64,000 nt of DNA from positions 7,817,047 to 7,881,046 of the forward strand of contig OZ024786.1 in the NCBI GenBank assembly GCA_964017065.1, read 5' to 3'. Position numbers and translations under genes: made by a program. The stretch is from Haliclona indistincta (Eukaryota; Porifera; Demospongiae; Haplosclerida; Chalinidae). Positions within the stretch are counted from its first letter, which is position 1; every line of letters starts with the position of its first letter. Under the pieces are notes generated by a model, which saw nothing but the letters and a program-made list of their open reading frames with translations, did no database searches and had not been told where the DNA came from. Shown here in pieces: positions 1-64,000 of this stretch.

Positions 1-2710
1 CTGCGCAATGGAGTCATCCTTGCTGACTATCTTCCTCAGATTTGCTATGTCATGACTACATTGTACTGCATTGTAGTGCACAAACGTTGGATTGATTGTA
101 TGTAAAGTGACGAGGCTTAGTTTATGATTTCGTCTCTTGCTTTAGCTGTTAGCACCCTTTGCTCTATGCAGCGCATGGTGTGTGCAGAGAATTGTGTTGG
201 AATAGCTATGTCATAAGCCCAAGAGCCACTTTCAGATTTAGGAGTAGCAGGTGTGTTTCTTCTCATCACAGCCTTGTGACATAGAATTTTCCTACAGAAA
301 GATTATTGTGAGTATACCCATGGGCGTGTAATAATGTGAATACAGGGTTATATTCATAATTATAGTCCATGTTTCAAAACGTCCTCCCACCATTGGTCAG
401 GTGATATCGACTGATCAATGATGTAGAGTCAGAATCATTGTCCAAGTTCCTCTACAATGCTTCAGATCTCAGTCATAGCAGTAGCGTGCCGGGGTTGCTT
501 GGCTTCTTTTAATTCACCCTTTCCCCTTCGGACTCGGCTTTTCGGGTTGGTCTTTGGATGGCTCAGTTTGTTGCATCACTTTGCCATCAATTCAGTCCCA
601 ATGATCTTCCTATATTCCAGTGGTCAATCAACCGCTTTCCATAGCCCATGCACAACTTTCCCGGGTCTTCTTATCTCTAGCATATCTACAATTTTGCTAT
701 TTGCCCAACTATTACGTGATCACAAGAATATAATTTATTTTATTTCAAGTAGGCAATCATAAATTCAACATAGAAGGAAATCATAGGAAAACATAAGAAT
801 CATGTAGGTATATAGCAGTGTCAATATTCCCATTGTTTCTGTTGTCATGGTAGGGTCAGACAAATAAAATGATACTTTCCCTGTTTGTTCATATGAGGGC
901 AGTGGAATCGTTTGTTGTTGCAGATAGAGCATCGAGATACTGAGTTTTGAAGATAATAGAATTATTTTCCTTCATCCATACTAAATTACTTGGTGAAGAA
1001 GATGCATGATACCTCCTTTGTGACATGGTCTTCACACAGAGCAATCACTTTTCCCTCGTCTGTTTCGAATAATTTAGTTTACACTTTGAACTCCTGAAGC
1101 AAAAAAAAAACAGTTGTAAATTTACTTCTTGTGATGAAGCGTTATGAACTTACATTCCTTCAGCAACACGTAACCCGGCAGCAATTCATTCAGCAACAAG
1201 TAACTCGGCAGCAATTCCTTCTTTTAATCTGGCAGCAATTCTTCTTTTAACCCTTTTCAGTAAACAAGTAGCAAAGGAGACTAAAAGAGACACCAATTTG
1301 AATGCCAAGATCAACTAACTAGAAAACTTTGAAGGTTCTGCATGATACTGACAACTAGTAAAAAGCCAGTTAACATAACCACACTCACTAGACGGTATAC
1401 TGTAACCCTAAACACCAATTTTTAAGTTTAGAATTACCATTGTACTGAGACATCTAAGTAGGACAGATCATCATCTGTATAATGACCTTTCTATCTCTCT
1501 CGAAATTACGTCTTCCTAAATTATAAAGCTAAAATTTTGTGATCATGCAGTAATGACAAGGCATAAGCATATTGGCATAAGCAGACTTCTTAACACAATC
1601 TAGTTGGTCTAGAGACAATCAGAAACGGAAGAGTGTCAGAGAAGAGTTTAGTCAGAAAGCTGAATCAGACAATAGGAAGTAAGAAAGAAAACCAAGAAGG
1701 CAAGAGCATATACATCTTCATTTGCAAATCTGTACAATGGTGGCCTCAACTGACCATAGTGCCCTCACCCGAACGTTGTGCCTCTCTTGGAAGGAAAGGG
1801 CTAGAAGCCGTGAAAATAAGAGTCGCAAGAATGCTAGAAGAGAAAGGAAAATCTTGCCAAGTTTATCAACTTCACTCACTATTTTCTGTATGAAAGAATA
1901 ATTTTATTTTAACCATTTTTTCATGTATCTATTTTTCTTCTTATGATAATCATCACATGACTATTGTACAATATACAAGTGTCAAAATAATTATAATAAA
2001 CATTATATTTCTTGCTTACTTGGTGCTATATCTAAATGTGGTCAAGGGCTGTGGAATTGCCCTTACTAGCAATGCTGTGAACAACAGAATACTAATCACT
2101 TGAGTGGTATTTTATGTCAGCTGACACTTGAGCTGTAAGCAGTTTTACTGATTCTATGTAAGCTTGTGGTCGTTTTTGTGTTTAACTGATACATGCATTT
2201 TGCTGGAACAAGTTCACATACAATTAACCTTACTTTGTCGGGATGTCCTGTGTGTCACGGTCCAGCTGCTCTTAGACGCTATTCATGCACCATGCTTGGT
2301 ACATTGGATGGGAGTAGTGGGTTTACCTAGCCACGCCTACCCCCTTTCCCCTATACATAGGGGCGGATCCCAATATTTGTTCCTGATCCATTATAATCAC
2401 CATGGGGGTTAAAGTGTGGGGTTTACCGGCCCACTCTAGGCCAAACCCGTAATGCTAGCTGACCGCTAACAGTTAGCAGAGAGTATAAAATAAAATAAAA
2501 TAATGGAATCATAAATAATTAGTGCTTGATCAAAGAAACAATAACTAATAACAAACCAAACATAACTAATCAAAAAAAAAGAAATACCGAGTAGCCGCTG
2601 CTGCTGACTAGATGGCTGCGGGCAATCTGCGCATGTGCACAGTGATTCTAATAGCCGCCCATATCCCTCCTTCTAGGTTAACATGGTTTAACTATCATTA
2701 AACCTCATTT
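1..2710. other. AT-rich region with no supported gene
   Basis: No reading frame here has a recognisable domain, a plausible splice context or more than about 100 codons. A loose direct repeat built on the words cagcaa and ggcagcaattc lies at about 1160-1245. The rest looks like non-coding or fully decayed repeat sequence. Confidence 0.5.
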
Positions 2711-2835
2711 AAAGTTCACATACAATTAAAGTTCACATACAATTAAAGAACACATACAAGTTCACATACAATTAAAGAACACATACAAGTTCACATACAA
2801 TTAAAGAACACATGCAAGTTCACATACAATTAAAG
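2711..2835. repeat. Tandem repeat, about 30-bp unit (agttcacatacaattaaag)
   Basis: The word agttcacatacaattaaag recurs five times. After the first copy it alternates with the word aacacatacaa, giving a period near 30 bp with very few differences between units. The low divergence suggests recent expansion. No coding potential was seen. Confidence 0.85.
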
Positions 2836-2837
2836 TT

Positions 2838-3978
2838 GGCAAATCCTCTTTTTCAATGAAAGGTAACAAAAATACATCCATTCACTCATGTTCAAATTCT
2901 ATCAGCCACTGTGACAACTGCCTTATGAACTGGGAAGCCTCAGATTGATCCATTGACTAAGTTCAGCGATTTATGAGACTGAACTCTACATACTTGTCAA
3001 TTTCTAGTTTTTCTCGCACTTGTGCTGTTTTTACAGATAAGCATTGAGTCGAAACAGCGATAACTAGCATTATATTACTTGCTTTTTGATGAAGCATGGC
3101 GTGGTGTGTCTCAAGGAGCACATACTTCAGGGGGCAAGCGGCTTGCTCCGTTCTTAGCTCTACTATACATCGGAGTAAAAGTTATTTGACTGAATGATTT
3201 CATATAATAGCAGAATCTCCATACCGCTTCCTGGATGGGCTTGCAGTTGCAGCTGCCGCTGGTGGTTTGGAGAAAATTCATTACATTCTTCCGGTACTAC
3301 ATGCCCGCCGTACAGCATTTACTAATAGTGGCACCGTCAAGAAATGTAGGTCAGCTTGATATATACTTATAGATACTTCAACAAAGTTGGATATCAACTG
3401 CATTGCTAGAATATCTTCAGATCTAGAGTTGTCCATTTCTGCCGAACATAAACAATGGGATCGTTTGGCATTTAGCAATAGCTCATACTCCACCCAGTTC
3501 TCTACGCCCAAGAGCCAGAATACATCTAGAAAAAGAGAAAAGATTACACATGACTATAGACATATATAAAGCCTACAGGCGAACACCAACCGATCGGTGT
3601 ATAACTAGTTTAATAAGAAGCTAACTAACCTTTCGTGGTAAAGAAGTGGATATCTTCAGGGGGAAAATATCGGAATGTGTGGGAGAGCGGATTCGTTTGA
3701 CAGTGACAGGACGAGTCGGAGAGGAAGAAAATGAGCGCATAGTGCGCTTGGCGACTGGGTGTAGATCAACGTCTAACAGGAGCACAGCATAAGAGCATGT
3801 ATAACTGCCACATAGTACACAAGTAATTCTAACCATTACAACACGGATTCTAATTCTAACACGGACAACCTTCTTAGTTAGCAGCACAGACACAACTCTC
3901 TTTTCAGCTGAACATGTACTGTGAGCTGTATGGGTTACTGGGATAGAACTCTCCTTATTAAAAGTATTTGTTATAAAC
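2838..3978. other. No supported gene
   Basis: Short frames occur on both strands (for example 3281-3511 minus), but none carries a motif I recognise and none has convincing splice sites. I see no terminal repeats. Confidence 0.4.
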
Positions 3979-4186
3979 CTAAGCAAGGTGACGGATCGTG
4001 CTGCTCTTGCCTTTTGCTTCTTCTTTCGGGTTTGCACCCATATTTTTTATGATGTCTTTGAGCAAATTGTTTATGTGCTCGATATGTAAATCGCAGAGAA
4101 GATTGTGCCCTGGCCCTCCATGTGTATTCACGAATCGATTCCATTTCATCTGGTGCACTAGTGGCAAAGGAAGTGATACCAGCTGA
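3979..4186 (-). pseudogene. Fragment of a DUF6589-type transposon protein
   Basis: The frame contains the run W-N-R-F-V-N-T-H-G-G-P-G-H-N followed by C-D-L-H-I-E-H-I-N and L-L-K-D-I-I-K-N-M-G-A-N. I recall this signature (W..xVNThGgpG.Ni..DLhmEHlNrllK) from the C-terminal part of an abundant invertebrate transposon family annotated as DUF6589. Only about 60 residues are readable, with no long extension on either side, so this is a relic exon or fragment. The function of the parent protein is probably transposase-related; nothing here suggests that this copy is expressed. The family assignment is from memory of the motif, not from a search. Confidence 0.55.
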
Positions 4187-4831
4187 GATGAGCCTCAAGA
4201 GCGTACTTCGTTCTACGTGAATTAAAGAAATGAGTCAAGAGCACATACAAGTTTGAGCTTTTTTATTGATGTAGGTGTTGCAGTATTGCTGAAGGACGAT
4301 CGTCTATAATCAACTATAATGATCCACCAAATAATAGTATGACCTGAAAGCTATAACACTTCCCCTTCATATAACTTTCCAGCCCACTTGAAATTAGTGA
4401 ATGAACCAGTGTATACTTTCAGTTTTGCGACCAGTTGTCGCCAAAACCACACTTAGAGTTTCTTCGCCTACCCACCTCACCAAAGCATATTTTAGACATG
4501 TCTTTCAGGTTGGGAATAATTATGATATAAAAAATGAATACGTATTTTTTTGTCGTGTATGTCCGATTATAGTGCTATGTATGTGGTCGGCAGCATTGTA
4601 CGATAAAAACCATTGTTGATCATGATAGTATACCTCTGTTTGGTTCCCAAAGTGAAGTTGCATTCAAGCAGAAAACCTCATCTAGGAGTTTCCAAACCTC
4701 GCTTGAATTTGCCCTAGTCATACTATTGTAAAAGTCGACAATCACATTCTCACTTCATTTAGGTTGTTTGGATAATGATACAGCAAACGAAGTGAAGTTT
4801 GAGAGGCCAGATGGATTAAAAAGTCACGATG

Positions 4832-5065
4832 CTATCCTCGAAAGCTGCACGCCTTATTCCCAAGAACACTCATGGCTGCGTTGGAAACAGTTGTCTTTCC
4901 GACATCTGGGTCACCATAGAGTACGACCACTGAAGCACTGCCCTTCAACTCGACAACTGTCTGGAAGTGCATATTCATTGTTACAGCCCCAAAAGTGAAC
5001 AAGGCAGCAGGAGCATTATGTTTTTTGTTTATATGAAGATTAATCTGCATGCTGCAATGATCCAT
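4832..5065 (-). pseudogene. Exon-sized fragment of a P-loop NTPase from a transposon-like gene
   Basis: A frame of 77 codons contains a hydrophobic beta strand followed by G-D-P-D-V-G-K-T-T, a Walker A motif, about 55 residues in. The context V-V-V-L-Y-G-x-P-x-x-G-K-T-T is typical of P-loop ATPases. No Walker B motif is visible because the frame closes soon afterwards without a clear splice donor. Related P-loop exons occur in invertebrate repeat families next to zinc-finger and DNA-binding exons. The RPA-like frame upstream on the same strand (5.58-6.16 kb) could therefore belong to the same former element. That link is inference from strand and spacing only. Confidence 0.45.
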
Positions 5066-5341
5066 GTTGGGGCCGTTTGTGTTAACGATGCCAGCGGATA
5101 ATGTTTATGTAACATTCAACCATTTTATTACCAAGATAGAGAGAGAATAGAGAAGGGGGAGTGGTGATCAATAATAATAAATAAATAATTATAATGAACA
5201 GCAACATACCGCCGGCCAAAGACGGTTAGTCTTTAGAGTATGATAGTGAGAGTATAAGTGATAGTTGGATAACAATGTACAATGATCAATAGCAATCACT
5301 TTCCATATAATGCTTCCTGTAACAAAAATTCCAGATATCAT

Positions 5342-5431
5342 TAAAACTAACATCAAAATCAGACATGTCACCTGACTCAAAAAGATTCACTAGGGGCTCT
5401 ACATATTGCTTATTGGACTAGGGGCTCTACA
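5342..5431. repeat. 90-bp direct repeat, copy A
   Basis: This segment is identical, as far as I can align by eye, to 8475-8564. It contains two partly repeated blocks that begin ctaggggctctacat. The flanks of the two copies differ, so this is a short dispersed duplication and not part of a longer repeat. Confidence 0.85.
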
Positions 5432-5579
5432 TATGGCTTATTGGTCAAGGAGCATTGCCAACTCTCACGCAGCGAGCGCATTTGTGCTCTCTTCAGCTTT
5501 TGCTGCCTAGTATGTGCCTCTGCTCTATGATGTTGTACAGACTCTAAGCTGGCATCGCTACAGTACTTATGTGTCACAC

Positions 5580-6164
5580 TTACTTTCGTTGCTCTTCTCT
5601 CGTCATTCCTGCCAAGCACCAGTGCATCACAAGAATTAAACATAACCGGTCTTCAGCTCGAACTGGAGAATCTCCGACTAACTTGATCAGTATGTTCTGG
5701 CGTACATAAAGTTGAGTTAGCTTCCTTTCATTGTTAGAGGTGTCGTGCATGCAAACCAGTTTTGCCGACAGTTGTTGTGGACACAAGTTGATCTTCTGCG
5801 GCATCTTACAATTTGTGCACCTGCCCAACGAATCCAAGTCTGGTTCCATATGACTGGAACATTTTAAACAAAGGGTTTGGTTATTCAATGAAGGTACACC
5901 AAATATTTCTAAGTTATAAAGTGTGTCTGCTTTATCTTCAATATACGGTACCACTTCACCGATGTCCTCGGTAATTGTCAAGGTAGATTCCTCCATTCTC
6001 GTTAAATTGTTTTCAGATTGGTACCTTCGAACCGAAAAGTTCTGTAAATCATAAGATACGACCAGTGTAAAGCAGTTCATGTGGTCTTCCCACAAGGTGA
6101 CTTTTGCCACAGCTGTTTGATCAGAAACATAGATATCTTGCTTAGTCTTAGTTAGTAACTTCAC
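5580..6164 (-). CDS. RPA-like single-stranded DNA-binding protein (OB fold plus zinc ribbon), transposon type
   Basis: The 194-codon frame opens inside an OB fold, with the strand A-K-V-T-L-W-E-D-H at about residues 20-28, a pattern shared with the OB folds of replication protein A large subunits. At about residues 102-123 there is a C-x2-C then C-x2-C zinc ribbon (LCLKC and RCTNC), and after it a second OB-like stretch (SAKLVC ... LTQLYV ... NILIKLV). A second relative lies at 62.55-63.15 kb on the same strand, with the same order of OB strand, zinc ribbon and S-A-x-L strand. RPA-like genes of this kind are carried by transposons in several invertebrates. The C-terminal 20-30 residues (after HWCLAG) look unlike a domain and may be read-through. 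A 37-bp tandem duplication covers the apparent start, so the true 5' exon is uncertain. Confidence 0.6.
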   Translation of the reverse strand: MKLLTKTKQDIYVSDQTAVAKVTLWEDHMNCFTLVVSYDLQNFSVRRYQSENNLTRMEESTLTITEDIGEVVPYIEDKADTLYNLEIFGVPSLNNQTLCLKCSSHMEPDLDSLGRCTNCKMPQKINLCPQQLSAKLVCMHDTSNNERKLTQLYVRQNILIKLVGDSPVRAEDRLCLILVMHWCLAGMTREEQRK

Positions 6165-6204
6165 ATGAGATATCTTGCTTAGTCTTTGTTAGTAACTTCA
6201 CATG
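6131..6204. repeat. 37-bp tandem duplication over the 5' end of the RPA-like frame
   Basis: Two adjacent copies (6131-6167 and 6168-6204) differ at one base. The period is not a multiple of three, so the second copy is out of frame with the coding sequence. It may have damaged the original 5' exon. Confidence 0.8.
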
Positions 6205-6412
6205 TTCTTAAGTCAAGGTGCTGTAGTAGAGTGTCTTGCTTTGAATTCAAAACTTTCTGTCCACCTCTCTCCCTTCATCCCTCTCCCTTCCTCCTTGCCT
6301 CAGAACGTGGATATCGGTTCATTGGTAATGTTGAGGTCGGTAGACTGAGCATGGCAATGGTACTGTACTGAGGTGACAGATAAAACATTGTAATGAGCAT
6401 ATTGTATAACAA

Positions 6413-6703
6413 TTAAGTGAGTCTGTCCATGATATTACGAAGGGTCAGAGATTCTGTTACAATGACATCATCGGTAGCTATTGTAACTGGTGTTTCTGTT
6501 GCTTGACTCAGCATATCAGATATAATCATAAGTAGGTGCGTTGAGTGGCGGAAAATAATGCTCCGGTATGTCTTTGACTTTGAACCGCAAGAGGCACAAG
6601 GGCTTGGTTTGTGTAATTCATTATACACTGTGAGATAATGCTTGTTACATAAATGATACGGTGATTCCTCTCCCATCATCTGGCGGTAGACTTTGTGTAC
6701 CAA
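6413..6703 (-). pseudogene. Cys/His-rich exon of a transposon-associated protein
   Basis: The 96-codon frame reads L-C-N-K-H-Y ... V-Y-N-E-L-H-K-P-S-P-C-A-S-C-G-S-K-S-K ... I-F-R-H-S. The pattern lC.xHy..vYn.lh.p.pCasCG.kpk....RHs is one I remember from repeated invertebrate transposon proteins. There it sits in an N-terminal zinc-binding region ahead of further C-x2-C pairs. It lies 5' of the RPA-like frame on the same strand and could be an earlier exon of the same unit. The last 35 residues (IATDDVIVTES...) are not recognisable. The name of the family is unknown to me. Confidence 0.45.
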
Positions 6704-7464
6704 ACCCTATTGATAAAGATTTATGGAGAGTCTACTATAATTACGTACAGTTTGTAATACTTACACTCAACTCCTTCGGCAAAGAAACAGCATTCTGGGC
6801 CTCTGAATGACTAGACAGCTCAGTCAGCTGACACTCTGTTCTTTCTGTGTTTTTTTTTGCAGCACGACTTGCTGTTCTATCAAGTAACTAATGAGTGCAC
6901 TCCTCGGTGCTGAAGGTCTGCATCGAGTCAGCTGAGTAGTGACAGCTCATAGTAGTAGCGTTGCTACCTCTGCTACATTGATGGGAAGTGATTGAGGATG
7001 CAAGTGTTGTCCTGCATGACCAAAGACCTGTGGACTTCAGTTTACATGTAAGGGCATGTTTGTGAGGTGGTTTGTTGATCGTCCCACTAGAACTGGCGAG
7101 TACAGATCGAGAGTGGTTTGTATGTAAAATGAGTATTCAGATTTGTCAGCAAAGCGGTGTAGTACACACTTGTTTCAGATACGGTTTAATGGTATCTTGC
7201 ATAAAAGTAACCAAGATATTATATTTGTGACATTGTTATTTTAATTACCTCTATTAATGTCAGATCTGTGCTCACAGTTACTTTGATGCGGTAGTTGTAG
7301 AAATCAGAATCGGGCAAGTCTTGGAGTTCAGATAACATACAGCGATTACCTCTCTCACCTTTCTCGTTCAACGTGTTAAATATGTCATCAAATTTAGTAT
7401 TAGAACAACAAACTTCATATCTTTCAGTTTCTTTGGCAGTGATTTACTGCACTTCAACCTACTT

Positions 7465-7704
7465 TTAACTTGATGGAAAATGGACGGATAGATGGTAGTG
7501 TGACTGGATAATATTGTTGTTGTCTTTGACTAATGTGTATCTCAGAGACCCCTTCACCTCCAATTTCGTTGCACATCTGATACACCTTGCCACCTGTTGT
7601 CTATTAAATCTTGAAGAAAGGGATTTCACGATTATGTATGGAATGCTGGTCTCATAGCGCCTGAAAACTAGAGGATCTGGTGATGTTGTGCATGTAGCTG
7701 CCAT
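7465..7704 (-). pseudogene. Possible upstream exon of the same Cys-rich transposon protein
   Basis: The 79-codon frame contains a C-I-R-C pair in S-R-F-N-R-Q-Q-V-A-R-C-I-R-C-A-T-K-L. It is upstream of, and on the same strand as, the 6.41-6.70 kb exon. Proteins of that kind often have a C-x2-C pair early on. The connection is only positional, no donor/acceptor pair was established, and the frame could equally be chance. Confidence 0.25.
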
Positions 7705-8474
7705 CTTTCATGCCAAGACAGCGACAGCTGCACAAGTGACACCAATCTCCTCAAAGATGTCAAAAAGCAGACCAGCAGCCACTGGAATTCTTGAGATGGA
7801 AAGAACGAGAGGAGGCCTGCCTGCTGGCCTCCTTTTTCTTTGAGAAGATCTTCAAAAAGAAAAAGAGAATCTCTGTGAGTCTATCAAAGAAGTTGGAAGT
7901 TGATGCAGTTCTGCCATTAATGCGTACAATGATGAGCATGGTAAACACTATTGAATTCGAATACTATGATGATTTTGAGAGCCTAACGTTGTCATTAGTT
8001 GCTATGTTCTCTTATATAGCATTACTAGTCAACAGCCTTGTCTTAGTCACAGTAAGTCTTTAATTTTAGCTGGCATTGCAGAACTCTTTAGTCACTGCAA
8101 CAATCACTTTAATTTTTGTTTGAACAGCAAATTTCAACTAGTACTAGCCACACCTCCTCTCTATTTTTTTAGAGGAATCGTCTGTCAAACTTATTAGAGT
8201 TGTGAAATGTAAGGATGCTAGCAGTATATGTGAATCAAACAGGGCTCTTTGATCACCCAGTCATTCAATCCAGGCATGTATGGATGCTCTTTATAGTCTT
8301 TGGCTCTAATCTTGCGTGCCTGACATGCACTGGGCAATGCTCTAGCATTTGAGCAAGTTGCGTGTAGACAGTCTCTCGTAGCTTATTGCTATAATTTTAG
8401 GACAGCTAATGACCGTGCCTGCTCGTCAGCGAGACAATACTGTCCATTTGATTTCTTTGCTATCCAATTCTTCA
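7705..8474. other. No supported gene
   Basis: Overlapping short frames on both strands at 7760-8063 are low-complexity (Lys/Phe-rich in one direction, Glu/Lys in the other) and show no domain. Nothing else was seen up to the second copy of the 90-bp repeat. Confidence 0.4.
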
Positions 8475-8564
8475 TAAAACTAACATCAAAATCAGACATG
8501 TCACCTGACTCAAAAAGATTCACTAGGGGCTCTACATATTGCTTATTGGACTAGGGGCTCTACA
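8475..8564. repeat. 90-bp direct repeat, copy B
   Basis: Second copy of the segment at 5342-5431. Both boundaries are abrupt, and no target-site duplication is visible around either copy. Confidence 0.85.
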
Positions 8565-8997
8565 AGGCACCCCCAGAGTATCATGCTCTCCTGTGCAATA
8601 ATTTTTGGTCTAAAGCTAGTTCCACCACTCAATTTCAGTAATTCAATATGTTTTTAAGTACTAGATGTTGCTTTTTTTTACACATAAAGAAGCAAACCAG
8701 CAGAACAGACAATTAAGTACTCTTGTTGATGGAGAGATTATCCAGTCTACACCTTCAGAAGGGTAATCTGTTGACAATAACACGACACGAAAGTTTCTGC
8801 AAGCTTGCACAAGCAGCGAGCCGTTTTACCGTACCTTTACTCAGTAACTGAGCTGTGTGTTAGTGTATGTGCTTCAGTGTCATGTTGTAGTACAAGAAGC
8901 TCGAGATTTCTCTGAGTGTATTATGCATTTGTCACCTCGCCATCATCTGTTGCTTACCATTATTTTTTCTGTTTGATTGTCTATCTGTCTTTTTTGT
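8565..8997. other. No supported gene
   Basis: Mixed sequence of ordinary composition with no reading frame of note, no repeat structure and no recognisable regulatory motif. Confidence 0.4.
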
Positions 8998-9690
8998 TCA
9001 TTCATAATAAGATGGATGTTTAACCTGAACAGTCACACATATTAAACTATCAGTTATGAGGCTCTCCATAAAGACTATTGCCAATTGTGCGCCAATAAGG
9101 CTAGGAATAAGGTGTTTTAATGCTGTGCGGTACCTTCTCGTTTGGCTCCTTAAACCCTCTCGGGGAAAAAGGAGTTGGTTGGTAGTCTCACCCGGGCCAC
9201 TCCCCCAAGTGGCAGGAGTGTATCGTGGATACAACTCCGTGATTCTAGTCTCAACTGAAGACACCCAGTAGTCTTGCCCGTGCCCGGTCTCAACTGGTGC
9301 TTCAGTAGTCTTGACTGTTGCTATTACTCTAGTCTCAACTGAAGACACCCAGTAGTCTTGCCCGTGCTCGGTCTCAACTGGTGCTCCAGTAGTCTTGACT
9401 GTTGCTATTGCTGCACTGATTCTAGTCTCAACTGAAGACACCCAGTAGTCTTGCCCGTGCCCGGTCTCAACTGGTGCTCCAGTAGTCTTGACTGTTGCTA
9501 TTGCTGCACTGATTCTAGTCTCAACTGAAGACACCCAGTAGTCTTGGCCGTGCTCGGTCTCAACTGGTGCTTCAGTAGTCTTGACTGTGGATTGGTTTTT
9601 GTGTTGCAAGAAGCCATGCATGTGTTCAAAGCACATATACAGGGTACTTTTGGGGAATGTACTGTTCCCGTCATTACAATCTATACACAA
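8998..9690 (-). CDS. Unrecognised frame dominated by a 31-residue repeat
   Basis: The frame of 230 codons is open because of four repeats of a 31-residue unit (T-V-K-T-T-x-A-P-V-E-T-x-H-G-Q-D-Y-W ... V-E-T-R). The third unit is shortened to about 28 residues. The period is a multiple of three in every unit, and the only differences are a few substitutions, mostly one Gly/Glu and one Asp/Glu-type change. The sequences before (M-C-I-D-C-N-D-G-N) and after the repeat show no domain. It may be an exon with an expanded minisatellite, or simply a minisatellite that happens to lack stops on this strand. Thr- and Glu-rich repeats of this kind occur in extracellular or linker regions, but no signal peptide is visible. 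I would not assign a function. Confidence 0.3.
   Translation of the reverse strand: MCIDCNDGNSTFPKSTLYMCFEHMHGFLQHKNQSTVKTTEAPVETEHGQDYWVSSVETRISAAIATVKTTGAPVETGHGQDYWVSSVETRISAAIATVKTTGAPVETEHGQDYWVSSVETRVIATVKTTEAPVETGHGQDYWVSSVETRITELYPRYTPATWGSGPGETTNQLLFPREGLRSQTRRYRTALKHLIPSLIGAQLAIVFMESLITDSLICVTVQVKHPSYYE
9243..9591. repeat. 93-bp minisatellite, about four units
   Basis: The unit begins ctagtctcaactgaagacac and includes gtagtcttgcccgtgc. Successive units are about 93 bp apart except one of about 84 bp that lacks nine bases (tgcactgat). Unit identity is high. It is open on the minus strand. Confidence 0.9.
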
Positions 9691-10346
9691 AGAGCTGGGG
9701 GAGTGGGTCCGACCCTGGACCTACCCGGGCGAGTGTCACGCTCAGAGAGCGGAGATAATACAACATACAACATAATCATAACGCTTCAAATCTAAGACAT
9801 TAGCTATGCAACTATCTAACTAACAAGCTAACTATCTAACTAACTAACAAACAAACGAACAAACAAACGAACTAACTAACTATCCTTATCAACTCTCTAA
9901 ACCGTACTAGTCAGTCACCATTACATTGTTACTGTCAACCACCACTCTATCCACCAAAAGATGGCTAGAGTTGCTCAGTTGTGGGTAGGGGGGTGGGGAT
10001 GAGACAAACAGCAGCTGGTCTTGCACCACGCGGTAGCTGGATGATCACGTGACTAATGCTCTAGGCGTGGTCCGCCCATCATTAACTCCCCTTAAATCTT
10101 ATTACATTTAAACGACCATGATATCGTCCTCTTTTATTCCAGTCACGCGTATACACTTTCTCTAGATCGTTGTGAGTTGATAAACAACTTCATAATGACT
10201 AGCAAAATAGTTATTCATGCTCAGCTTACCATGACAACAATATTTTGCTTGTATGAACTTATGTGCTCCTCCTGGGCCTTGATTGTTGCACAGAATTTAT
10301 CTGTAAAATCATGTGATAAAAGATAAGCGAATCCTTCACATGGTTT
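9691..10346. other. Non-coding stretch with a 4-bp microsatellite
   Basis: No gene was seen. From about 9805 to 9885 the sequence is a degenerate run of (taac), (aaac) and (aacg) words. The piggyBac element begins immediately after this interval, at a TTAA. Confidence 0.6.
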
Positions 10347-10653
10347 TTAACCCTTTATACGCGATAGACGTGATATCACGTCATACATTTATTTCCATTA
10401 GTGACGAATGACGCGATATCACGTCATAGCTACACAGTAGCTTCGAACGACGCGCGTCTCTCTTCTCGTATGCAGCTGCGGGTTTCTAGTACACAGCCGT
10501 GAACACCAGTAGCCAAGCGCTCTTTCGCAACTTACCTTTCCTCGCTGCGCGCAATTCTTCGTGGAGAAAAAAAACGTTCTTTTCAGGTAACACCCACACA
10601 AAAATTAATATTCATAACACTACAACAAGTTGTAAAACTATCTAGAACGCAGA

Positions 10654-12593
10654 ATGGCTCGTCGTCAGTACTTCACAGGGGATGAAGTGCTTGCTTTGCT
10701 TGATCCAGATGTAGAGGATGGTGGCTTAGATGATACCTTTGCTCCAGGAAGTGATGATGAGCTTGGGTTCCTGGATGATAGTGAAGAAGAAGGAGACAAT
10801 GTAGAGCAAGTAGTGACTGGGTAAGTATTTCAAATACTTTATGATTATAATAATAATGTGGGTTCCTAAATGTTAGCGAAGGAGAAGGAGACAATGAAGA
10901 GCAAGTAGTGACTGGGTAAGTATTTCAAATACTTTATGATTATAATAATAATCTATAATACAGTGTTGATGATGCTTCTGGTGATCAAGATGAAGTGGAA
11001 TCAGATCCAATTCTTCGTGATGATGCTTTGAGGTATGTTTACTATGACTTTATTTATTTACTAACACAAACGTGAACATTTTACAGTTCCACTACAGTTC
11101 CATGGAGTGAAACTTTGACTCCAATCACCATCACTACATTTACCCAGCCGTCTGGTCCGACTCAGACACTACCATCAACCATCAAAAAAATCTACATGCT
11201 GTTCTTCACTTCATCGATCCTTGAAATGATCGTGGCAGAAACCAACAGATATGCTGCGGAGTGTCTTGGAGATGAGTTTCAGGCATGGCAACAACTAACT
11301 GTCGCTGAGTTCCAGGCATACACTGGGTTCATGATTCTAATGGGTTTGGTCAAGATGCCTTCAATCTACGATTATTGGCAAAAGGATGACATCTTCCACT
11401 ATGCTCCAATCGCAAGCAAAATATCCAGAGACAGATTTTTTGAAATACATCGCTACTTGCATTTTGTAAATAATGCAACCCTGGCTGCTCCTGGAACAGC
11501 AAACTACAAGAAGTTGGGAAAAATACAGCCAATCCTAGATGCCTTAGCGAAAAATTTTTCTCAGGTGTATCAACCTGGAAAAAACGTCTCGGTCGATGAA
11601 GCTATGGTGAAGTTCAAAGGCAGGTCCACCCTCAAGCAATACATGCCAAAGAAGCCAGTCAAACGTGGCTTCAAGATATGGATGCTGGCTGATGCTATGA
11701 CTGGCTATGTAACACACCTAGAAGTATACACTGGAAAGAAAGGGGACCGAACTGAAACAGGCTTAGGGGCTACAGTAGTGAAAACACTTTCAAAAGATCT
11801 ACAACACACTCACCGTCACGTGTACTTTGATAACTACTTTTCAGGAGTAGACTTGCTTCTTGACCTGTTTCGTTCAGGCCTATACGGTTGTGGCACACTC
11901 CGCTCGGACAGAAAGGGTTTTCCTCCTTCACTGAAACAGCCAGCTAAAAAAGGATATCAAGCCAGAGGGGAAAGTAAGACAATGCAATACGGTAATCTTA
12001 CTGTATCGGTATGGCAGGACAACCGTCCCGTAACTGTAATCGCAACTAATTCAGATCCTCTCACTCCTGCTACGGTAAACAGGAAAAAAAAGGATGGTAC
12101 CACGATATCTGTCCCTTGTCCAATATCAGTAAAGCAATACAACCAATACATGGGAGGTGTTGACCACAACGACCAACTGCGAGGCTATTATAATGTTCGA
12201 CTGAAGTGCCGAAAATATTATAAATATATTTTCTGGTTCTTGTTTGATCTCGCAATCACAAATAGTTACATCCTGACAAAGAATCATACTGACCTCAAAT
12301 TCTCAACACTAAAGAGTTTTCGTACCACCTTGGCACGAGAGTTGATAGGGGATTATTGCAGCAAGAAACGACCAGGTCGACATGCCCTGAATCCATCCAA
12401 AAGGTTCTGCCAGCAGCACTTCCCAACAAGACAGTCAAAGTATCATAGATGTCACTATTGCTACAAATACAAAAAACAACGCCATGAAACAGGATGGTAC
12501 TGCAATGATTGTGGGCTATACCTTTGCCATAACGGTAGGGATGACGAATGCTTTCTCCAATACCATCTGCAACATGGACCAACATGTAGTTAA
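10654..12593 (+). CDS. piggyBac transposase, three exons (10654-10820, 10964-11032, 11087-12593)
   Basis: Start ATG at 10654 reads MARRQYFTGDEVLALL, a typical piggyBac N-terminus followed by an acidic stretch. Exon 1 ends GG|GTAAGT, exon 2 runs from tacag|TG to AG|GTATGT, exon 3 from ttttacag|TT, and the phases join without error. The total is 580 residues, normal for the family. Catalytic Asp residues are visible in SVDEAMVKFKGR (about residue 249), YFDNYFSG (about 327) and MGGVDHNDQ (about 438), the DDD triad of piggyBac transposases. The C-terminus has the Cys/His cross-brace zinc finger (C-H-Y-C ... C-N-D-C ... L-C ... C). The enzyme should excise and reinsert the element at TTAA in the nucleus. 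No stop or frameshift interrupts it. Exon 1 and its donor lie inside a 95-bp tandem duplication; only the first donor gives an open frame. Confidence 0.93.
10765..10954 (+). repeat. 95-bp tandem duplication covering the end of transposase exon 1 and its splice donor
   Basis: Copy 1 (10765-10859) and copy 2 (10860-10954) differ at a handful of positions. Each contains the acidic exon end and an identical GGGTAAGTATTTC donor. Reading from copy 1 into its intron meets a stop quickly, so copy 2 is a decoy exon end within the first intron. Confidence 0.88.
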
Positions 12594-13242
12594 CAAGACT
12601 TCAAGAGCTATCTAAATCAACTGGTGTATTATCATACATGAACACACACATGCACTCACACATCTAGACAAATATACACACAAACACACAAAGAAATGTA
12701 ACTGTAAAGCGACAACGGGTAAAGCAAAGCCTAAACAATGGTGTCTATTAGCTGCTTTTACCGCAAAACACAACAAAAAATGTCACAAAGGCTCTTTCAA
12801 ACTCGAGCGCACGTGACTGTAAATCAACAATGTGTGACCTCGTTGTGACCTTTAGTGAAGTAGTTTTTCTTCGTCGCGCGCGCTTGTAGGCATAATACAG
12901 ACGTTATAAACCTTACAAGAAGCATATGGACACCGTTACAACACCAAAGAGACAACCAACATCATCGTTCTAAACAGTCACACACGCAAGAACACAATAC
13001 TACAACTTACACGCTTACCTTTCACTGTAAATCGCCCTCGTGTCTTCGCGATCATAAATAAGTAGCCTTTAGTAGATAGCCAGTCCAATGTAGAGTCCAA
13101 CTAACAGTCGCTGCTAAGGTAACTACACGCGAGGACGCTCACAAAGCCCAGTAAACACAAGCGCCCAAACGTTGACAAAGCTGTTTATTTTTAATTTCGT
13201 GGGTGGGGGCAACGCGCTTCAATTTTTCCCGCGTATAATGGG
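12594..13242 (+). other. 3' non-coding part of the piggyBac element
   Basis: This part contains a CA-rich tract (about 12640-12690) and the right terminal repeat. No other gene was seen. It presumably holds the 3' untranslated region and the right-end binding sites, but no polyadenylation signal could be chosen with confidence. Confidence 0.6.
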
Positions 13243-13428
13243 TTAAGTGGTGAACTTGCCATCATTCACACTACGGCCTCTGGGAGAGGAATAGCTAAAG
13301 GTTGGTATAGGTCCTAACAGATGACCTAGGTGGACACTGACTGGGAAGCCAACTCTTGAGTCTGTCACATGTGGACGTTGACTGTCACAATCTTCCTCTT
13401 GTGGACGAAACATGCATACTTACCTGCT

Positions 13429-13745
13429 TTCAGATATCAGTTTGATGTGGTTGCACGGCCCACTTGTGACCACACAATGGTGCACAAGGACTATATAGAT
13501 ATAGTCTTGTTCAGTGATTATGATGTACTTTATGGCTTTTCCAATATTTCCATCATTGATGGCTAGTGTGTAGTCATTTGTCTTGATTTGATTGTATATT
13601 TCATTTGTGTACACAACTCCAGACAGGAGCAAACAATCAAACACTTTAGTTTTGTCAACGATTGCACATGGACAGACTTTGAGAAATGCTTCTGACTCTC
13701 GTAAGTTCAAGTCAGCAAATTTCTTGACTATACCAAACATCATGT
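13429..13745 (-). repeat. Dispersed 0.3-kb repeat, copy 1 (protein-coding remnant)
   Basis: This segment matches 30685-31113 at roughly 90 percent by eye, except that the middle of the other copy is replaced by unrelated sequence. On the minus strand it encodes F-A-D-L-N-L-R-E-S-E-A-F-L-K-V-C-P-C-A and then L-L-S-G-V-V-Y-T-N-E, continuing through I-K-Y-I-I-I-T-E to a Tyr/Val/His-rich end. The reading frame is open over 107 codons. I do not recognise the domain. The hydrophobic C-terminal pattern resembles the terminal part of some invertebrate transposon proteins. It abuts the gag frame at 13.74 kb but in another frame, so the two are probably joined by insertion or deletion and are not one gene. 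Confidence 0.55.
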
Positions 13746-14225
13746 GCTGTCTCCGTTACACTGTATGAAGTCCAGGTCAGGCTCTGCTAGCAGTCGGTGT
13801 TTGATTCTGGCATCATTGATTACACAAATCAGTCGGTCACACAGCATTTTCCTTAGCTCAGCTCCTGGCTCGAACCCAAAACGTAAGTAGGTAGACACTG
13901 TCTCACCGGGATTACGAGTCCTTGAGTTAAACGTAAACCGATGGATAGCAGCTGACTTCTTCGGTTGGTAGTGTTCAGCGATGAGTTCAACCAATTCCTT
14001 GAAGGTGTAGTCCTTAGGAGAATTTGGTGAAACAAGGTTAGACATCAGCTTGAAAATTTCAACTCCAGACACACTAGGAAGTATTGCTCTCTCCCTATCG
14101 TGGTCCTCTACTCCATTAGCTTCAAAATAGAAGTCCAAGCGAGCTGCATATGTGGACCAGTCCTCTTTGACAGCATCGAATTCATCAATCGAACCGTGCA
14201 GAGTCAATTTTCTTCTCGTCGCCAA
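13740..14225 (-). pseudogene. Ty3/gypsy-type retrotransposon gag, 3' truncated
   Basis: The 161-codon frame begins MATRRKLTLHGSIDEFD and contains W-S-T-Y-A-A-R-L-D-F-Y-F-E-A-N-G. This is followed by A-I-L-P-S-V-S-G-V-E-I-F-K-L, P-K-D-Y-T-F-K-E-L-V-E, E-H-Y-Q-P-K and R-F-T-F-N-S-R. That order (W..Y..RL..yF.ang, ltxxG...y.ll..L..P, H..P....i..rf.F..R) is the hallmark of the retrotrans_gag domain of Ty3/gypsy elements. The frame ends soon after L-L-A-E-P-D-L-D-F, where an intact gag would continue to a zinc knuckle; here unrelated repeat sequence follows. No protease, reverse transcriptase or LTR was found next to it. Confidence 0.75.
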
Positions 14226-16063
14226 TATTATAATAGCGCCACACAGAGAATGACAGTGTAAGTTTGAGCAACTACTTCAACCACAATAACACACTGGACA
14301 CAGTCACGTAAATACAAAAACTAAACCAGACATACAGACAGAGTGCTTCGCTATTCACTATAATACACAATACAACTACAAGCATACAATACACATTATA
14401 CACCATAAGCACACACACACACATACATTATTACAATCATTAAACTACATAGTACAGTACATCACATCTTCTTTATGAGGTATTTCACTCTGTCTTGTAT
14501 CTACAGGATTAATGCTTACTGTAAACTTGCATAATTATCATCAAACTTCTGCACCTGTTTTGCCGTTTTGGACACATGTCCTTCGCACAGTAATTCTCTG
14601 CACCTCTTCAATGTTGGTGTTTTCTTTGTGCTCGATTCGTCAGTGAATTTTTTCAATAAGGTCGTCTAGTTCGCTGCTTGCTGTAAAAATCACTTCACTA
14701 AAAATATAATTATGGCAAGTTTTAGATGTTATGCTTACATGTAGGTCCTGCTAACTCACTTGTACTTGCTTTTGTTGGCTCACTTGTACTAGGTTCAGTA
14801 AAGTTGATTGCCGAGAAGTTTCAACAATATTTAAAAAGAAAATCTACCTCCAATAGTAGACTGGATCAAGTTGTAAGCGTGAACGCAATTTGACGGTCCT
14901 TGTAGAAGGCGATAGTATCTGAAATAAAAAAATGAGATTGAGACATCAATAGTTAAACGTACTTGAACGAAGTTTGTGGCAAATGGCTTATGTGTTTTGC
15001 CACCTCTTCCACCTCTTTCAGAGTCCCCTTCAATGCAACAATATTAGACACATACCTTCGAACTTGCATCGCTGTTGGCATCTTCTCTCCATGTCCGAAG
15101 TACTTGCCAAGCTCGAGTTGGAAGTGTGAAGATAAGATTTTAATTATAATTATGATAAATTGGTTAGTTACCTGTCTGATGTGGTGAGAGTAGCCTGCAA
15201 CAAGAGAAGGGAGCATCTCTCAGGGAAAAAATCAATTTACAACTAGGAGCAATATGATGCCATTTTGATGTCATTTGCATTGGTCACTATGTATAAATTT
15301 TGATGATTTCAGTCAGTAATTTTTTGGTAACATTGCATGACGTCAGGTGAGTCATGTTGCTTGACCAAACAATTTTATGCCCGTTGCGTGTTGTATACTA
15401 TTGGTACAGAAAACGTTCTGTGCACATGCGCTAGCAACACATTTTTGGTCAAGCAACCTGCAAAACCCTGTACAGTCGATGAGTAGCTCCAATGAAGAAG
15501 TTTTAACTGACCTCTATTGTTGTGGCAGTTGCACACTTCTTCTGTTCATGCAATCCTGTTGCTAAATATTGCATAGTTTTAAGACTTGGTTGTTTAGTCT
15601 ACTTAGCTCATTTCTTTACTAGCACTCACTCTCTGCAGGGAGCACATCTCTATTGAGAATATATTAACAAGAATACACATTACAATGAGCCATTAATCAT
15701 GAACCATCGACCAATGCCTAAATCAATCAACTTCTGCGTACACTGTGTGGGGTTTAATCAAGATAGTAGTAAGAGAAGAACAGTGACAGCGGATGTTGTT
15801 AAGGGCTGAGAGTCTGTTGAGAGATAAAAGTGTTGCTGGCGTCTACCATAAGAATGGTGGCCTCAGTATCATCTTGCATGAGAAGTAGCTTCAGTGCCAG
15901 AAATGTGATCTGCACAGAGTTTTATAGAACCAACCACATCTTGGTGTCTGCCAGGGTTTTTTTGTTTTTTTTTAAGTCAACGGGTGCCTACGCTTTTATG
16001 GTAGGACTTAAAGAGATTAATGATACAAAATAAAAGAAATGATGCAAAAAAAAGGGATTGAAA
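14226..16063. other. No supported gene
   Basis: Short frames occur at 14953-15216 and 15377-15565 with no recognisable motif. A CA-rich stretch (about 14400-14430) is present. I found no LTR, primer-binding site or terminal repeat that would complete the adjacent gag. Confidence 0.45.
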
Positions 16064-17653
16064 TTAGTCACTAACCCTACCCTCAGTAAGGGCAAGGTCA
16101 GCAGCAGTGTCTAGGCGATTGAATGAGAAGAGCGACCGTGATCCTCGAAGGCAAGTTATAGTAGAACGAAGAAGAGAGAAGGTGAGTTTACATCTAATGA
16201 GGCGGATGACTGAATTGTAAGACTGGCCAGATTTCTCAGCAATCATAGAGGATATTCTTTTGTACACAACTGATGCTGCTGGGCCGATACCTCCAAGAGT
16301 GTTGAAGACCAGTGGAATGAAACTACCCTGTTCGACTTCGCAAATTCTCTGATCATAACGTCTCCTTTTCTCTTGCTCTTGCTTCTTGTAACATGTAGAC
16401 AGCGGTTGGTTATTAGATGGAGCAAGGGGGTTAAATACCCTGACGTCAAAGAAAGTACGTTGTCGATCACGAGACCAAAAATTAGTGGCAGCAACATCCA
16501 AGCGTGCACCATCATCGCGATTAGCAGATTTTAGGGCCAGGTTTTCACCGGAGAGTGGCTGGAGAGATGGTTCTACCTTCACGTCAAAGCAAACTTCCTG
16601 TAACAAGGTAGCAGTAATGTTCCGCAACTCATTATGTCGCATGATGGTGTAGCCTCCATGAGCACAGCTGAGACAGTGATCAACCGTGAAAGATTTACCG
16701 CACACACAGTTGTTAGGTAACCCTGTTGGCTCCCATCCATATCTCAAGCAAAGGGCATCCCTAAAGGAAGACTTGTGTAAATGAAAATTATGCTCTTGAA
16801 TTGGGAGAACAGATAACCAGCTTGATGCCCCCTTTTCAGCTGCACATTCCATTTGTCTGCAAAGAGCAGGAGGAAGATTCTCTTTTACCACATTGGCACG
16901 TTATCTGGCAGTTCTGGAGTTATTTTTAGAAACCTCAGAGACCAGCTCTGATTGAGTTGAGAGAATACTTGCATACGATGTAGTAAGATGGTCAGTAAGA
17001 GAGGCGACTAGTGGAGCAGTGATCAAAGTTGAGGCTCGAAACTGAGATGCAGCTCTAGCACAAGGGTTGGAGATACTCAGTCCTCCGAAACGAAAGGGAA
17101 GAGAGAGGAGGTCCCTTATCGAATCGTTTGGGGGATCTCTTCCAGTAAGTGCAGGGATAAATTTTGTACGAATAGCATCCTCTAGAGGTTGAAAAAGTTC
17201 GTCAATTCCGGGACAAGTGCGAGACAAAAAAGTCCACTTACTCGAGAATCCATGCACAAATGCAGAAAAAGCTGCTTGTGGGTGCGGGATGGCGATAACA
17301 GCTAAAGTCTCCAATTGGGCTACCCAATCTGAAATGCTATTTGTGACAAAATTGTGAATAAATTCAGGAGAGCCAATGGGAGAGCCTAGCACCCTTCTAC
17401 CATTCAGATCGATTGAGATCCCAGTGTTGGAAAAGATTTCTTTGGCTGCATCAGAGTGATCTTCTTTTACCAGCAAGTAGGTCTTATATGCGTTTGGAAA
17501 GTACCCATAGGATGGGCCAGTAGATACCAAAGAATCCCACCAGGTGCGAATGTCCTTCAACTTTCTGCCAGGGTGGCAACTGTCCTTCAACTGTCTGCCA
17601 GGGTGGCATTTATAATCATTCGTCTGGCGGTGTCTCCAATACCAATCGGACAC
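16064..17653 (-). pseudogene. LINE C-terminal region: end of reverse transcriptase, CCHC knuckle and restriction-like endonuclease
   Basis: One minus-strand frame of about 530 codons, interrupted only by a TAA at 16901-16903, contains features of a non-LTR element. The first 250 residues show G-Y-F-P-N-A-Y-K-T-Y-L-L-V-K, then R-R-V-L-G-S-P-I-G, P-H-P-Q-A-A-F-S-A-F and L-L-S-L-P-F-R-F-G-G-L-S. I recall this order from the thumb/linker end of invertebrate LINE polyproteins. After the stop comes a CCHC knuckle (C-V-C ... D-H-C-L-S-C, spacing C-x1-C-x7-H-x3-C), then R-H-N-E-L, V-K-V-E-P, A-R-L-D-V-A-A and F-F-D-V-R-V-F-N. This is the knuckle plus PD-D/E nuclease layout of R2/NeSL-type LINEs. The fingers and palm of the reverse transcriptase are missing, so the copy is 5' truncated. 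A 30-bp tandem duplication (17551-17608) repeats residues near its 5' edge. Confidence 0.65.
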
Positions 17654-19675
17654 ACACCTGGGTTTTGCTCAGAGCTATGACGAGGAGAGAGGTGATGAGA
17701 GAGTGATCGACTAAGTTGATGCGGAGGCGTTTGGTAACATTTTTATGTTCCTTTTTATGTTGCACGTCTGTTTTTCCCAGACTCAATTTCAATTTCCTCT
17801 CCCTCTAGAAGATGGAACAATACTTAGCATATTAACTTGCTTTCCTAGCTGTAATAACGAATAAATGTATACTGATTTACAAATCATGCATTGCTGAGTT
17901 GCCCTGTATAATCTCAATACCTTGCTGGCTGCTGCAACACACAACACAGCTGAAAGTGCATCTATGACCTGCACATATAGTGCATGCATGATTAACAGCA
18001 GCTAGCCCAGTGCATTGTATACTGACCTCTCCTGTGAGCCATCGACCACTGATTAATATTGAAATGTCACTGGCTCCTACAATGACATCTGTTCCAGGTG
18101 TCTGGTTCGGTGAGTCTGAATTTACATTTCAATGTACACTAAATTGGAGCTGGCATTCTATCAAAGAATTTGTTGTCTACGATTCTATACAGCACTCCGA
18201 CGACATCATACATGCCACTCCATCTATTAATAGCCTCCCACCTCTCGTCTATTTCCCCCAGTATCCCTTCTCCCAATATGAACTCAAATTCAATGACTAT
18301 CTTTAAAATAATTAACAAATAATTGGTAGTACAAAAGTCATAACTATTTTTACCCATCTGACATCGTTCAAGAGAGGTTGCTCGTTCAGTATCACAGTCG
18401 CATGCTTCTTGGAGAGCTTTGTAGAATTTCTCCTCTGAATGTGCGTTGTTTCCAGTAACTTCTTCATTAGCTCTTCTCTAGGGAACCTCTTCCCTGTCAA
18501 CAACTCGGCATTCCTCTTATGGGCAATTTGATCATCAACTGGCTGCACCTTAGTTGTCTTGTTGTAGCAGTCTTTGATACCTCAGCGAACTTGAACTCTA
18601 GAGGAGGTTATGCTTACAGATGAGAACGGTGTCTCATATTTCTGAACCGCTGTGATACTGTTGCCTAAATTATATGTAATTATGTGTTTATCTTACCCAT
18701 TAGATTCCAATAGATTTAGTCAACTTACGGTAATTTTTACTTTAAAATTACTGACTTACTGACTTTTTAGAAGGATGTGAGGTTGGTGTCGACAATTGCA
18801 ATCTGTTGCCAATGTAAAATGGTTTCCTAAAATGTAATGTTAACATTTCTACTATTTGTAATTCAGTTCTTTGGAATGTCCGTCAGCAAGAGCAACCGGT
18901 GTCTTTTTGTGCATCTGGTATTCTACATAGTGTACAAAGCTACCTCAGCTGATGCATCGAGCAAAGATTCATCCGGCATGTCTTCACTGTCGTACTCCCA
19001 AAGTAATGCATTTGTATCAGACATAATATCTGACTGTATAATACACGTAGCAATTGTAATAGGATGCATGATCATTCTTATCTGGCTGCTGCTGACTAGT
19101 GCCTTCCAAACACTCCTTCACCGATGATATGAAGCAGAATGTTCAGCATGATTGGTGCAATCGTCTTTGTTAGAAGTGCAAGAGATGTACAAGCAGAAGG
19201 GTAGCGAGAGCCTCGTGTTGCCTGTTGTTTAAAAAAGAATATTTGAGAGTGTCTAAATGCTTTCCTGTTGTTTCATCAAACTTCCTGTGAGTTTATTATC
19301 ATAATCATCATGATTTACAGTTAGAAATTATAATAAAAATAGGTTCACTTACAAGTTGCTGAATCTTGCTTAAAATTTTAGACCCTCTGCGATGTACTTC
19401 TTTCTTGGTCATTTTTTGAATTGTTTCAGAAGACTCTGATAGGCAGGAAGTAGGACTATAGGCTCAACATAAGTCAAGATAAGTGGTATTATACTTATCA
19501 TGTCTTATCTACTTATAATCTATAGTTTATCTTTATGACTGCATGCATTTAGTGTTCAATATAGTGGTTGTGTGGCATCATCGTTTGACACTTCTACAGC
19601 TCGAGAATAACCGCTGTAGTCAATAGACTAAAAAATGACGTATGACCTAAGAACACCCTAACAATCCCTATTGTT
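17654..19675. other. No supported gene
   Basis: Several frames of 60-100 codons exist on both strands. The one at 18837-19127 plus has two hydrophobic stretches (near its start and at about residues 65-85), but no start context or homologous motif that would make it a gene. Nothing else stands out. Confidence 0.4.
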
Positions 19676-20010
19676 GGTGGAGTTATGGCCTCATGAATAT
19701 TAATTAGGTAAAAGCAACTTCGTCTCATATGATAGAGTTTGTTGAGCTGATTTTAATGCTCCTATTGTTATATGTCTTAAGTCAAAAATTAATTAGTTTA
19801 AAGGAGTTTTAAAGTCGTTGGGTGGAGTTATGGCCTCATGAATATTAATTAGGTAAAAAAACTTGGTCTCGTATGATAGTTTGATGAGCAGATTCAGATA
19901 CACCTATTGTTATATGTCTAAGGAACAAAATTAAAAGGATTTTTAAGGTTGTTGGGTGTGGTTATGGCCTAATAAATATTAGTTAGATAAAACCAACTTT
20001 CTCTCAGAAT
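19676..20010. repeat. Three diverged tandem units of about 135-145 bp
   Basis: The word ggtggagttatggcctcatgaatattaattagg starts units at 19676 and 19821, and a diverged version starts at 19955. Each unit also contains attgttatatgtct. Divergence between units is higher than in the other tandem repeats here, so this array is older. Confidence 0.8.
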
Positions 20011-20183
20011 AATTTTAAAGTTTAATAAGAAAATTTCACTGAAGTAATCGTTTTTAATTTTTTGTTTGAAAATTTTAATTGGTTGTCATGGTTAAATAAA
20101 TGAATGAATAAATGAGAATCGAATCGTGGAATAGAATAGAACAATAGAATGAAAGAGAATAGATAAAAATAATAGTATAACTA

Positions 20184-21612
20184 TTAGTTTGCCAGGAAAT
20201 CTTTATTTCCAACTTGGGAAATTGTAACCAGTGACACATGCGAATCTTCTACAGCATCGCCATATTCATCGATAGGGTTGTATCTCCCTATGCGTCTGCT
20301 CAGTTCTCGGACACGGATTGCCACGCCAGTCATTGAAGCGTAAAGGTGGATGTCGCTACACGTGTCCCAGACTCCTGGACGGACAATGTCTGAGGCACGT
20401 GTTCGAAGATGTTGTAAAGAGCTAGCGTGGCAATCCGCGATTCGTTCTAGTTGCATGTCTTTGGCCCACCTAAGAAATTTTGCAATCTTAAACCTAATCT
20501 TCAAGTCGTCCTCGTCAATTCCGACGGCTGTAAGAGCATAGAACAATGAGTCGGCTGGAGATGGTGATGAAGATATGGGTAGAAGAGATGGTGCAGTGGA
20601 TGAGGATGGTATCTGAGATTGTGTTGCTTGACAGGCGTTGAGTGAAGATGGAGAAGATGACGAGGATGGTAGCTTAGATTGTGTTGCTTGACGACCGTTG
20701 AGCGAAGATGGTGCTGCAGATGACGAGGAAGGTAGCTTAGATTGTGTTGCTTTACAGGCATTGAGAGAAGATGGTGCACATGACGAGGATGGTAGCTTAG
20801 ATTGTGTTACTTGACGGGCGTCGAGCGAAGATGGTGCAGACGATGAGGATGGTAGCTGAGATTATGTTGCTGGTGTAGTTGATGACGATGGTTGTTGAGA
20901 TGGTGTAGATGAGGACGATGGTTTGACCATCAGGTGCTGATCCCAAGAACTACCATAGGTCTGTGCGATGAATTTGATCAATGTGGACTCTGATGTAAAA
21001 GTCTTAGTGATGTCACCGCGGTGATTCATCGCACAGACTTTGGCTTTGTTTTTGGGAGCAGGCCTGATGTATAGTCGCTCCTGGTTGTCTTTGCATAGCC
21101 TGTTTATAGTTTGGAATAAAAACATCATAACCTTGTAATAATTTTAAATCACCGATATAGCTGTGTGCTTGTTGAGCTACTTGCCCGCTCTACGTGACGC
21201 ACTGTTGTTATAATCTCTTGAGGAGATGGTGATGTTGGTGGACGTCTGGATTAATTGTAGATTGATTTAATGCTTTTTATATAAATAACATCCGTACCTT
21301 GAGATGACCAAGGCCTTGTTGTCCAGCAAGTAGGACCACCTTGGCCAGGAGATCCCTAAACAATTGTAGAATGTGGCGCAGGCCTTTCTCTGATGGTAAG
21401 TGAGTGCCAGCCTGCTCGTTCCTCCAAAGGTGTTGTCCCCTAGCAGGTGCGCCAACATTGTCGATACCGACGTTTTGTACTGTGCTGGTGTGATGGTTTG
21501 TGACAGGACCACGTGATGGTGTAGTGGTCCTGTCAGCATGCCCTCTAGGGCTGACTTGAGAGAGGAGAGTGGCACAGTGCACTCCCTCATTGTGGCTTCC
21601 ACTCTGTAGCCT
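20184..21612 (-). pseudogene. Unrecognised spliced gene with a Ser/Pro repeat and one nonsense codon
   Basis: I infer at least two exons. The upstream exon (about 21293-21612) begins after ctcgcag, reads G-Y-R-V-E-A-T-M-R-E-C and ends N-K-A-L-V-I-S at CTCAAG|GTACGG. The next exon (about 20184-21104) begins after ataaacag with L-C-K-D-N-Q-E-R-L-Y-I-R-P and joins in phase across a 190-bp intron. It runs through a Ser/Pro/Gln repeat (A-T-Q-S-K-L-P-S-S-S) to a compact C-terminal domain starting F-Y-A-L-T-A-V-G-I-D-E-D-D-L and containing L-R-T-R-A-S-D-I-V-R-P-G-V-W-D. One TAA near 20862 falls where sister repeats have CAA, so it looks like a point mutation or a sequencing error. I do not recognise the family. 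Further 5' exons probably exist to the right, but I could not phase them. Confidence 0.45.
20570..20870. repeat. In-frame minisatellite of about 60 bp, five units
   Basis: Units share gatggtagcttagattgtgt and differ by substitutions and 3-bp length changes only. The array stays in frame on the minus strand, coding a Ser/Pro/Gln-rich linker of the gene described at 20184-21612. Frame conservation suggests that it expanded while under coding constraint. Confidence 0.8.
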
Positions 21613-21826
21613 GCGAGACAATTAGTTATTGTAACCACATTAAATTATTTTACCTGTCAGGTCTTCATTTGGTTATTCACTGATGTTGTTGGATGTAGTA
21701 GTGAATACCACCACCTTGTTTTGCATTACTGCAACTGTCCTGGGAATTTTGTAGTCTCTGTGGAGAAGGTTCTTTACCTTTAGTTGTCCAATATAATTGG
21801 AATTTAGCATTTATCAATTCACTGAC

Positions 21827-22125
21827 CTTATGGAGGACACGGGGGTACACAACTAGAGTCAGTTTGCAGTAGCGAAATGGTAGCACCGTTTTGATGCTAC
21901 CACCGCTACGGCAAAACATGGGATACACTCTTCCATTTGCCTCCCCAGACAGAGAGAAAAGCGGCAGGCTGTCGGTGTTGACATTATAGCCAATGTCGAA
22001 CCGCCGAACAGCCTTTGCTGGAGGTCAGCATCTGATGGCTCTGTGAAGAAATGGTCTAGCCATGACTGGTGCTCCGGCCAGAATGGAGTGATGTCTTCAT
22101 TCTCTCTCACGAAGGTGTGCTTCAA
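21827..22125 (-). pseudogene. Candidate coding exon(s) upstream of the 20-21 kb gene
   Basis: On the minus strand the frame D-S-L-P-L-F-S-L-S-G-E-A-N-G-R-V-Y-P is followed by F-R-Y-C-K-L-T-L-V-V-Y-P-R-V-L-H-K and then a donor AAG|GTCAGTG at 21826. Just 5' of it another frame reads F-F-T-E-P-S-D-A-D-L-Q-Q-R-L-F-G-G. The two would need a one-base shift to form one exon. The protein is not recognised. Its splice phase (0) does not fit the next confident acceptor, so any joint gene model with 20184-21612 needs another exon in between. Confidence 0.3.
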
Positions 22126-22502
22126 AAATTAATTTCAATTCTTTCGTTATTGTGCTGGGAGTGTCATACCAGTACAGCCAGGTGTGATGCATATTGTAAG
22201 TGGTCTTTTCCCATTACTGTTGGGATTTTTATGACCATCATAATTTTAGTAGCTAGGTAGTTTACTGCTTTAGTATTATCCCAAGCACCTGGTCTAAAAA
22301 AATTAAAAATGATTTAAAATTAGATTGACCTTTTTCCTCTGTCCTCTCTTCCGCTCTATAGATTCTGGTCTTTTTCTTGCGCCACTGCAGGCATGTGCTC
22401 ACAGCTGACTTGTACATAAGACAGTCAAACCAGCAGTGAGTATGAGGAGGTATCAATGGTTAGTGGATAAAACTGGAGTGGTGTTGGTGGAGAATCTGGT
22501 AG

Positions 22503-22667
22503 CTATAAAGATGGCTCAGGTATTTCGGGTATATCATCGTCACTACTGTCCTGTTCTTCCCACTCCAGGTCACTGAATTCATCTTCACTGCCCTCCATCA
22601 TTGGCTCTTCAGAATCCTCCAGCATGTCTGCTACTTCAGCAGCCGAGTAGCGTTGACGCTGTGCCAT
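22503..22667 (-). pseudogene. N-terminal exon of a piggyBac transposase (remnant)
   Basis: The frame starts MAQRQRYSAAEVADMLEDSE and continues with an acidic tract (E-G-S-E-D-E-F-S-D-L-E-W-E-E). It closes with a stop at 22503 after 54 residues. It parallels MARRQYFTGDEVLALL of the intact transposase at 10654: a basic-Gln start, aromatic residue, x-x-E-V-(L/A), then acidic residues. No splice donor is evident before the stop, and the DDD core is absent downstream, so it cannot make transposase. Confidence 0.75.
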
Positions 22668-22934
22668 TGTATATTGCTATTAGAATTTTATGTACATTAT
22701 TCTGTTTGTGTTGTGATTGTAGTAACATACCTTCTACAAGCGCTTGTAAGTACAGTGCGCGCGTTATGCAGACGAGACCAAGAAGACTGTGGTACCAAGT
22801 GTTGCTGCAACGATAATCTGGGGTCGTCTTTGAAGAATGCGTTGCCGTGTGCAGTGTTCAAGGTAACCAAAGCAGGAGCATCTAAGCGCGAGCGTTGCAC
22901 CTGATGCCTTAAGGCGTCTATCGCGTATAATCGG
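22503..22934 (-). mobile_element. 5' end of a second piggyBac element
   Basis: TTAA at 22935-22938 is followed, on the minus strand, by CCGATTATACGCGATAGACG. Nineteen of the first 20 bases after the initial C pair match the left end of the complete element at 10351 apart from small differences in the first four positions. About 270 bp inside lies a start codon (22667) with a piggyBac-type N-terminal exon. No catalytic region or second end was found to the left, so the copy is broken. It is related to, but clearly older than, the intact element. Confidence 0.8.
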
Positions 22935-23452
22935 TTAATCACATTTATTGTGATATGTGATATGTAAATTTGCCTTAAACTCATAATAAATGTTTTCCCT
23001 ATCTGGAAATGTGAACACAAAATCGCACCCGGTCATGTCAGGATTCCTGATGATTTCATGATGGATGCTCTTGTTATTACTAGCATGCTGAATCTGTCAT
23101 AGCTTACCACATTGTCACTCAATGAGCTTTAGCAACTAGCCCTGGGAGGCACTGTGGGCAGTCCATCTCCAACCTTAAACGGTGGTTGGTTTTTTACAGA
23201 AAATTCTTTCCCTCAGCAATGACATCTTGCCCACTCTGTTAGGTCACACAATCACTCACTCCAACCTGACCTCTGTCATGACATTCACTTCCTTCTCGTC
23301 ATAACATTTTGGTTAACAATTTCAACATACCAATATAAGTCTTTGACTTCATTTCTCACTGAGTACGTGTATAAACACCACTAGAGCTGTCTGAGACTGC
23401 ATATGTTTACAAGCACATATCACGTGACTTTGGTTTTACTAAGCATAGTACT

Positions 23453-23725
23453 ATGAACACACTCAGCGGTATAAATAAAGATATGAGACTAGTCATTAGA
23501 ATGCTTATCCAGCAAAGATTTTCTTTTTTGGTTTCATCTGGTTGTCGTGGCTGTTGTGTAAACTTCCGTGGCTGTGTGTGTAGATATAAGACATATTCGT
23601 GTGAGAAATGCGGGAGGCGCTTTATTAAATCTGGGAATCTCAATACCCATATTGCATTTCTGTCATACATATCTAAACATTTATGTGTGACAAAATGTCT
23701 TTTAGTGCTTAAGACGAAAATATAA
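23453..23725 (+). pseudogene. Fragment with a C2H2-like zinc-finger start
   Basis: Within a 90-codon frame the segment Y-S-C-E-K-C-G-R-R-F-I-K-S-G-N-L-N-T-H-I matches the first three quarters of a C2H2 finger (C-x2-C-x12-H). The second His is not at the expected spacing. It also partly overlaps the CACTA-type fragment on the other strand. It may be a decayed zinc-finger exon or a chance resemblance; the exact C-x2-C-x3-F-x5-L-x2-H spacing favours the former. Confidence 0.35.
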
Positions 23726-23963
23726 AGTCCAGTTCTTCAATTAATCAGCTTTGAGTCCTGACACATTGGTAGCTAGTTTGTATGGGATGTGTCCGATACC
23801 TGGTGGACACCATCTGCCTTGTTCTGTATTTCAATAAGTTGGTCATTACCGAAGTTGATAACCATACCTTAAAAGCTCTCTTTGCCACGCCTAAAAAGAG
23901 GCAATGCATTGGGTCAACAATGCGCGAAGATATGGCATTGTAATATGGTAGATCATAAAGCAA
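23675..23963 (-). pseudogene. CACTA/Plavaka-type (Tnp2-like) transposase fragment
   Basis: The frame contains L-Y-D-L-P-Y-Y-N, then V-D-P-M-H-C-L-F-L-G-V-A-K-R-A-F-K-V-W. This corresponds to the L-P-Y-F-D ... (I/V)-D-x-M-H-N-L-F-L-G-x-x-K-x-x-x-x-x-W block that carries a catalytic Asp in Tnp2/Plavaka transposases. After a shift of frame the sequence goes on with P-P-G-I-G-H-I-P-Y-K-L, then K-A-D, a stop where Gln is expected, and L-K-N-W-T, matching the family's P-x-x-I-G-R-I-P and T-A-D-Q-W-K-N-W-T block. At least one shift and one stop make this a dead copy of about 280 bp. Upstream and downstream parts are missing. Confidence 0.65.
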
Positions 23964-24090
23964 AGTGCACCGTACACTCCTAAATAACCTTCATTTTATT
24001 GATTTTCTACTACAAAACCACAGCGATGGTATGTGAGTACATGAGCACTCGGATCACGTTGAAACGTTGTGTGTCTCCACAGTCATAGCG

Positions 24091-24280
24091 TACCGTATAG
24101 CCGGTTATTTTCATGTAGATTTAATTTTCGAACGGCTGGTGCGGGTCGAAAATTAGATTTCGAAAAATTCTTTTTGCCTATTTAAAATGTTTTATGACGT
24201 GGCTCTGGGACGAAAATTAGACCCAGCGAAAATTTGGCTAACGAAATATTTGGCTAGCGAAAAAAACCGGCTATACGGTA
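24091..24280. mobile_element. MITE of about 186 bp with TA flanks
   Basis: The ends are TACCGTATAGCCGG and its exact reverse complement CCGGCTATACGGTA. If the outer TA is the duplicated target, the element starts CCGTATAGCCGG. Inside the ends, a word like gaaaattag appears in both halves, making the whole an imperfect palindrome. TA target duplication points to Tc1/mariner-type mobilisation. No gene is present. Confidence 0.8.
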
Positions 24281-24609
24281 TGTGTAGTAACTCAATTATC
24301 TCTACCATAAGTCTCATATTAAAATAAAAAAAAAAAACTATTTCACATACTCATGCAAGCAGAAGCGGTAACTATTAGGTCTTCATTTTAAGTAAATATA
24401 TTTTGTTGGTATCTTGCATTGGTGAATAACAACCTTTTATCTGAAGTGTTTCAAACTTATAATGCGCTTGATTGGTAATACTAGTTTTGCTATCGTTCTC
24501 CTTTAAGTCTTCTGCATCCACTATGAATAGGAAAGCAATATACAAAACATTCTTTAACATTTAGATGTGGATTCGTTTTCGAAGACAAATTAAATATTTC
24601 TGATACACT

Positions 24610-25630
24610 AGAACTGTCACCTATGGCAGGCTTGACTCTCAGCAAAATTTCACCCTGGATTGACTTTTAGATTGTTTATGTGAAGAACAACATAACCATT
24701 TACAGTTCAGCAAACGTACGAACATCGTTAGCTAGTTTTTGTGCTCACAAATAAATTCTAAGTTTCAGCTGTACAATGAAACACAGGCCACACCCATTGT
24801 ATTGATGCCATCACAAATATTTTTTACTATTTTTTAATCACTGCTTTTAAGCTTTGTTCGATGTATCATTCATTGGTGGTTCTTAGTTGTATAAAAAGGA
24901 AACTTCTCCCGGTAGGACAGGTTCATTTTTGATATCGTCTCTCGTGTGAATGACGATAACAACAGTAAATACATCTCGCGATGCTGTCACTTGGGTCGAG
25001 AGAGGAGAGTTCAGGTGAGCGTCCATTCCTTCTATAGGCGATGCTGTCACACCACTGGTGAGAGGGTTAGAAGAAGTGTCCCGTGTGGGCGTCCATACCT
25101 TCCATAGACGATACTGTCATGTGACTGATGAGAGGATTAGAAGAAGTGTCTTGTGTGAGCGTCCATTCCTTCTATAGGCGATGCAGCGAGAATCTCTCGA
25201 AGGACATTCTAACTGTTTCCATGCTGAAGAGCCTCACAAGCATCGCAAGTGTATGGATGGTCTCCAGTGGTTACAGCCCTGGTTAACAAGTGTAGATACA
25301 TGCACCGTCTCGTTAAAAACAATTCTGCTTGGCAGTCTCATTTATCTTTTTTTACACCTATAATAGTATGAGTTTGGACCGGGTTGTCAAAATATTTTTA
25401 GTACCAAAAATAGTAAAAAATATTTGTGATGGCATCAATACAATGGGTGTGGCCTGTGTTTCATTGTACAGCTGAAACTTAGAATTTATTTGTGAGCACA
25501 AAAACTAGCTAACGATGTTCGTACGTTTGCTGAACTATAAATGGTTATGTTGTTCTTCACATAAACAATCTAAAAGTCAATCCAGGGTGAAATTTTGCTG
25601 AGAGTCAAGCCTGCCATAGGTGACAGTTCT
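24610..25630. mobile_element. Foldback element with 225-bp inverted arms
   Basis: 24610-24834 and 25406-25630 are inverted copies with only a few mismatches (arm starts AGAACTGTCACCTATGG and its complement). The interior (24978-25190) contains three to four repeats of 60-70 bp starting with gcgatgctgtcac and including gcgtccattcctt. No transposase frame exists inside. No obvious target-site duplication is visible at the edges, so the type of mobilising enzyme is unknown. The right arm overlaps the first codons of a Ser-rich frame at 25595-25921. Confidence 0.85.
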
Positions 25631-26433
25631 GGGAGAAGAGCGTCTACTGAATCGACTGCAACTGAAACAAGTAGCGCAATGCTAAAAAGTATATCCACCG
25701 ACAGTCTGGTTAGCATCACTAGCATTGATGGGAGCAGATCTTCTCTGGACAGTTTTGCTAAACTGTGTGTTCGTAGACGAGGGTCGAATCGTGCAGAAAG
25801 AGGAGCTAGTTTTCGATCGACAAAGCTGGTAATGGAACCCTATTTCAGCCCCTTTGCTGGTCAAAGTCTCATCTTTGACATGCGAAAGACAGACACGACC
25901 GGCGTTGTCAATGTAAAGTGAAGGTGGATGACGAAGTTTTGGCACGAACACTTCAGCATAGACTGGGAAGAAAAGAAACTGTAAAAGACCAGTGCATCAA
26001 GTTCGCCCATGAAGGGTTTAGTTCGTACAAGACTTCGAACAGTTTACCGTCATCGCTCCAATCCTTTATAGGTGAAATATCAGTGCATCAAGTTCGCCCA
26101 TCATGGTCATTCGCCCATCATGATCAGTGCATCAAGTTCGCCCATGAAGGGTTTAGTTCGTCTAAGACTTCGAACAGTTTACCGTCATTGCTCCAATCCT
26201 TTATAGGTGAAATATCTATGACTTGTGCTTCATCCACTTCTTCTGATGTTGGTGCACTTCCTCTGATGTTGGTGCAAGGAGAAATCAATGGCTGCGATGT
26301 GTTTTCCAAGCGAACTTTGCTTTTGCCGTTTTACACAGAGGGTGCACTCATTAGTAGCCCACATCTTCAGCCCTTTGCTCACATAGGGACTACACGGGTC
26401 TTCCACCTCGTCTTCTAGAATAGTTATCTTTAA
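25631..26433. other. Unrecognised open sequence between two elements, with a duplicated 92-bp block
   Basis: On the plus strand a Ser/Arg-rich frame runs to 25921 (R-R-A-S-T-E-S-T-A-T-E-T, then D-S-L-V-S-I-T-S-I-D-G). On the minus strand several frames include I-K-D-W-S-N-D-G-K-L-F-E-V-L-D-E-L-N-P, which is duplicated. Neither strand shows a known domain. The minus-strand segment looks slightly more protein-like, because its duplicated block keeps sense with few substitutions. Confidence 0.3.
25990..26216. repeat. Direct repeat of 92 bp, offset 135 bp
   Basis: 25990-26081 and 26125-26216 are nearly identical, with two or three substitutions. A third partial copy (cagtgcatcaagttcgccca) follows the first. 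The offset is a multiple of three. Confidence 0.85.
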
Positions 26434-27709
26434 CCCTTGTAATCCCACAATTTGCATGCCATTTTATCACCATTTTCCTTCCTTTTTTTCTGCAGAATCT
26501 ACGTAACAGACTGCAGCTATTGTCGCAGGCAACGAAGTACTATACCTATATTAACGTTTGCCGTATTTAAACTTACTGTACCGTATATGTTCTTTTTAAA
26601 ATTTATTCTTGTTTATGAATTTTAATTGGCTTTGAATGTATTATTATTTTTTACCAACTTCCCATTACTGTATTATCTTCATATTTGGTCATGACATAGC
26701 TTATACAGTATACATTGGTTGGAAATAGAAAGAATGCAAAGAAATAGAGGGAGAGAGTACAAAATAGAGAGGATATCTTTTCACCAGTTCTTCTTCGGTG
26801 ATGGTATTTTGCGAAGCAATTTCTATCACCTGAAAGGCAGAGTGGCACTTCACATTTCACACACTGTCTTGTTGTTCTACTGCGTGTTCTATGAACAGCT
26901 TTGCAATCATGAATGCTTGAACTGCGTACGAGCGAGGTAGTGATCCACACTTCTAGGTCTGCCGCTTGAACCTGGTGATCTCTACTTGATCCACGTCCTC
27001 TACTTGATCCACGTCCTCTCTTGTGACCTTGTAAACTTTCACTGATGCTTTCCGAAGCTTGTTCACATGTTTCTGTCAGTTCTTCGGCACTACTCTCATC
27101 TGACTCACTGATAGAGGTGTCTTTACTGTAAGCATAGTTGCAAGCATCAGGGTCACTCAGGTCATAGTCAGAATCACTGTCACTGTCTGTAGAATCACTA
27201 GCAGTCAAGAGATCATCGTCATTCTCAGACTCAGACAACATCGCCAGTACCCCAGCGCCAGTAAACAAATTACGTCTGCTAGACCCAGCTGTATTCTCTT
27301 TCATACTCAGAGGACTCTCAGTTGCCTCAGCAGACTCAACTACGTTACAATCAGAAACGTACTGCTCAAGAGTTTGTCTCTCTGTTACTTCGACATTGGA
27401 GCATGTTGGTTCATCAAGCAGCAAGCAATGAACATCAGAAACAGTCAAATTTCTTCCATGCAACTCCCAGTTCTCCTCGGAGTCTCTGTTACTATCGCTG
27501 CTGCTGTCCATCACATACATTGAGCACATGGTTACTACTGCATTACATCATTATTTGTAATGCGTTACTATTTTAAGACCAAGCTAGGGTATTTCCCTAT
27601 CAGCCAGACGCAAAATGGAGTTACTGCAGTGCAAAGCGAAGTCGAAAAAAATTATAATAATATTAAGCCACTTATGTGGCGCAATTTTGTATTATTGGGA
27701 TTACAAGGG
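26434..27709 (-). mobile_element. Non-autonomous piggyBac derivative (1,276 bp) with TTAA duplications
   Basis: TTAA at 26430-26433 and 27710-27713 flank ends that read CCCTTGTAATCCC on both sides in inverted orientation: 13 bp, perfect. The ends differ in sequence from those of the 10.35-kb element, so this is another family. Inside is one open frame on the minus strand with piggyBac-like N- and C-terminal features but no catalytic region. The element is therefore an internal-deletion derivative that would need a transposase from elsewhere. Confidence 0.85.
26651..27529 (-). CDS. PiggyBac-derived protein lacking the catalytic core
   Basis: The 292-codon frame is acidic and Ser-rich in its first 170 residues. 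It contains R-R-N-L-F-T-G-A-G-V-L-A-M-L, equivalent to the x-x-Y-F-T-G-D-E-V-L-A-L-L start of the intact transposase, followed by D/S-rich tracts. Near residues 180-190 it has R-G-R-G-S-S-R-G-R-G-S-S-R. At about 218-245 it has R-T-T-R-Q-C-V-K-C-E-V-P-L-C-L ... C-F-A-K-Y-H-H, the tail of the piggyBac C-terminal zinc finger. The DDD domain that should lie between is absent. The last 40 residues are hydrophobic and may be read-through. The frame is fully open, which is notable for a deletion product. It could be a chance survival or a DNA- or partner-binding remnant able to interfere with transposition. Confidence 0.6.
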   Translation of the reverse strand: MCSMYVMDSSSDSNRDSEENWELHGRNLTVSDVHCLLLDEPTCSNVEVTERQTLEQYVSDCNVVESAEATESPLSMKENTAGSSRRNLFTGAGVLAMLSESENDDDLLTASDSTDSDSDSDYDLSDPDACNYAYSKDTSISESDESSAEELTETCEQASESISESLQGHKRGRGSSRGRGSSRDHQVQAADLEVWITTSLVRSSSIHDCKAVHRTRSRTTRQCVKCEVPLCLSGDRNCFAKYHHRRRTGEKISSLFCTLSLYFFAFFLFPTNVYCISYVMTKYEDNTVMGSW

Positions 27710-28424
27710 TTAAGCTACACTGCTCAAGATTGTAGGTCTATAGGATAGAATAAAACAACATACAAAAATAACTTGCATCGTAGGTCGGTATGGTAAACTT
27801 GAAACCGTCGAAGGACTTCTTGAAGTCTTTGAGGATTTTATACCCTGTAGAACTGCAAGTACTCTCCAAGTCAACTGCAGAAACTTTCACAGTGTCTATC
27901 AGTAATATTAGGTGAATTACAAAGAAGCGAACTTACAAGAAGGGCTGTAACGTTCTGTAACTAGTCGGATCCTTTTTGCAGGCAGTTCCTCAGCCATAGC
28001 TGTAGTATGCATGGACATAAAATAATCAATTAGTAAAAAATAGGCAGTACTATAACTACAAAACAGCTCCACCTTGGGCCTAACCACGCCCAGGTGATCG
28101 AACTATTCTACTTATTTATGGCATGCTTGGGTCACGCAAACACCTGGTAAGTGACTACACACAGAGAGAAAGAGAGAGAGAATAGAATGTCTATTGGCAA
28201 TACCTTTACCATTTTAACAGTGTACTATTAGTATACCTGAGGCTTGTACACTACATACAAGCAGGTTTTAATGTACCCATACCCTCTTCATATGATGCTC
28301 TTGAGTTTTGAACTCAAAATCCTGAGGAGATGGAATTATCTTCTTTCTATTTACAACCCTTCTCACAGGATCGTATATCTTTCCTCCACATCTCAACTAC
28401 ACTCATTAAAATAATAACATCATA
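27710..28424. other. No supported gene
   Basis: Ordinary AT-rich sequence with a GA-rich run (about 28160-28185). No frame with a known motif and no terminal repeats were found. Confidence 0.4.
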
Positions 28425-29004
28425 TCAAGGGCATATCTAGCCGCGAAGCGGCGAGAGGGCATGCAACTAATGTAGACGGCATAGTGCTGAGTGTTACTAT
28501 AAATAGAATTTATAACTATTAATACGTTAATGTTTCCGGTTAGTCACGTGTACTAGCATAATCTACTGAGAGCGCGCGAATACGCACTTTACTGTCGATG
28601 TCACCATCGATACTGCATAGCGCGCATGAAGCAAAGGCGAAGATGGACCTAGAGAGCGGTTCTGGAGAATGGCTCTGCTGTCTCAGGCGTCTGTACATCT
28701 TGCGCAAAGCTGTGGCAGCCACGGTTGTACTCATAGGTGCTTTAGATACAATAGATCCAGGTAAACTGCTAGTATGCTTATCCATCGGCACTGAGTCACT
28801 AGCTGCCGCATACGCGCACTTGCTACGCGCTGCCGCCCTGTGGTAACCGGAAGTAAGTCAGGACACGCCTGCACACTTTTGTGAACGGCCGTTTACGTGA
28901 TTATACGGATAACTATTTATAGTAACAGTCAGCACTATGCCGTCTACACTATGGTATTCAGAGTTGCATGCCCTCTAGCCGCTAAGGTTCGATGAGCCCT
29001 TGAT
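28425..29004. mobile_element. Second foldback element (about 580 bp) with a GC-richer interior
   Basis: The outer arms begin ATCAAGGGC and end GCCCTTGAT. They share the blocks AGAGGGCATGCAACT, GTAGACGGCATAGTGCTGA and TGTTACTATAAATAG in inverted order (left arm about 28425-28510, right arm about 28909-29004). An inner pair, TTTCCGGTTA and TAACCGGAAG, extends the palindrome. The interior of about 300 bp is richer in CpG (gcgcgcgaatacgc, gcgcgcatgaagc) than its surroundings and has short frames on both strands with no known domain. A CAT word directly outside both ends could be a target duplication but is too short to rely on. Confidence 0.7.
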
Positions 29005-29989
29005 CATATATATACTATTCATCTTGACTGAGCTGTGAGTTAGTGTGTATTGTGAAGGGTTTAGTTCCAGTAAACCAATCATTATAACCTAAAATGAATT
29101 TAGAATAGTAATAATTATTATTATCTCTTTCGATCGTTTGCAAGTCCAAATTCCTCCAATTCATTTAGTTTGACATTGCATACCTGTATTTCATCAATGA
29201 GTGTTTTGATTAGATCATCCAGCTGTGGTAAAGATTATTATTTTTGGTATTTTAGTATTATTGTGATTGTACCTCTTCACTGGAGTAGTGTTGAAGTTAT
29301 TCACCCATAGCCGAGTCCTATATTTTTTGTCTTTGTTTTCATCTACCATTTGATAGTATGACGCTCACTCTCATATTGCGTTCCTGTTTATGGTAATAAA
29401 ATAAATCATTACATGCGAGCAAAATTTGCAACATATCGACTTGGAGTAGTTCGACTAGGTGATGGTGACTGCAGCTGTGCCGATAAGCTTTAATTTTGAT
29501 GGTGATGTGTGTGACATAGTTGAATCATCATAAACACTATTACGTCTTCTCATACGATTTTTAAATTAATTTTTCATTATTGTAATACAGATTATGTTTT
29601 CATCAGAAAATTCACAAGACTAGATTTGACTAGATTTCAGTGCTACAACATTTCTCACGTAAAAAGTGTGCAAATTGTTTACGAGTTTGTCCAGTACATG
29701 TGATTATTCAATTGGATTGGTCAATTACTAGTATTCTGAATCAAGTAAAATTTCTCAGAATGTCTTATGATACCACTAATTAACCACATTGTTAATAACC
29801 ACAACAAAAAGTGTCATCACTCGACTTTGACTTCGAACATGTCTTCGCTGTCCTCTAGGGTGCTTCTTTTGCTAAACCCCAGCTATGGTTTAATTACACT
29901 GGACGATAGATCTCATATCTCTGTTTCCAGTACACTCAGATGCACTCCTTTTTGCTTGGGCTAGCTTTCTTCGTCTAACTGCTCTGAGA
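29005..29989. other. No supported gene
   Basis: AT-rich sequence with no recognisable frame. A short frame at 29767-29964 shows no motif. Confidence 0.4.
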
Positions 29990-30466
29990 ACACCACAGGA
30001 TGATATCATGTTTGCCATTTCTATCTGATATGCCTGGCTTCTTCCTTTTAACCACGACAAGACTTCTTCGTAGTTGGTTGGGGGTTGCTGCTTCCGAATT
30101 GAGCTTAAGTGATTTTGCTCTCGCCTTCATCTTGTCCTCAAAGTCTCTTCAGAACAAGTTTGGGGCTGCCTCTTGGAAGATGTCCTCCTCGGCAAGGTTT
30201 TGGATGTCCGGATTCACTGCCTTGAGGATCTTCTTGCGCCACAGTTTTGATATTTGAGCGGACGCATTGCCCAGTAGCTTGATGGCATCAGACACAGCTA
30301 CACTGGCATCCTCAAGCGAGAGTTGGGACTCTGTCTCCGCATCTAATCCGTGGAGCAGTTCAAACATCGGACCCGCTGGGTCGTGGACAAACGCCTGGAT
30401 GCGGGCAAGCTCACCGTCCGCTGATTTTGCCTCTGCCTTAACGGACTTTGTCCTGAAGACAGTCAT
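29990..30466 (-). pseudogene. Gag-like fragment of a DIRS-type (tyrosine recombinase) retroelement
   Basis: The frame reads S-V-A-V-S-D-A-I-K-L-L-G-N-A-S-A-Q-I-S-K, then R-R-K-K-I-L-K-A-V-N-P-D-I and A-A-P-N-L-F-like words. After one in-frame TGA it continues with D-F-E-D-K-M-K-A-R-A-K-S-L. The block L-L-G-N-A-S ... R-R-K-x-I-L-x-x-x-N ... A-x-x-L-F-G-x-x-F is one I recall from the gag-like first frame of DIRS elements in cnidarians and sponges. The first methionine has no clear upstream context, so this is a fragment. A Ty3-type origin is less likely but not excluded. Confidence 0.5.
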
Positions 30467-30684
30467 TCATATCTGTTCGTCCTTCCAGCATGTTTTCAAG
30501 CAAAAAAAGCATCCAAAACCCATACATTTTTTTAGAGATAGTTGATGCACCTATTTGACCATGTACCATGTTTCAAGCACCTGTTTGACCATGTACCATG
30601 TTCAAATAACTATAACTAAAATATAATGTTATTCATAGCCGTTTTTCTTATGATTATAATGTATGCACATGCATACTCATCTGC

Positions 30685-31113
30685 TTTCAGATATCAGTTT
30701 GATGTTGTTGCAAGGCCCACTTCAGTGGCGTAGCCAGGAAATATAAAGAGGGGTTTTGAAATCGTGCGCTTTGCGCTTGAAAATTTTTGCTAATTAATAT
30801 TCATGAGCTTCATTGATTACACGTGATCGTATGATATGTACGCGTATAAAATTATACTTGCTGCGCACTTGGCTAGCTGTTCGCGGAATATGGCCGATGG
30901 CCGACTGTTATAATGCACACTGAGTGTGTAGTCATTTGTCTTGATTTGATTGTATACTTCATTTGTGTACACAACTCCAGACAGGAGCAAACAATCAAAC
31001 ACTTTAGCTTTGTCAACGGTTGCACATGGACAGACTTTGAGAAATGCTTTTGACTCTTGTAAGTTTAAGTCAGCAAATTTCTTGATTCTGCCAAGCACCA
31101 TGTGCTGTCCTAT
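30685..31113 (-). repeat. Dispersed 0.3-kb repeat, copy 2, with an inserted segment
   Basis: The edges match 13429-13745: cagatatcagtttgatgt at the left and the gtgtgtagtcatttgtcttg to catgtgctgtc block at the right. The centre of copy 1 is replaced by about 190 bp of other sequence. On the minus strand, the right part encodes the same F-A-D-L-N-L-Q-E-S-K-A-F-L-K-V-C-P-C-A region as copy 1. Most differences are silent or conservative, suggesting that both came from a once-functional coding sequence. Confidence 0.7.
30721..30913. mobile_element. MITE-like insert starting CAGTGGCGTAGCCAGG
   Basis: The left edge reads cagtggcgtagccaggaa, a start I recall for hAT-type MITEs and related repeats in invertebrates. 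No good inverted copy of that end is visible at the right edge, and about 80 bp of the host repeat are missing. The insert is therefore either truncated or was accompanied by a deletion. Confidence 0.45.
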
Positions 31114-31321
31114 GGTCTCGGTTATACTGTATATAAAAAATTAATAATCAATTACATGCTTGTCAGTATAGTTTTATAGCAGGCCATTATCTGGTAGTAG
31201 TATTTCTGATTACAGCTCATTGCAGTATAATAATACAACTATTAATAATAATAAATTATTTAAACAATCTCATTTGGTCGACCATGAATTTGAAAAATGT
31301 ACGATTCGGCATCAAGACCTT

Positions 31322-31723
31322 TCAAGTCGATGGCTTCAAGATTATGAATATAGCTTCATACAAGAGAGTACAAATGGTGTCCTGATATAGAGGCACTTGG
31401 AAACTGTGCATAAGGAAATTGCACAATCTTATATATTTATGAGCAGTGGCGCCTTGTTGGCCTGGTGTAAATGTCATTGCAGGGAGGCAGCTATATGAGT
31501 CTTGAAAGCCAGTGAGGTTTGTAATTGTTTCATGAATCCAAGTAGTAGTGTTAATGAAGGATTCCTCAGGATCACGACCAACCTGAACAGATGTTGATGG
31601 CAGTTGGATGCAATGGTGAATATGCTCTGAGGGACCCAAGAGGAACACGATCACAGGGTCCACACCTTCATCATCACCTTCATTTGTCTCTTCCTCTTCT
31701 TTTCTTGGTCTCTTCAATCGCAA
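31322..31723 (-). other. Unrecognised 133-codon frame
   Basis: The frame starts with a basic/acidic stretch (M-R-L-K-R-P-R-K-E-E-E-E) and continues through D-P-V-I-V-F-L-L-G-P-S-E-H-I-H-H-C-I to F-T-P-G-Q-Q-G-A-T-A-H-K-Y. It is open and fairly protein-like in composition, but I see no family. It lies between two retroelement fragments on the same strand and could belong to another decayed element. Confidence 0.25.
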
Positions 31724-31895
31724 GGTGGATTGACTCGATGCACATTCATTCGATAAGCATTGAATTCGGTTAAATTTGCCAGTGTGAAAAGGCCTTCATC
31801 CGACAAAAATGTGCAAATGCACTCTAGAATAATGTGTATAATAGAATATAATTCGTGCGTGTGCCTGCACCCTTAATGAAATCAGCAGTAAACAT

Positions 31896-32120
31896 TCAGA
31901 GAGACCACAGGCATATTACCGACAAGTATAAAGCATATCTAATGTAGCTACTTCCATCGGTAGCAGGTGGTGAAATGGTTCCGACAAAATCAATCCCTAG
32001 CATGTGCCATGGAGCCATCACAGGAATTGGATTCAGCTGTGGTGTGCCTGTTGTCAACTTTTGATTCATCCGGTGGCAGACATCGCAAGCTGATAACTGC
32101 ATAAGAAAAAGTAGGTGCAA
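31896..32120 (-). pseudogene. Ty3/gypsy integrase fragment (zinc-binding end and first catalytic Asp)
   Basis: The frame has A-C-D-V-C-H-R-M-N-Q-K (the C-x2-C half of the HHCC zinc domain), then P-I-P-V-M-A-P-W-H-M-L-G-I-D-F-V-G-T-I. The W-x-x-(L/I)-G-(I/M)-D-(F/L)-x-G word contains the first Asp of the integrase DDE triad. It closes 20 residues further on. Only about 60 residues of the integrase remain, so the fragment cannot be functional. Confidence 0.7.
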
Positions 32121-32236
32121 CTAACTTCAAGTGAAAAAGCATGAACAATAATTTTATCAATTATTATAGAAGCCAGCTAATCGACAACGATAATTATAGA
32201 ATTGAATTATAGAATTGGTGTCAATTTTTTACAATA

Positions 32237-32708
32237 GTTCCCCTTTTGCACAAATATGAGGATACATGGTATCACTGCTTGAAGGACCCTGCGCTTTTTG
32301 GCAGTAGGCTTGGATGTGACCCAGTTGTCCGCAGGCAAAGCACGGCCCTTGCAATTGCCTGGGTGGCCCTGTCAGTATCACTAGTGGTGGACGTCACGCA
32401 GGCAGTGGTGCAGTAGACGGTGCTAGCAACGGAGAGGTTGCTGGCATCGGTTGCTGGTATGGACGCTTGTATACTGGAGACCGGAACCTGCTCGCTGGAC
32501 CTTTCTTCTTCTTTGCAACCTTCTTCTCAGCTGCCTTCTCCGCTTTGTTCGACCTCTTTTCATCGTCTGAGTCCTCCGCGAGCTCGTCTGCTGTATACTC
32601 GTCTACGATCGCCCATCCAAACTCAGAACGGTCAGCAAGTAGCTTTTGCCTTTCCGCCAGTATCCTCCTACCTCTCTTGAGTGACTGCTGGATCGATTCA
32701 ACCTTCAA
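32237..32708 (-). pseudogene. Gag C-terminal region with a CCHC zinc knuckle (DIRS-like or Ty3-like)
   Basis: The frame begins with R-R-I-L-A-E-R-Q-K-L-L-A-D-R-S-E-F-G-W, then E-Y-x-A-D-E-L-A-E-D-S-D-D-E-K-R and a Lys/Ala-rich helix. After one in-frame TGA at about 32393 the same frame continues to C-F-A-C-G-Q-L-G-H-I-Q-A-Y-C, a perfect CCHC knuckle (C-x2-C-x4-H-x4-C). I recall the combination of RQKL..(I)ADRS..GW..V.EY.ADELA.DS.DEKR with a knuckle from the gag-like frames of DIRS elements. Thus it may belong to the same family as the 30.0-30.5 kb fragment, although the order on the strand is reversed relative to an intact gag, implying two separate remnants. Confidence 0.6.
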
Positions 32709-34164
32709 TCCCTTGAATAGCCCGCCACAACCATGACGTCACGCAACGTATTGCACTGTCGGGAGCATATTTTCCGTATAATTCCTTTGGAAAACGACTA
32801 GAAAATACATTTTCCATACGCTTGATTTTGTCTATATCGCGCGATACACTACTGCGTATATCGTTGTTCTTGGTTCTCTATCACCAGGTAAAAAATTCCC
32901 CATAGACAGGGAAAATCGTTTATCACACTCAAGCATTTTGCCAACATTACAATGCTGACCTGAAAAATTAGTTGCATCAGAGAAAACACAATATACTGGC
33001 GGTGGTGAATAGACTTCATATGTTGTAAATTCAGTACGGATTTGGATTTGCAGCAGTTGTCTTAGTCTCCTATTAAAATTGCTCTAACTGAACCGACTTA
33101 AGGTGGGCTTCTGCTGCTTTCAGTACCTGTAGAGATTGTATTGATCGAACAAGAATGCTTGGTTGTAGTTATTCGTACAGTAGACTTATCAGTTTCTGGC
33201 ATGTTGGTAATTCTCATGATAGCAGTGCAGTTTTTTTTGGCAGACCCAACATAGGACACTCATTGGTTTCGTTATTATGATGTATGGTGTTAGCTTGCGC
33301 CATAGCGGTGAATGTTCAATATGCAACTGGTGTAATTTGTAATTTTTGTGTCCACAGTTGACATTTTCACAGATTCCATACCGCCTGCATGCAAAGGTGA
33401 ATCATGTTTATAGACCACGGGGTTAATTTCACTTACTGTCTTAGTCGTGCATGATGGTAAAAGTTGGATGTCAATTGTTTTATAACCAGTTATATCGTTA
33501 TCTCTGCTTGAAGTCGATAATAATTCAAAACTTCCTATGCATAATAGAAACACTATTATTATTCTAGCTTCTCTCCTTGAGGCTCTAGCACAGAACCAGT
33601 GTACAATTTACCTATTGGGTGCTCCAGACTGGTAGCGGAAATGCGCGACATCGATCTACAAGAGCAGCATGAAGTGACGCAATTAATAACTAATAATAAT
33701 TGCTGTTGTTCAGTACATAAATGCACATCATGACATTATCAATAATAAAACATTATACCATCAAGAACACCTAATAATCCACTAGCTAAAGAGGAATGCC
33801 AAGCATCACGGGCTATTTTAATAACTTGTATGATTGGCTAAACGACAGCTAATAAAGACTACTAACAAAACCGGGAACCAACTCTGTCAAATCACCGTTT
33901 TGTAGCTCTCTCTCGACTGCAGCTAGTGTTGCTTTTGTCGAGGTCGACCTGGTTGACACTGTCCTTTTCGCCACTGTAGCAAAATATAAATCTGTTTTCG
34001 GTCAAAATACATAACTTACTAGTTCAGAGGTGGCAAGACCAAGAAATTAAATAGTTGGCACCAAAGAATTTAGCTCAGCATGTCGATGGTGTTCTGTAAA
34101 TGATGCCATCACACACGTGGCCTCTAATTGTGGTGTATTGGAAGTATGGTAGTCAATTTTGCCT
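32709..34164. other. No supported gene
   Basis: Short frames (for example 33290-33553 minus) have no recognisable domain. No tandem arrays or paired inverted ends were noted. Confidence 0.4.
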
Positions 34165-34518
34165 TCAAAGTGTGATGACAATACCTGGCTTTTCACTGGT
34201 AAAGGTAAGATGGTGCATGCTCTTCATCCCTGCCAATATTGTTTGTTTAAATGTAGTATGGAAATGATTGGCCCAATCATAAACCTTTACAATTACTTTT
34301 CCATCTTGGCTGCCAACTAGCTGAGCATGGTTGACTGCTGCCGATGCTTCCACCACCTTCACTATGTCACCCAGACAGCCAACTTTAGCTCGCCTGGAGG
34401 CTTGCTTGAACAAGCCAAAGCACCAGTCGGGAAAAAAATTAGTGTGCCCAACAATTAGGAATGATAGTGTTTTCTTCTTTTTAAACCCCACTAGCACTCT
34501 CAAGCATAGGTACTGCAC
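34165..34518 (-). pseudogene. C-terminal fragment of a DUF7869-like transposase
   Basis: The frame has the block V-G-H-T-N-F-F-P-D-W-C-F-G-L-F-K, then C-L-G-D-I-V-K-V-V, Q-L-V-G-S-Q-D-G-K-V-I-V and M-H-H-L-T-F-T-S-E-K-P-G-I-V. The GHTKF.PD..FG..K motif, followed by a D-I-V ... Q-x-V-G-x-x-D-G-x-V stretch, is characteristic of a large invertebrate repeat family that I associate with DUF7869-type transposases. The catalytic D-N-C-x-G-Q-N-K-N block should lie just upstream and is not visible. A second relative is at 49.3-49.7 kb. The name is given from memory. Confidence 0.6.
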
Positions 34519-35090
34519 AACAAATCGGTTTTTGTATGATGGTGGATTTCATTCTAGTGGGTAAGATGGTATACCCCACTAAATGCTTTTCAAGGAGAGT
34601 GCTGTTTCACTGAACTGTATTCTACCTTGTCAAGTTTATAAGCACAGATTCTTAGGAGGAGCTGAACATGTTTTTCCTTGCTATGTTGTATAATTATGTT
34701 GTAAATGGTACAGATGATGATGACTGAGAAGGATGAGATAGATTAAATCAATTAAAGCTCACAATTTTTTAAAGCTCACAATTTTCCGTCCTCTCCTTAC
34801 CTGTTGACTGACAGTTGCCTCTTCTGCCCTGCCCTCTTCTGCCCAGTTTTTTTTTAACTAGGTTTCAACAAATGGAACTCTATTCCCAATCACATATCTG
34901 TCTTGTCATGTTCCTTTCTAAGGGGAAAACAGTCGGTAAATGCAGAAGAGAACTGCAGCACAAGCAAATTAATGACATTAATAAAATAAATGTTCCAAGA
35001 TCCAAGATGACGCCTCTTGTGTTAATATTACCCTGGGCGCGTAGGCTTCAACACTTCAGTGGATCTCTATTTTCAGATTTGAATCTCCCT
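34519..35090. other. No supported gene
   Basis: A frame at 34815-35237 plus has no known motif and includes the hairpin described next. No other structure was seen. Confidence 0.35.
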
Positions 35091-35150
35091 TACTGCCATG
35101 ATGTGGTAAGGTGGGACTCAAAGTCTCCCCTTACCACCACGATGGCAGTG
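35091..35150. repeat. Near-perfect 60-bp hairpin
   Basis: Left arm tactgccatgatgtggtaag and its continuation pair with gggagact... on the other side (right arm ...cttaccaccacgatggcagt), with only two or three mismatches and a 2-3 base loop. It could form a stable stem in RNA from either strand. Confidence 0.75.
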
Positions 35151-35921
35151 GTACGTCTGGCTGTACTGAACTTGGTAGTCAAGTACCTTGTCATGATAAT
35201 TAAGTTTTGGATGGTAATTTCTATATTTGAGTTGTAAACAATGTGATGTGACCATCATCAAAACTAGTTTGCACTGCATTGCTAATTGTCAGGCAACGTG
35301 ACATACTATATTTTGATGCAACATAGCGCTAGCCACCATGTCACATTGTAAGCGACCGTCAGCTGGTTTATAGTATGGTGGTGTTTGTCACAATATTTTC
35401 CTATTCTAGTTTGCTGTTACTGTTGAAAAAATTATAATTTTACTGTTATAATAAATTAGTATGTACAAACCGAATCTCGAGAAGTTGACTTGAATGTAGT
35501 GTTGTAGTAACTGCCGTAGATCTGTGTGGTGTGGGTGTCAGTCAGGGGACTGTATACCGCACATTTTGTTTAGCTCTGGTCTCATGTGTTTAGGAAGCAA
35601 TTTCACGCAGAGATTGACACAGAAAACATCACCGAATCGTTCAACCACACCCTCCGCACACGCTACAACAGAACTTATTACTGAGGGTCTAAAGGTGCTA
35701 AAGTCATGGAAAATTGTGACACCTCTGAGGTCTTGCCTTAAGCCTACTAAGGTAGATATGCTTGTCTTTCTTTCGAAAAACTTGCCGGTTTAATCTACCT
35801 GTCCTGACCTGAAGCTTGTTGAACTTGAACACTCTTAAAAGTCATATACCAAACTAACTATAGTTATACTACAGCTCAATGTAATTCTAGAATCTGATTG
35901 GTCAGTTGGAGGAAAATAAAT
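35151..35921. other. No supported gene
   Basis: A frame at 35524-35793 plus shows no recognised motif. No paired ends were found that would mark the 3' boundary of the neighbouring recombinase element. Confidence 0.35.
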
Positions 35922-35980
35922 CTCGTATTATCCGCGGGAACTCGTATTAATCCGCGGGAACTCATATTAATCCGCGGGAC
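35922..35980. repeat. Three 19-20-bp direct repeats containing CCGCGG
   Basis: Units ctcgtattatccgcgggaa, ctcgtattaatccgcgggaa and ctcatattaatccgcgggac lie head to tail. The conserved core attaatccgcggg includes the palindrome CCGCGG. They lie about 90 bp beyond the stop codon of the tyrosine recombinase gene, so they might be terminal or recognition repeats of that element, or a protein-binding array. Confidence 0.8.
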
Positions 35981-36072
35981 TAAAGAATACAATAGAAGGC
36001 GTGCACGGGCATGCATGATTTGCTATTAGCTAGCTATACATGTAGCTGTCTCCTGTACTATGCATATGGCGT

Positions 36073-37404
36073 TCAGAGTTTACAGTTGAAGTTGATAGTG
36101 ATGTTCGAACAGTTTTGGATGGTTACACCGGGAGCCTCGCCGATCATCTGGCTACTATAGCCCACCGATTGAGATGTGACTGCTGGTACTGGCGTTGGCT
36201 GCGTTGCTGTCTGTGCAGTGGGTCTCTTAGCAGCAGGCACCATTGCCAAGATGTCAGACAGGGCCTCCTGCTGATCGGCGCTGGTTCTTTTGTAGCTGCG
36301 CACCCCATCCAGACTCCTGTGTCCTGTCCGCTCCATTATGAGCTGCTCGTCGACTCCATGGCGATAGAGACGCGTGGCTGCAGTGACGCGCAGGGAGTGA
36401 TTTGTTTTGTACCCAGGAATGCCTGCTTGGCGACACATATCTCTAACCATGTTGTCCAGAGTGTGGTAGCCTAGTGGCTTGATAGAGAACCAGCAGTTTG
36501 GCTTGGGCTTCTGCAATGGCTGTAAGTAGAACGTTCCTTTTGGGCAGTTTTCGGGGCAAAGCTGTTGATATTTCCTGAAAACGCTAACTGCACATCTCGC
36601 AGGATTCCCTGGGTTGTCGTGCTGAATGACTGTTTTAGGGTTGATCTTCCTTCTCTTTAAACCTCCTGGGTTATTCTTGGAAATATCTTCCACGTATTGA
36701 AGAAAAGGTCGTTGGCCAGGTCTTTCGACGATAGTGATTTGGCATTTACTGGCACGGTGGCGAAGCTGCCTGTGTTCATTACCACTTCGCAAAGCGAAAT
36801 AGATTCCATTGTGGAAAAACACGGTATTTAGCAGTGCCTGGGGAGTGTGGTCTCCAAGAATGCCTTTCTCCCACAGCAACTCTTCCTCTTCTTCGGTTAA
36901 TGGCTCTGCCTTTCGAGTCTTAGAGCCCAAGCCAGCAGCTTTTAGGTGTTTCATTTCCGAGTCCAACACGGTCCTGAACTCCTGAAAAGCAGGATCTTGG
37001 AAGAGGTCTAATTGTCGGCCGCTCTGTCTTAGGAAGCGCATTATTCCGCTAACTATGTGGTGTAAGGTAGCGGGAGGGTAGTGCTGTCCGTTCTCTTTGC
37101 GCACCTCCAGTATGAAACGGCAAAGCCAATGCTGCAGTTGGTCATTGTTGAGCGCCGTGATAGTTGGTATAGCAGCTTCAGTGGAACAGGAAGGTCGTTG
37201 GCTGCTCCACAAATCCCACAGCTTCATGCACCACTTTGTATCATTCCTGGTACTTTTTGGAACTGCTGCCTCTTTAGCTTGTTGCACGTCATTGCTCGTT
37301 ACAGGAGCTGCAAAACGTCGCTTGTTAGTAGGCGGAGCTGTTGTGGGCGGAGGAGAATCTTGAAAAAAAAGCAGCAATGACGTCCTCAGGAAAGTCGCTT
37401 TCAT
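36073..37404 (-). CDS. Tyrosine recombinase, Crypton / DUF3504 type
   Basis: The 443-codon frame has the full set of tyrosine recombinase catalytic residues. Arg is in F-A-L-R-S-G-N-E-H (R206), His/Arg in N-H-S-L-R-V-T-A-A-T-R (H336, R339), His in R-T-G-H-R-S (H362) and the Tyr nucleophile in V-R-S-Y-K-R (Y371). An N-terminal SAM-like region with W-C-M-K-L-W-D-L-W precedes it. DUF3504 proteins (ZMYM2-like in animals) descend from Cryptons, and this layout matches them. The C-terminus ends in N-C-S-N-I-T-I-N-F-N, a short Asn-rich motif that I recall in related invertebrate proteins. A better start lies upstream at 37462 (MAHNFRLAPPGWAES) in another frame; the two frames meet at a run of eight T. 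One base fewer there would join them, so this is either a mutation or a sequencing error. Confidence 0.82.
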   Translation of the reverse strand: MKATFLRTSLLLFFQDSPPPTTAPPTNKRRFAAPVTSNDVQQAKEAAVPKSTRNDTKWCMKLWDLWSSQRPSCSTEAAIPTITALNNDQLQHWLCRFILEVRKENGQHYPPATLHHIVSGIMRFLRQSGRQLDLFQDPAFQEFRTVLDSEMKHLKAAGLGSKTRKAEPLTEEEEELLWEKGILGDHTPQALLNTVFFHNGIYFALRSGNEHRQLRHRASKCQITIVERPGQRPFLQYVEDISKNNPGGLKRRKINPKTVIQHDNPGNPARCAVSVFRKYQQLCPENCPKGTFYLQPLQKPKPNCWFSIKPLGYHTLDNMVRDMCRQAGIPGYKTNHSLRVTAATRLYRHGVDEQLIMERTGHRSLDGVRSYKRTSADQQEALSDILAMVPAAKRPTAQTATQPTPVPAVTSQSVGYSSQMIGEAPGVTIQNCSNITINFNCKL

Positions 37405-37529
37405 CAGTTGGCCAGTCGCTTTCAGCCCAACCTGGAGGAGCTAGCCTAAAGTTGTGAGCCATTTCTTGCAACTGTGCGTCGTATGTAATGCGTCTTTTTG
37501 TTGTTGCTGTAGTATGTAGTATAAATACC

Positions 37530-37670
37530 TTAGACGACGAATCATCGTCAACTACGGAATTTAGAGCGCCTTGGCAACCTAAATAGACGCACTCGCGCTT
37601 CGCGCTCGGCGTCTATACATAGGTTCCCGCGGCACTCTAAATCCCGTAGTTGCCTCGATCCGTCGTCTAA
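37530..37670. repeat. 141-bp imperfect palindrome upstream of the recombinase start
   Basis: Arms 37530-37590 and 37609-37670 pair over blocks TTAGACGACG, CAACTACGG, ATTTAGAG, AACCTA and TAGACGC. The loop (actcgcgcttcgcgctcg) is itself self-complementary. The structure lies about 70 bp 5' of the probable start codon at 37462. It could be an element end, a recombination site or a hairpin with promoter function. No target duplication was found around it that would mark it as an ordinary MITE. Confidence 0.8.
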
Positions 37671-37782
37671 CCTATATTAACACTGTAACATAATTATACC
37701 ACATTTCCTTCTTTGTCACCCTGTCCTATCATCCTTGTACATGTTTCTCTTTCCTATCATCGTGTTCTCTTGCTCCTTATTT

Positions 37783-39420
37783 ATTTTTTTTTTAACTTTT
37801 CAACATGAAAATAACAAAAGCTAATACAAGTCATGTTCTAAAAGAAATTTAACTAAATTATATTTAAAAGAAGAGATAGAAATAGTCGATTGGAGAGAAA
37901 AAGGGAGTGAATTCCAAAGAACAACAGAATTAGGAACAAAGGAGTGTAAGAAATAATTTGTACGTACAATAGGTTTAATAAGATTTAAATTACGGTTACT
38001 AGTATAAGGTGAGTTATTAAAGTTAAATATATTTACAGGAAAGTAAGAGTAATTGTACAAGATACCATGTAGAGTGGTTAATTTTAAATATTGTCTACGT
38101 AATTTTAATGGAGGTAAGTCAAGTTCAATTAGCATGTCTGTATAACTCATATCCCATCTCTTTAGGCATACATGTACCTTACAAGCAAATTTCTGTACTG
38201 ATTCAAGAGATTGTATTTGAGAGGCTGTCTGGGGGTCCCATAGTTGACAGGCATATTCTAGATGTGGCCGAATTGAAGTCAAGTAAATAGTCTTTAAAGT
38301 GCTCTTGTCTGCCCACGCATAGAATTGTCTGTACAGCATGCCTATAAGTTTCCTAGCCTTCTTACAGATGTTTGATATATGATCATTCCATGACAATCTT
38401 TCAGTGACAAGTACACCCAGATAACGGTACTGCCGTACCCTTTCTAGCACTTCATTATTTAAGTGTAATCCAGATGGTGGCAGCGTTGGAGATGATTTTT
38501 TCGAGCAGACAAGATACTTGCACTTTTCAGGGTTCAAAGTTAAAGATCTCGCAGAGATGCAATTGTAGATACTGTTTATGTCTGTCTGTAGTTTACCATA
38601 ATCGTCAGCACAGGTGATCGGTTTGTACATCATAATATCATCAGCATCCAGAGTGACACTGGTACCCTCAGAAAGTTTAAGCTGTGAAACCTCGTTTATA
38701 TAAATCAAAAAGAGCAAAGGACCAAGAACTGACCCTTGAGGGACTCCAGATGTAACAGTTGTCAGGCGTGGCCCGATTCGGCTAACCATCTTTCACTGAT
38801 AGCAACAAGAGGGCTTCCATTTCCAGTGTGATCAGTCCCGCGCCAAGACAATCTTGTAAAATGTCGTTTTTACACCTATAGACCTTCACTCTGTTCATAC
38901 TGTCCGGGGTCCGACCGAGGGGTAAGGCACGAAATGTTGCACCAGAGAACACACCATCAACAGCCACAACCTGTCGTCTGTTGAACAAATAAGAGGAAAG
39001 CCACTGCAGAATGATAGGATGAAGATTAATTTGCTTTAATTTGTTTAGAAGAGGTAGATGTGGCACGCTGTCAAAGGCCTTTTTAATATCAAAAAATAAG
39101 ATGGAGACGTCAAGGCCCTTATCTTAAGTAGCTGAGAACCTGGTGGAAAGTTGCCACCAGAGCTGTTGTGGTAGATTTTCCAGGAGAAAACCCATTCAGA
39201 GTCAGTGGTTAGACCATTAATGACAAGATGATCATAGATGACATTATACATATTATGTCTCCCTAAGACTTTGCTGACAATTGAGAGAAGGGATATTGGT
39301 CGATACTTAGCTGGATTGTCCCTTATTGTTTGTTCTTTAACAGAATAATGTTAAGTTTGTTAACACATGCGATATGAGCAATTTCCCGGAAATCATTTGG
39401 CAAATAGTAGGTAAATTGTA
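37783..39420 (-). pseudogene. LINE reverse transcriptase (CR1/Jockey-like), 5' truncated, with insertion and frameshifts
   Basis: Reading on the minus strand, the relic starts with P-A-K-Y-R-P-I-S-L-L-S (about 39300) and D-H-L-V-I-N-G-L. After frame changes it continues with P-H-L-P-L-L-N-K-L-K-Q-I-N-L-H-P. After an insertion of about 160 bp it goes on with V-T-S-G-V-P-Q-G-S-V-L-G-P-L-L-F-L-I-Y-I-N. The active-site word is L-D-A-D-D-I-M-M-Y: the Tyr of Y-A-D-D has become Asp. The thumb and C-terminal part (R-Q-Y-R-Y-L-G-V ... L-E-Y-A-C-Q-L-W-D-P ... V-V-L-W-N-S-L-P) are complete in one 322-codon frame. It ends close to an A-run (T-run at 37781-37793 on the plus strand) typical of LINE 3' tails. 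No endonuclease part remains. Confidence 0.85.
38791..38952. other. Foreign segment of about 160 bp inserted in the LINE
   Basis: The reverse transcriptase sequence breaks off after V-A-V-D-G and resumes with the S-R-I-G-P-R-L stretch. On both sides of the break is the word ACCATC (38785-38790 and 38953-38958), a possible 6-bp target duplication. The insert has no inverted ends that I can see and no coding content. Its origin is unknown. Confidence 0.5.
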
Positions 39421-41309
39421 GTGATACTATATTGATCAATACCGCCCAGCTTTAGTTTCTATCATTTATTTGACAAGGATATGTATCAAATGCAAACGTC
39501 GTCATCAGTGAACATTAAGCCTGCCTCCTTCAACTTGATTTATCATGAGTGATCTTTACAACTACAACTACAATTAAGGATACTAAAGAAAGGAAAAATG
39601 ATTTCTAATAGTCGGGGTTTCACTCACCGTGTTGGCGCTTCACGAGAAACAGGTCGAAAGATAACATGCCGAGGGCCTTTTTCAAATCTTGGTGTCCGAC
39701 AGCAGCAGTACAACAAGCAACACACAAGTGAATATTGGTACTACAGCTGCTAAACTAGCTGTCCACACAGTAGTGCAACACTGAGCTGAAAGAATCGAGG
39801 ATGAGTGCTGGCCGTTGGTGTGCAACATGCCGCTCTTCAGATTCGCCCTCGGATTCGCCTGCAAGCCACAATCGAAATCATAGGCGTAGGAACCGGGGGC
39901 ACGTGCCCCACAAGTTTTCATTAAAGCCACACGAATACCACACGAATATGAATACACGAATACTATGATATATACTTACTATTTACACCTACACATTATG
40001 GTACAGTAGGGTAACATGAATGACCATCACATTTTAAACAACAGTAAACTATTATAATATTATATTGTACCTCACGCAGACTAGGTGCTTTATCTACTTC
40101 AATACACCAGTTTTGTCCTCTGTCATTAATATCATACTAATACTATTATAATGATGTCATATTGAAACAGTCACAGCATTCCCCTGTATTGTACTTCTGA
40201 ATTAGTGTGATCATGAACAGTCAAGAGGTAAATGCTGAGTTTGGTCCTGTTGAACATGACACAAAGTACCTCTTCGTGCACGTATTTCAAGAACATCTCA
40301 AAGGCACTTGTGGTAGCCTTCCCAGATCGTGATGGTGTCAGTCACTTTCAGTCAGCCGTCACTGAAGCCCGAAAGAAGTGGTCAAAAACTCTTTCTCTTT
40401 GTATACAATGGACCGAATGCATATTCGAGACGAGTTTCACAATTGAGTAACACTAAAGTACTAGAGATCGTATGTTACGGTCAGAAATAAAGTATCGCCT
40501 AAAAGTAAGTAGCTGCCAAATGTACGCTGCAGCGTACACAGGACGGATCATTTGACCACGTGGTCCAAGAGTAAAGAGAGACGCTACTTTCCTATCCTAC
40601 CCTACTTCCCCAATGGTCAGCTGATGCAAGGCTATGCAATGATGGTGACCAGTTACAGGGACAGTGACCACCAGTGACAGGGACAGTGACAATAAGCTGA
40701 GGGAGACGTACATGTCAAGATATGGTTTGAGTTATTCAACTGTTAATATATCATTACTCAAAATTAAAACTTACCGTGAATTCTAAGACTAATATTAGCG
40801 CACCTATTTTATTGTAAGTTAGCATAGAAAATTGAGAAATTTTGGGGCTGGCTGGCTTAGTGGAGCCAGGCTTCTAGCGCCTACAGCACCTGCTTAGTCA
40901 AAATTAAGTCATAGAGCAAAAGCTGAAGTCTAGCCTGGCGTGCATATACGCGTTACCCGCGCATATGCGTGTTATCCAGGCTATGCATGTGTTACCCAGG
41001 CTAGCTGGGCGTGGCAAACACTAGTATCCATGGTAATCTCAAAGAACTTGGTGATAGCTTGTGTACTCACAATGAATATTGAGCATGTACCTGTACCTTC
41101 AACTGAGTGTCCTTATGTCTTTGCCTGTCTAGTGATGTCTCTAGCTGGAGGAGTGGTAGCCTCTGCTGCCTTGAGGGTTTCCTTGAGTATCTGAACAAGA
41201 ACAAGAAATAAAGAAATTGAACCACATTTCACAAAGACCTGTATACAGTATATATATACATGATCTTAATTGGTCAATAGACCAATTTTTATTTTGTAAT
41301 AATTACTAG
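39421..41309. other. No supported gene
   Basis: A frame at 39682-39957 minus ends in a hydrophobic stretch and begins in a sequence (tcataggcgtaggaaccggg) that I recognise as a common invertebrate repeat edge. A tandem word containing acccaggcta occurs at about 40960-41000. Nothing is good enough to call a gene. Confidence 0.4.
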
Positions 41310-41622
41310 AAGGTGGGACACGTCCATTAAATTGCCTGATTGCAAAGCCATGTCTAGGTCTTTAAGTGTCATCAAAGACTGTGCCAAAAAGAGCGACAAA
41401 GAGTGCATGAGGTGTAAAAACCACCCATTATTTGAGATTGACCTAGACCACATAGTGGTTGACGAGTTACACTTACTTTTGAGGATTAATGATAGGCTCA
41501 TAGATGCTCTAGTTACTAGAATGGCACAACTAGACCATTCATGTCGTGTTCATGGTACTGGACCACCTCACAATATGAACAAGCTCGTCACTGCTATCAG
41601 ATCATGTGGTATCTCATTTGAG
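41310..41622 (+). pseudogene. Exon of a repeated invertebrate transposon-like protein (DELHLLLRI motif)
   Basis: The interval is open from the acceptor tttgtaataattactag to the donor TTTGAG|GTAGGT. It encodes C-K-A-M-S-R-S-L-S-V-I-K-D-C-A-K-K, then M-R-C-K-N-H-P-L-F-E-I-D, D-H-I-V-V-D-E-L-H-L-L-L-R-I-N-D-R-L. The block D-x-V-x-x-D-E-L-H-L-L-L-R-(I/V)-x-D-x-L is one I recall from multi-copy proteins of sponges and cnidarians. I do not know their formal name; they are probably transposases, because copies are dispersed and the motif carries a conserved acidic residue. Neighbouring exons were not found nearby. Confidence 0.5.
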
Positions 41623-42185
41623 GTAGGTTTGTACATAATAATTATAATTCATATTATTTCTACTGACCTTGAAAGAGATGCCTAATAATGCCTATTAAAA
41701 CGCCTAGTGCACACATTAATATTGTTAGTTACATAATTGTTGTACATGTCCATTGCGAGCATTGTGAAATGAATTGATGTTACTTTAGTGCAGTGGTACT
41801 AAACTTTCACTTGCAATGCTAAACAATAATGAATTGGTATTAGCAATATACTGTAAAGCACTATTACATGTATTTGCAGCCTGTAAATTTCACGGATTTC
41901 AAAAACAATTCTGTGAAACAGTGTCATCTATAGTGCAGCTATAACACGTGTGCTGTTGAAGACATACACATATTCTGCCATATGTACGTAGTAGTTTCTT
42001 TACTCTATCTTGAGGCAGTAATGATCTGGCAGACAATCTGACAATCTGAACTGTTCTTGCACAACTCACTCATTTCATCTCTCATCCTTGTTGCTGTCCT
42101 CCTAAATCCTCATGAACACTTTTCTTCTCCAAAACTGCAATTTAGTTATGGTATCACTTTTAAGATTAATGGCTATATAGTCACT

Positions 42186-42644
42186 CTAACCTGCACTTGC
42201 CAACTTTATTCGCTCAGAGGTTGATGGTGTTTTAATCTGTTCTTTTTCTGCTAAACAGACGAATTGATGATTCCAGAAAATAATCGGATGGCTCTTCTTT
42301 TTTGGTGGTCTTTTAGACCCACGTTGAAACAGAGCATTTCGTTCAACAGTGAAACGGTTAGTATGAGCAATAACTTGATGCTGAGCTGGAGTCAAAATCG
42401 CTGGTCTAACTTGATTAGCAGCTTGATTGAGAGTAGGTTGTGAATTTGAGGATGAAGCTTTAGACGATGAGGCATTGCTATCGGAGCTATTCAAACACTG
42501 AACAGCTTGAGATAGTAGATCTCGAAGTCGATTCATTCCCGACGAAGACATGACCTTCACAACCCTACAGCTGGCTGTTGGGTCTCTAGAATACAGTGAA
42601 TGCTGTTGTGGTTTTTGTTTTGAGGGTCTCGATCTATTGTACAT
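42186..42644 (-). pseudogene. Possible N-terminal exon of a transposon-like protein
   Basis: The frame of 152 codons has a basic, Ser-rich first half (S-S-S-K-A-S-S-S-N-S-Q-P-T-L) and a C-terminal block H-Q-F-V-C-L-A-E-K-E-Q ... P-S-T-S-E-R-I-K-L-A-S-A-G. This ends at a possible donor AG|GTTAGA. A very similar block (W-x-H-x-F-x-C-L-x ... P-S-x-x-E-x-x-x-L-x-x-A-G-L-G) occurs near the N-terminus of invertebrate repeat proteins. Their later part includes the DELHLLLRI exon seen, on the other strand, at 41.3 kb. The two exons face opposite directions here, so they are not one gene copy. Confidence 0.4.
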
Positions 42645-42799
42645 AGAGTGACTGCTGTTGGGTGTACGGGTTTTGTTTTGAGGGCCTCTATTGTAAGTAG
42701 AATACAGCTACAAGATCGATGCTTTCGTTGATTCGGAGGATGACGATCTAGACACAGCACACGTGGCGGCACTGGGCGTGGTAAATTTTATTGTTTAAA

Positions 42800-42945
42800 A
42801 TTTTACACATTCTAAGTACAAATTGAGTCAAAATTAATGTGTACTCATAACAAAGTTCACACATTCTTGGTATAAATTGAGTCAAAATATTATTTATTGT
42901 TTACTCACAACGAAGTTCACACATTCTAAGTACAAATTGAGTCCG
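42800..42945. repeat. Three direct repeats of about 55-60 bp
   Basis: The word cacattctaagtacaaattgagt and a variant occur at about 42804, 42858 and 42918, each followed or preceded by ttactcacaac-like sequence. A further pair of words (ttttgttttgaggg) repeats at about 42615 and 42670. Confidence 0.75.
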
Positions 42946-43582
42946 TAATCTTGACAAGGATCTATGGGATTTATCAATTCATTTCTTGCTGTGACAAAGG
43001 TCAACCCTGACATGTGGAATGTCATCAGCCTCAGGTATGGGACCATCCCAGTCAACGCCATACAGATCATTAACCTGCATAATTATAATGAAATAATCTA
43101 TTACTTTTAACAGGGGTTCCAGTACTAAAAGTTTCAGACCCTAAGCCAAAAAAGAGGGTGGGTGGGTAAAGACCATTTTGGAAAAAAGTCCATTTATTGA
43201 AAAAATAGTTCAGGCATTTTTATGAGTTTCTGATCTATTTCTGACAAGTTATGTGCATAATTTCTACTATCATGTCCATTAAATCAGTTTATTTTCTGAA
43301 TATTTTGACAAATCAATAATCCGCCAATAATCAATAATGTTTACAGAATAGCTATGGTTGCATGGTAATGGGATTTATCAATTCACGATGACATGTCCTC
43401 ACGGTGTTGTTCTGAAATCAATGTTTAAGATATAAACTGAAGACTGAATCAAACAGAAACATGCTTGTACAGAAAACAAGCTAGCTGGCACTCAGTTACT
43501 AGTTAGCTATACTCGGTCTACTGCAATTCCACTACCTCTTGACCGGCTTTGATTTTTCAAATTTTCCTGCTTTGAGAACTGT
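42946..43582. other. No supported gene
   Basis: This lies between the direct repeats and the stop codon of the 43.6-47.5 kb gene. It contains a GGGT-rich word (gggtgggtgggtaa) at about 43157. I looked for an inverted partner at the far end of that gene and found none that was convincing. Confidence 0.35.
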
Positions 43583-46500
43583 TCATTTCTCAACTGAAGA
43601 GATTTGGAATGCATCTGGTAGGACAGAGTTACTGTGGCGATCTTGAAAGTGTGTCGTCATGTTGTACTTCCAATGGATCTGACTACCTTGGGATTCTTGG
43701 CATAGCAAAGGAATGTTCGTGCAGGGTGAATTTGTCGTGCCTTTAGCAGCACTAGCTAGTGAAAATTTATAGAAGTATTCACAATCTGACTGAGGTCCTT
43801 TAAAATGCTGGGACATCTTCTTTGTCTCAATAGTACACGTGCACGATTTCCCGCAAAAACCACTTGCATATGGCAAGCAATCACAGCAGAGAATATGGAA
43901 ACCCACATGAAGCCTCATCTGTACTTTCTTGATTCCTTTTTGACATAGCTTGCAGGTAAGCATAGATTTACGTTTGCCACTGATTGAAGATGTTACTTCA
44001 TTTGACAAAGCAGACAAAGCTTTCTTCTTCATAGGAGTTAAGATAAGGAAGAAAGTTGCAATCAGTAGAGGCTAGTTCAGCAACTTTATCCAGAGACTGG
44101 CTCCACATATACTCACACAATACTGACAGCTCCTGTTTATCAAAGTGGTATGTCATCTTTCGGGAATTGTCTGGAACCGACACATCGGGATTCACTGGGT
44201 GGACATGTGAGCCAGATGTGGTTAGTTGTACACCAAGAGAACAGTCCCATACCCACTCACTCTCTGTATCTTTCAATACCGCAACAGGACCAGTTATTTT
44301 CACTCTACTGTGTGCTAACTCAGCAACTGTGAGAGAAGACACCTTCTTAGCAGTATGATTAGAAATAGAGTCCACCAAAAAGAAGGCAAGGCAAACTTTA
44401 CCAGTGCTTGTGTGTACAAGAGTACAACATGGATCACCAACACAAAGACTATCATCTTCAATATCACCACTTAACATGTTTGTACCATGTTTGGACATAC
44501 CTCGAACACGTCTAAGGCGATCACTAGACTTGGGATCTGAGGAAAACAAATTCGGACTACTGAAGCCTTATGTACCATCCTTCCATCATGCTCTATGAAT
44601 CCATTTGCTACTCTTCCATCAAGTGGTAGAGCGTCTTCAATATCAATATCCTCATCCTCTTCAGATTGTGTTTTGCGATATCAGGACTGCCCCGGTGGCA
44701 GCTTCCTCCTCTTGTTCTTCCGAATTAATGCTGCTTCCTATGACTACACCGCGAGGACATGTCATCGTGAATCCCTCAGTAGACCAAGCATCGTAGTCTA
44801 GTTCATTACCTGTAAATAGCCTGGTGCTGGTCAAAAACTGATAAGCAATAATTCGACCTCTGAACCAGCACTGAATTACGTCTACATCAGATGTGGAAGG
44901 AGATCCAACCCATGACGTGGGGTTCATGTAGTCTTGGCTGCCCTGTAGCCGTTTAGAAGCTCGTTTCCACTCTGGATGCTTCTGGTACAGCTGAGATATT
45001 TGTGTGGCATGTGAAAGTCTTTCTCCACACTGCAGCATATCAAAATTTGTATCACGAGTAAGCGTACGAAGAACACTAAAAAGCCCTTCTAATCTGTCTG
45101 TGCCCAGTTGAAACAAGTACAAGGGATTATCTGGAAACTGCTGCTGCATTCCACTGTGACAAGGTAGGCACACTTAATCATTGCCTGACAGTCATGATAC
45201 AGCTGTGCTGGTATGAATTTCGTTGCATTCCGCCTGTATAAAACTATCAGAGAGTGACTAAGAGATGACAATTTCACTAGCTGATCTTTGAGAGAGTGAG
45301 TTACTGTAAAGAGATATGAAGATAGGCATTCACAAATGAATGAAAGAACTTTTACTTCAGACAAGATCACCTCTTCCGAAGGTGTAAGTGAGCAATCAAG
45401 AGTAGAGAGTTGTGAAACAGCCTTAAGTAGAGAAACTGCCAGAGGTACATTTTGAGAATCATCAGGATGTAGCAGTTGCTCGACATTAGGGAGATTCAGT
45501 TTGTCAAGAAATCTCTTGAGTAGACCTCCTGTTATCTTAACTCTACATATCAACGAACCTCTTAAGAACCTCACAGAATCTCTTAATGATGTGTTTGTCA
45601 TCAAACTGCACAACTACATCATCAACACCAACAGCAGTATCCATTAGAGTTAACTGCTCAAGGACAGAGGCAATTGCTGGTGAAGGTGTTTCATTAACTC
45701 ATTAAGAGCTGATCAAATGCTAGACGTCGCGTAGCATCCCCATCTGTTGAAACTAGAACTATTGGACCTAGAGAGGCTGTACGAGAATCATTTCTCCACT
45801 CATCAAGAATACTATTGATCATCTCACGTTGGCAATCTGATGTTTCAGCTTTATAAGTGGGGAGAGCTAGAAGAGGAACAGCTGAACAGCTAGCTTTTCT
45901 CAGAGGTGCAATTGATATGACTGTGACTTCACTGGCAAGGTGTATTATGCTCTGTTGGACAGCATCAACAACCACATGCACATCATCAATGGAATCAAAT
46001 TTAAGACCAACACGTCAGCCATGTTCTCTACAAATGCCATACAATTTTTTATCATCTGCATTCCATCGTACCCTTTGCTCACATGAAACCTCGTCAATTA
46101 GCATAACCCAGCCACAAGCCTCACCTTGATCAAGAGCAAGAAGCATGCTAGATAGATTCATCCAAAGTACTTCTCTATCGTAGGCACCAACACTAGGACT
46201 GAATTTAGCAGCTTGCTGCTTATATAGAAGACCTACTGAAGGTATTCCAAACACTTGATGTAGTGCATGCACCAATCTGGGGCCACCGATACGGAGAACT
46301 AACAAACCAATGTCGATATCGTCTGTTTGAAATCCCTTAGCATGATACATTCCATTTAGTGCTAGCTGGACTCGATCAAGAATGTAATTTACACTGGCTC
46401 CTTTGCGTAAACATACATTCAAAAGCTGCCTTACTCTAGGGATATCATTCTCACCTTGAAACCATAGTAGGCGGCGCTTGTACAAGTCTACACTGTTAGC

Positions 46501-47456
46501 TAGCTTGGAGAGCTTTCGACTGCTGTTAAGTTTTAATAACCTAAGATTCGTTCGCTCTTCAATCACTTTTTCAACTTTCTCAACAAGCTGTGGGTAAGTG
46601 AGAAAGCGATTGTTGGTGTGTTGGGAAGGAAAATGTGCACGTGACTCGATATGCCTTAACGCAGTAGTAAACATAAGTGCAGAACAAGCGGTACAATTCG
46701 ACTGACCAATCTCAGCACTTTTGCTGAGAAAACTGCAGACTGTGTGAAAGTGAAGGGGAATTTAGTGAACGCATGTAGCTAGAAGGGATAGTTGAGGATG
46801 AATGGTTCAGGAACATTTGGTACAAAACCTTGGCAAGCATTGTGAGTACAATCAGCCATTGCCTCAGAGGTGACCTCGTTATCATCAGCAACCAAGCATT
46901 GCATGATATTAGCATCATCAGTGTCAAAGCTAGACTCACTGGTTGAACACATTAGATCATTTTCCATCTCTTGTGTTGATGTGTTTGAGCTTTGTTGGAT
47001 GACATTACTGGAATCAGCTGGATGTAGGTAAAAAGAGATGAGTAATCATGGCAGAGTATTAGCTGAAGGTTAAAAATTAAAACACAGCAGCTGAGGTTTC
47101 TACAATAGCCATGTCAGAACTCTTTGCACAGTAATAACAGCAGCCATGTATGCAGCAGCACTCTTTAGCAATGTACATTGATGATGTCTGGATGAATCAG
47201 CTATTCTGGCTTAGAGGTAGTACTCACCAAGTTCGAGCTGTCTGGATTCAGTGCTAAGCTCCATTTCCACAACAGGTGTGTCCTTGTGCGCTCCTGCAGC
47301 CTTGGAAAAGTAGCTGTCCAGGCGTCGCATCTTGCTTGATGTCATGGCTTGCCTATGCCGCTTGCTCTTTTCGTGTTCAGCTGTGTGGTAGCCACTGAGG
47401 GCTGTTATTTCAAACCCACAGTCACAATAACGGCGTCTCTTCTGCTCCCTAGCCAT
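43583..47456 (-). pseudogene. Large DDE-like protein with terminal zinc fingers, decayed copy
   Basis: Start ATG at 47456 (MAREQKRRRYCDCGFE) leads into a Cys/His finger. Exon 1 ends CTTG|GTGAGTA at 47228 and joins in phase to an exon after ctacatccag at 47017. Further exons read in order: a helical region (about 46.7 kb), L-I-D-E-V-S-C-E-Q-R-V-R with first acidic residue (about 46.1 kb), one in-frame TGA, V-S-T-D-G-D-A-T-R-R with second Asp (45.74 kb), F-D-D-K-H-I-I-K-R-F (45.6 kb), L-L-H-P-D-D-S-Q-N-V-P-L-A, then L-G-T-D-R-L-E-G-L-F-S-V-L-R with a third acidic residue (45.1 kb). S-S-D-R-L-R-R-V-R-G follows at 44.5 kb. The C-terminal fingers include C-G-F-C-G-like and C-T-N-I-P-L-L-C ... W-K-Y-N-M-x-x-H words. 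The same order occurs in a protein family that I remember from basidiomycete genomes. Frame changes at about 45.7, 45.6, 45.15, 44.6 and 44.03 kb cannot all be introns, so this copy is dead. Confidence 0.55.
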
Positions 47457-47528
47457 CGTTCGCGTAGTATTCGCGATCGACGCATGAATATTAAGTTCGT
47501 GGTATTGCGTGACTATAATTAACAACAT

Positions 47529-48026
47529 GAATAATCAAGCGCAAATTATGAATATCGTTATAATGATGCAAAATGACGTAGTGGGTGGTGGGTAACGGCC
47601 TCTCTTCCTCTATGATAGGTTCGGCTTGCTTTCTTTTGCTGTTTTCACTGACACTGGTTAATCTTTCCACACCCCTGCAATAGGCAGACCGCTCACCAAT
47701 CTATGTGATCCTTAAGTATTGACACAGCTTTAATACCGTCAACAGTTTTAACTGTTAATTCTGCTTCTTGACTGCACATTTGAATAAAAACATGAGTTCT
47801 GTATAAATGCTGTTCGCTTGGCAGGTTGATCGTTCTATGGCTGATGCTAACTCCTTTATCTAATCACATAATTATTATAAGAAAAGTATACATTGAACTG
47901 CTTTTGATTAAGTACCATAAATCTTCTAGGCTGTCTATCACGTGCTTTCTTTTAACTGTGTCAATTACAAAAATAGTTGACGAAAGGCATAATACAAAAT
48001 AACATTTATGAGTCCATCATAAAAGC
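47529..48026. other. No supported gene
   Basis: Sequence upstream of the 47.5-kb start codon. It probably contains that gene's former promoter, but no motif can be named. No terminal repeat was recognised. Confidence 0.35.
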
Positions 48027-48245
48027 CTAGGAAGGCAGGCTGTCATCTACAGGCCGATGTCGACTGGAGGGCTCTCCCATCACTCTTGGCTTAGTCTGCC
48101 GTCCGGCCTGTGGAGACTTGGCCTCCTGGGAAGCTTGATCCAGCCGTTGGAAAAAATCGTCCACTAGCTGGGACCTCCATGAAAGTGGCTTAATGACGAT
48201 AGTGTCCCTGTCACTTTCGTCACTGGACATAAATGACGGGGACAA
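48027..48245 (-). pseudogene. Short transposon-associated frame (KPLSWRS motif)
   Basis: The 72-codon frame reads V-I-K-P-L-S-W-R-S-Q-L-V-D-D-F-F-Q-R-L-D, then S-P-Q-A-G-R-Q-T-K-P-R-V and ends R-P-V-D-D-S-L-P-S. I remember the pattern (K-P-L-x-W-R-S ... F-x-x-L-D ... R-Q-x-K-x-R) as a short recurrent block in cnidarian and sponge transposon genes. Its role is unknown. Downstream exons were not found. Confidence 0.4.
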
Positions 48246-48476
48246 TATCTTTGCACACTTCTCTTTTAAATATTAAAACTGCATGAAGAGTTTGTATTCC
48301 TAACATTCTGATATACCTTGTTGAGGTACCACAGCTTTGTGATGAAACTTAAGGCGGTTACTGTTCACACCAGTTTTGAGCACCTTTCCTTGAGCATTCT
48401 TAAGACGGTAAGTACTCCGCTTGGTCTACTATACAATCCATTCCTGTTCCATGTGCGCTTTCTACCTAATTGTAAT

Positions 48477-48770
48477 TCACCATTTTGTACTGCTGTCTAC
48501 TGAGTTATCCCAATACAAGTTTGACTTTGCTAGTGTCTTTGCTTGCATTGTACACCCACACTCGGTCTCCAACTTAAATGTAGGTGACTTGTCCTTGTCA
48601 TTGTACTCTTTCTTCTGAGCCTTTTCAATGTTGGGTTTTCCTTTTGAGACAACAGATTCAGCCCACTTCATCGTCTCCTCCATGTGGTGATCCAGATCTT
48701 GTGTATAACCAGCTACACCTTCAGTGTTCTGTAGAAAAGTATGTATTAAAAAATAATTGCACGTACTCAT
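48477..48770 (-). pseudogene. Ty3/gypsy integrase C-terminal fragment
   Basis: The segment P-N-I-E-K-A-Q-K-K-E-Y-N-D-K-D-K-S-P-T-F-K matches the region just before the chromo-like end of Ty3 integrases (A-x-x-x-I-x-x-A-Q-x-x-Q-K-x-x-Y-D-x-x-x-x-x-P-x-F-K-V-G-D-x-V-x-V). The G-D-x-V word is already corrupted, and what follows is not recognisable. It is an isolated piece with no other pol domain nearby. Confidence 0.55.
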
Positions 48771-49305
48771 AGTAAGATGTTTTGTTTAAACAGTTGCTAG
48801 AGACTTTAATTTCTGTTCCACCATAACCATTTTGCTGCCATAGCAATTCAGTGTGACTTTTCTCTTCCAGACACTGACTATAAGTACCAAGGACTACTAG
48901 AAATAAACAATAACCATTCATGTTATGTTATGTTATTTTCTAAATTACAAGCAATGCAAGCTGTTGCAATGAACTTCATTTCAGTGTATCTACATACCCT
49001 AGTCCGGTATGTGACACGATCTGCAACTTGAAGACTATCATAATTATCACACGTAAAGTACAACATTGTACCATAATAACCAGTTGAAGGATCAACACAT
49101 TGATGAAATAATAGATGTCTAGCAGGATAAGTAACTGAATATTCTCCACTACGACCACAAATATACACCCTGACTCTGCCTCTTTCCCTGTTTACAGGAT
49201 CGAGTAACTCAAATCGAGTTACGGTATATTTAACGCTATAACCAGTACGTCATCTGCTTCTGGAGGAACAACAGCTTCAATTTCTATGATAACACATGTT
49301 GGGTG

Positions 49306-49719
49306 TCATGTTTCTTGCACACTTCTTTTAGCTAACAGGGAAAATTTCCTGTAGGCTGACTGGTTGTCTGTCATTTTCCTCATTATTATTTTCATTCCAT
49401 AATCTTTTGTTCTTCTTGTTAAATGGGCAGTCTCTATGGCTGCTTCTCTTGTGTGTGGTGCTTCCACACCTCCAGCACCCTTTACCACCAATAGACATCA
49501 AAGCATTGCCAGAAATGTCGGGAAGTTTTACAAGTTGAGTGCTTCTGGAACCCATATGCTGTTCGACCACAGTGACCAAGTCGTCCAAGCAGTGGACTCG
49601 CTCTCTCTGAACCTTCTCTTCACTACACCAAAGCAACAGTCAGGAGCGAACTTGGTGTGCCCTACCATCATGAAGGAAATGGTGATCACTTTCTGAAGCC
49701 CACACAGGACTCGCCACAT
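49306..49719 (-). pseudogene. Second DUF7869-like transposase fragment, frameshifted, with a Cys-knuckle tail
   Basis: The first part (49719 downward) reads M-W-R-V-L-C-G-L-Q-K-V-I-T-I-S-F, then V-G-H-T-K-F-A-P-D-C-C-F-G-V-V-K. The remainder (V-H-C-L-D-D-L-V-T-V-V-E) is in another frame, so one frameshift lies near 49.62 kb. It is the same region as the 34.2-34.5 kb fragment but more upstream. The second frame later contains C-W-R-C-G-S-T-T-H-K-R-S-S-H-R-D-C-P, a Cys/His knuckle that I also associate with invertebrate transposon proteins. Whether this tail belongs to the transposase or to a neighbouring element is unclear. Confidence 0.6.
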
Positions 49720-49793
49720 CAGGTGCTACAGATTATCAACTTGCAGTATGTAGTATAAAGTATAGGTTGTTTACCTGTATCATTGCATTAATT

Positions 49794-50180
49794 TTATTCT
49801 GCCCCGAGCAGTTGTTGGCATGTTTTTGCACTAAACCTTAATTTGCAACAATTTACGACAAGGCAATTCACCACTCTGTCGAAATTAATTAAATTCCATG
49901 TTTTCATTGAGGTACACCTGTTGCTTCGAATAGCCTCATCGTCATCAGGAGTTGGCATAAGGGAAATGACAATCAGCCTTGGATCTTGCAATTTGGTAGG
50001 AACAACTGTCCTCAAGTAATAAATCTCGTTGGACATATCACTCACTTGGCTGAACAGGAATGGTTTTCCTTCAACAATGTGACGAGCGTGGTTTTGCCAA
50101 TTCTCATGTATGGTTGTCTGATCAACTTGTCTCCACAGAAATGAAATACCACATGCACACCCTATCGTTAAAGAACACAT
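49794..50180 (-). other. Unrecognised 128-codon frame
   Basis: The middle part (V-D-Q-T-T-I-H-E-N-W-Q-N-H-A-R-H-I-V-E-G-K) and its continuation P-R-L-I-V-I-S-L-M-P-T-P-D-D-D-E look like ordinary protein. I see no known motif, no clear splice sites and no signal peptide. It lies on the same strand as, and between, two better-supported candidates, and could belong to either or neither. Confidence 0.25.
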
Positions 50181-51300
50181 GTAAATTCATTGCACAATTA
50201 AAACATTAAACTATTTCTTACCTACCCCTCACTACTTTCAAATTCACCAGTTTCCATTGCAGAGGGAGAAGCTGATGTTGGTGGGTTCCTCATTGTCAAC
50301 TTCTTGCTCATCGCTGCTCTCTGATAAGCAATGAGTATTTGACGAGTCACTGAACTCAATGTGTGTGCACATTAGTTGTAAAGGTTATAAAGGTTGAGAA
50401 TTGGTTTTTACCATTCTTGCTTGACCACTAATTGGAGCTTCATTAATGCAATAATTTATTATTTTGGTTGTCGCTGTTTTTACTTGGCTGAGTGCCGGTA
50501 CATATTTTGGAGCCATTGAGCTGACCTCGAAGCGGAAAGAGGGAATCAAAAACACTGTCGTATACTGGAGAATAGCACAGAAAATTTAAGTAGACAGCAA
50601 GGATAATATACCGAACTGCCACTTGGACTGATGTCATGTCAGCATCCATATAGTTGATGCAGTTCCTGGATAAGATAAAGAGAGCACTATCAACAAGGAT
50701 ATGTGGAATAAATTGAAATAAAAAATGACCATTAACCATAACCATTTAGGTGGATATATGTCTATCTAGCTTTACTGTATGTTTTATCAGTTTGGAGTTT
50801 CTGAAGCTGTGGGATGACCTGGGAAAAGAAGAATCACCTGGAGCATGATAACTTATGTACAATTACTTTATGGTGTGGGCTGTATTTGTTTTGCAAATTG
50901 ACAGCAAACTTGTGGTTTGTGGACAAAAAAATTAGGTATTGCACACATATCGAAACAAATAAGTGGTAAAATAATCTATGGGTACATGTAGATCCCTTGC
51001 TAACAATCCATGTACTTGTACAGCCAAAATGAAACAAATGTTGAGTCAGCTATACACTAGACAACTGTGAAATTTGTAGGCTCAGGAAAGCAAAAGAAGG
51101 CATTTACACTTAGAAAGGTGAGCTAAAAATTTTAAATTAGTGATAAAACTTCCTACAAACACAAGGCCAAAACCCATAATTAATGCTGTCACAGCATCCC
51201 ACCACAGCTAAAGTCGTACCACATGCAACGCAAATAATTATATATAAAATATAGATGATGTTGTTCGTTGTCATCTGCCTTACTCATGGTTGACAAATTA

Positions 51301-52009
51301 TTATGTTAAACACCGTGCATGTTTTCTGCGTTGCCTGCGGTTTTGACACCTGTTCTTAGGAATCCATGATCTAGATCGATAGTGAACTAGAGGCGATCCT
51401 GACAGTTTTGCACTTCCGATTGACGATGGTTTTGTAGGAACACTAATCTCTCCACAGTTGGCCAGGAAATGATTGGGCCGGTGGATCTGAACGTGTGGGT
51501 ACTTTGAAATGAATAACTCAGCTAGGGTTTCAGTCACTGTCTTGTCCACACTTGTTGTTTTGTGAGCGGTGTCCAGTAAATCAATAATTTCTCTATATGT
51601 AGGACCATGATGACGAGGTGGTGGCGGCAGGGCATGCTCCCGGTGAGGAGCCTGAGGTGGTGGCGGCGGCACTGGGACATGTTCCCGTTGAGGAGGTAGT
51701 GTAGCGGCACTGGGGCATGCTCCCGCTGAGGAGGTGGTGGTGGCGTCCGTCGGGCATGCTCCTGACGACCCGGAGGTGGTGGTGGCGGGGCACATGTTCC
51801 CTTTGAGCAGGTGGTGTAGCGGCACTGGGGCATGTTCCCGTTGAGGAGGTGGTGTAGCGGCACTGGGGCTTGCTCCCGCTGAGGAGGTGGTGGTGGCGTC
51901 CGTCGGGCATGCTCCTGACGACCCGGAGGTTGTGGTGGCGGGGCACACCAGAGACAGTAATAGTCACATGCACAGCCCCATCAGACCTCTTTCCAGCCAA
52001 CTTCGACAT
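51301..52009 (-). CDS. Proline/Thr-rich protein gene over a GC-rich minisatellite
   Basis: The start MSKLAGKRSDGAVHVTITVSG at 52009 leads into a Pro/His/Ala-rich repeat. After it, in the longest frame, comes a compact region T-Y-R-E-I-I-D-L-L-D-T-A-H-K-T-T-S-V-D with K-Y-P-H-V-Q-I-H-R-P-N-H-F-L-A-N. The last residues (R-S-R-S-W-I-P-K-N-R-C-Q-N-R-R-Q-R-R-K) are basic and could be a nuclear signal. The N-terminal and C-terminal parts are in different frames of the repeat, so either a repeat-unit change has shifted the frame or an intron removes part of the repeat. I do not recognise the family. This is one of the few candidates for a host gene. Confidence 0.4.
51620..51960. repeat. GC-rich higher-order minisatellite
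   Basis: Subunits of about 45 bp built on gaggaggtggtg, ggcactggggcatg and gacgacccggagg form a larger unit of about 150 bp that occurs twice. Local GC content is far above the rest of the window. All three minus-strand frames are free of stops over it. Confidence 0.88.
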
Positions 52010-53991
52010 ATTAGTAAAATGTACAAATGCTAACGTGATGTCTCGTGCGCCTGTTGCAGGAAGAGAGCTAATGATATTTTCGAATTTTTACAAACTTCAA
52101 AGCCTGTACTCGTTACTCGAACATATTGAACACATAATTATGCTGAGTATTTTGATTACCGATGTGATTGCTGGTACATCAGCACTTTCGTCTTCCATAA
52201 GTCTCCAAAAGAAGGCATGACACTCCTCAAAAATGATTGATTGACGAATGAGGTCATCGCTGATTTTATAAACTCGTTTTGAATCTTAAGATTTTTTAAC
52301 ATTCCTTGACAAACTTAGCACTTTACTTTAATTCTGTGTTTAGTCGATCAGCATAGAAATATTATCATTCTATCTCTTGGTACTTCTGCCCCAGCCACAT
52401 AATTATACTGAATAAAATCACTAACTGAATTCAAGAAACTGAATACGATTGCAGAGAGAACTCTTGTATTGTCTGGACTTGCCTGTAATACTCTATTTAC
52501 AGCGATAAACCCTTGCAGCTTTCTCAGATGACACTTCGACAACTTGCTAGTCTGTCTGATCTCTGTCTTCATTGTATACAGGAGAATATCCCTAGCAGTA
52601 GGATCATCTATGTGGGATTATGACTCAACATAAAGATTCAGTTTGCCACAGGAACCAACAGCATTCTTCCAGTTGTGGCATGGCGAAGAAACAAACTTAA
52701 TATTTAATCTTGTTCAGCTAAACAAAAATCTTGGAGAACAGAAAACACCATTTTTGGAAACTAAATAACAGATCCAGGAAAATTTTATGATTCCAATGTG
52801 ATTGAAAACGTGGCTTTTGATTGTTTACTGGATACTGCGGAGGCGGAGCTGGTACAACGGTGAGAATCTGGTACTTCTGATCATAAAGAAAGCACTGCAA
52901 GGGTGTTCACGCTTTGTTTCCACCTTGCTCTGTATGAATCTCTAAAGTGTGTCTCCAGACAAACATGTCTACAGCACTTAGACATGTTAGACATGTTTGT
53001 AAACACATCAGCTTGGGCTGCTTCTGTTGACGATTCCTTATCAATTCTCCAGCAAGGTGGCAACTTCTTTTTATAGCGTCAAGAAGTTTTCTGAAGCATA
53101 ACACATGTATGGTTATGAAGATACGTCCTATAAACGATGCCGGGATATTCGATCAATAATAAATTTGATATTAATCGTGATAAAGTACGTTACTGATCAA
53201 GTACGTTACTGATGCATGACGTGGTATTGAGCAATATCTGTTGGCGCAAAGCATTGTCAAGCACAATTAAAAGTGCCACTTAAGCTTTTTCTTGTGCTGC
53301 CCTCTAGAGCTTGTTTTCTTTCCTTTTTACCTCAGCCTCACTATTTTGCTGGCTATCACAGCATCTGTTTTGACTGCAGCAGCACCATCATACTGATATA
53401 CAATTCTTTTCCTCGCCAATATTTGACCATAGCACAAAGGAGTTTTGTACTTCTTAAGTCAAATTAGAACTGAAAATCAACCTTCTTAAACGATAAAATT
53501 GCAACTCTCACGTCCTCGTACTTAAACTTTTGTTTCCAAAAAGTAGGTTAGAAGATAATTATAGTCTGTTCTTCATTGCCTGCTTGATGTGCGCCCATGG
53601 CTTGGTATTCACTCTCTGTTAAATCAACAACTCAAGCTAATTGGTTTACTCTTAGTTTGCTCACCATTATGACCTGCCGATTGATCATTTGCATCTAATT
53701 CAAATGCCAGAATCATAAAGGAGATAATCGCTGTTGACGACAGTTCCTCTCTATTTCTTTAGCCTTTTCATCATTGATTTCCTGACTTTTCTTTAAGGCT
53801 GAAATTGTTTCTAACACCAATGGCACAAACAAACAAACAAACAAATAAACAGTATAATACAGTCTCATGGTCAAAGATTGTCTCGTTCTCTATAGTCACC
53901 AGCCCGAGCTGCATATCTTTTTTTATAATAATTTCGCATAAAGCAGGACACTAAAATAGCTATAACTACAGCTAACTTGCATAGCACCCAG
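52010..53991. other. No supported gene
   Basis: Several frames of 60-75 codons occur without recognised motifs (52348-52572, 52881-53104 minus). No repeats or element ends were noted. Confidence 0.4.
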
Positions 53992-54317
53992 TTATACGAA
54001 GTTAATTAAGTAAACAATTACGAAAAAAGATAAAGAGTCAGTTTTCTGGGCATCAGGGGGGAGCCTGTTCCACAAAGCAATAGAGCGAGGAAAAAATGAG
54101 TTATCATAGGCACTGGAGTGAGCGAAGGGCGACAAATTTGAGTGCTTCTCAGTGATCGAGGTGGTGGCCTCACATGAATTGGAGCCTCTGGATATCTGAC
54201 ACCATTGGCCTGATCCACAGACTTGTGGATACTGTAACAAATCATTACACAGATGTACATAGTCTTAGACACTATGTGGTAGTTATGGTTGGATTGTGTT
54301 GTGCCCAGGAGTCTCAC
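53992..54317 (-). pseudogene. 3' end of a LINE reverse transcriptase gene
   Basis: The segment S-S-A-Y-D-N-S-F-F-P-R-S-I-A-L-W-N-R-L-P-P-D-A-Q-K-T-D-S-L matches the last conserved block of many CR1/RTE-like LINEs (Y-x-x-S-F-F-P-R-x-I-x-L-W-N-x-L-P-x-x-(I/V)-(V/A)-x-x-x-S-L-x-x-F). Two overlapping frames show a small shift within it. Only about 100 residues survive. The strand is the same as that of the LINE at 37.8-39.4 kb, but the sequences differ, so it is another family. Confidence 0.65.
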
Positions 54318-55393
54318 GTTTTATATCTACGATCCCTGTCAGCATAGCTAACAGAGGCTGACACGAGTCATTGGGGGAGTTGGCCACTGGCAATGGCCCA
54401 AGTGAATATCACGCTCTCACGAGCAGAGTAGAACAGACAACACAAACAGTTAACAAACAAATAAACTATAAGTAACAGTTATGTAAGGAGAGGGTGGGAG
54501 GGAAAGAGACATAGCCAGAGTAGGGTGTACGACAATGTGCCGGCTGACCTCACCCTAGATGTCTACGCATGCACCCATTTGCCTAGGGGGAGCGTCCCTT
54601 GCACAATTAACTACATTTAACTTCCAACCTAAATGGACATTTAATGACTGTTAAGCTGTTATCACGAGAAATTTTGATGCAACTAAGGCATGCCGGTTGA
54701 CAATTAAAAATTACTTGTACTTTGCGAGCTAGCCCTAGTTCACCGATCATTCTCTTGTTTTCAGCAACTCTCTTCTTGATCATCATCTCATAACTACTCA
54801 GCTCTTCCTGTAATTTTTATACATATTAAAGTTTTTTATAATACTGGCAAAACATGGCTGTCACTGTCTTCCTCATAAAACTTCACAATTTTTTTGAGGA
54901 AGCTGATTCCCTCTTGAGAGACTGTTGAAGCTGAAAATTATGAAACGCAATAAACAAAGAGGTGTGATGCTGAGGAGACAAGGCATGTCACATAAGAGAG
55001 CCTGCATGAGAATGATTTAAAAGCTGTGTACATGCATACATGTGTTCATTCAGACAAGACGCGACACATTCATATACTGAAATGCTGATTAACTTACAGT
55101 TTGACATGTCATCTCGGTGAAAAGAAATAACATTGCTATTATGGCTAATAATGCATGCACTTTCTATCGCTAACATGCATGTACCACTCAGTCAGTGCTC
55201 AAGACTTTGTTTTGTTGTCTATATAACTCAGTGGCGGCAGTAATCATATAGCATTGGTTATCTTTTAAGAGTACCTCCTCCCTGTAGTGACGTCGATTTA
55301 TCCTGTTTTTGCTGCTCATCTATTGTAAAAAAAATATTACTACATGAAAAATTCGGTGCAAGTCTTACCTAGCTCGGTTTGCAAACGCAACAC
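54318..55393. other. No supported gene
   Basis: No coding frame of note. Words such as gggggagttggccactgg (54375) resemble sequence near 9.15 and 9.70 kb and may be part of a shared dispersed repeat. Confidence 0.35.
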
Positions 55394-56240
55394 CTAGCTC
55401 TTCTTAGCTGCCAACGCATCACAAGCGTCTTGCAGCTCGTCTTCAAGCTTTATTCTCTTTGCTTGACATTCAGAGCACGGCCTCAGAGTGAGTGTCGCGG
55501 GTGCGGCTAACGTGATGATGGCATTTGTCATAGCTTGTAAGCTAGCGCTTTGTGCCAGCTTTTGCTTGGCTTTCTCGCTTTCACTGTCACCTGCCTTGGG
55601 CTTTTTGGCTTTGTCTTTTTTGCATTGAGACGCCTTGGTCGTCGGCTTCCTGGTCCGCTTGTTGGATGGTAGTGCGGTCACAGTGACCGTGGGCGAGCTC
55701 GCTGCCGGCTCAATGGAATCCAAGAAGCTCTCTAGTTCTTCTTTAGAGTCTACAGTGTTCCGTGCATGGAATGACGCACATACTCTTTATCAAATCTTCG
55801 CTTGAAGCAGCGAGTAGTCTCACGCCATGGCGCTGGCTGGGTTTTTTCCAGTAACAGGTGCCTATTACCGGGAAATTCTCTGGCAATTTTGCTGGTTTGA
55901 TAACCCAGGAGGCAGGAATTACTGTCAGACTTTGGTCTTCAGACCATTCTGCAACCACCCACGAGTTTTCTATGATAGCCTGGTCACCTACTCCAAGATC
56001 TCACGGTCCATCACAGCGAGTAATGCAGCCTTGTCTGAAAAGGTCTTCAATATTTTTAGCTTGTTCGTATACTTCATCTCAAACACGTACTCCATGCACG
56101 CCTATTTCCTTGAGCCTTCGAGTTAAACTCTCATTGGTCTTGGCTCCCGTCGTTAGATTCATGCTTTCGGGAACAGTGTCGGCGGTACTCTGCTCGTCAG
56201 TCTCAATCGGCGTGTCGGTTCTCCGAGTTTGCTCGTCCTT
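55394..56240 (-). pseudogene. Basic coiled-coil protein gene, probably part of a repeated family
   Basis: Reading left on the minus strand, a block at about 56165-55970 (N-L-T-T-G-A-K-T-N-E-S-L-T-R-R-L-K-E-I-G) has one TGA. It is followed by W-V-V-A-E-W-S-E-D-Q-S-L-T-V-I-P-A-S-W-V with L-L-A-A-S-S-E-D (55958-55743). Then a separate frame reads M-D-S-I-E-P-A-A-S-S-P-T-V (55723-55394). Its end is Lys-rich, then C-S-E-C-Q-A-K-R-I-K-L-E-D-E-L-Q-D-A-C-D, a likely coiled coil. The middle block resembles the W-x-x-D-x-S-x-T-V-(I/V)-x-x-x-x-V start that precedes BEN-type domains in some invertebrate proteins. Separate frames may be exons or results of decay. The DNA immediately 5' carries a MITE at 56.31 kb. 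Confidence 0.4.
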
Positions 56241-56309
56241 GACGTACCACGTGGTTGATCGTCTTCGTAGCTCGTCTGTAGTCAGCTTGACTCAAGCTGA
56301 CTGTTGGTA

Positions 56310-56489
56310 CAGTGAACCCTCACTAATGCGAACAACCCTAATCCGTACCCTCGCTAGTCGGAATGGGGAAATTTGATTGTGAATATCATTATAGCTATCT
56401 GTATCATCTACATGTTTTTGCTAGTCCGAACAAACACTAATCCGAACAGTAGCGGGTACCAAGGTGTTCGGATTAGCGAGGGTCTACTG
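56310..56489. mobile_element. Tigger/pogo-like MITE (180 bp) with TA target duplication
   Basis: TA at 56308-56309 and 56490-56491 flank ends CAGTGAACCCTCACTAATGCG and, inverted, CAGTAGACCCTCGCTAATCCG. CAGT-start ends followed by ACCCTC and a TA duplication are typical of pogo/Tigger elements. Internal words (ctaatccg and gttcggattag) show partial symmetry. No gene is inside. It interrupts sequence 5' of the gene at 55.4-56.2 kb. Confidence 0.9.
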
Positions 56490-56491
56490 TA

Positions 56492-57391
56492 TTCCGATCC
56501 GGTTCGAAGGACCATGTAGATTATTGTTTACCCAGACCTAGAATTCTTGTTCTACGTCCTCTATCGACTTGCTCAAATTCTCATTCGTAACAGCATGGTA
56601 GATCACATGATACGTACATAATAAATCAGAGTTAGTAAGTATAAATGATAAATTGTCACGTGGAGTTATATAATCGTCCACAGAGTGTGGTTCGTGTGAT
56701 ATCGACAGCTACCGCGGCAAATGACAGAGAAATAATTATTGTCAGAGAATGCAGCAATACAAAATAGTGGCAGACTGAACAGAACATATGAACGTGAACA
56801 TGTGAGAGTGTGCCACCAGGGCTTAAATAGTGACTTGGTGTACAATGACTAGTGTAAAACAAGTAACAAGTGATTGATCAGTTCGGTGCCATGAGTCTGC
56901 TTGTTTACTACAGTTCGTCATCCTTTCTTGAGTGGAAGTCTCAAGACAGCGCCTCAAACCAATCCATCTCTGCCAACAATTAGTTCTTCGATTACTGTCG
57001 ACCTCCACTATCCTCTGGGATGATCATCATCGTGAAGTATCACAACATCTCCTGGCGTAGGAGTCTGACCAGTTCCTTAGATCCTGTGAGTGTTCCTTAA
57101 CTCAAGTTGATGCTCTTGAGTGATCTCCTCTGGACAGTAAAAATCCTGATCTCTGGACTACAAGGCGGCACAAGAAATATGTGAAGAACTATGTAACTAT
57201 AAAACTATTGATATGTATTCAAACAATATATGTTAATATTCTTAAACAATATTTTCTCATTTATATCAGCTACATCTTCATTCATTCGTTCTGCTCGCAC
57301 ATCATTCATATCAGCATGAGTTGATAGAAAGAATCAGTTGATAGAAATGATAAATTTCTATCAATATACTATTTTCATTTTTGTGAATATA
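56492..57391. other. No supported gene
   Basis: AT-rich sequence with short frames only. No repeat or element boundary seen. Confidence 0.4.
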
Positions 57392-57519
57392 TGAACCTTC
57401 TCAAGTGACCACTGAAGAAACTGGCGGAGAGGAGAGTAAATGCGTTCGTATTTAATGAACCTTCTCAAGTGACCACTGAAGAAACTGGCGGAGAGGAGAG
57501 TAAATGCGTTCGTATTTAA
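57392..57519. repeat. 64-bp tandem duplication
   Basis: 57392-57455 and 57456-57519 are identical or differ by one base (tttaatgaac against tttaacgaac at the right edge). The near-perfect match indicates a very recent event. Confidence 0.9.
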
Positions 57520-58579
57520 CGAACTATTTTTCTCATGTGATCGTTCTCTGTGTACATGTACAAGAATCAATCTATTCTCGTGCCTCGTAGGCAAAGTGTG
57601 CCGATCAATGATCTGATTATTCATCTCGAAGTACTTAATTGAACACCTGCAGCCCGGGGCACTGACTTGAGTTTTATATATAAAACATATCAACAATAAA
57701 CTACTATTGTTGATATGTATACAATATATACACACAAACTTACAATTCGTACTGCAATCATCACAAAACACTTTTCTGTATCTAGGAAAGGACAATAATT
57801 ATTACAAACAACAATGACAGCAACTAACAGTGAAAGTGACAGTGACCATAAAGTAACACTAGTAGCTGTCATACAGAATCTATGACAGAATCTGTCATAC
57901 AATAATAAAGACTGTGAGGTACGTTTCCGTGGTGTGACTCTAGTGGTTGCCAGATACTTCTGAAAAATCTACTTACGGAGTCTCCGATACAATCAAGTAC
58001 CTTACAACCAGATTATTTCATATTTAGTAACTAGATTATTTCATCATTAATCAAGGGTGTTGACGTGAATACCTGTGTCTACAGTGGAGTGCACCTTTTT
58101 CTCTCCTTCCTAGCACTGTTTTCATGGGTGACTGATGTCTCGGCAATTCTTCATTAGAGCCATGGATTGAGAACTCTCTCCTCCAATTGTGCCATATTCC
58201 CTGCGATATTTGAAAGCTGACAGGTTATTCTAGTTTGCATCGATGAAATCATATCATAGTATAATCTTGTATGTCCGGCCCAGCTGTATTACTAACCAGC
58301 ATGGATGGCTGCCAAAGGATCAGTTCTTGACTGTGATTTTAGAGGAGGTGGAGAAGGAAGGTGCTGGGCAGGTGGAGCTGGTGGTAGAGGTGGAGATGGT
58401 GGTTCTGCTGCTCCCAAAAATGGTCTGGAAAGTATCATCAGAAAATGGTCCTCAAAAGCAGTTTTGACTTCTGAATCTTTTCATGGAATATGTTACTAGG
58501 ATATGTGGATGCTCTGAAACTGATGTTGAGGAACGGATTGAGCGATTGATTGCCTTCAAAGGTGAGAGGCCCACAGCTA
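57520..58579. other. No supported gene
   Basis: Gly-rich and Val/Glu-rich frames at about 58243-58499 plus are alternative readings of one purine-rich tract (gaggtggagaaggaagg) and carry no domain. Confidence 0.4.
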
Positions 58580-58685
58580 GCTAGCTGGTTATCGTTAGCT
58601 AGCTATCTGGTTATCGTTATCGTTACCGTTCGTTATCGTTATCGTTACCGCTGGTTATCGTTAGGTGAACGCTGGTTATCGTTTG
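58580..58685. repeat. GTTATC/GTTACC hexamer microsatellite
   Basis: The words ggttatcgt, gttaccg and ctggttatcgtta repeat irregularly about ten times, with agctagct interspersed. No function is suggested. Confidence 0.85.
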
Positions 58686-60416
58686 AAATTCGTGCCAAAA
58701 CTTGGGTGGGGTGCAGCAGCTCAATGTGGGCAAAATTTTCATGGTTGTACCTAGCTTTTAGTTTATCTATAGCCACTCCATTTCCTATGATTCCTCACAA
58801 ATTGAAAATAACATTATGGTTAATTATTGATATACCTGCGGGCATGTTTCCTGTGCTATCACTTAAAAGAGGTGGCAATCTCGCACCAACACTGTGTTAC
58901 GAGAGTACCAAATACAAATATAATAAGTTATAGATGGATGAGGTTTTGACAAAGGGTTGAAAAAGCTGAAAAGGACGTGATGAACGTGTGGCATTTCTAA
59001 CAATGAGGCCCTCTTAAAAATAACACTCTGATCTTGAAATTTTGTACAAGAGACACAGTTCAGACTGTCTCCTCTGTAAATTTTGAACTGAGTTAAGTGA
59101 ACAGGGTAGCCAGTTCCCACTCACCAGACAATCATAATCACAATACAACCACTAAAATAAGCACTATATGGTAGATATCGTAGAGGCAAACCAATGAAAA
59201 CTATAGAGTTCAATTTTTCCATTGGTCAGCAGTAGAGCCAGAGAAATCTGACAATAAAGGGGAACCTACCAATTGATGAACGAATAATTACTATACAATG
59301 AATCTTTAGATTGCCCTGTGTCTGGATTAAACCATTCTTAAGCCAGATGTTCTTCATAACAAGAAAAGATTGTGCCCAAGAAAAGATTGTGCATAGAGTC
59401 TGTAATTGTGAATCGAAATCTATCAAAGTAAGGGAACAGATTTAGTTTGGTGTACCTACTACCGGTGGCTGTTACAATGTCCTTACAAGCTTTCTCTGAT
59501 GTTGCTAATTATATTTTGCGAACTTTTTAGTTCTTGTCGATTCAAGAACGTCAGAGTGAGGAAAGCAAATGTTTTATAATAAATATTATTTTTGTAATTC
59601 TGTATAATCTTTATTCGAGAGGTCAGCATCACTTGCGTCTTTTGGTAACAGTAGCATAACCACATCGTCACTGTGGGTCAGCAAAGCAAATCGTCAGGAT
59701 ACAGAAAGGGACTATTAACCTGCAGTGATGGAATAATAGTTACGTTGGTGGGTTAAAATTGATATGAATATTAATGAGCCAAAATATTTTTGCTATAACA
59801 TGTGACAGAGTAGGACAAACAGCACAAAACTCGCTTTGAAGCATCATAACGTGCGTCTTTACGTACATAGCGACTCTTGGCTAAATCTGCACAGCGCTAG
59901 GTGTGCACAATACCAGGAACGCTATAGCGATTTTTCTCACAAAATAAAGCGACGTGTAGTGTACATTCCAGCTGCCTTGTGTGCACTTTGCGTCCGGGGC
60001 TGATGCACTACAAATCTAGAAAAAAATTATCTTGCTTTGGTCGGTATCATAAGGAAACTCCTTTGTGCAACACGAGCAACGGCTTAGAAAACCACAAACC
60101 TTATGTGCTGCTGGCAAATCACAGGCTACACAAAAGTTATTCAGCCTTCACTGTTACCATTTCTCCACAAGCTGAGTAAATCATCAACAAGAGGCCAAAG
60201 ATAGGGGTTAATACAAGCACGAAGTATATTTAAAATAACCATATGACTTCAACGCTGTATTCAGTAAATTTGAAAGGCTGGAACCAATCGCAGTTCATCA
60301 TTAGCCCATTGTTGCCAGGTTGAGCTAAGAATGGGTATCCATTTACTTCTTCCACACACGCCCTTCATACAAATATCCTTGTGGTGTTTGTCTGCACTGC
60401 CACTCTTCACACATGC
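58686..60416. other. No supported gene
   Basis: Short frames with no motif. AT-rich stretches around 59500-59600. No paired inverted ends found. Confidence 0.4.
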
Positions 60417-60686
60417 TCAATATACCTTGAAGAACTGTATGTGATATTCTATGTTCACTCTAGCAATAACATCACCCCGTATGCTTTCCACATCTGCTTC
60501 CTTTAGCTCATTATATAATCGCTCCAGATCACTCTTCACATGGCCCCTCTTCACTCGTCTATGCTTGGGCTTGGCTTTAGTAGGCTGCTTGGCATGCCGT
60601 TTTGTTGCCCATCCTCTCATATTATCATTTCCTGAAGCACAAACTGAACAAGAGATTGGACTGATTTTAATTCTTAGAATCTGCAA
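60417..60686 (-). other. Candidate basic exon, unrecognised
   Basis: The 89-codon frame contains M-R-G-W-A-T-K-R-H-A-K-Q-P-T-K-A-K-P and V-K-S-D-L-E-R-L-Y-N-E-L-K-E-A-D-V. It looks like a basic linker followed by an amphipathic helix. The ends coincide with possible GT and AG dinucleotides, but the phase with neighbours is not established. I do not know the family. Confidence 0.3.
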
Positions 60687-61502
60687 GACAGTAGTATTCT
60701 ATTGTCTTGCACTACTGTAGCGATAACACCAAAGCTTGGTGCAATAGTACCTAGTGTGTGCATCATATGCTAGATCAAAGATCAAAGATATATCCAAGAT
60801 CCTCTCCAGTAGCAATTTTGGTCACTGCATAGGCTGTTTTGCAGAAGATTTTAGCTTGGTAGGAGATTTTTGCTTGGCAGGAATCTTGGGCTCTAGAATT
60901 ATTGATCTTGGCTTCCTCTCTCGTCAAAACTCTTTGAATCGGTTTTGCAAGCCAATGATAAGTGCTCCAGTTGGTGTGCCGATCTGGGCTTTTATCCAAG
61001 GGTACTTTGTTGTGATTAGTGTGGCCACATGAATGTATTCATCTATTGTTGGATATCGCTTGTGGCACAGCATACTACTGGCCACACTAGAAAGATATTT
61101 TGGCGCTATATTGGCATCCTCCGCTCTAATGCCAGCTTCTATAGGAGCAGTAACGTGCTGAGGGAGAGCAGTAACGTGCTGGGGGGTTGTGGCAAGGGCA
61201 TTTTTGTCTCTCGTTCTCTTTATGGGCTATTTGGATGGAATTTTGACGGCTGGATTAGCTTTTTTTCTTCGATGGAAAATCCAGAGTCCTTCTTTAGTTC
61301 TGTCTGTACTTTTGGATTAGATTTTTAACCTTAGTCCTACACTGCTGCCATGTCTTTGCATAACTAAGATGTGTTGTCGCAATTCAAGTTCTTCACAGTT
61401 TAGATCGAAAACATACTAATAATTATTATTCCTTATAACACACACTTAAATTCTAACAACTCAGACAAATCAAGATACAAAACCCACAAACAGACCTATC
61501 AC

Positions 61503-61856
61503 TTATACAAAACTAACAGACACACCACTAAAGACCAAGATACAATAACACAAAACTACATATAATTTGTCACCTATTGCTTCCACATCTTTCACTTCTA
61601 TAGCCTGGGCGCTGACAGAGATTTTAACGAAAACGTCAATCTCTTGCAATCGGTCTATTTGTACCTCATCAACCGTTGCATAGTCGTGATCTTGAATCAA
61701 AGATTCTGCGTCAATAGCTCGTTTGGACTCCTTGATCACACTTCTACACAATATTAATTTTGTGTTTTGTTTGTGTTTATACTGTTTCTTCCCTCTAAAC
61801 AAAGTACTTATGATTATGATACAGTGTGTTACAGTATGATACTGATTACTGATCAC
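61503..61856 (-). other. Candidate exon, unrecognised
   Basis: The middle of the frame (V-I-K-E-S-K-R-A-I-D-A-E-S-L-I-Q-D, then V-D-E-V-Q-I-D-R-L-Q-E-I-D-V-F-V-K-I-S-V) is plausibly coding and could be the start of an OB-like beta strand region. The first 30 and last 20 residues look like intron read-through. It lies just downstream of another candidate exon (61992-62330). Confidence 0.25.
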
Positions 61857-61991
61857 ATTGATTACTGATTATGGATATGATTACTGTTTGTTATGGGCCC
61901 TGAACAAAGTACTATGCAATGGGAAATCCCAAATAGGTTCTAGAATTAGTATTATGCTTGCTAAGTAAAATATTAGTGGTATTGTGTTTCC

Positions 61992-62330
61992 TCAGAGAGT
62001 ACCACTACTAGTGGCTATGTGTGTACGTATGAATTGAAATCTGGCCATTACTTCTTTTATGGCAAGGTTGTTTTGTTTTGTACGTCGGCATTCCAAAGCG
62101 AGGACCTTTAAATGTCGTCCATGTGAGGCTTCATCCTCTCCTTCATTTATGATAGGCATAGGACCTTCACTTGGCATAGATTTTTTCAGGTTTTTTGGTT
62201 TTTTGTTTCTTCTTATAGGTTCTTTGGTTATTCTCCCAATATTCTTCTTAAACGCAATTGCACCCTCATTGTAATCGAGTGTAAATTTTACACAGATAAG
62301 AGCTGTTATTGCCTGAAAAAAATGAAGCAC
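61992..62330 (-). pseudogene. Exon resembling the C-terminal region of SAMD3-like transposon proteins
   Basis: The frame contains P-I-R-R-N-K-K-P-K-N, then P-S-E-G-P-M-P-I-I-N-E-G-E-D-E-A, H-L-K-V-L-A-L-E-C-R-R-T-K-Q-N-N and V-M-A-R-F-Q-F-I-R-T-H-I. This order (R-R-x-x-x-N, a P-x-G-E-D-x-x-S stretch, L-x-x-E-x-K-(K/R)-x-x-x-N, x-x-M-x-R-T-F-x-x-R-R-x-x-I) is one I recall from multi-copy proteins labelled SAMD3-like in fish and invertebrates. Those proteins are themselves probably transposon-related. Only one exon is visible, so it is treated as a remnant. Confidence 0.4.
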
Positions 62331-62422
62331 AAGGTGCAGATGCCTCGGTATGTACTAACAACCCATGGCGCATGTGTGAGTGTTACATGTACGATAATTC
62401 AGTATGCAGAATTTTAGTAACA

Positions 62423-62515
62423 GACAGAATGACTGACAAACAAACAAACGAAATATACGGAAGTAACCGACAGAATGACTGACAAAGAAACAAACGAACG
62501 AAACATACAGAAGCA
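62423..62515. repeat. 46-bp tandem duplication
   Basis: Two adjacent copies starting gacagaatgactgacaaa (62423 and 62469) differ by four or five bases. Contains degenerate (aaac)n words. Confidence 0.85.
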
Positions 62516-62552
62516 AGTGAAGAAGAAATAGTTATGAATGGAAAATTAAGAG

Positions 62553-63148
62553 TTAATCTCTGCTGACACTTTTGATGCAATTGGTGTTTTTGTCAAAAGT
62601 GAGTGAAAAAAATGTTGCAGCAAGTAATGTCTCCGAGAAAACTGTATCTTCTAAGACAATTTGAGCAAGAATATTTGAGTTTGCTTTTAGTAAGTAGGTC
62701 TGCCCATTCTCATCTTCTAGGTAGAGACGTGCACTTACTTGAGTTTTGTTAATTTTTGAGTAGTATTGCAAAAAGAGCATGTTGCCACTGACTTGTTCAT
62801 CGTAGTTGAGGTCTTTTTGCTGTGCAAGCATATAAAATGTTCTTCTAGTTGGTTAACGGCTATTACCACAGCATCAGAAAGAATAGAATCTTCTTCATGG
62901 ATACTTTCTGTTGCGGTAGCAATTTCGTCAATAAGTTCAAATGATGAACCAAAGCTAGCATATGTTAATGTAACTCTTCCTGCATACTTATGAACTTGTA
63001 TACGGTTTAGTTGGCAATAGTTGTTTTCTTCAAGAGTGTTGACATTGTCTTCCAATAAAGTCAGAAGAACATGTCCAGTATTATCTCCTATTAATACTTC
63101 TTGCTTAAGTTTATCAGTGGATGTAGATTGGACTTCATGGACTTGCAA
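62553..63148 (-). pseudogene. RPA-like OB-fold protein, second copy, frameshifted
   Basis: The first frame (63148-62735) has E-V-L-I-G-D-N-T-G-H-V-L-L-T-L-L-E-D-N-V-N as an OB strand. It is followed by Y-C-Q-L-N-R-I-Q-V-H-K-Y-A-G and then I-C-L-H ... T-C-S-F-C, a zinc ribbon. The other frame (62831-62553) continues with Q-V-S-A-R-L-Y-L-E-D-E-N-G-Q-T-Y. The frames meet around AACTCAAGTAAGT (about 62740), where a shift of one base would connect them. A GTAAGT is present there, but an intron is unlikely because coding resumes at once. The layout matches the RPA-like gene at 5.58-6.16 kb. It could belong to the Helitron remnant just upstream, because some Helitrons carry RPA-like genes. Confidence 0.55.
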
Positions 63149-63202
63149 AATTTTACATCGAACAGTAACTCTATCGTATTCATTATAATGATGAATTTGC
63201 GC

Positions 63203-64000
63203 TCAGATGATAATGATAATGATGATGTGCTCAGCAGGCTCACTCTCTAGTTCCATACCATTAGCTTTAGCTTGTACTGGCAAGGTTACCTCTAGACAAA
63301 GCCCCATCAAATGTCTTACACACCCACTGTTTACCTTCACTAGTAACATAAGTATGCTCACACAATTCCCCCAACAACTCTGGGCTGGCTTTAGTGTACT
63401 TGGTAGGATTGAAACCAATTACTGAGTGTCTGTACAACATCCTATGACAACATGTACACACATAATCTGGACCCACTTTCACTTTAGCCAGAAATTCCTG
63501 AATGAGCTTTTCAATAGATTTTGGCTGTGCTCTGGTATTGGCTATCAAACAACGGTTCTTTGCTCTATGCTGTTCAGATTCACTGCGACTTTCATTAGCT
63601 CTCTTTTCAGCTTAACGCAGCCTATTACAAGCTCTACGCTGTTCAGATTCACTAGCACTCTCACTAGCTCTGTTTTTAGCCTAACTCAGCCTATTAGAAG
63701 CTCTACGCTCTTCAGCTTCACTAAAACTTTCTTTAGCTATACAAAGGATTTTATATTTCTGTCATTCAATTTACGCACAGAAGCTTCACCATCACTCTCA
63801 CAAGCTCTCTTTCTTGCCTTCCTTTCCCTATCACAAGCCGTACGCAACTCACTACTCTCCACAGTCTCAGGTCTATCTCTGCTCTTTCTCATCGCACACT
63901 TCTTGCTATTCTTACTACTGCTGAAAACATGGCCACACGCGTCGCATACAGACTTCCTACAGTGTAGAATATGCTTGCACACACAGCAGACTTTGTGCAA
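63203..64000 (-). pseudogene. Helitron-type transposon protein, N-terminal part, cut by the window edge
   Basis: From the right edge: H-K-V-C-C-V-C-K-H-I-L-H and S-V-C-D-A-C-G-H-V-F-S-S, a Cys-rich zinc-binding start, then a basic repeat region (A-R-K-R-A-C-E-S-D-G-E-A). After 66-bp repeats that contain two or three in-frame stops comes E-K-L-I-Q-E-F-L-A-K-V-K-V-G-P-D-Y-V-C-T-C-C-H-R-M-L-Y-R, then W-V-C-K-T-F-D-G-A-L-S-R-G. The G-P-x-x-x-C-x-x-C-x-R-x-x-(F/Y)-R and C-x-x-C-x-x-x-L-x-x-G pattern is the entry part of Helitron/Pif1 transposon proteins in animals. A frame change near 63.27 kb leads into A-K-A-N-G-M-E-L. The Rep and helicase parts are absent. The gene extends beyond the right edge. 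Confidence 0.65.
63549..63736. repeat. 66-bp coding repeats within the Helitron N-terminus
   Basis: Three units beginning gctctacgctgttcagattc (with variants gctctatgctgttcagattc and gctctacgctcttcagcttc) occur at roughly 66-bp spacing. On the minus strand they code for E-S-E-Q-R-R-A-C-N-R-L-type repeats, a known feature of this protein class. Two units have a TAA where related proteins would have Lys or Gln. Confidence 0.75.

What the first reader, a model, noticed from the sequence alone, without database searches (positions are those of the whole stretch)
43583..47456. Animal-type genome carrying a large DDE-like gene family otherwise remembered from mushrooms
The minus-strand frames, read in order, show an N-terminal Cys/His finger, a helical region, three separated acidic motifs (L-I-D-E-V; V-S-T-D-G-D; G-T-D-R-L-E-G-L-F), D-K-H-x-x-K-R, H-P-D-D-x-Q-x-V-x-L-A, D-R-L-R-R-V-R-G, and C-terminal fingers with W-K-Y-N-M-x-x-H. 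Each motif, in the same order, is one I recall from long proteins of unknown function that are abundant in basidiomycetes (for example L-G-T-D-R-L-E-x-L-F-G-I-L-R and P-C-x-N-V-P-x-x-C). If right, the family is either an ancient DNA transposon shared by fungi and animals or a horizontal transfer. I know of no described superfamily covering it. The acidic spacing suggests a D-D-E integrase fold, but this is inference.
Basis: partly seen in the sequence, partly recalled or inferred. Interest (0 to 1): 0.85.

Follow-up and report, generated by a model that had tools for sequence, protein, structure and literature searches.

The report
P-element-like transposon shared with mushrooms
The stretch is a dead copy of a mobile "jumping gene" that belongs, distantly, to the fruit-fly P-element clan, lacks that clan's usual DNA-binding head, and is of the same gene family that mushrooms carry as long proteins of unknown function.

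The parts
43111..47599 (-). the whole decayed element; 3' end kept, outer ~53 bp of the 5' end lost
   Evidence: alignment to complete copies L074, L078, L079; 3' end position 43111
47227..47456 (-). exon 1: N-terminal Cys/His stretch (C-x-C...H...H), ends at a likely GT splice donor
   Evidence: the matching exon of the intact copy lies at L034 6911-7339(-); no THAP match
46779..47045 (-). start of the long exon, acidic linker; frame broken at its end
   Evidence: resembles the start of the L034 open frame (by eye)
46018..46761 (-). CxxC + HTNxRFL motif, helical region, beta-1 with first catalytic Asp (D codon 46095-46093, in LIDEV)
45697..46014 (-). RNase H-like strands and second catalytic Asp (D codon 45744-45742, in VSTDGD)
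45546..45698 (-). D(2)H motif (D-D-K-H, from 45602) that opens the helical insertion
   Evidence: role of this motif in P transposase from PMC8230255
45092..45613 (-). helical insertion domain (HPDDSQNVPLA...)
   Evidence: place of the insertion from the models
44664..45173 (-). third catalytic residue (E codon 45089-45087, in GTDRLEGLF) and following helices
44471..44680 (-). short fragment: acidic linker and HKASVVRI strand
44001..44567 (-). beta-rich C-terminal region (DRLRRVRG, VGDPCCTL...)
43586..44071 (-). C-terminal Cys/His fingers (CxxC...HxxxH; PCTNIPxxC...WKYNM...H...H)
43111..43123 (-). 3' terminal inverted repeat ACTGGAACCCCTG
43127..43190 (-). subterminal block with ACCCACCC repeats, shared with the 3' ends of copies in L034, L038-L041
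47532..47594 (-). 5' subterminal block with TTACCCACCACCC, shared with the 5' ends of L034, L038, L040, L041

Best explanation
A decayed copy of a cut-and-paste DNA transposon whose transposase is a deep, THAP-less relative of the P element/THAP9 transposases. Most likely mechanism: the transposase binds subterminal sites near both ends (probably with its N- or C-terminal Cys/His fingers), pairs the ends, cuts the element out with an RNase H-like D-D-E active site interrupted by a mostly helical insertion, and joins it to target DNA with an 8-bp stagger that leaves 8-bp duplications. Shown: the family, the fold by prediction, the conserved triad, the ends, the duplications, and deleted derivatives. 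Inferred: which domain binds the ends, the reaction steps, and any use of GTP. The same transposase family is a family of long 'hypothetical proteins' in Agaricomycetes.
Against: No Pfam P model reaches its cut-off in any member scanned. No THAP domain was detected in them. The element ends were seen only in the animal genome; no fungal DNA was available. The one open long frame found (L034) has TNGD where three other copies have [TK]DGD, so that copy may not be active. The rank order of folds rests on predictions.
Confidence: 0.88

Rival explanations
1. It is its own superfamily, equally far from P, Transib/RAG and hAT, which converged on 8-bp duplications.
For: Sequence too far for any Pfam model at cut-off; extra C-terminal domain; long branch to canonical P (2.71 changes per column on either side of the root as drawn, with the P rows filled in 32-35% of columns).
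Against: P stands 8 to 16 Z units above Transib, RAG1 and Hermes; the profile match to P spans CxxC/HTNxRFL, both Asp motifs and D(2)H; E motif alike.
Confidence: 0.08
2. It is a member of the Academ superfamily (AcademH/AcademX), which is known from animals and fungi.
For: Host range alike (title of Kojima 2020 in the reference lists of PMC10799480 and PMC10045372); from memory, Academ transposases also carry Cys-rich tails.
Against: 8-bp duplications here against 9-10 or 3-4 bp for Academ (PMC10045372). No helicase or nuclease match in the two L034 frames tested. No Academ sequence could be compared.
Confidence: 0.03
3. It is a host gene derived from a transposon (domesticated) rather than a transposon.
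For: Only one copy with an open full-length frame was found, with a changed D2 residue.
Against: That copy is flanked by terminal repeats and an 8-bp duplication, and has deleted derivatives 97-98% identical; those with both ends have their own duplications.
Confidence: 0.01

Closest known systems
Drosophila P element / THAP9 (P superfamily)
   Same: Predicted core fold incl. [quoted passage not shown] D, D, D(2)H, E order; DPLExxFG-like E motif; 8-bp duplications; short inverted ends; internally deleted derivatives (P features: PMC7776569, PMC8230255, passages)
   Different: No THAP found; another N-terminal Cys/His motif; about 1,060-1,680 aa in the longer gene models, with a beta-rich, finger-bearing tail; ends C[AG]GGGGGT; most relatives found here are from Agaricomycetes, and fungi lack THAP (PMC7776569)
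Canonical P elements of the same genome (PF21787 hits)
   Same: Profile homology over 348 columns, incl. CxxC and [ST]HxNxR[FY]L upstream of the core
   Different: Clear Pfam P matches (96.7 bits) against weak ones here; separate clade
Transib / RAG1
   Same: RNase H core with helical insertion; second in fold ranking
hAT (Hermes)
   Same: 8-bp duplications and ends that begin CAGGG (from memory)
KDZ / Plavaka transposons of mushrooms
   Same: Transposon groups prominent in mushrooms (Marasmius oreades, PMC8290104)
   Different: No Pfam match to a transposase model in the 10 fungal members scanned

Membership tests
P superfamily (by catalytic core) | RNase H-like core with D on beta-1, D just after beta-4, E on alpha-4 | tested here: met
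   P0044: D128 in E123-131, D241 after E235-240, E468 in H465-477; best fold match P transposase; triad in 48-49 of 51 rows
P superfamily (by catalytic core) | D(2)H motif that opens an all-helical insertion before the E | tested here: met
   D(2)H in 49 of 51 rows; median 179 residues from it to E in the 46 rows with all sites; P: D339, insertion 339-528, E531 (PMC8230255); mostly helices at 290-451 of the model, with two short strands at 307-315
P superfamily (by catalytic core) | 8-bp target site duplication | tested here: met
   17 of 20 exact at fixed boundaries; other 3: exact after a 2-base shift, 7 bp, 7 of 8 (by eye); 3 more of 3 with both ends, 8 fetched; 0 of 380 swapped pairs
P superfamily (by catalytic core) | terminal inverted repeats | tested here: met
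   CGGGGGGTCCCA / CAGGGGGTCCCA-type ends, short and imperfect
P superfamily (by catalytic core) | match above cut-off to a curated P profile (PF21787) | tested here: not met
   PF21787 at 13.7-16.6 bits in three members, cut-off 24.6; homology shown only by profile-profile comparison and predicted fold. I take this as a limit of the profile, not as a trait that defines the superfamily
P superfamily (by catalytic core) | GTP bound by the insertion domain | not testable with these tools
   needs protein
Canonical P element / THAP9 family | N-terminal THAP (C2CH) domain | tested here: not met
   no THAP match at E <= 1 in window exon 1, L034 exon 1 or 12 relatives scanned; so not filed as a canonical P element
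Academ | 9-10 bp (AcademH) or 3-4 bp (AcademX) duplications | tested here: not met
   8 bp; lengths from PMC10045372
hAT | hAT C-terminal dimerisation domain | tested here: inconclusive
   no Pfam match at E <= 1 in 12 relatives and 2 L034 pieces, but the same scans missed P as well
KDZ / Plavaka | match to their transposase profiles | tested here: inconclusive
   no Pfam match at E <= 1; that Pfam holds KDZ and Plavaka models is from memory

The most novel reading that the evidence does not exclude
A superfamily-rank, THAP-less branch of P-type transposons that already existed before animals and fungi parted (or crossed between the kingdoms), became a large unnamed transposase family of mushrooms, and left recently mobile copies in an animal genome. 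P transposases would then be older than THAP, which would be a later animal addition.
Probability: 0.4. Interest if true: 0.75.

Novelty: new variant of a known kind. Interest (0 to 1): 0.62.

Why it matters
It gives a likely function and mechanism to many Pfam-less 'hypothetical proteins' in mushrooms, carries the P-type transposase beyond the THAP-bearing animal lineage, and supplies a relative in which to ask whether GTP dependence and the helical insertion came before THAP. It also explains dozens or more of short repeats in this genome as deletion derivatives of one transposon type.

Tried and rejected
Pfam scans of window fragments and relatives gave nothing above cut-off. PDB sequence searches gave only chance matches, P transposase not among them; a canonical P frame of this genome also found no PDB sequence. 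The viral fold library gave no match at E <= 0.001, and a scan of viral contigs confirmed no relative. A CAGGGG at window 47677 was first read as the 5' end; comparison with complete copies showed the outer 5' end is missing, so it was dropped. A P-profile hit at C4:9034648, 0.6 kb from a weak hit of this family, looked by its motifs like a canonical P fragment. Academ, KDZ, Plavaka and hAT were considered and put behind P.

Literature: in ten searches the listings that I saw show no paper on P-type transposons in mushrooms; several listings are a part of the papers found (20 of 2,417, 25 of 68, 15 of 46, 10 of 78, 12 of 32). Only openly licensed PMC papers are held, so Repbase reports and many papers were not seen; an existing Repbase entry cannot be excluded. 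The AcademH paper and another fungal transposon paper were not held.

Dropped rows: of the 11 loci, L035-L037, L039, L042 and L043 were left out of the duplication count because no pair of ends was seen. Of the paired ends were fetched; at least four further pairs (C1:5402977, C2:13769935, C7:10542720, C8:2794388) were not. Of 8 copies, 5 lacked a 5' end in the fetched stretch. score only 40 of 180, 135 and 83 candidates. A3 holds 51 of the 88 proteins then known; shorter or partial ones were mostly left out. The profile search did not list P0002, itself a row of its profile, so its list is incomplete.

Full report
What is there. The minus strand of 43,583-47,456 holds about nine open stretches that read in order as one long protein. 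The breaks are in-frame stops and frameshifts; exon 1 (47456-47227) ends at a GT donor. The window is part of a 144-Mb genome in 46 contigs; Wnt-family matches (7 stretches, best 128.8 bits) make it an animal, Wnt being animal-specific by general knowledge.

Mushroom relatives. The joined fragments match proteins of Mycena alexandri, Pholiota molesta and Suillus occidentalis, covering 95, 90 and 58% of the query. A four-row profile finds 87 proteins at E <= 0.001 among 7993 scored candidates; those that bear an organism name are Agaricomycetes (taxonomy from memory), two are unnamed JGI proteins, and one bears (unrelated, TPR-type) Pfam domains. The list is incomplete, as candidates are capped. 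Searching with the intact copy's protein finds six: two unnamed ENA proteins at 41% and 48% identity and four mushroom proteins.

Intact relative and ends. The genome holds a copy (L034, C7) with an open frame of 1,225 codons, 63% identical to the window copy, and an upstream exon with a like Cys/His motif. Comparing loci gave sharp limits: L034's element is 4,449 bp; L038, L040 and L041 (and L039, whose 5' end is missing) are the same element with the middle deleted, 97-98% identical to L034 over the shared parts; L043 and L044 belong to a related group at about 70-80%. Ends read CGGGGGGTCCCA... and ...GACCCCCTG. Eight bases next to both ends agree exactly in 17 of 20 copies; L045 agrees after a 2-base shift of one end, L050 shows 7 bases, L059 7 of 8 by eye. 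Left and right flanks of different copies agree in 0 of 380 pairs. The 20 are L034, L038, L040, L041, L044 and 15 chosen because both ends lay near each other; at least four further pairs were not fetched. For the window's own subfamily, 8 copies were fetched; 3 show both ends (845-896 bp apart), all with exact 8-bp duplications. End searches listed 180, 135 and 83 candidates, of which 40 each were scored and matched, so such copies number at least dozens. The window copy keeps its 3' end (43111) and has lost about 53 bp at the 5' end, so no duplication is expected; by eye, the 8 bases outside the two limits differ.

How it works. By analogy with P (PMC7776569, passages): end binding, pairing, cutting by D-D-E, joining with an 8-bp stagger. 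The 8-bp stagger is shown by the duplications; the rest is inference. ACCCACCC repeats lie some 45-70 bp inside both ends, in the same orientation, and are candidates for binding sites (inference). GTP use is unknown.

Results against. No curated P profile is passed (best 16.6 bits, cut-off 24.6). No THAP is found. L034, the only full open frame found, has N for D in its second motif, whereas the window copy and L037 have TDGD and L036 KDGD; whether L034 is active is open. Ends and duplications were not seen in any fungus. A simple N-terminal finger pattern was seen in 9 of 31 long fungal proteins, and several of these look like chance matches, so a fungal counterpart of exon 1 is not established.

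History. A quick tree of 31 rows (SH-aLRT support only) puts the window copy, L034 and the two ENA proteins in one clade (100); its place among the fungal lines is unresolved, and two fungal rows (Irpex, Auricularia) join at the same open fork. It does not decide between old inheritance and transfer; the low identity speaks against a recent transfer.

Verdict. A real, well-supported transposon; a THAP-less P-like lineage, not a canonical P element and not a superfamily without known kin. Papers used: PMC7776569, PMC8230255, PMC10045372, PMC10799480, PMC8290104, PMC12730594, PMC3985635: passages only (for PMC12730594 also the outline with its abstract).

Noticed in passing
window 11076-12590 (+): An open 505-aa frame with a full-length piggyBac-type transposase domain (DDE_Tnp_1_7, E 2.6e-90).
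   Followed up: partly
window 36076-37440 (-): Open 455-aa frame with DUF3504, QRICH1 and a phage-integrase (tyrosine recombinase) match; Crypton-like or a host gene of that kind.
   Followed up: partly
window 37824-38792 (-): Reverse transcriptase fragment (RVT_1, E 2.4e-12), perhaps of a non-LTR element.
   Followed up: partly
whole genome (G000): Canonical P elements are numerous: 59 matches to PF21787 and 39 to PF21789; two lineages of P-type transposons live side by side.
   Followed up: partly
L065 and L067: Canonical P frames are joined in frame to long runs of a tandem repeat (PSQLAST...); the frame at L065's place is 1,249 codons open.
   Followed up: no
window 47254-47446: The exon-1 region with the Cys/His motif matches 34 other places at 81-90% identity (capped list); in the complete short copies L074, L078 and L079 it is kept between the two ends. 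A 42-base piece of it (query 162-203) also occurs inverted nearby in several.
   Followed up: partly
L034, residue 462 of the 1,225-codon frame: The intact frame reads ATNGD where three other copies read [TK]DGD.
   Followed up: yes
L034 4-2291 (-): Next to the intact copy lies a long tandem array whose frames read GSHREFTKPQGCTIGVPPRIHKTP....
   Followed up: no
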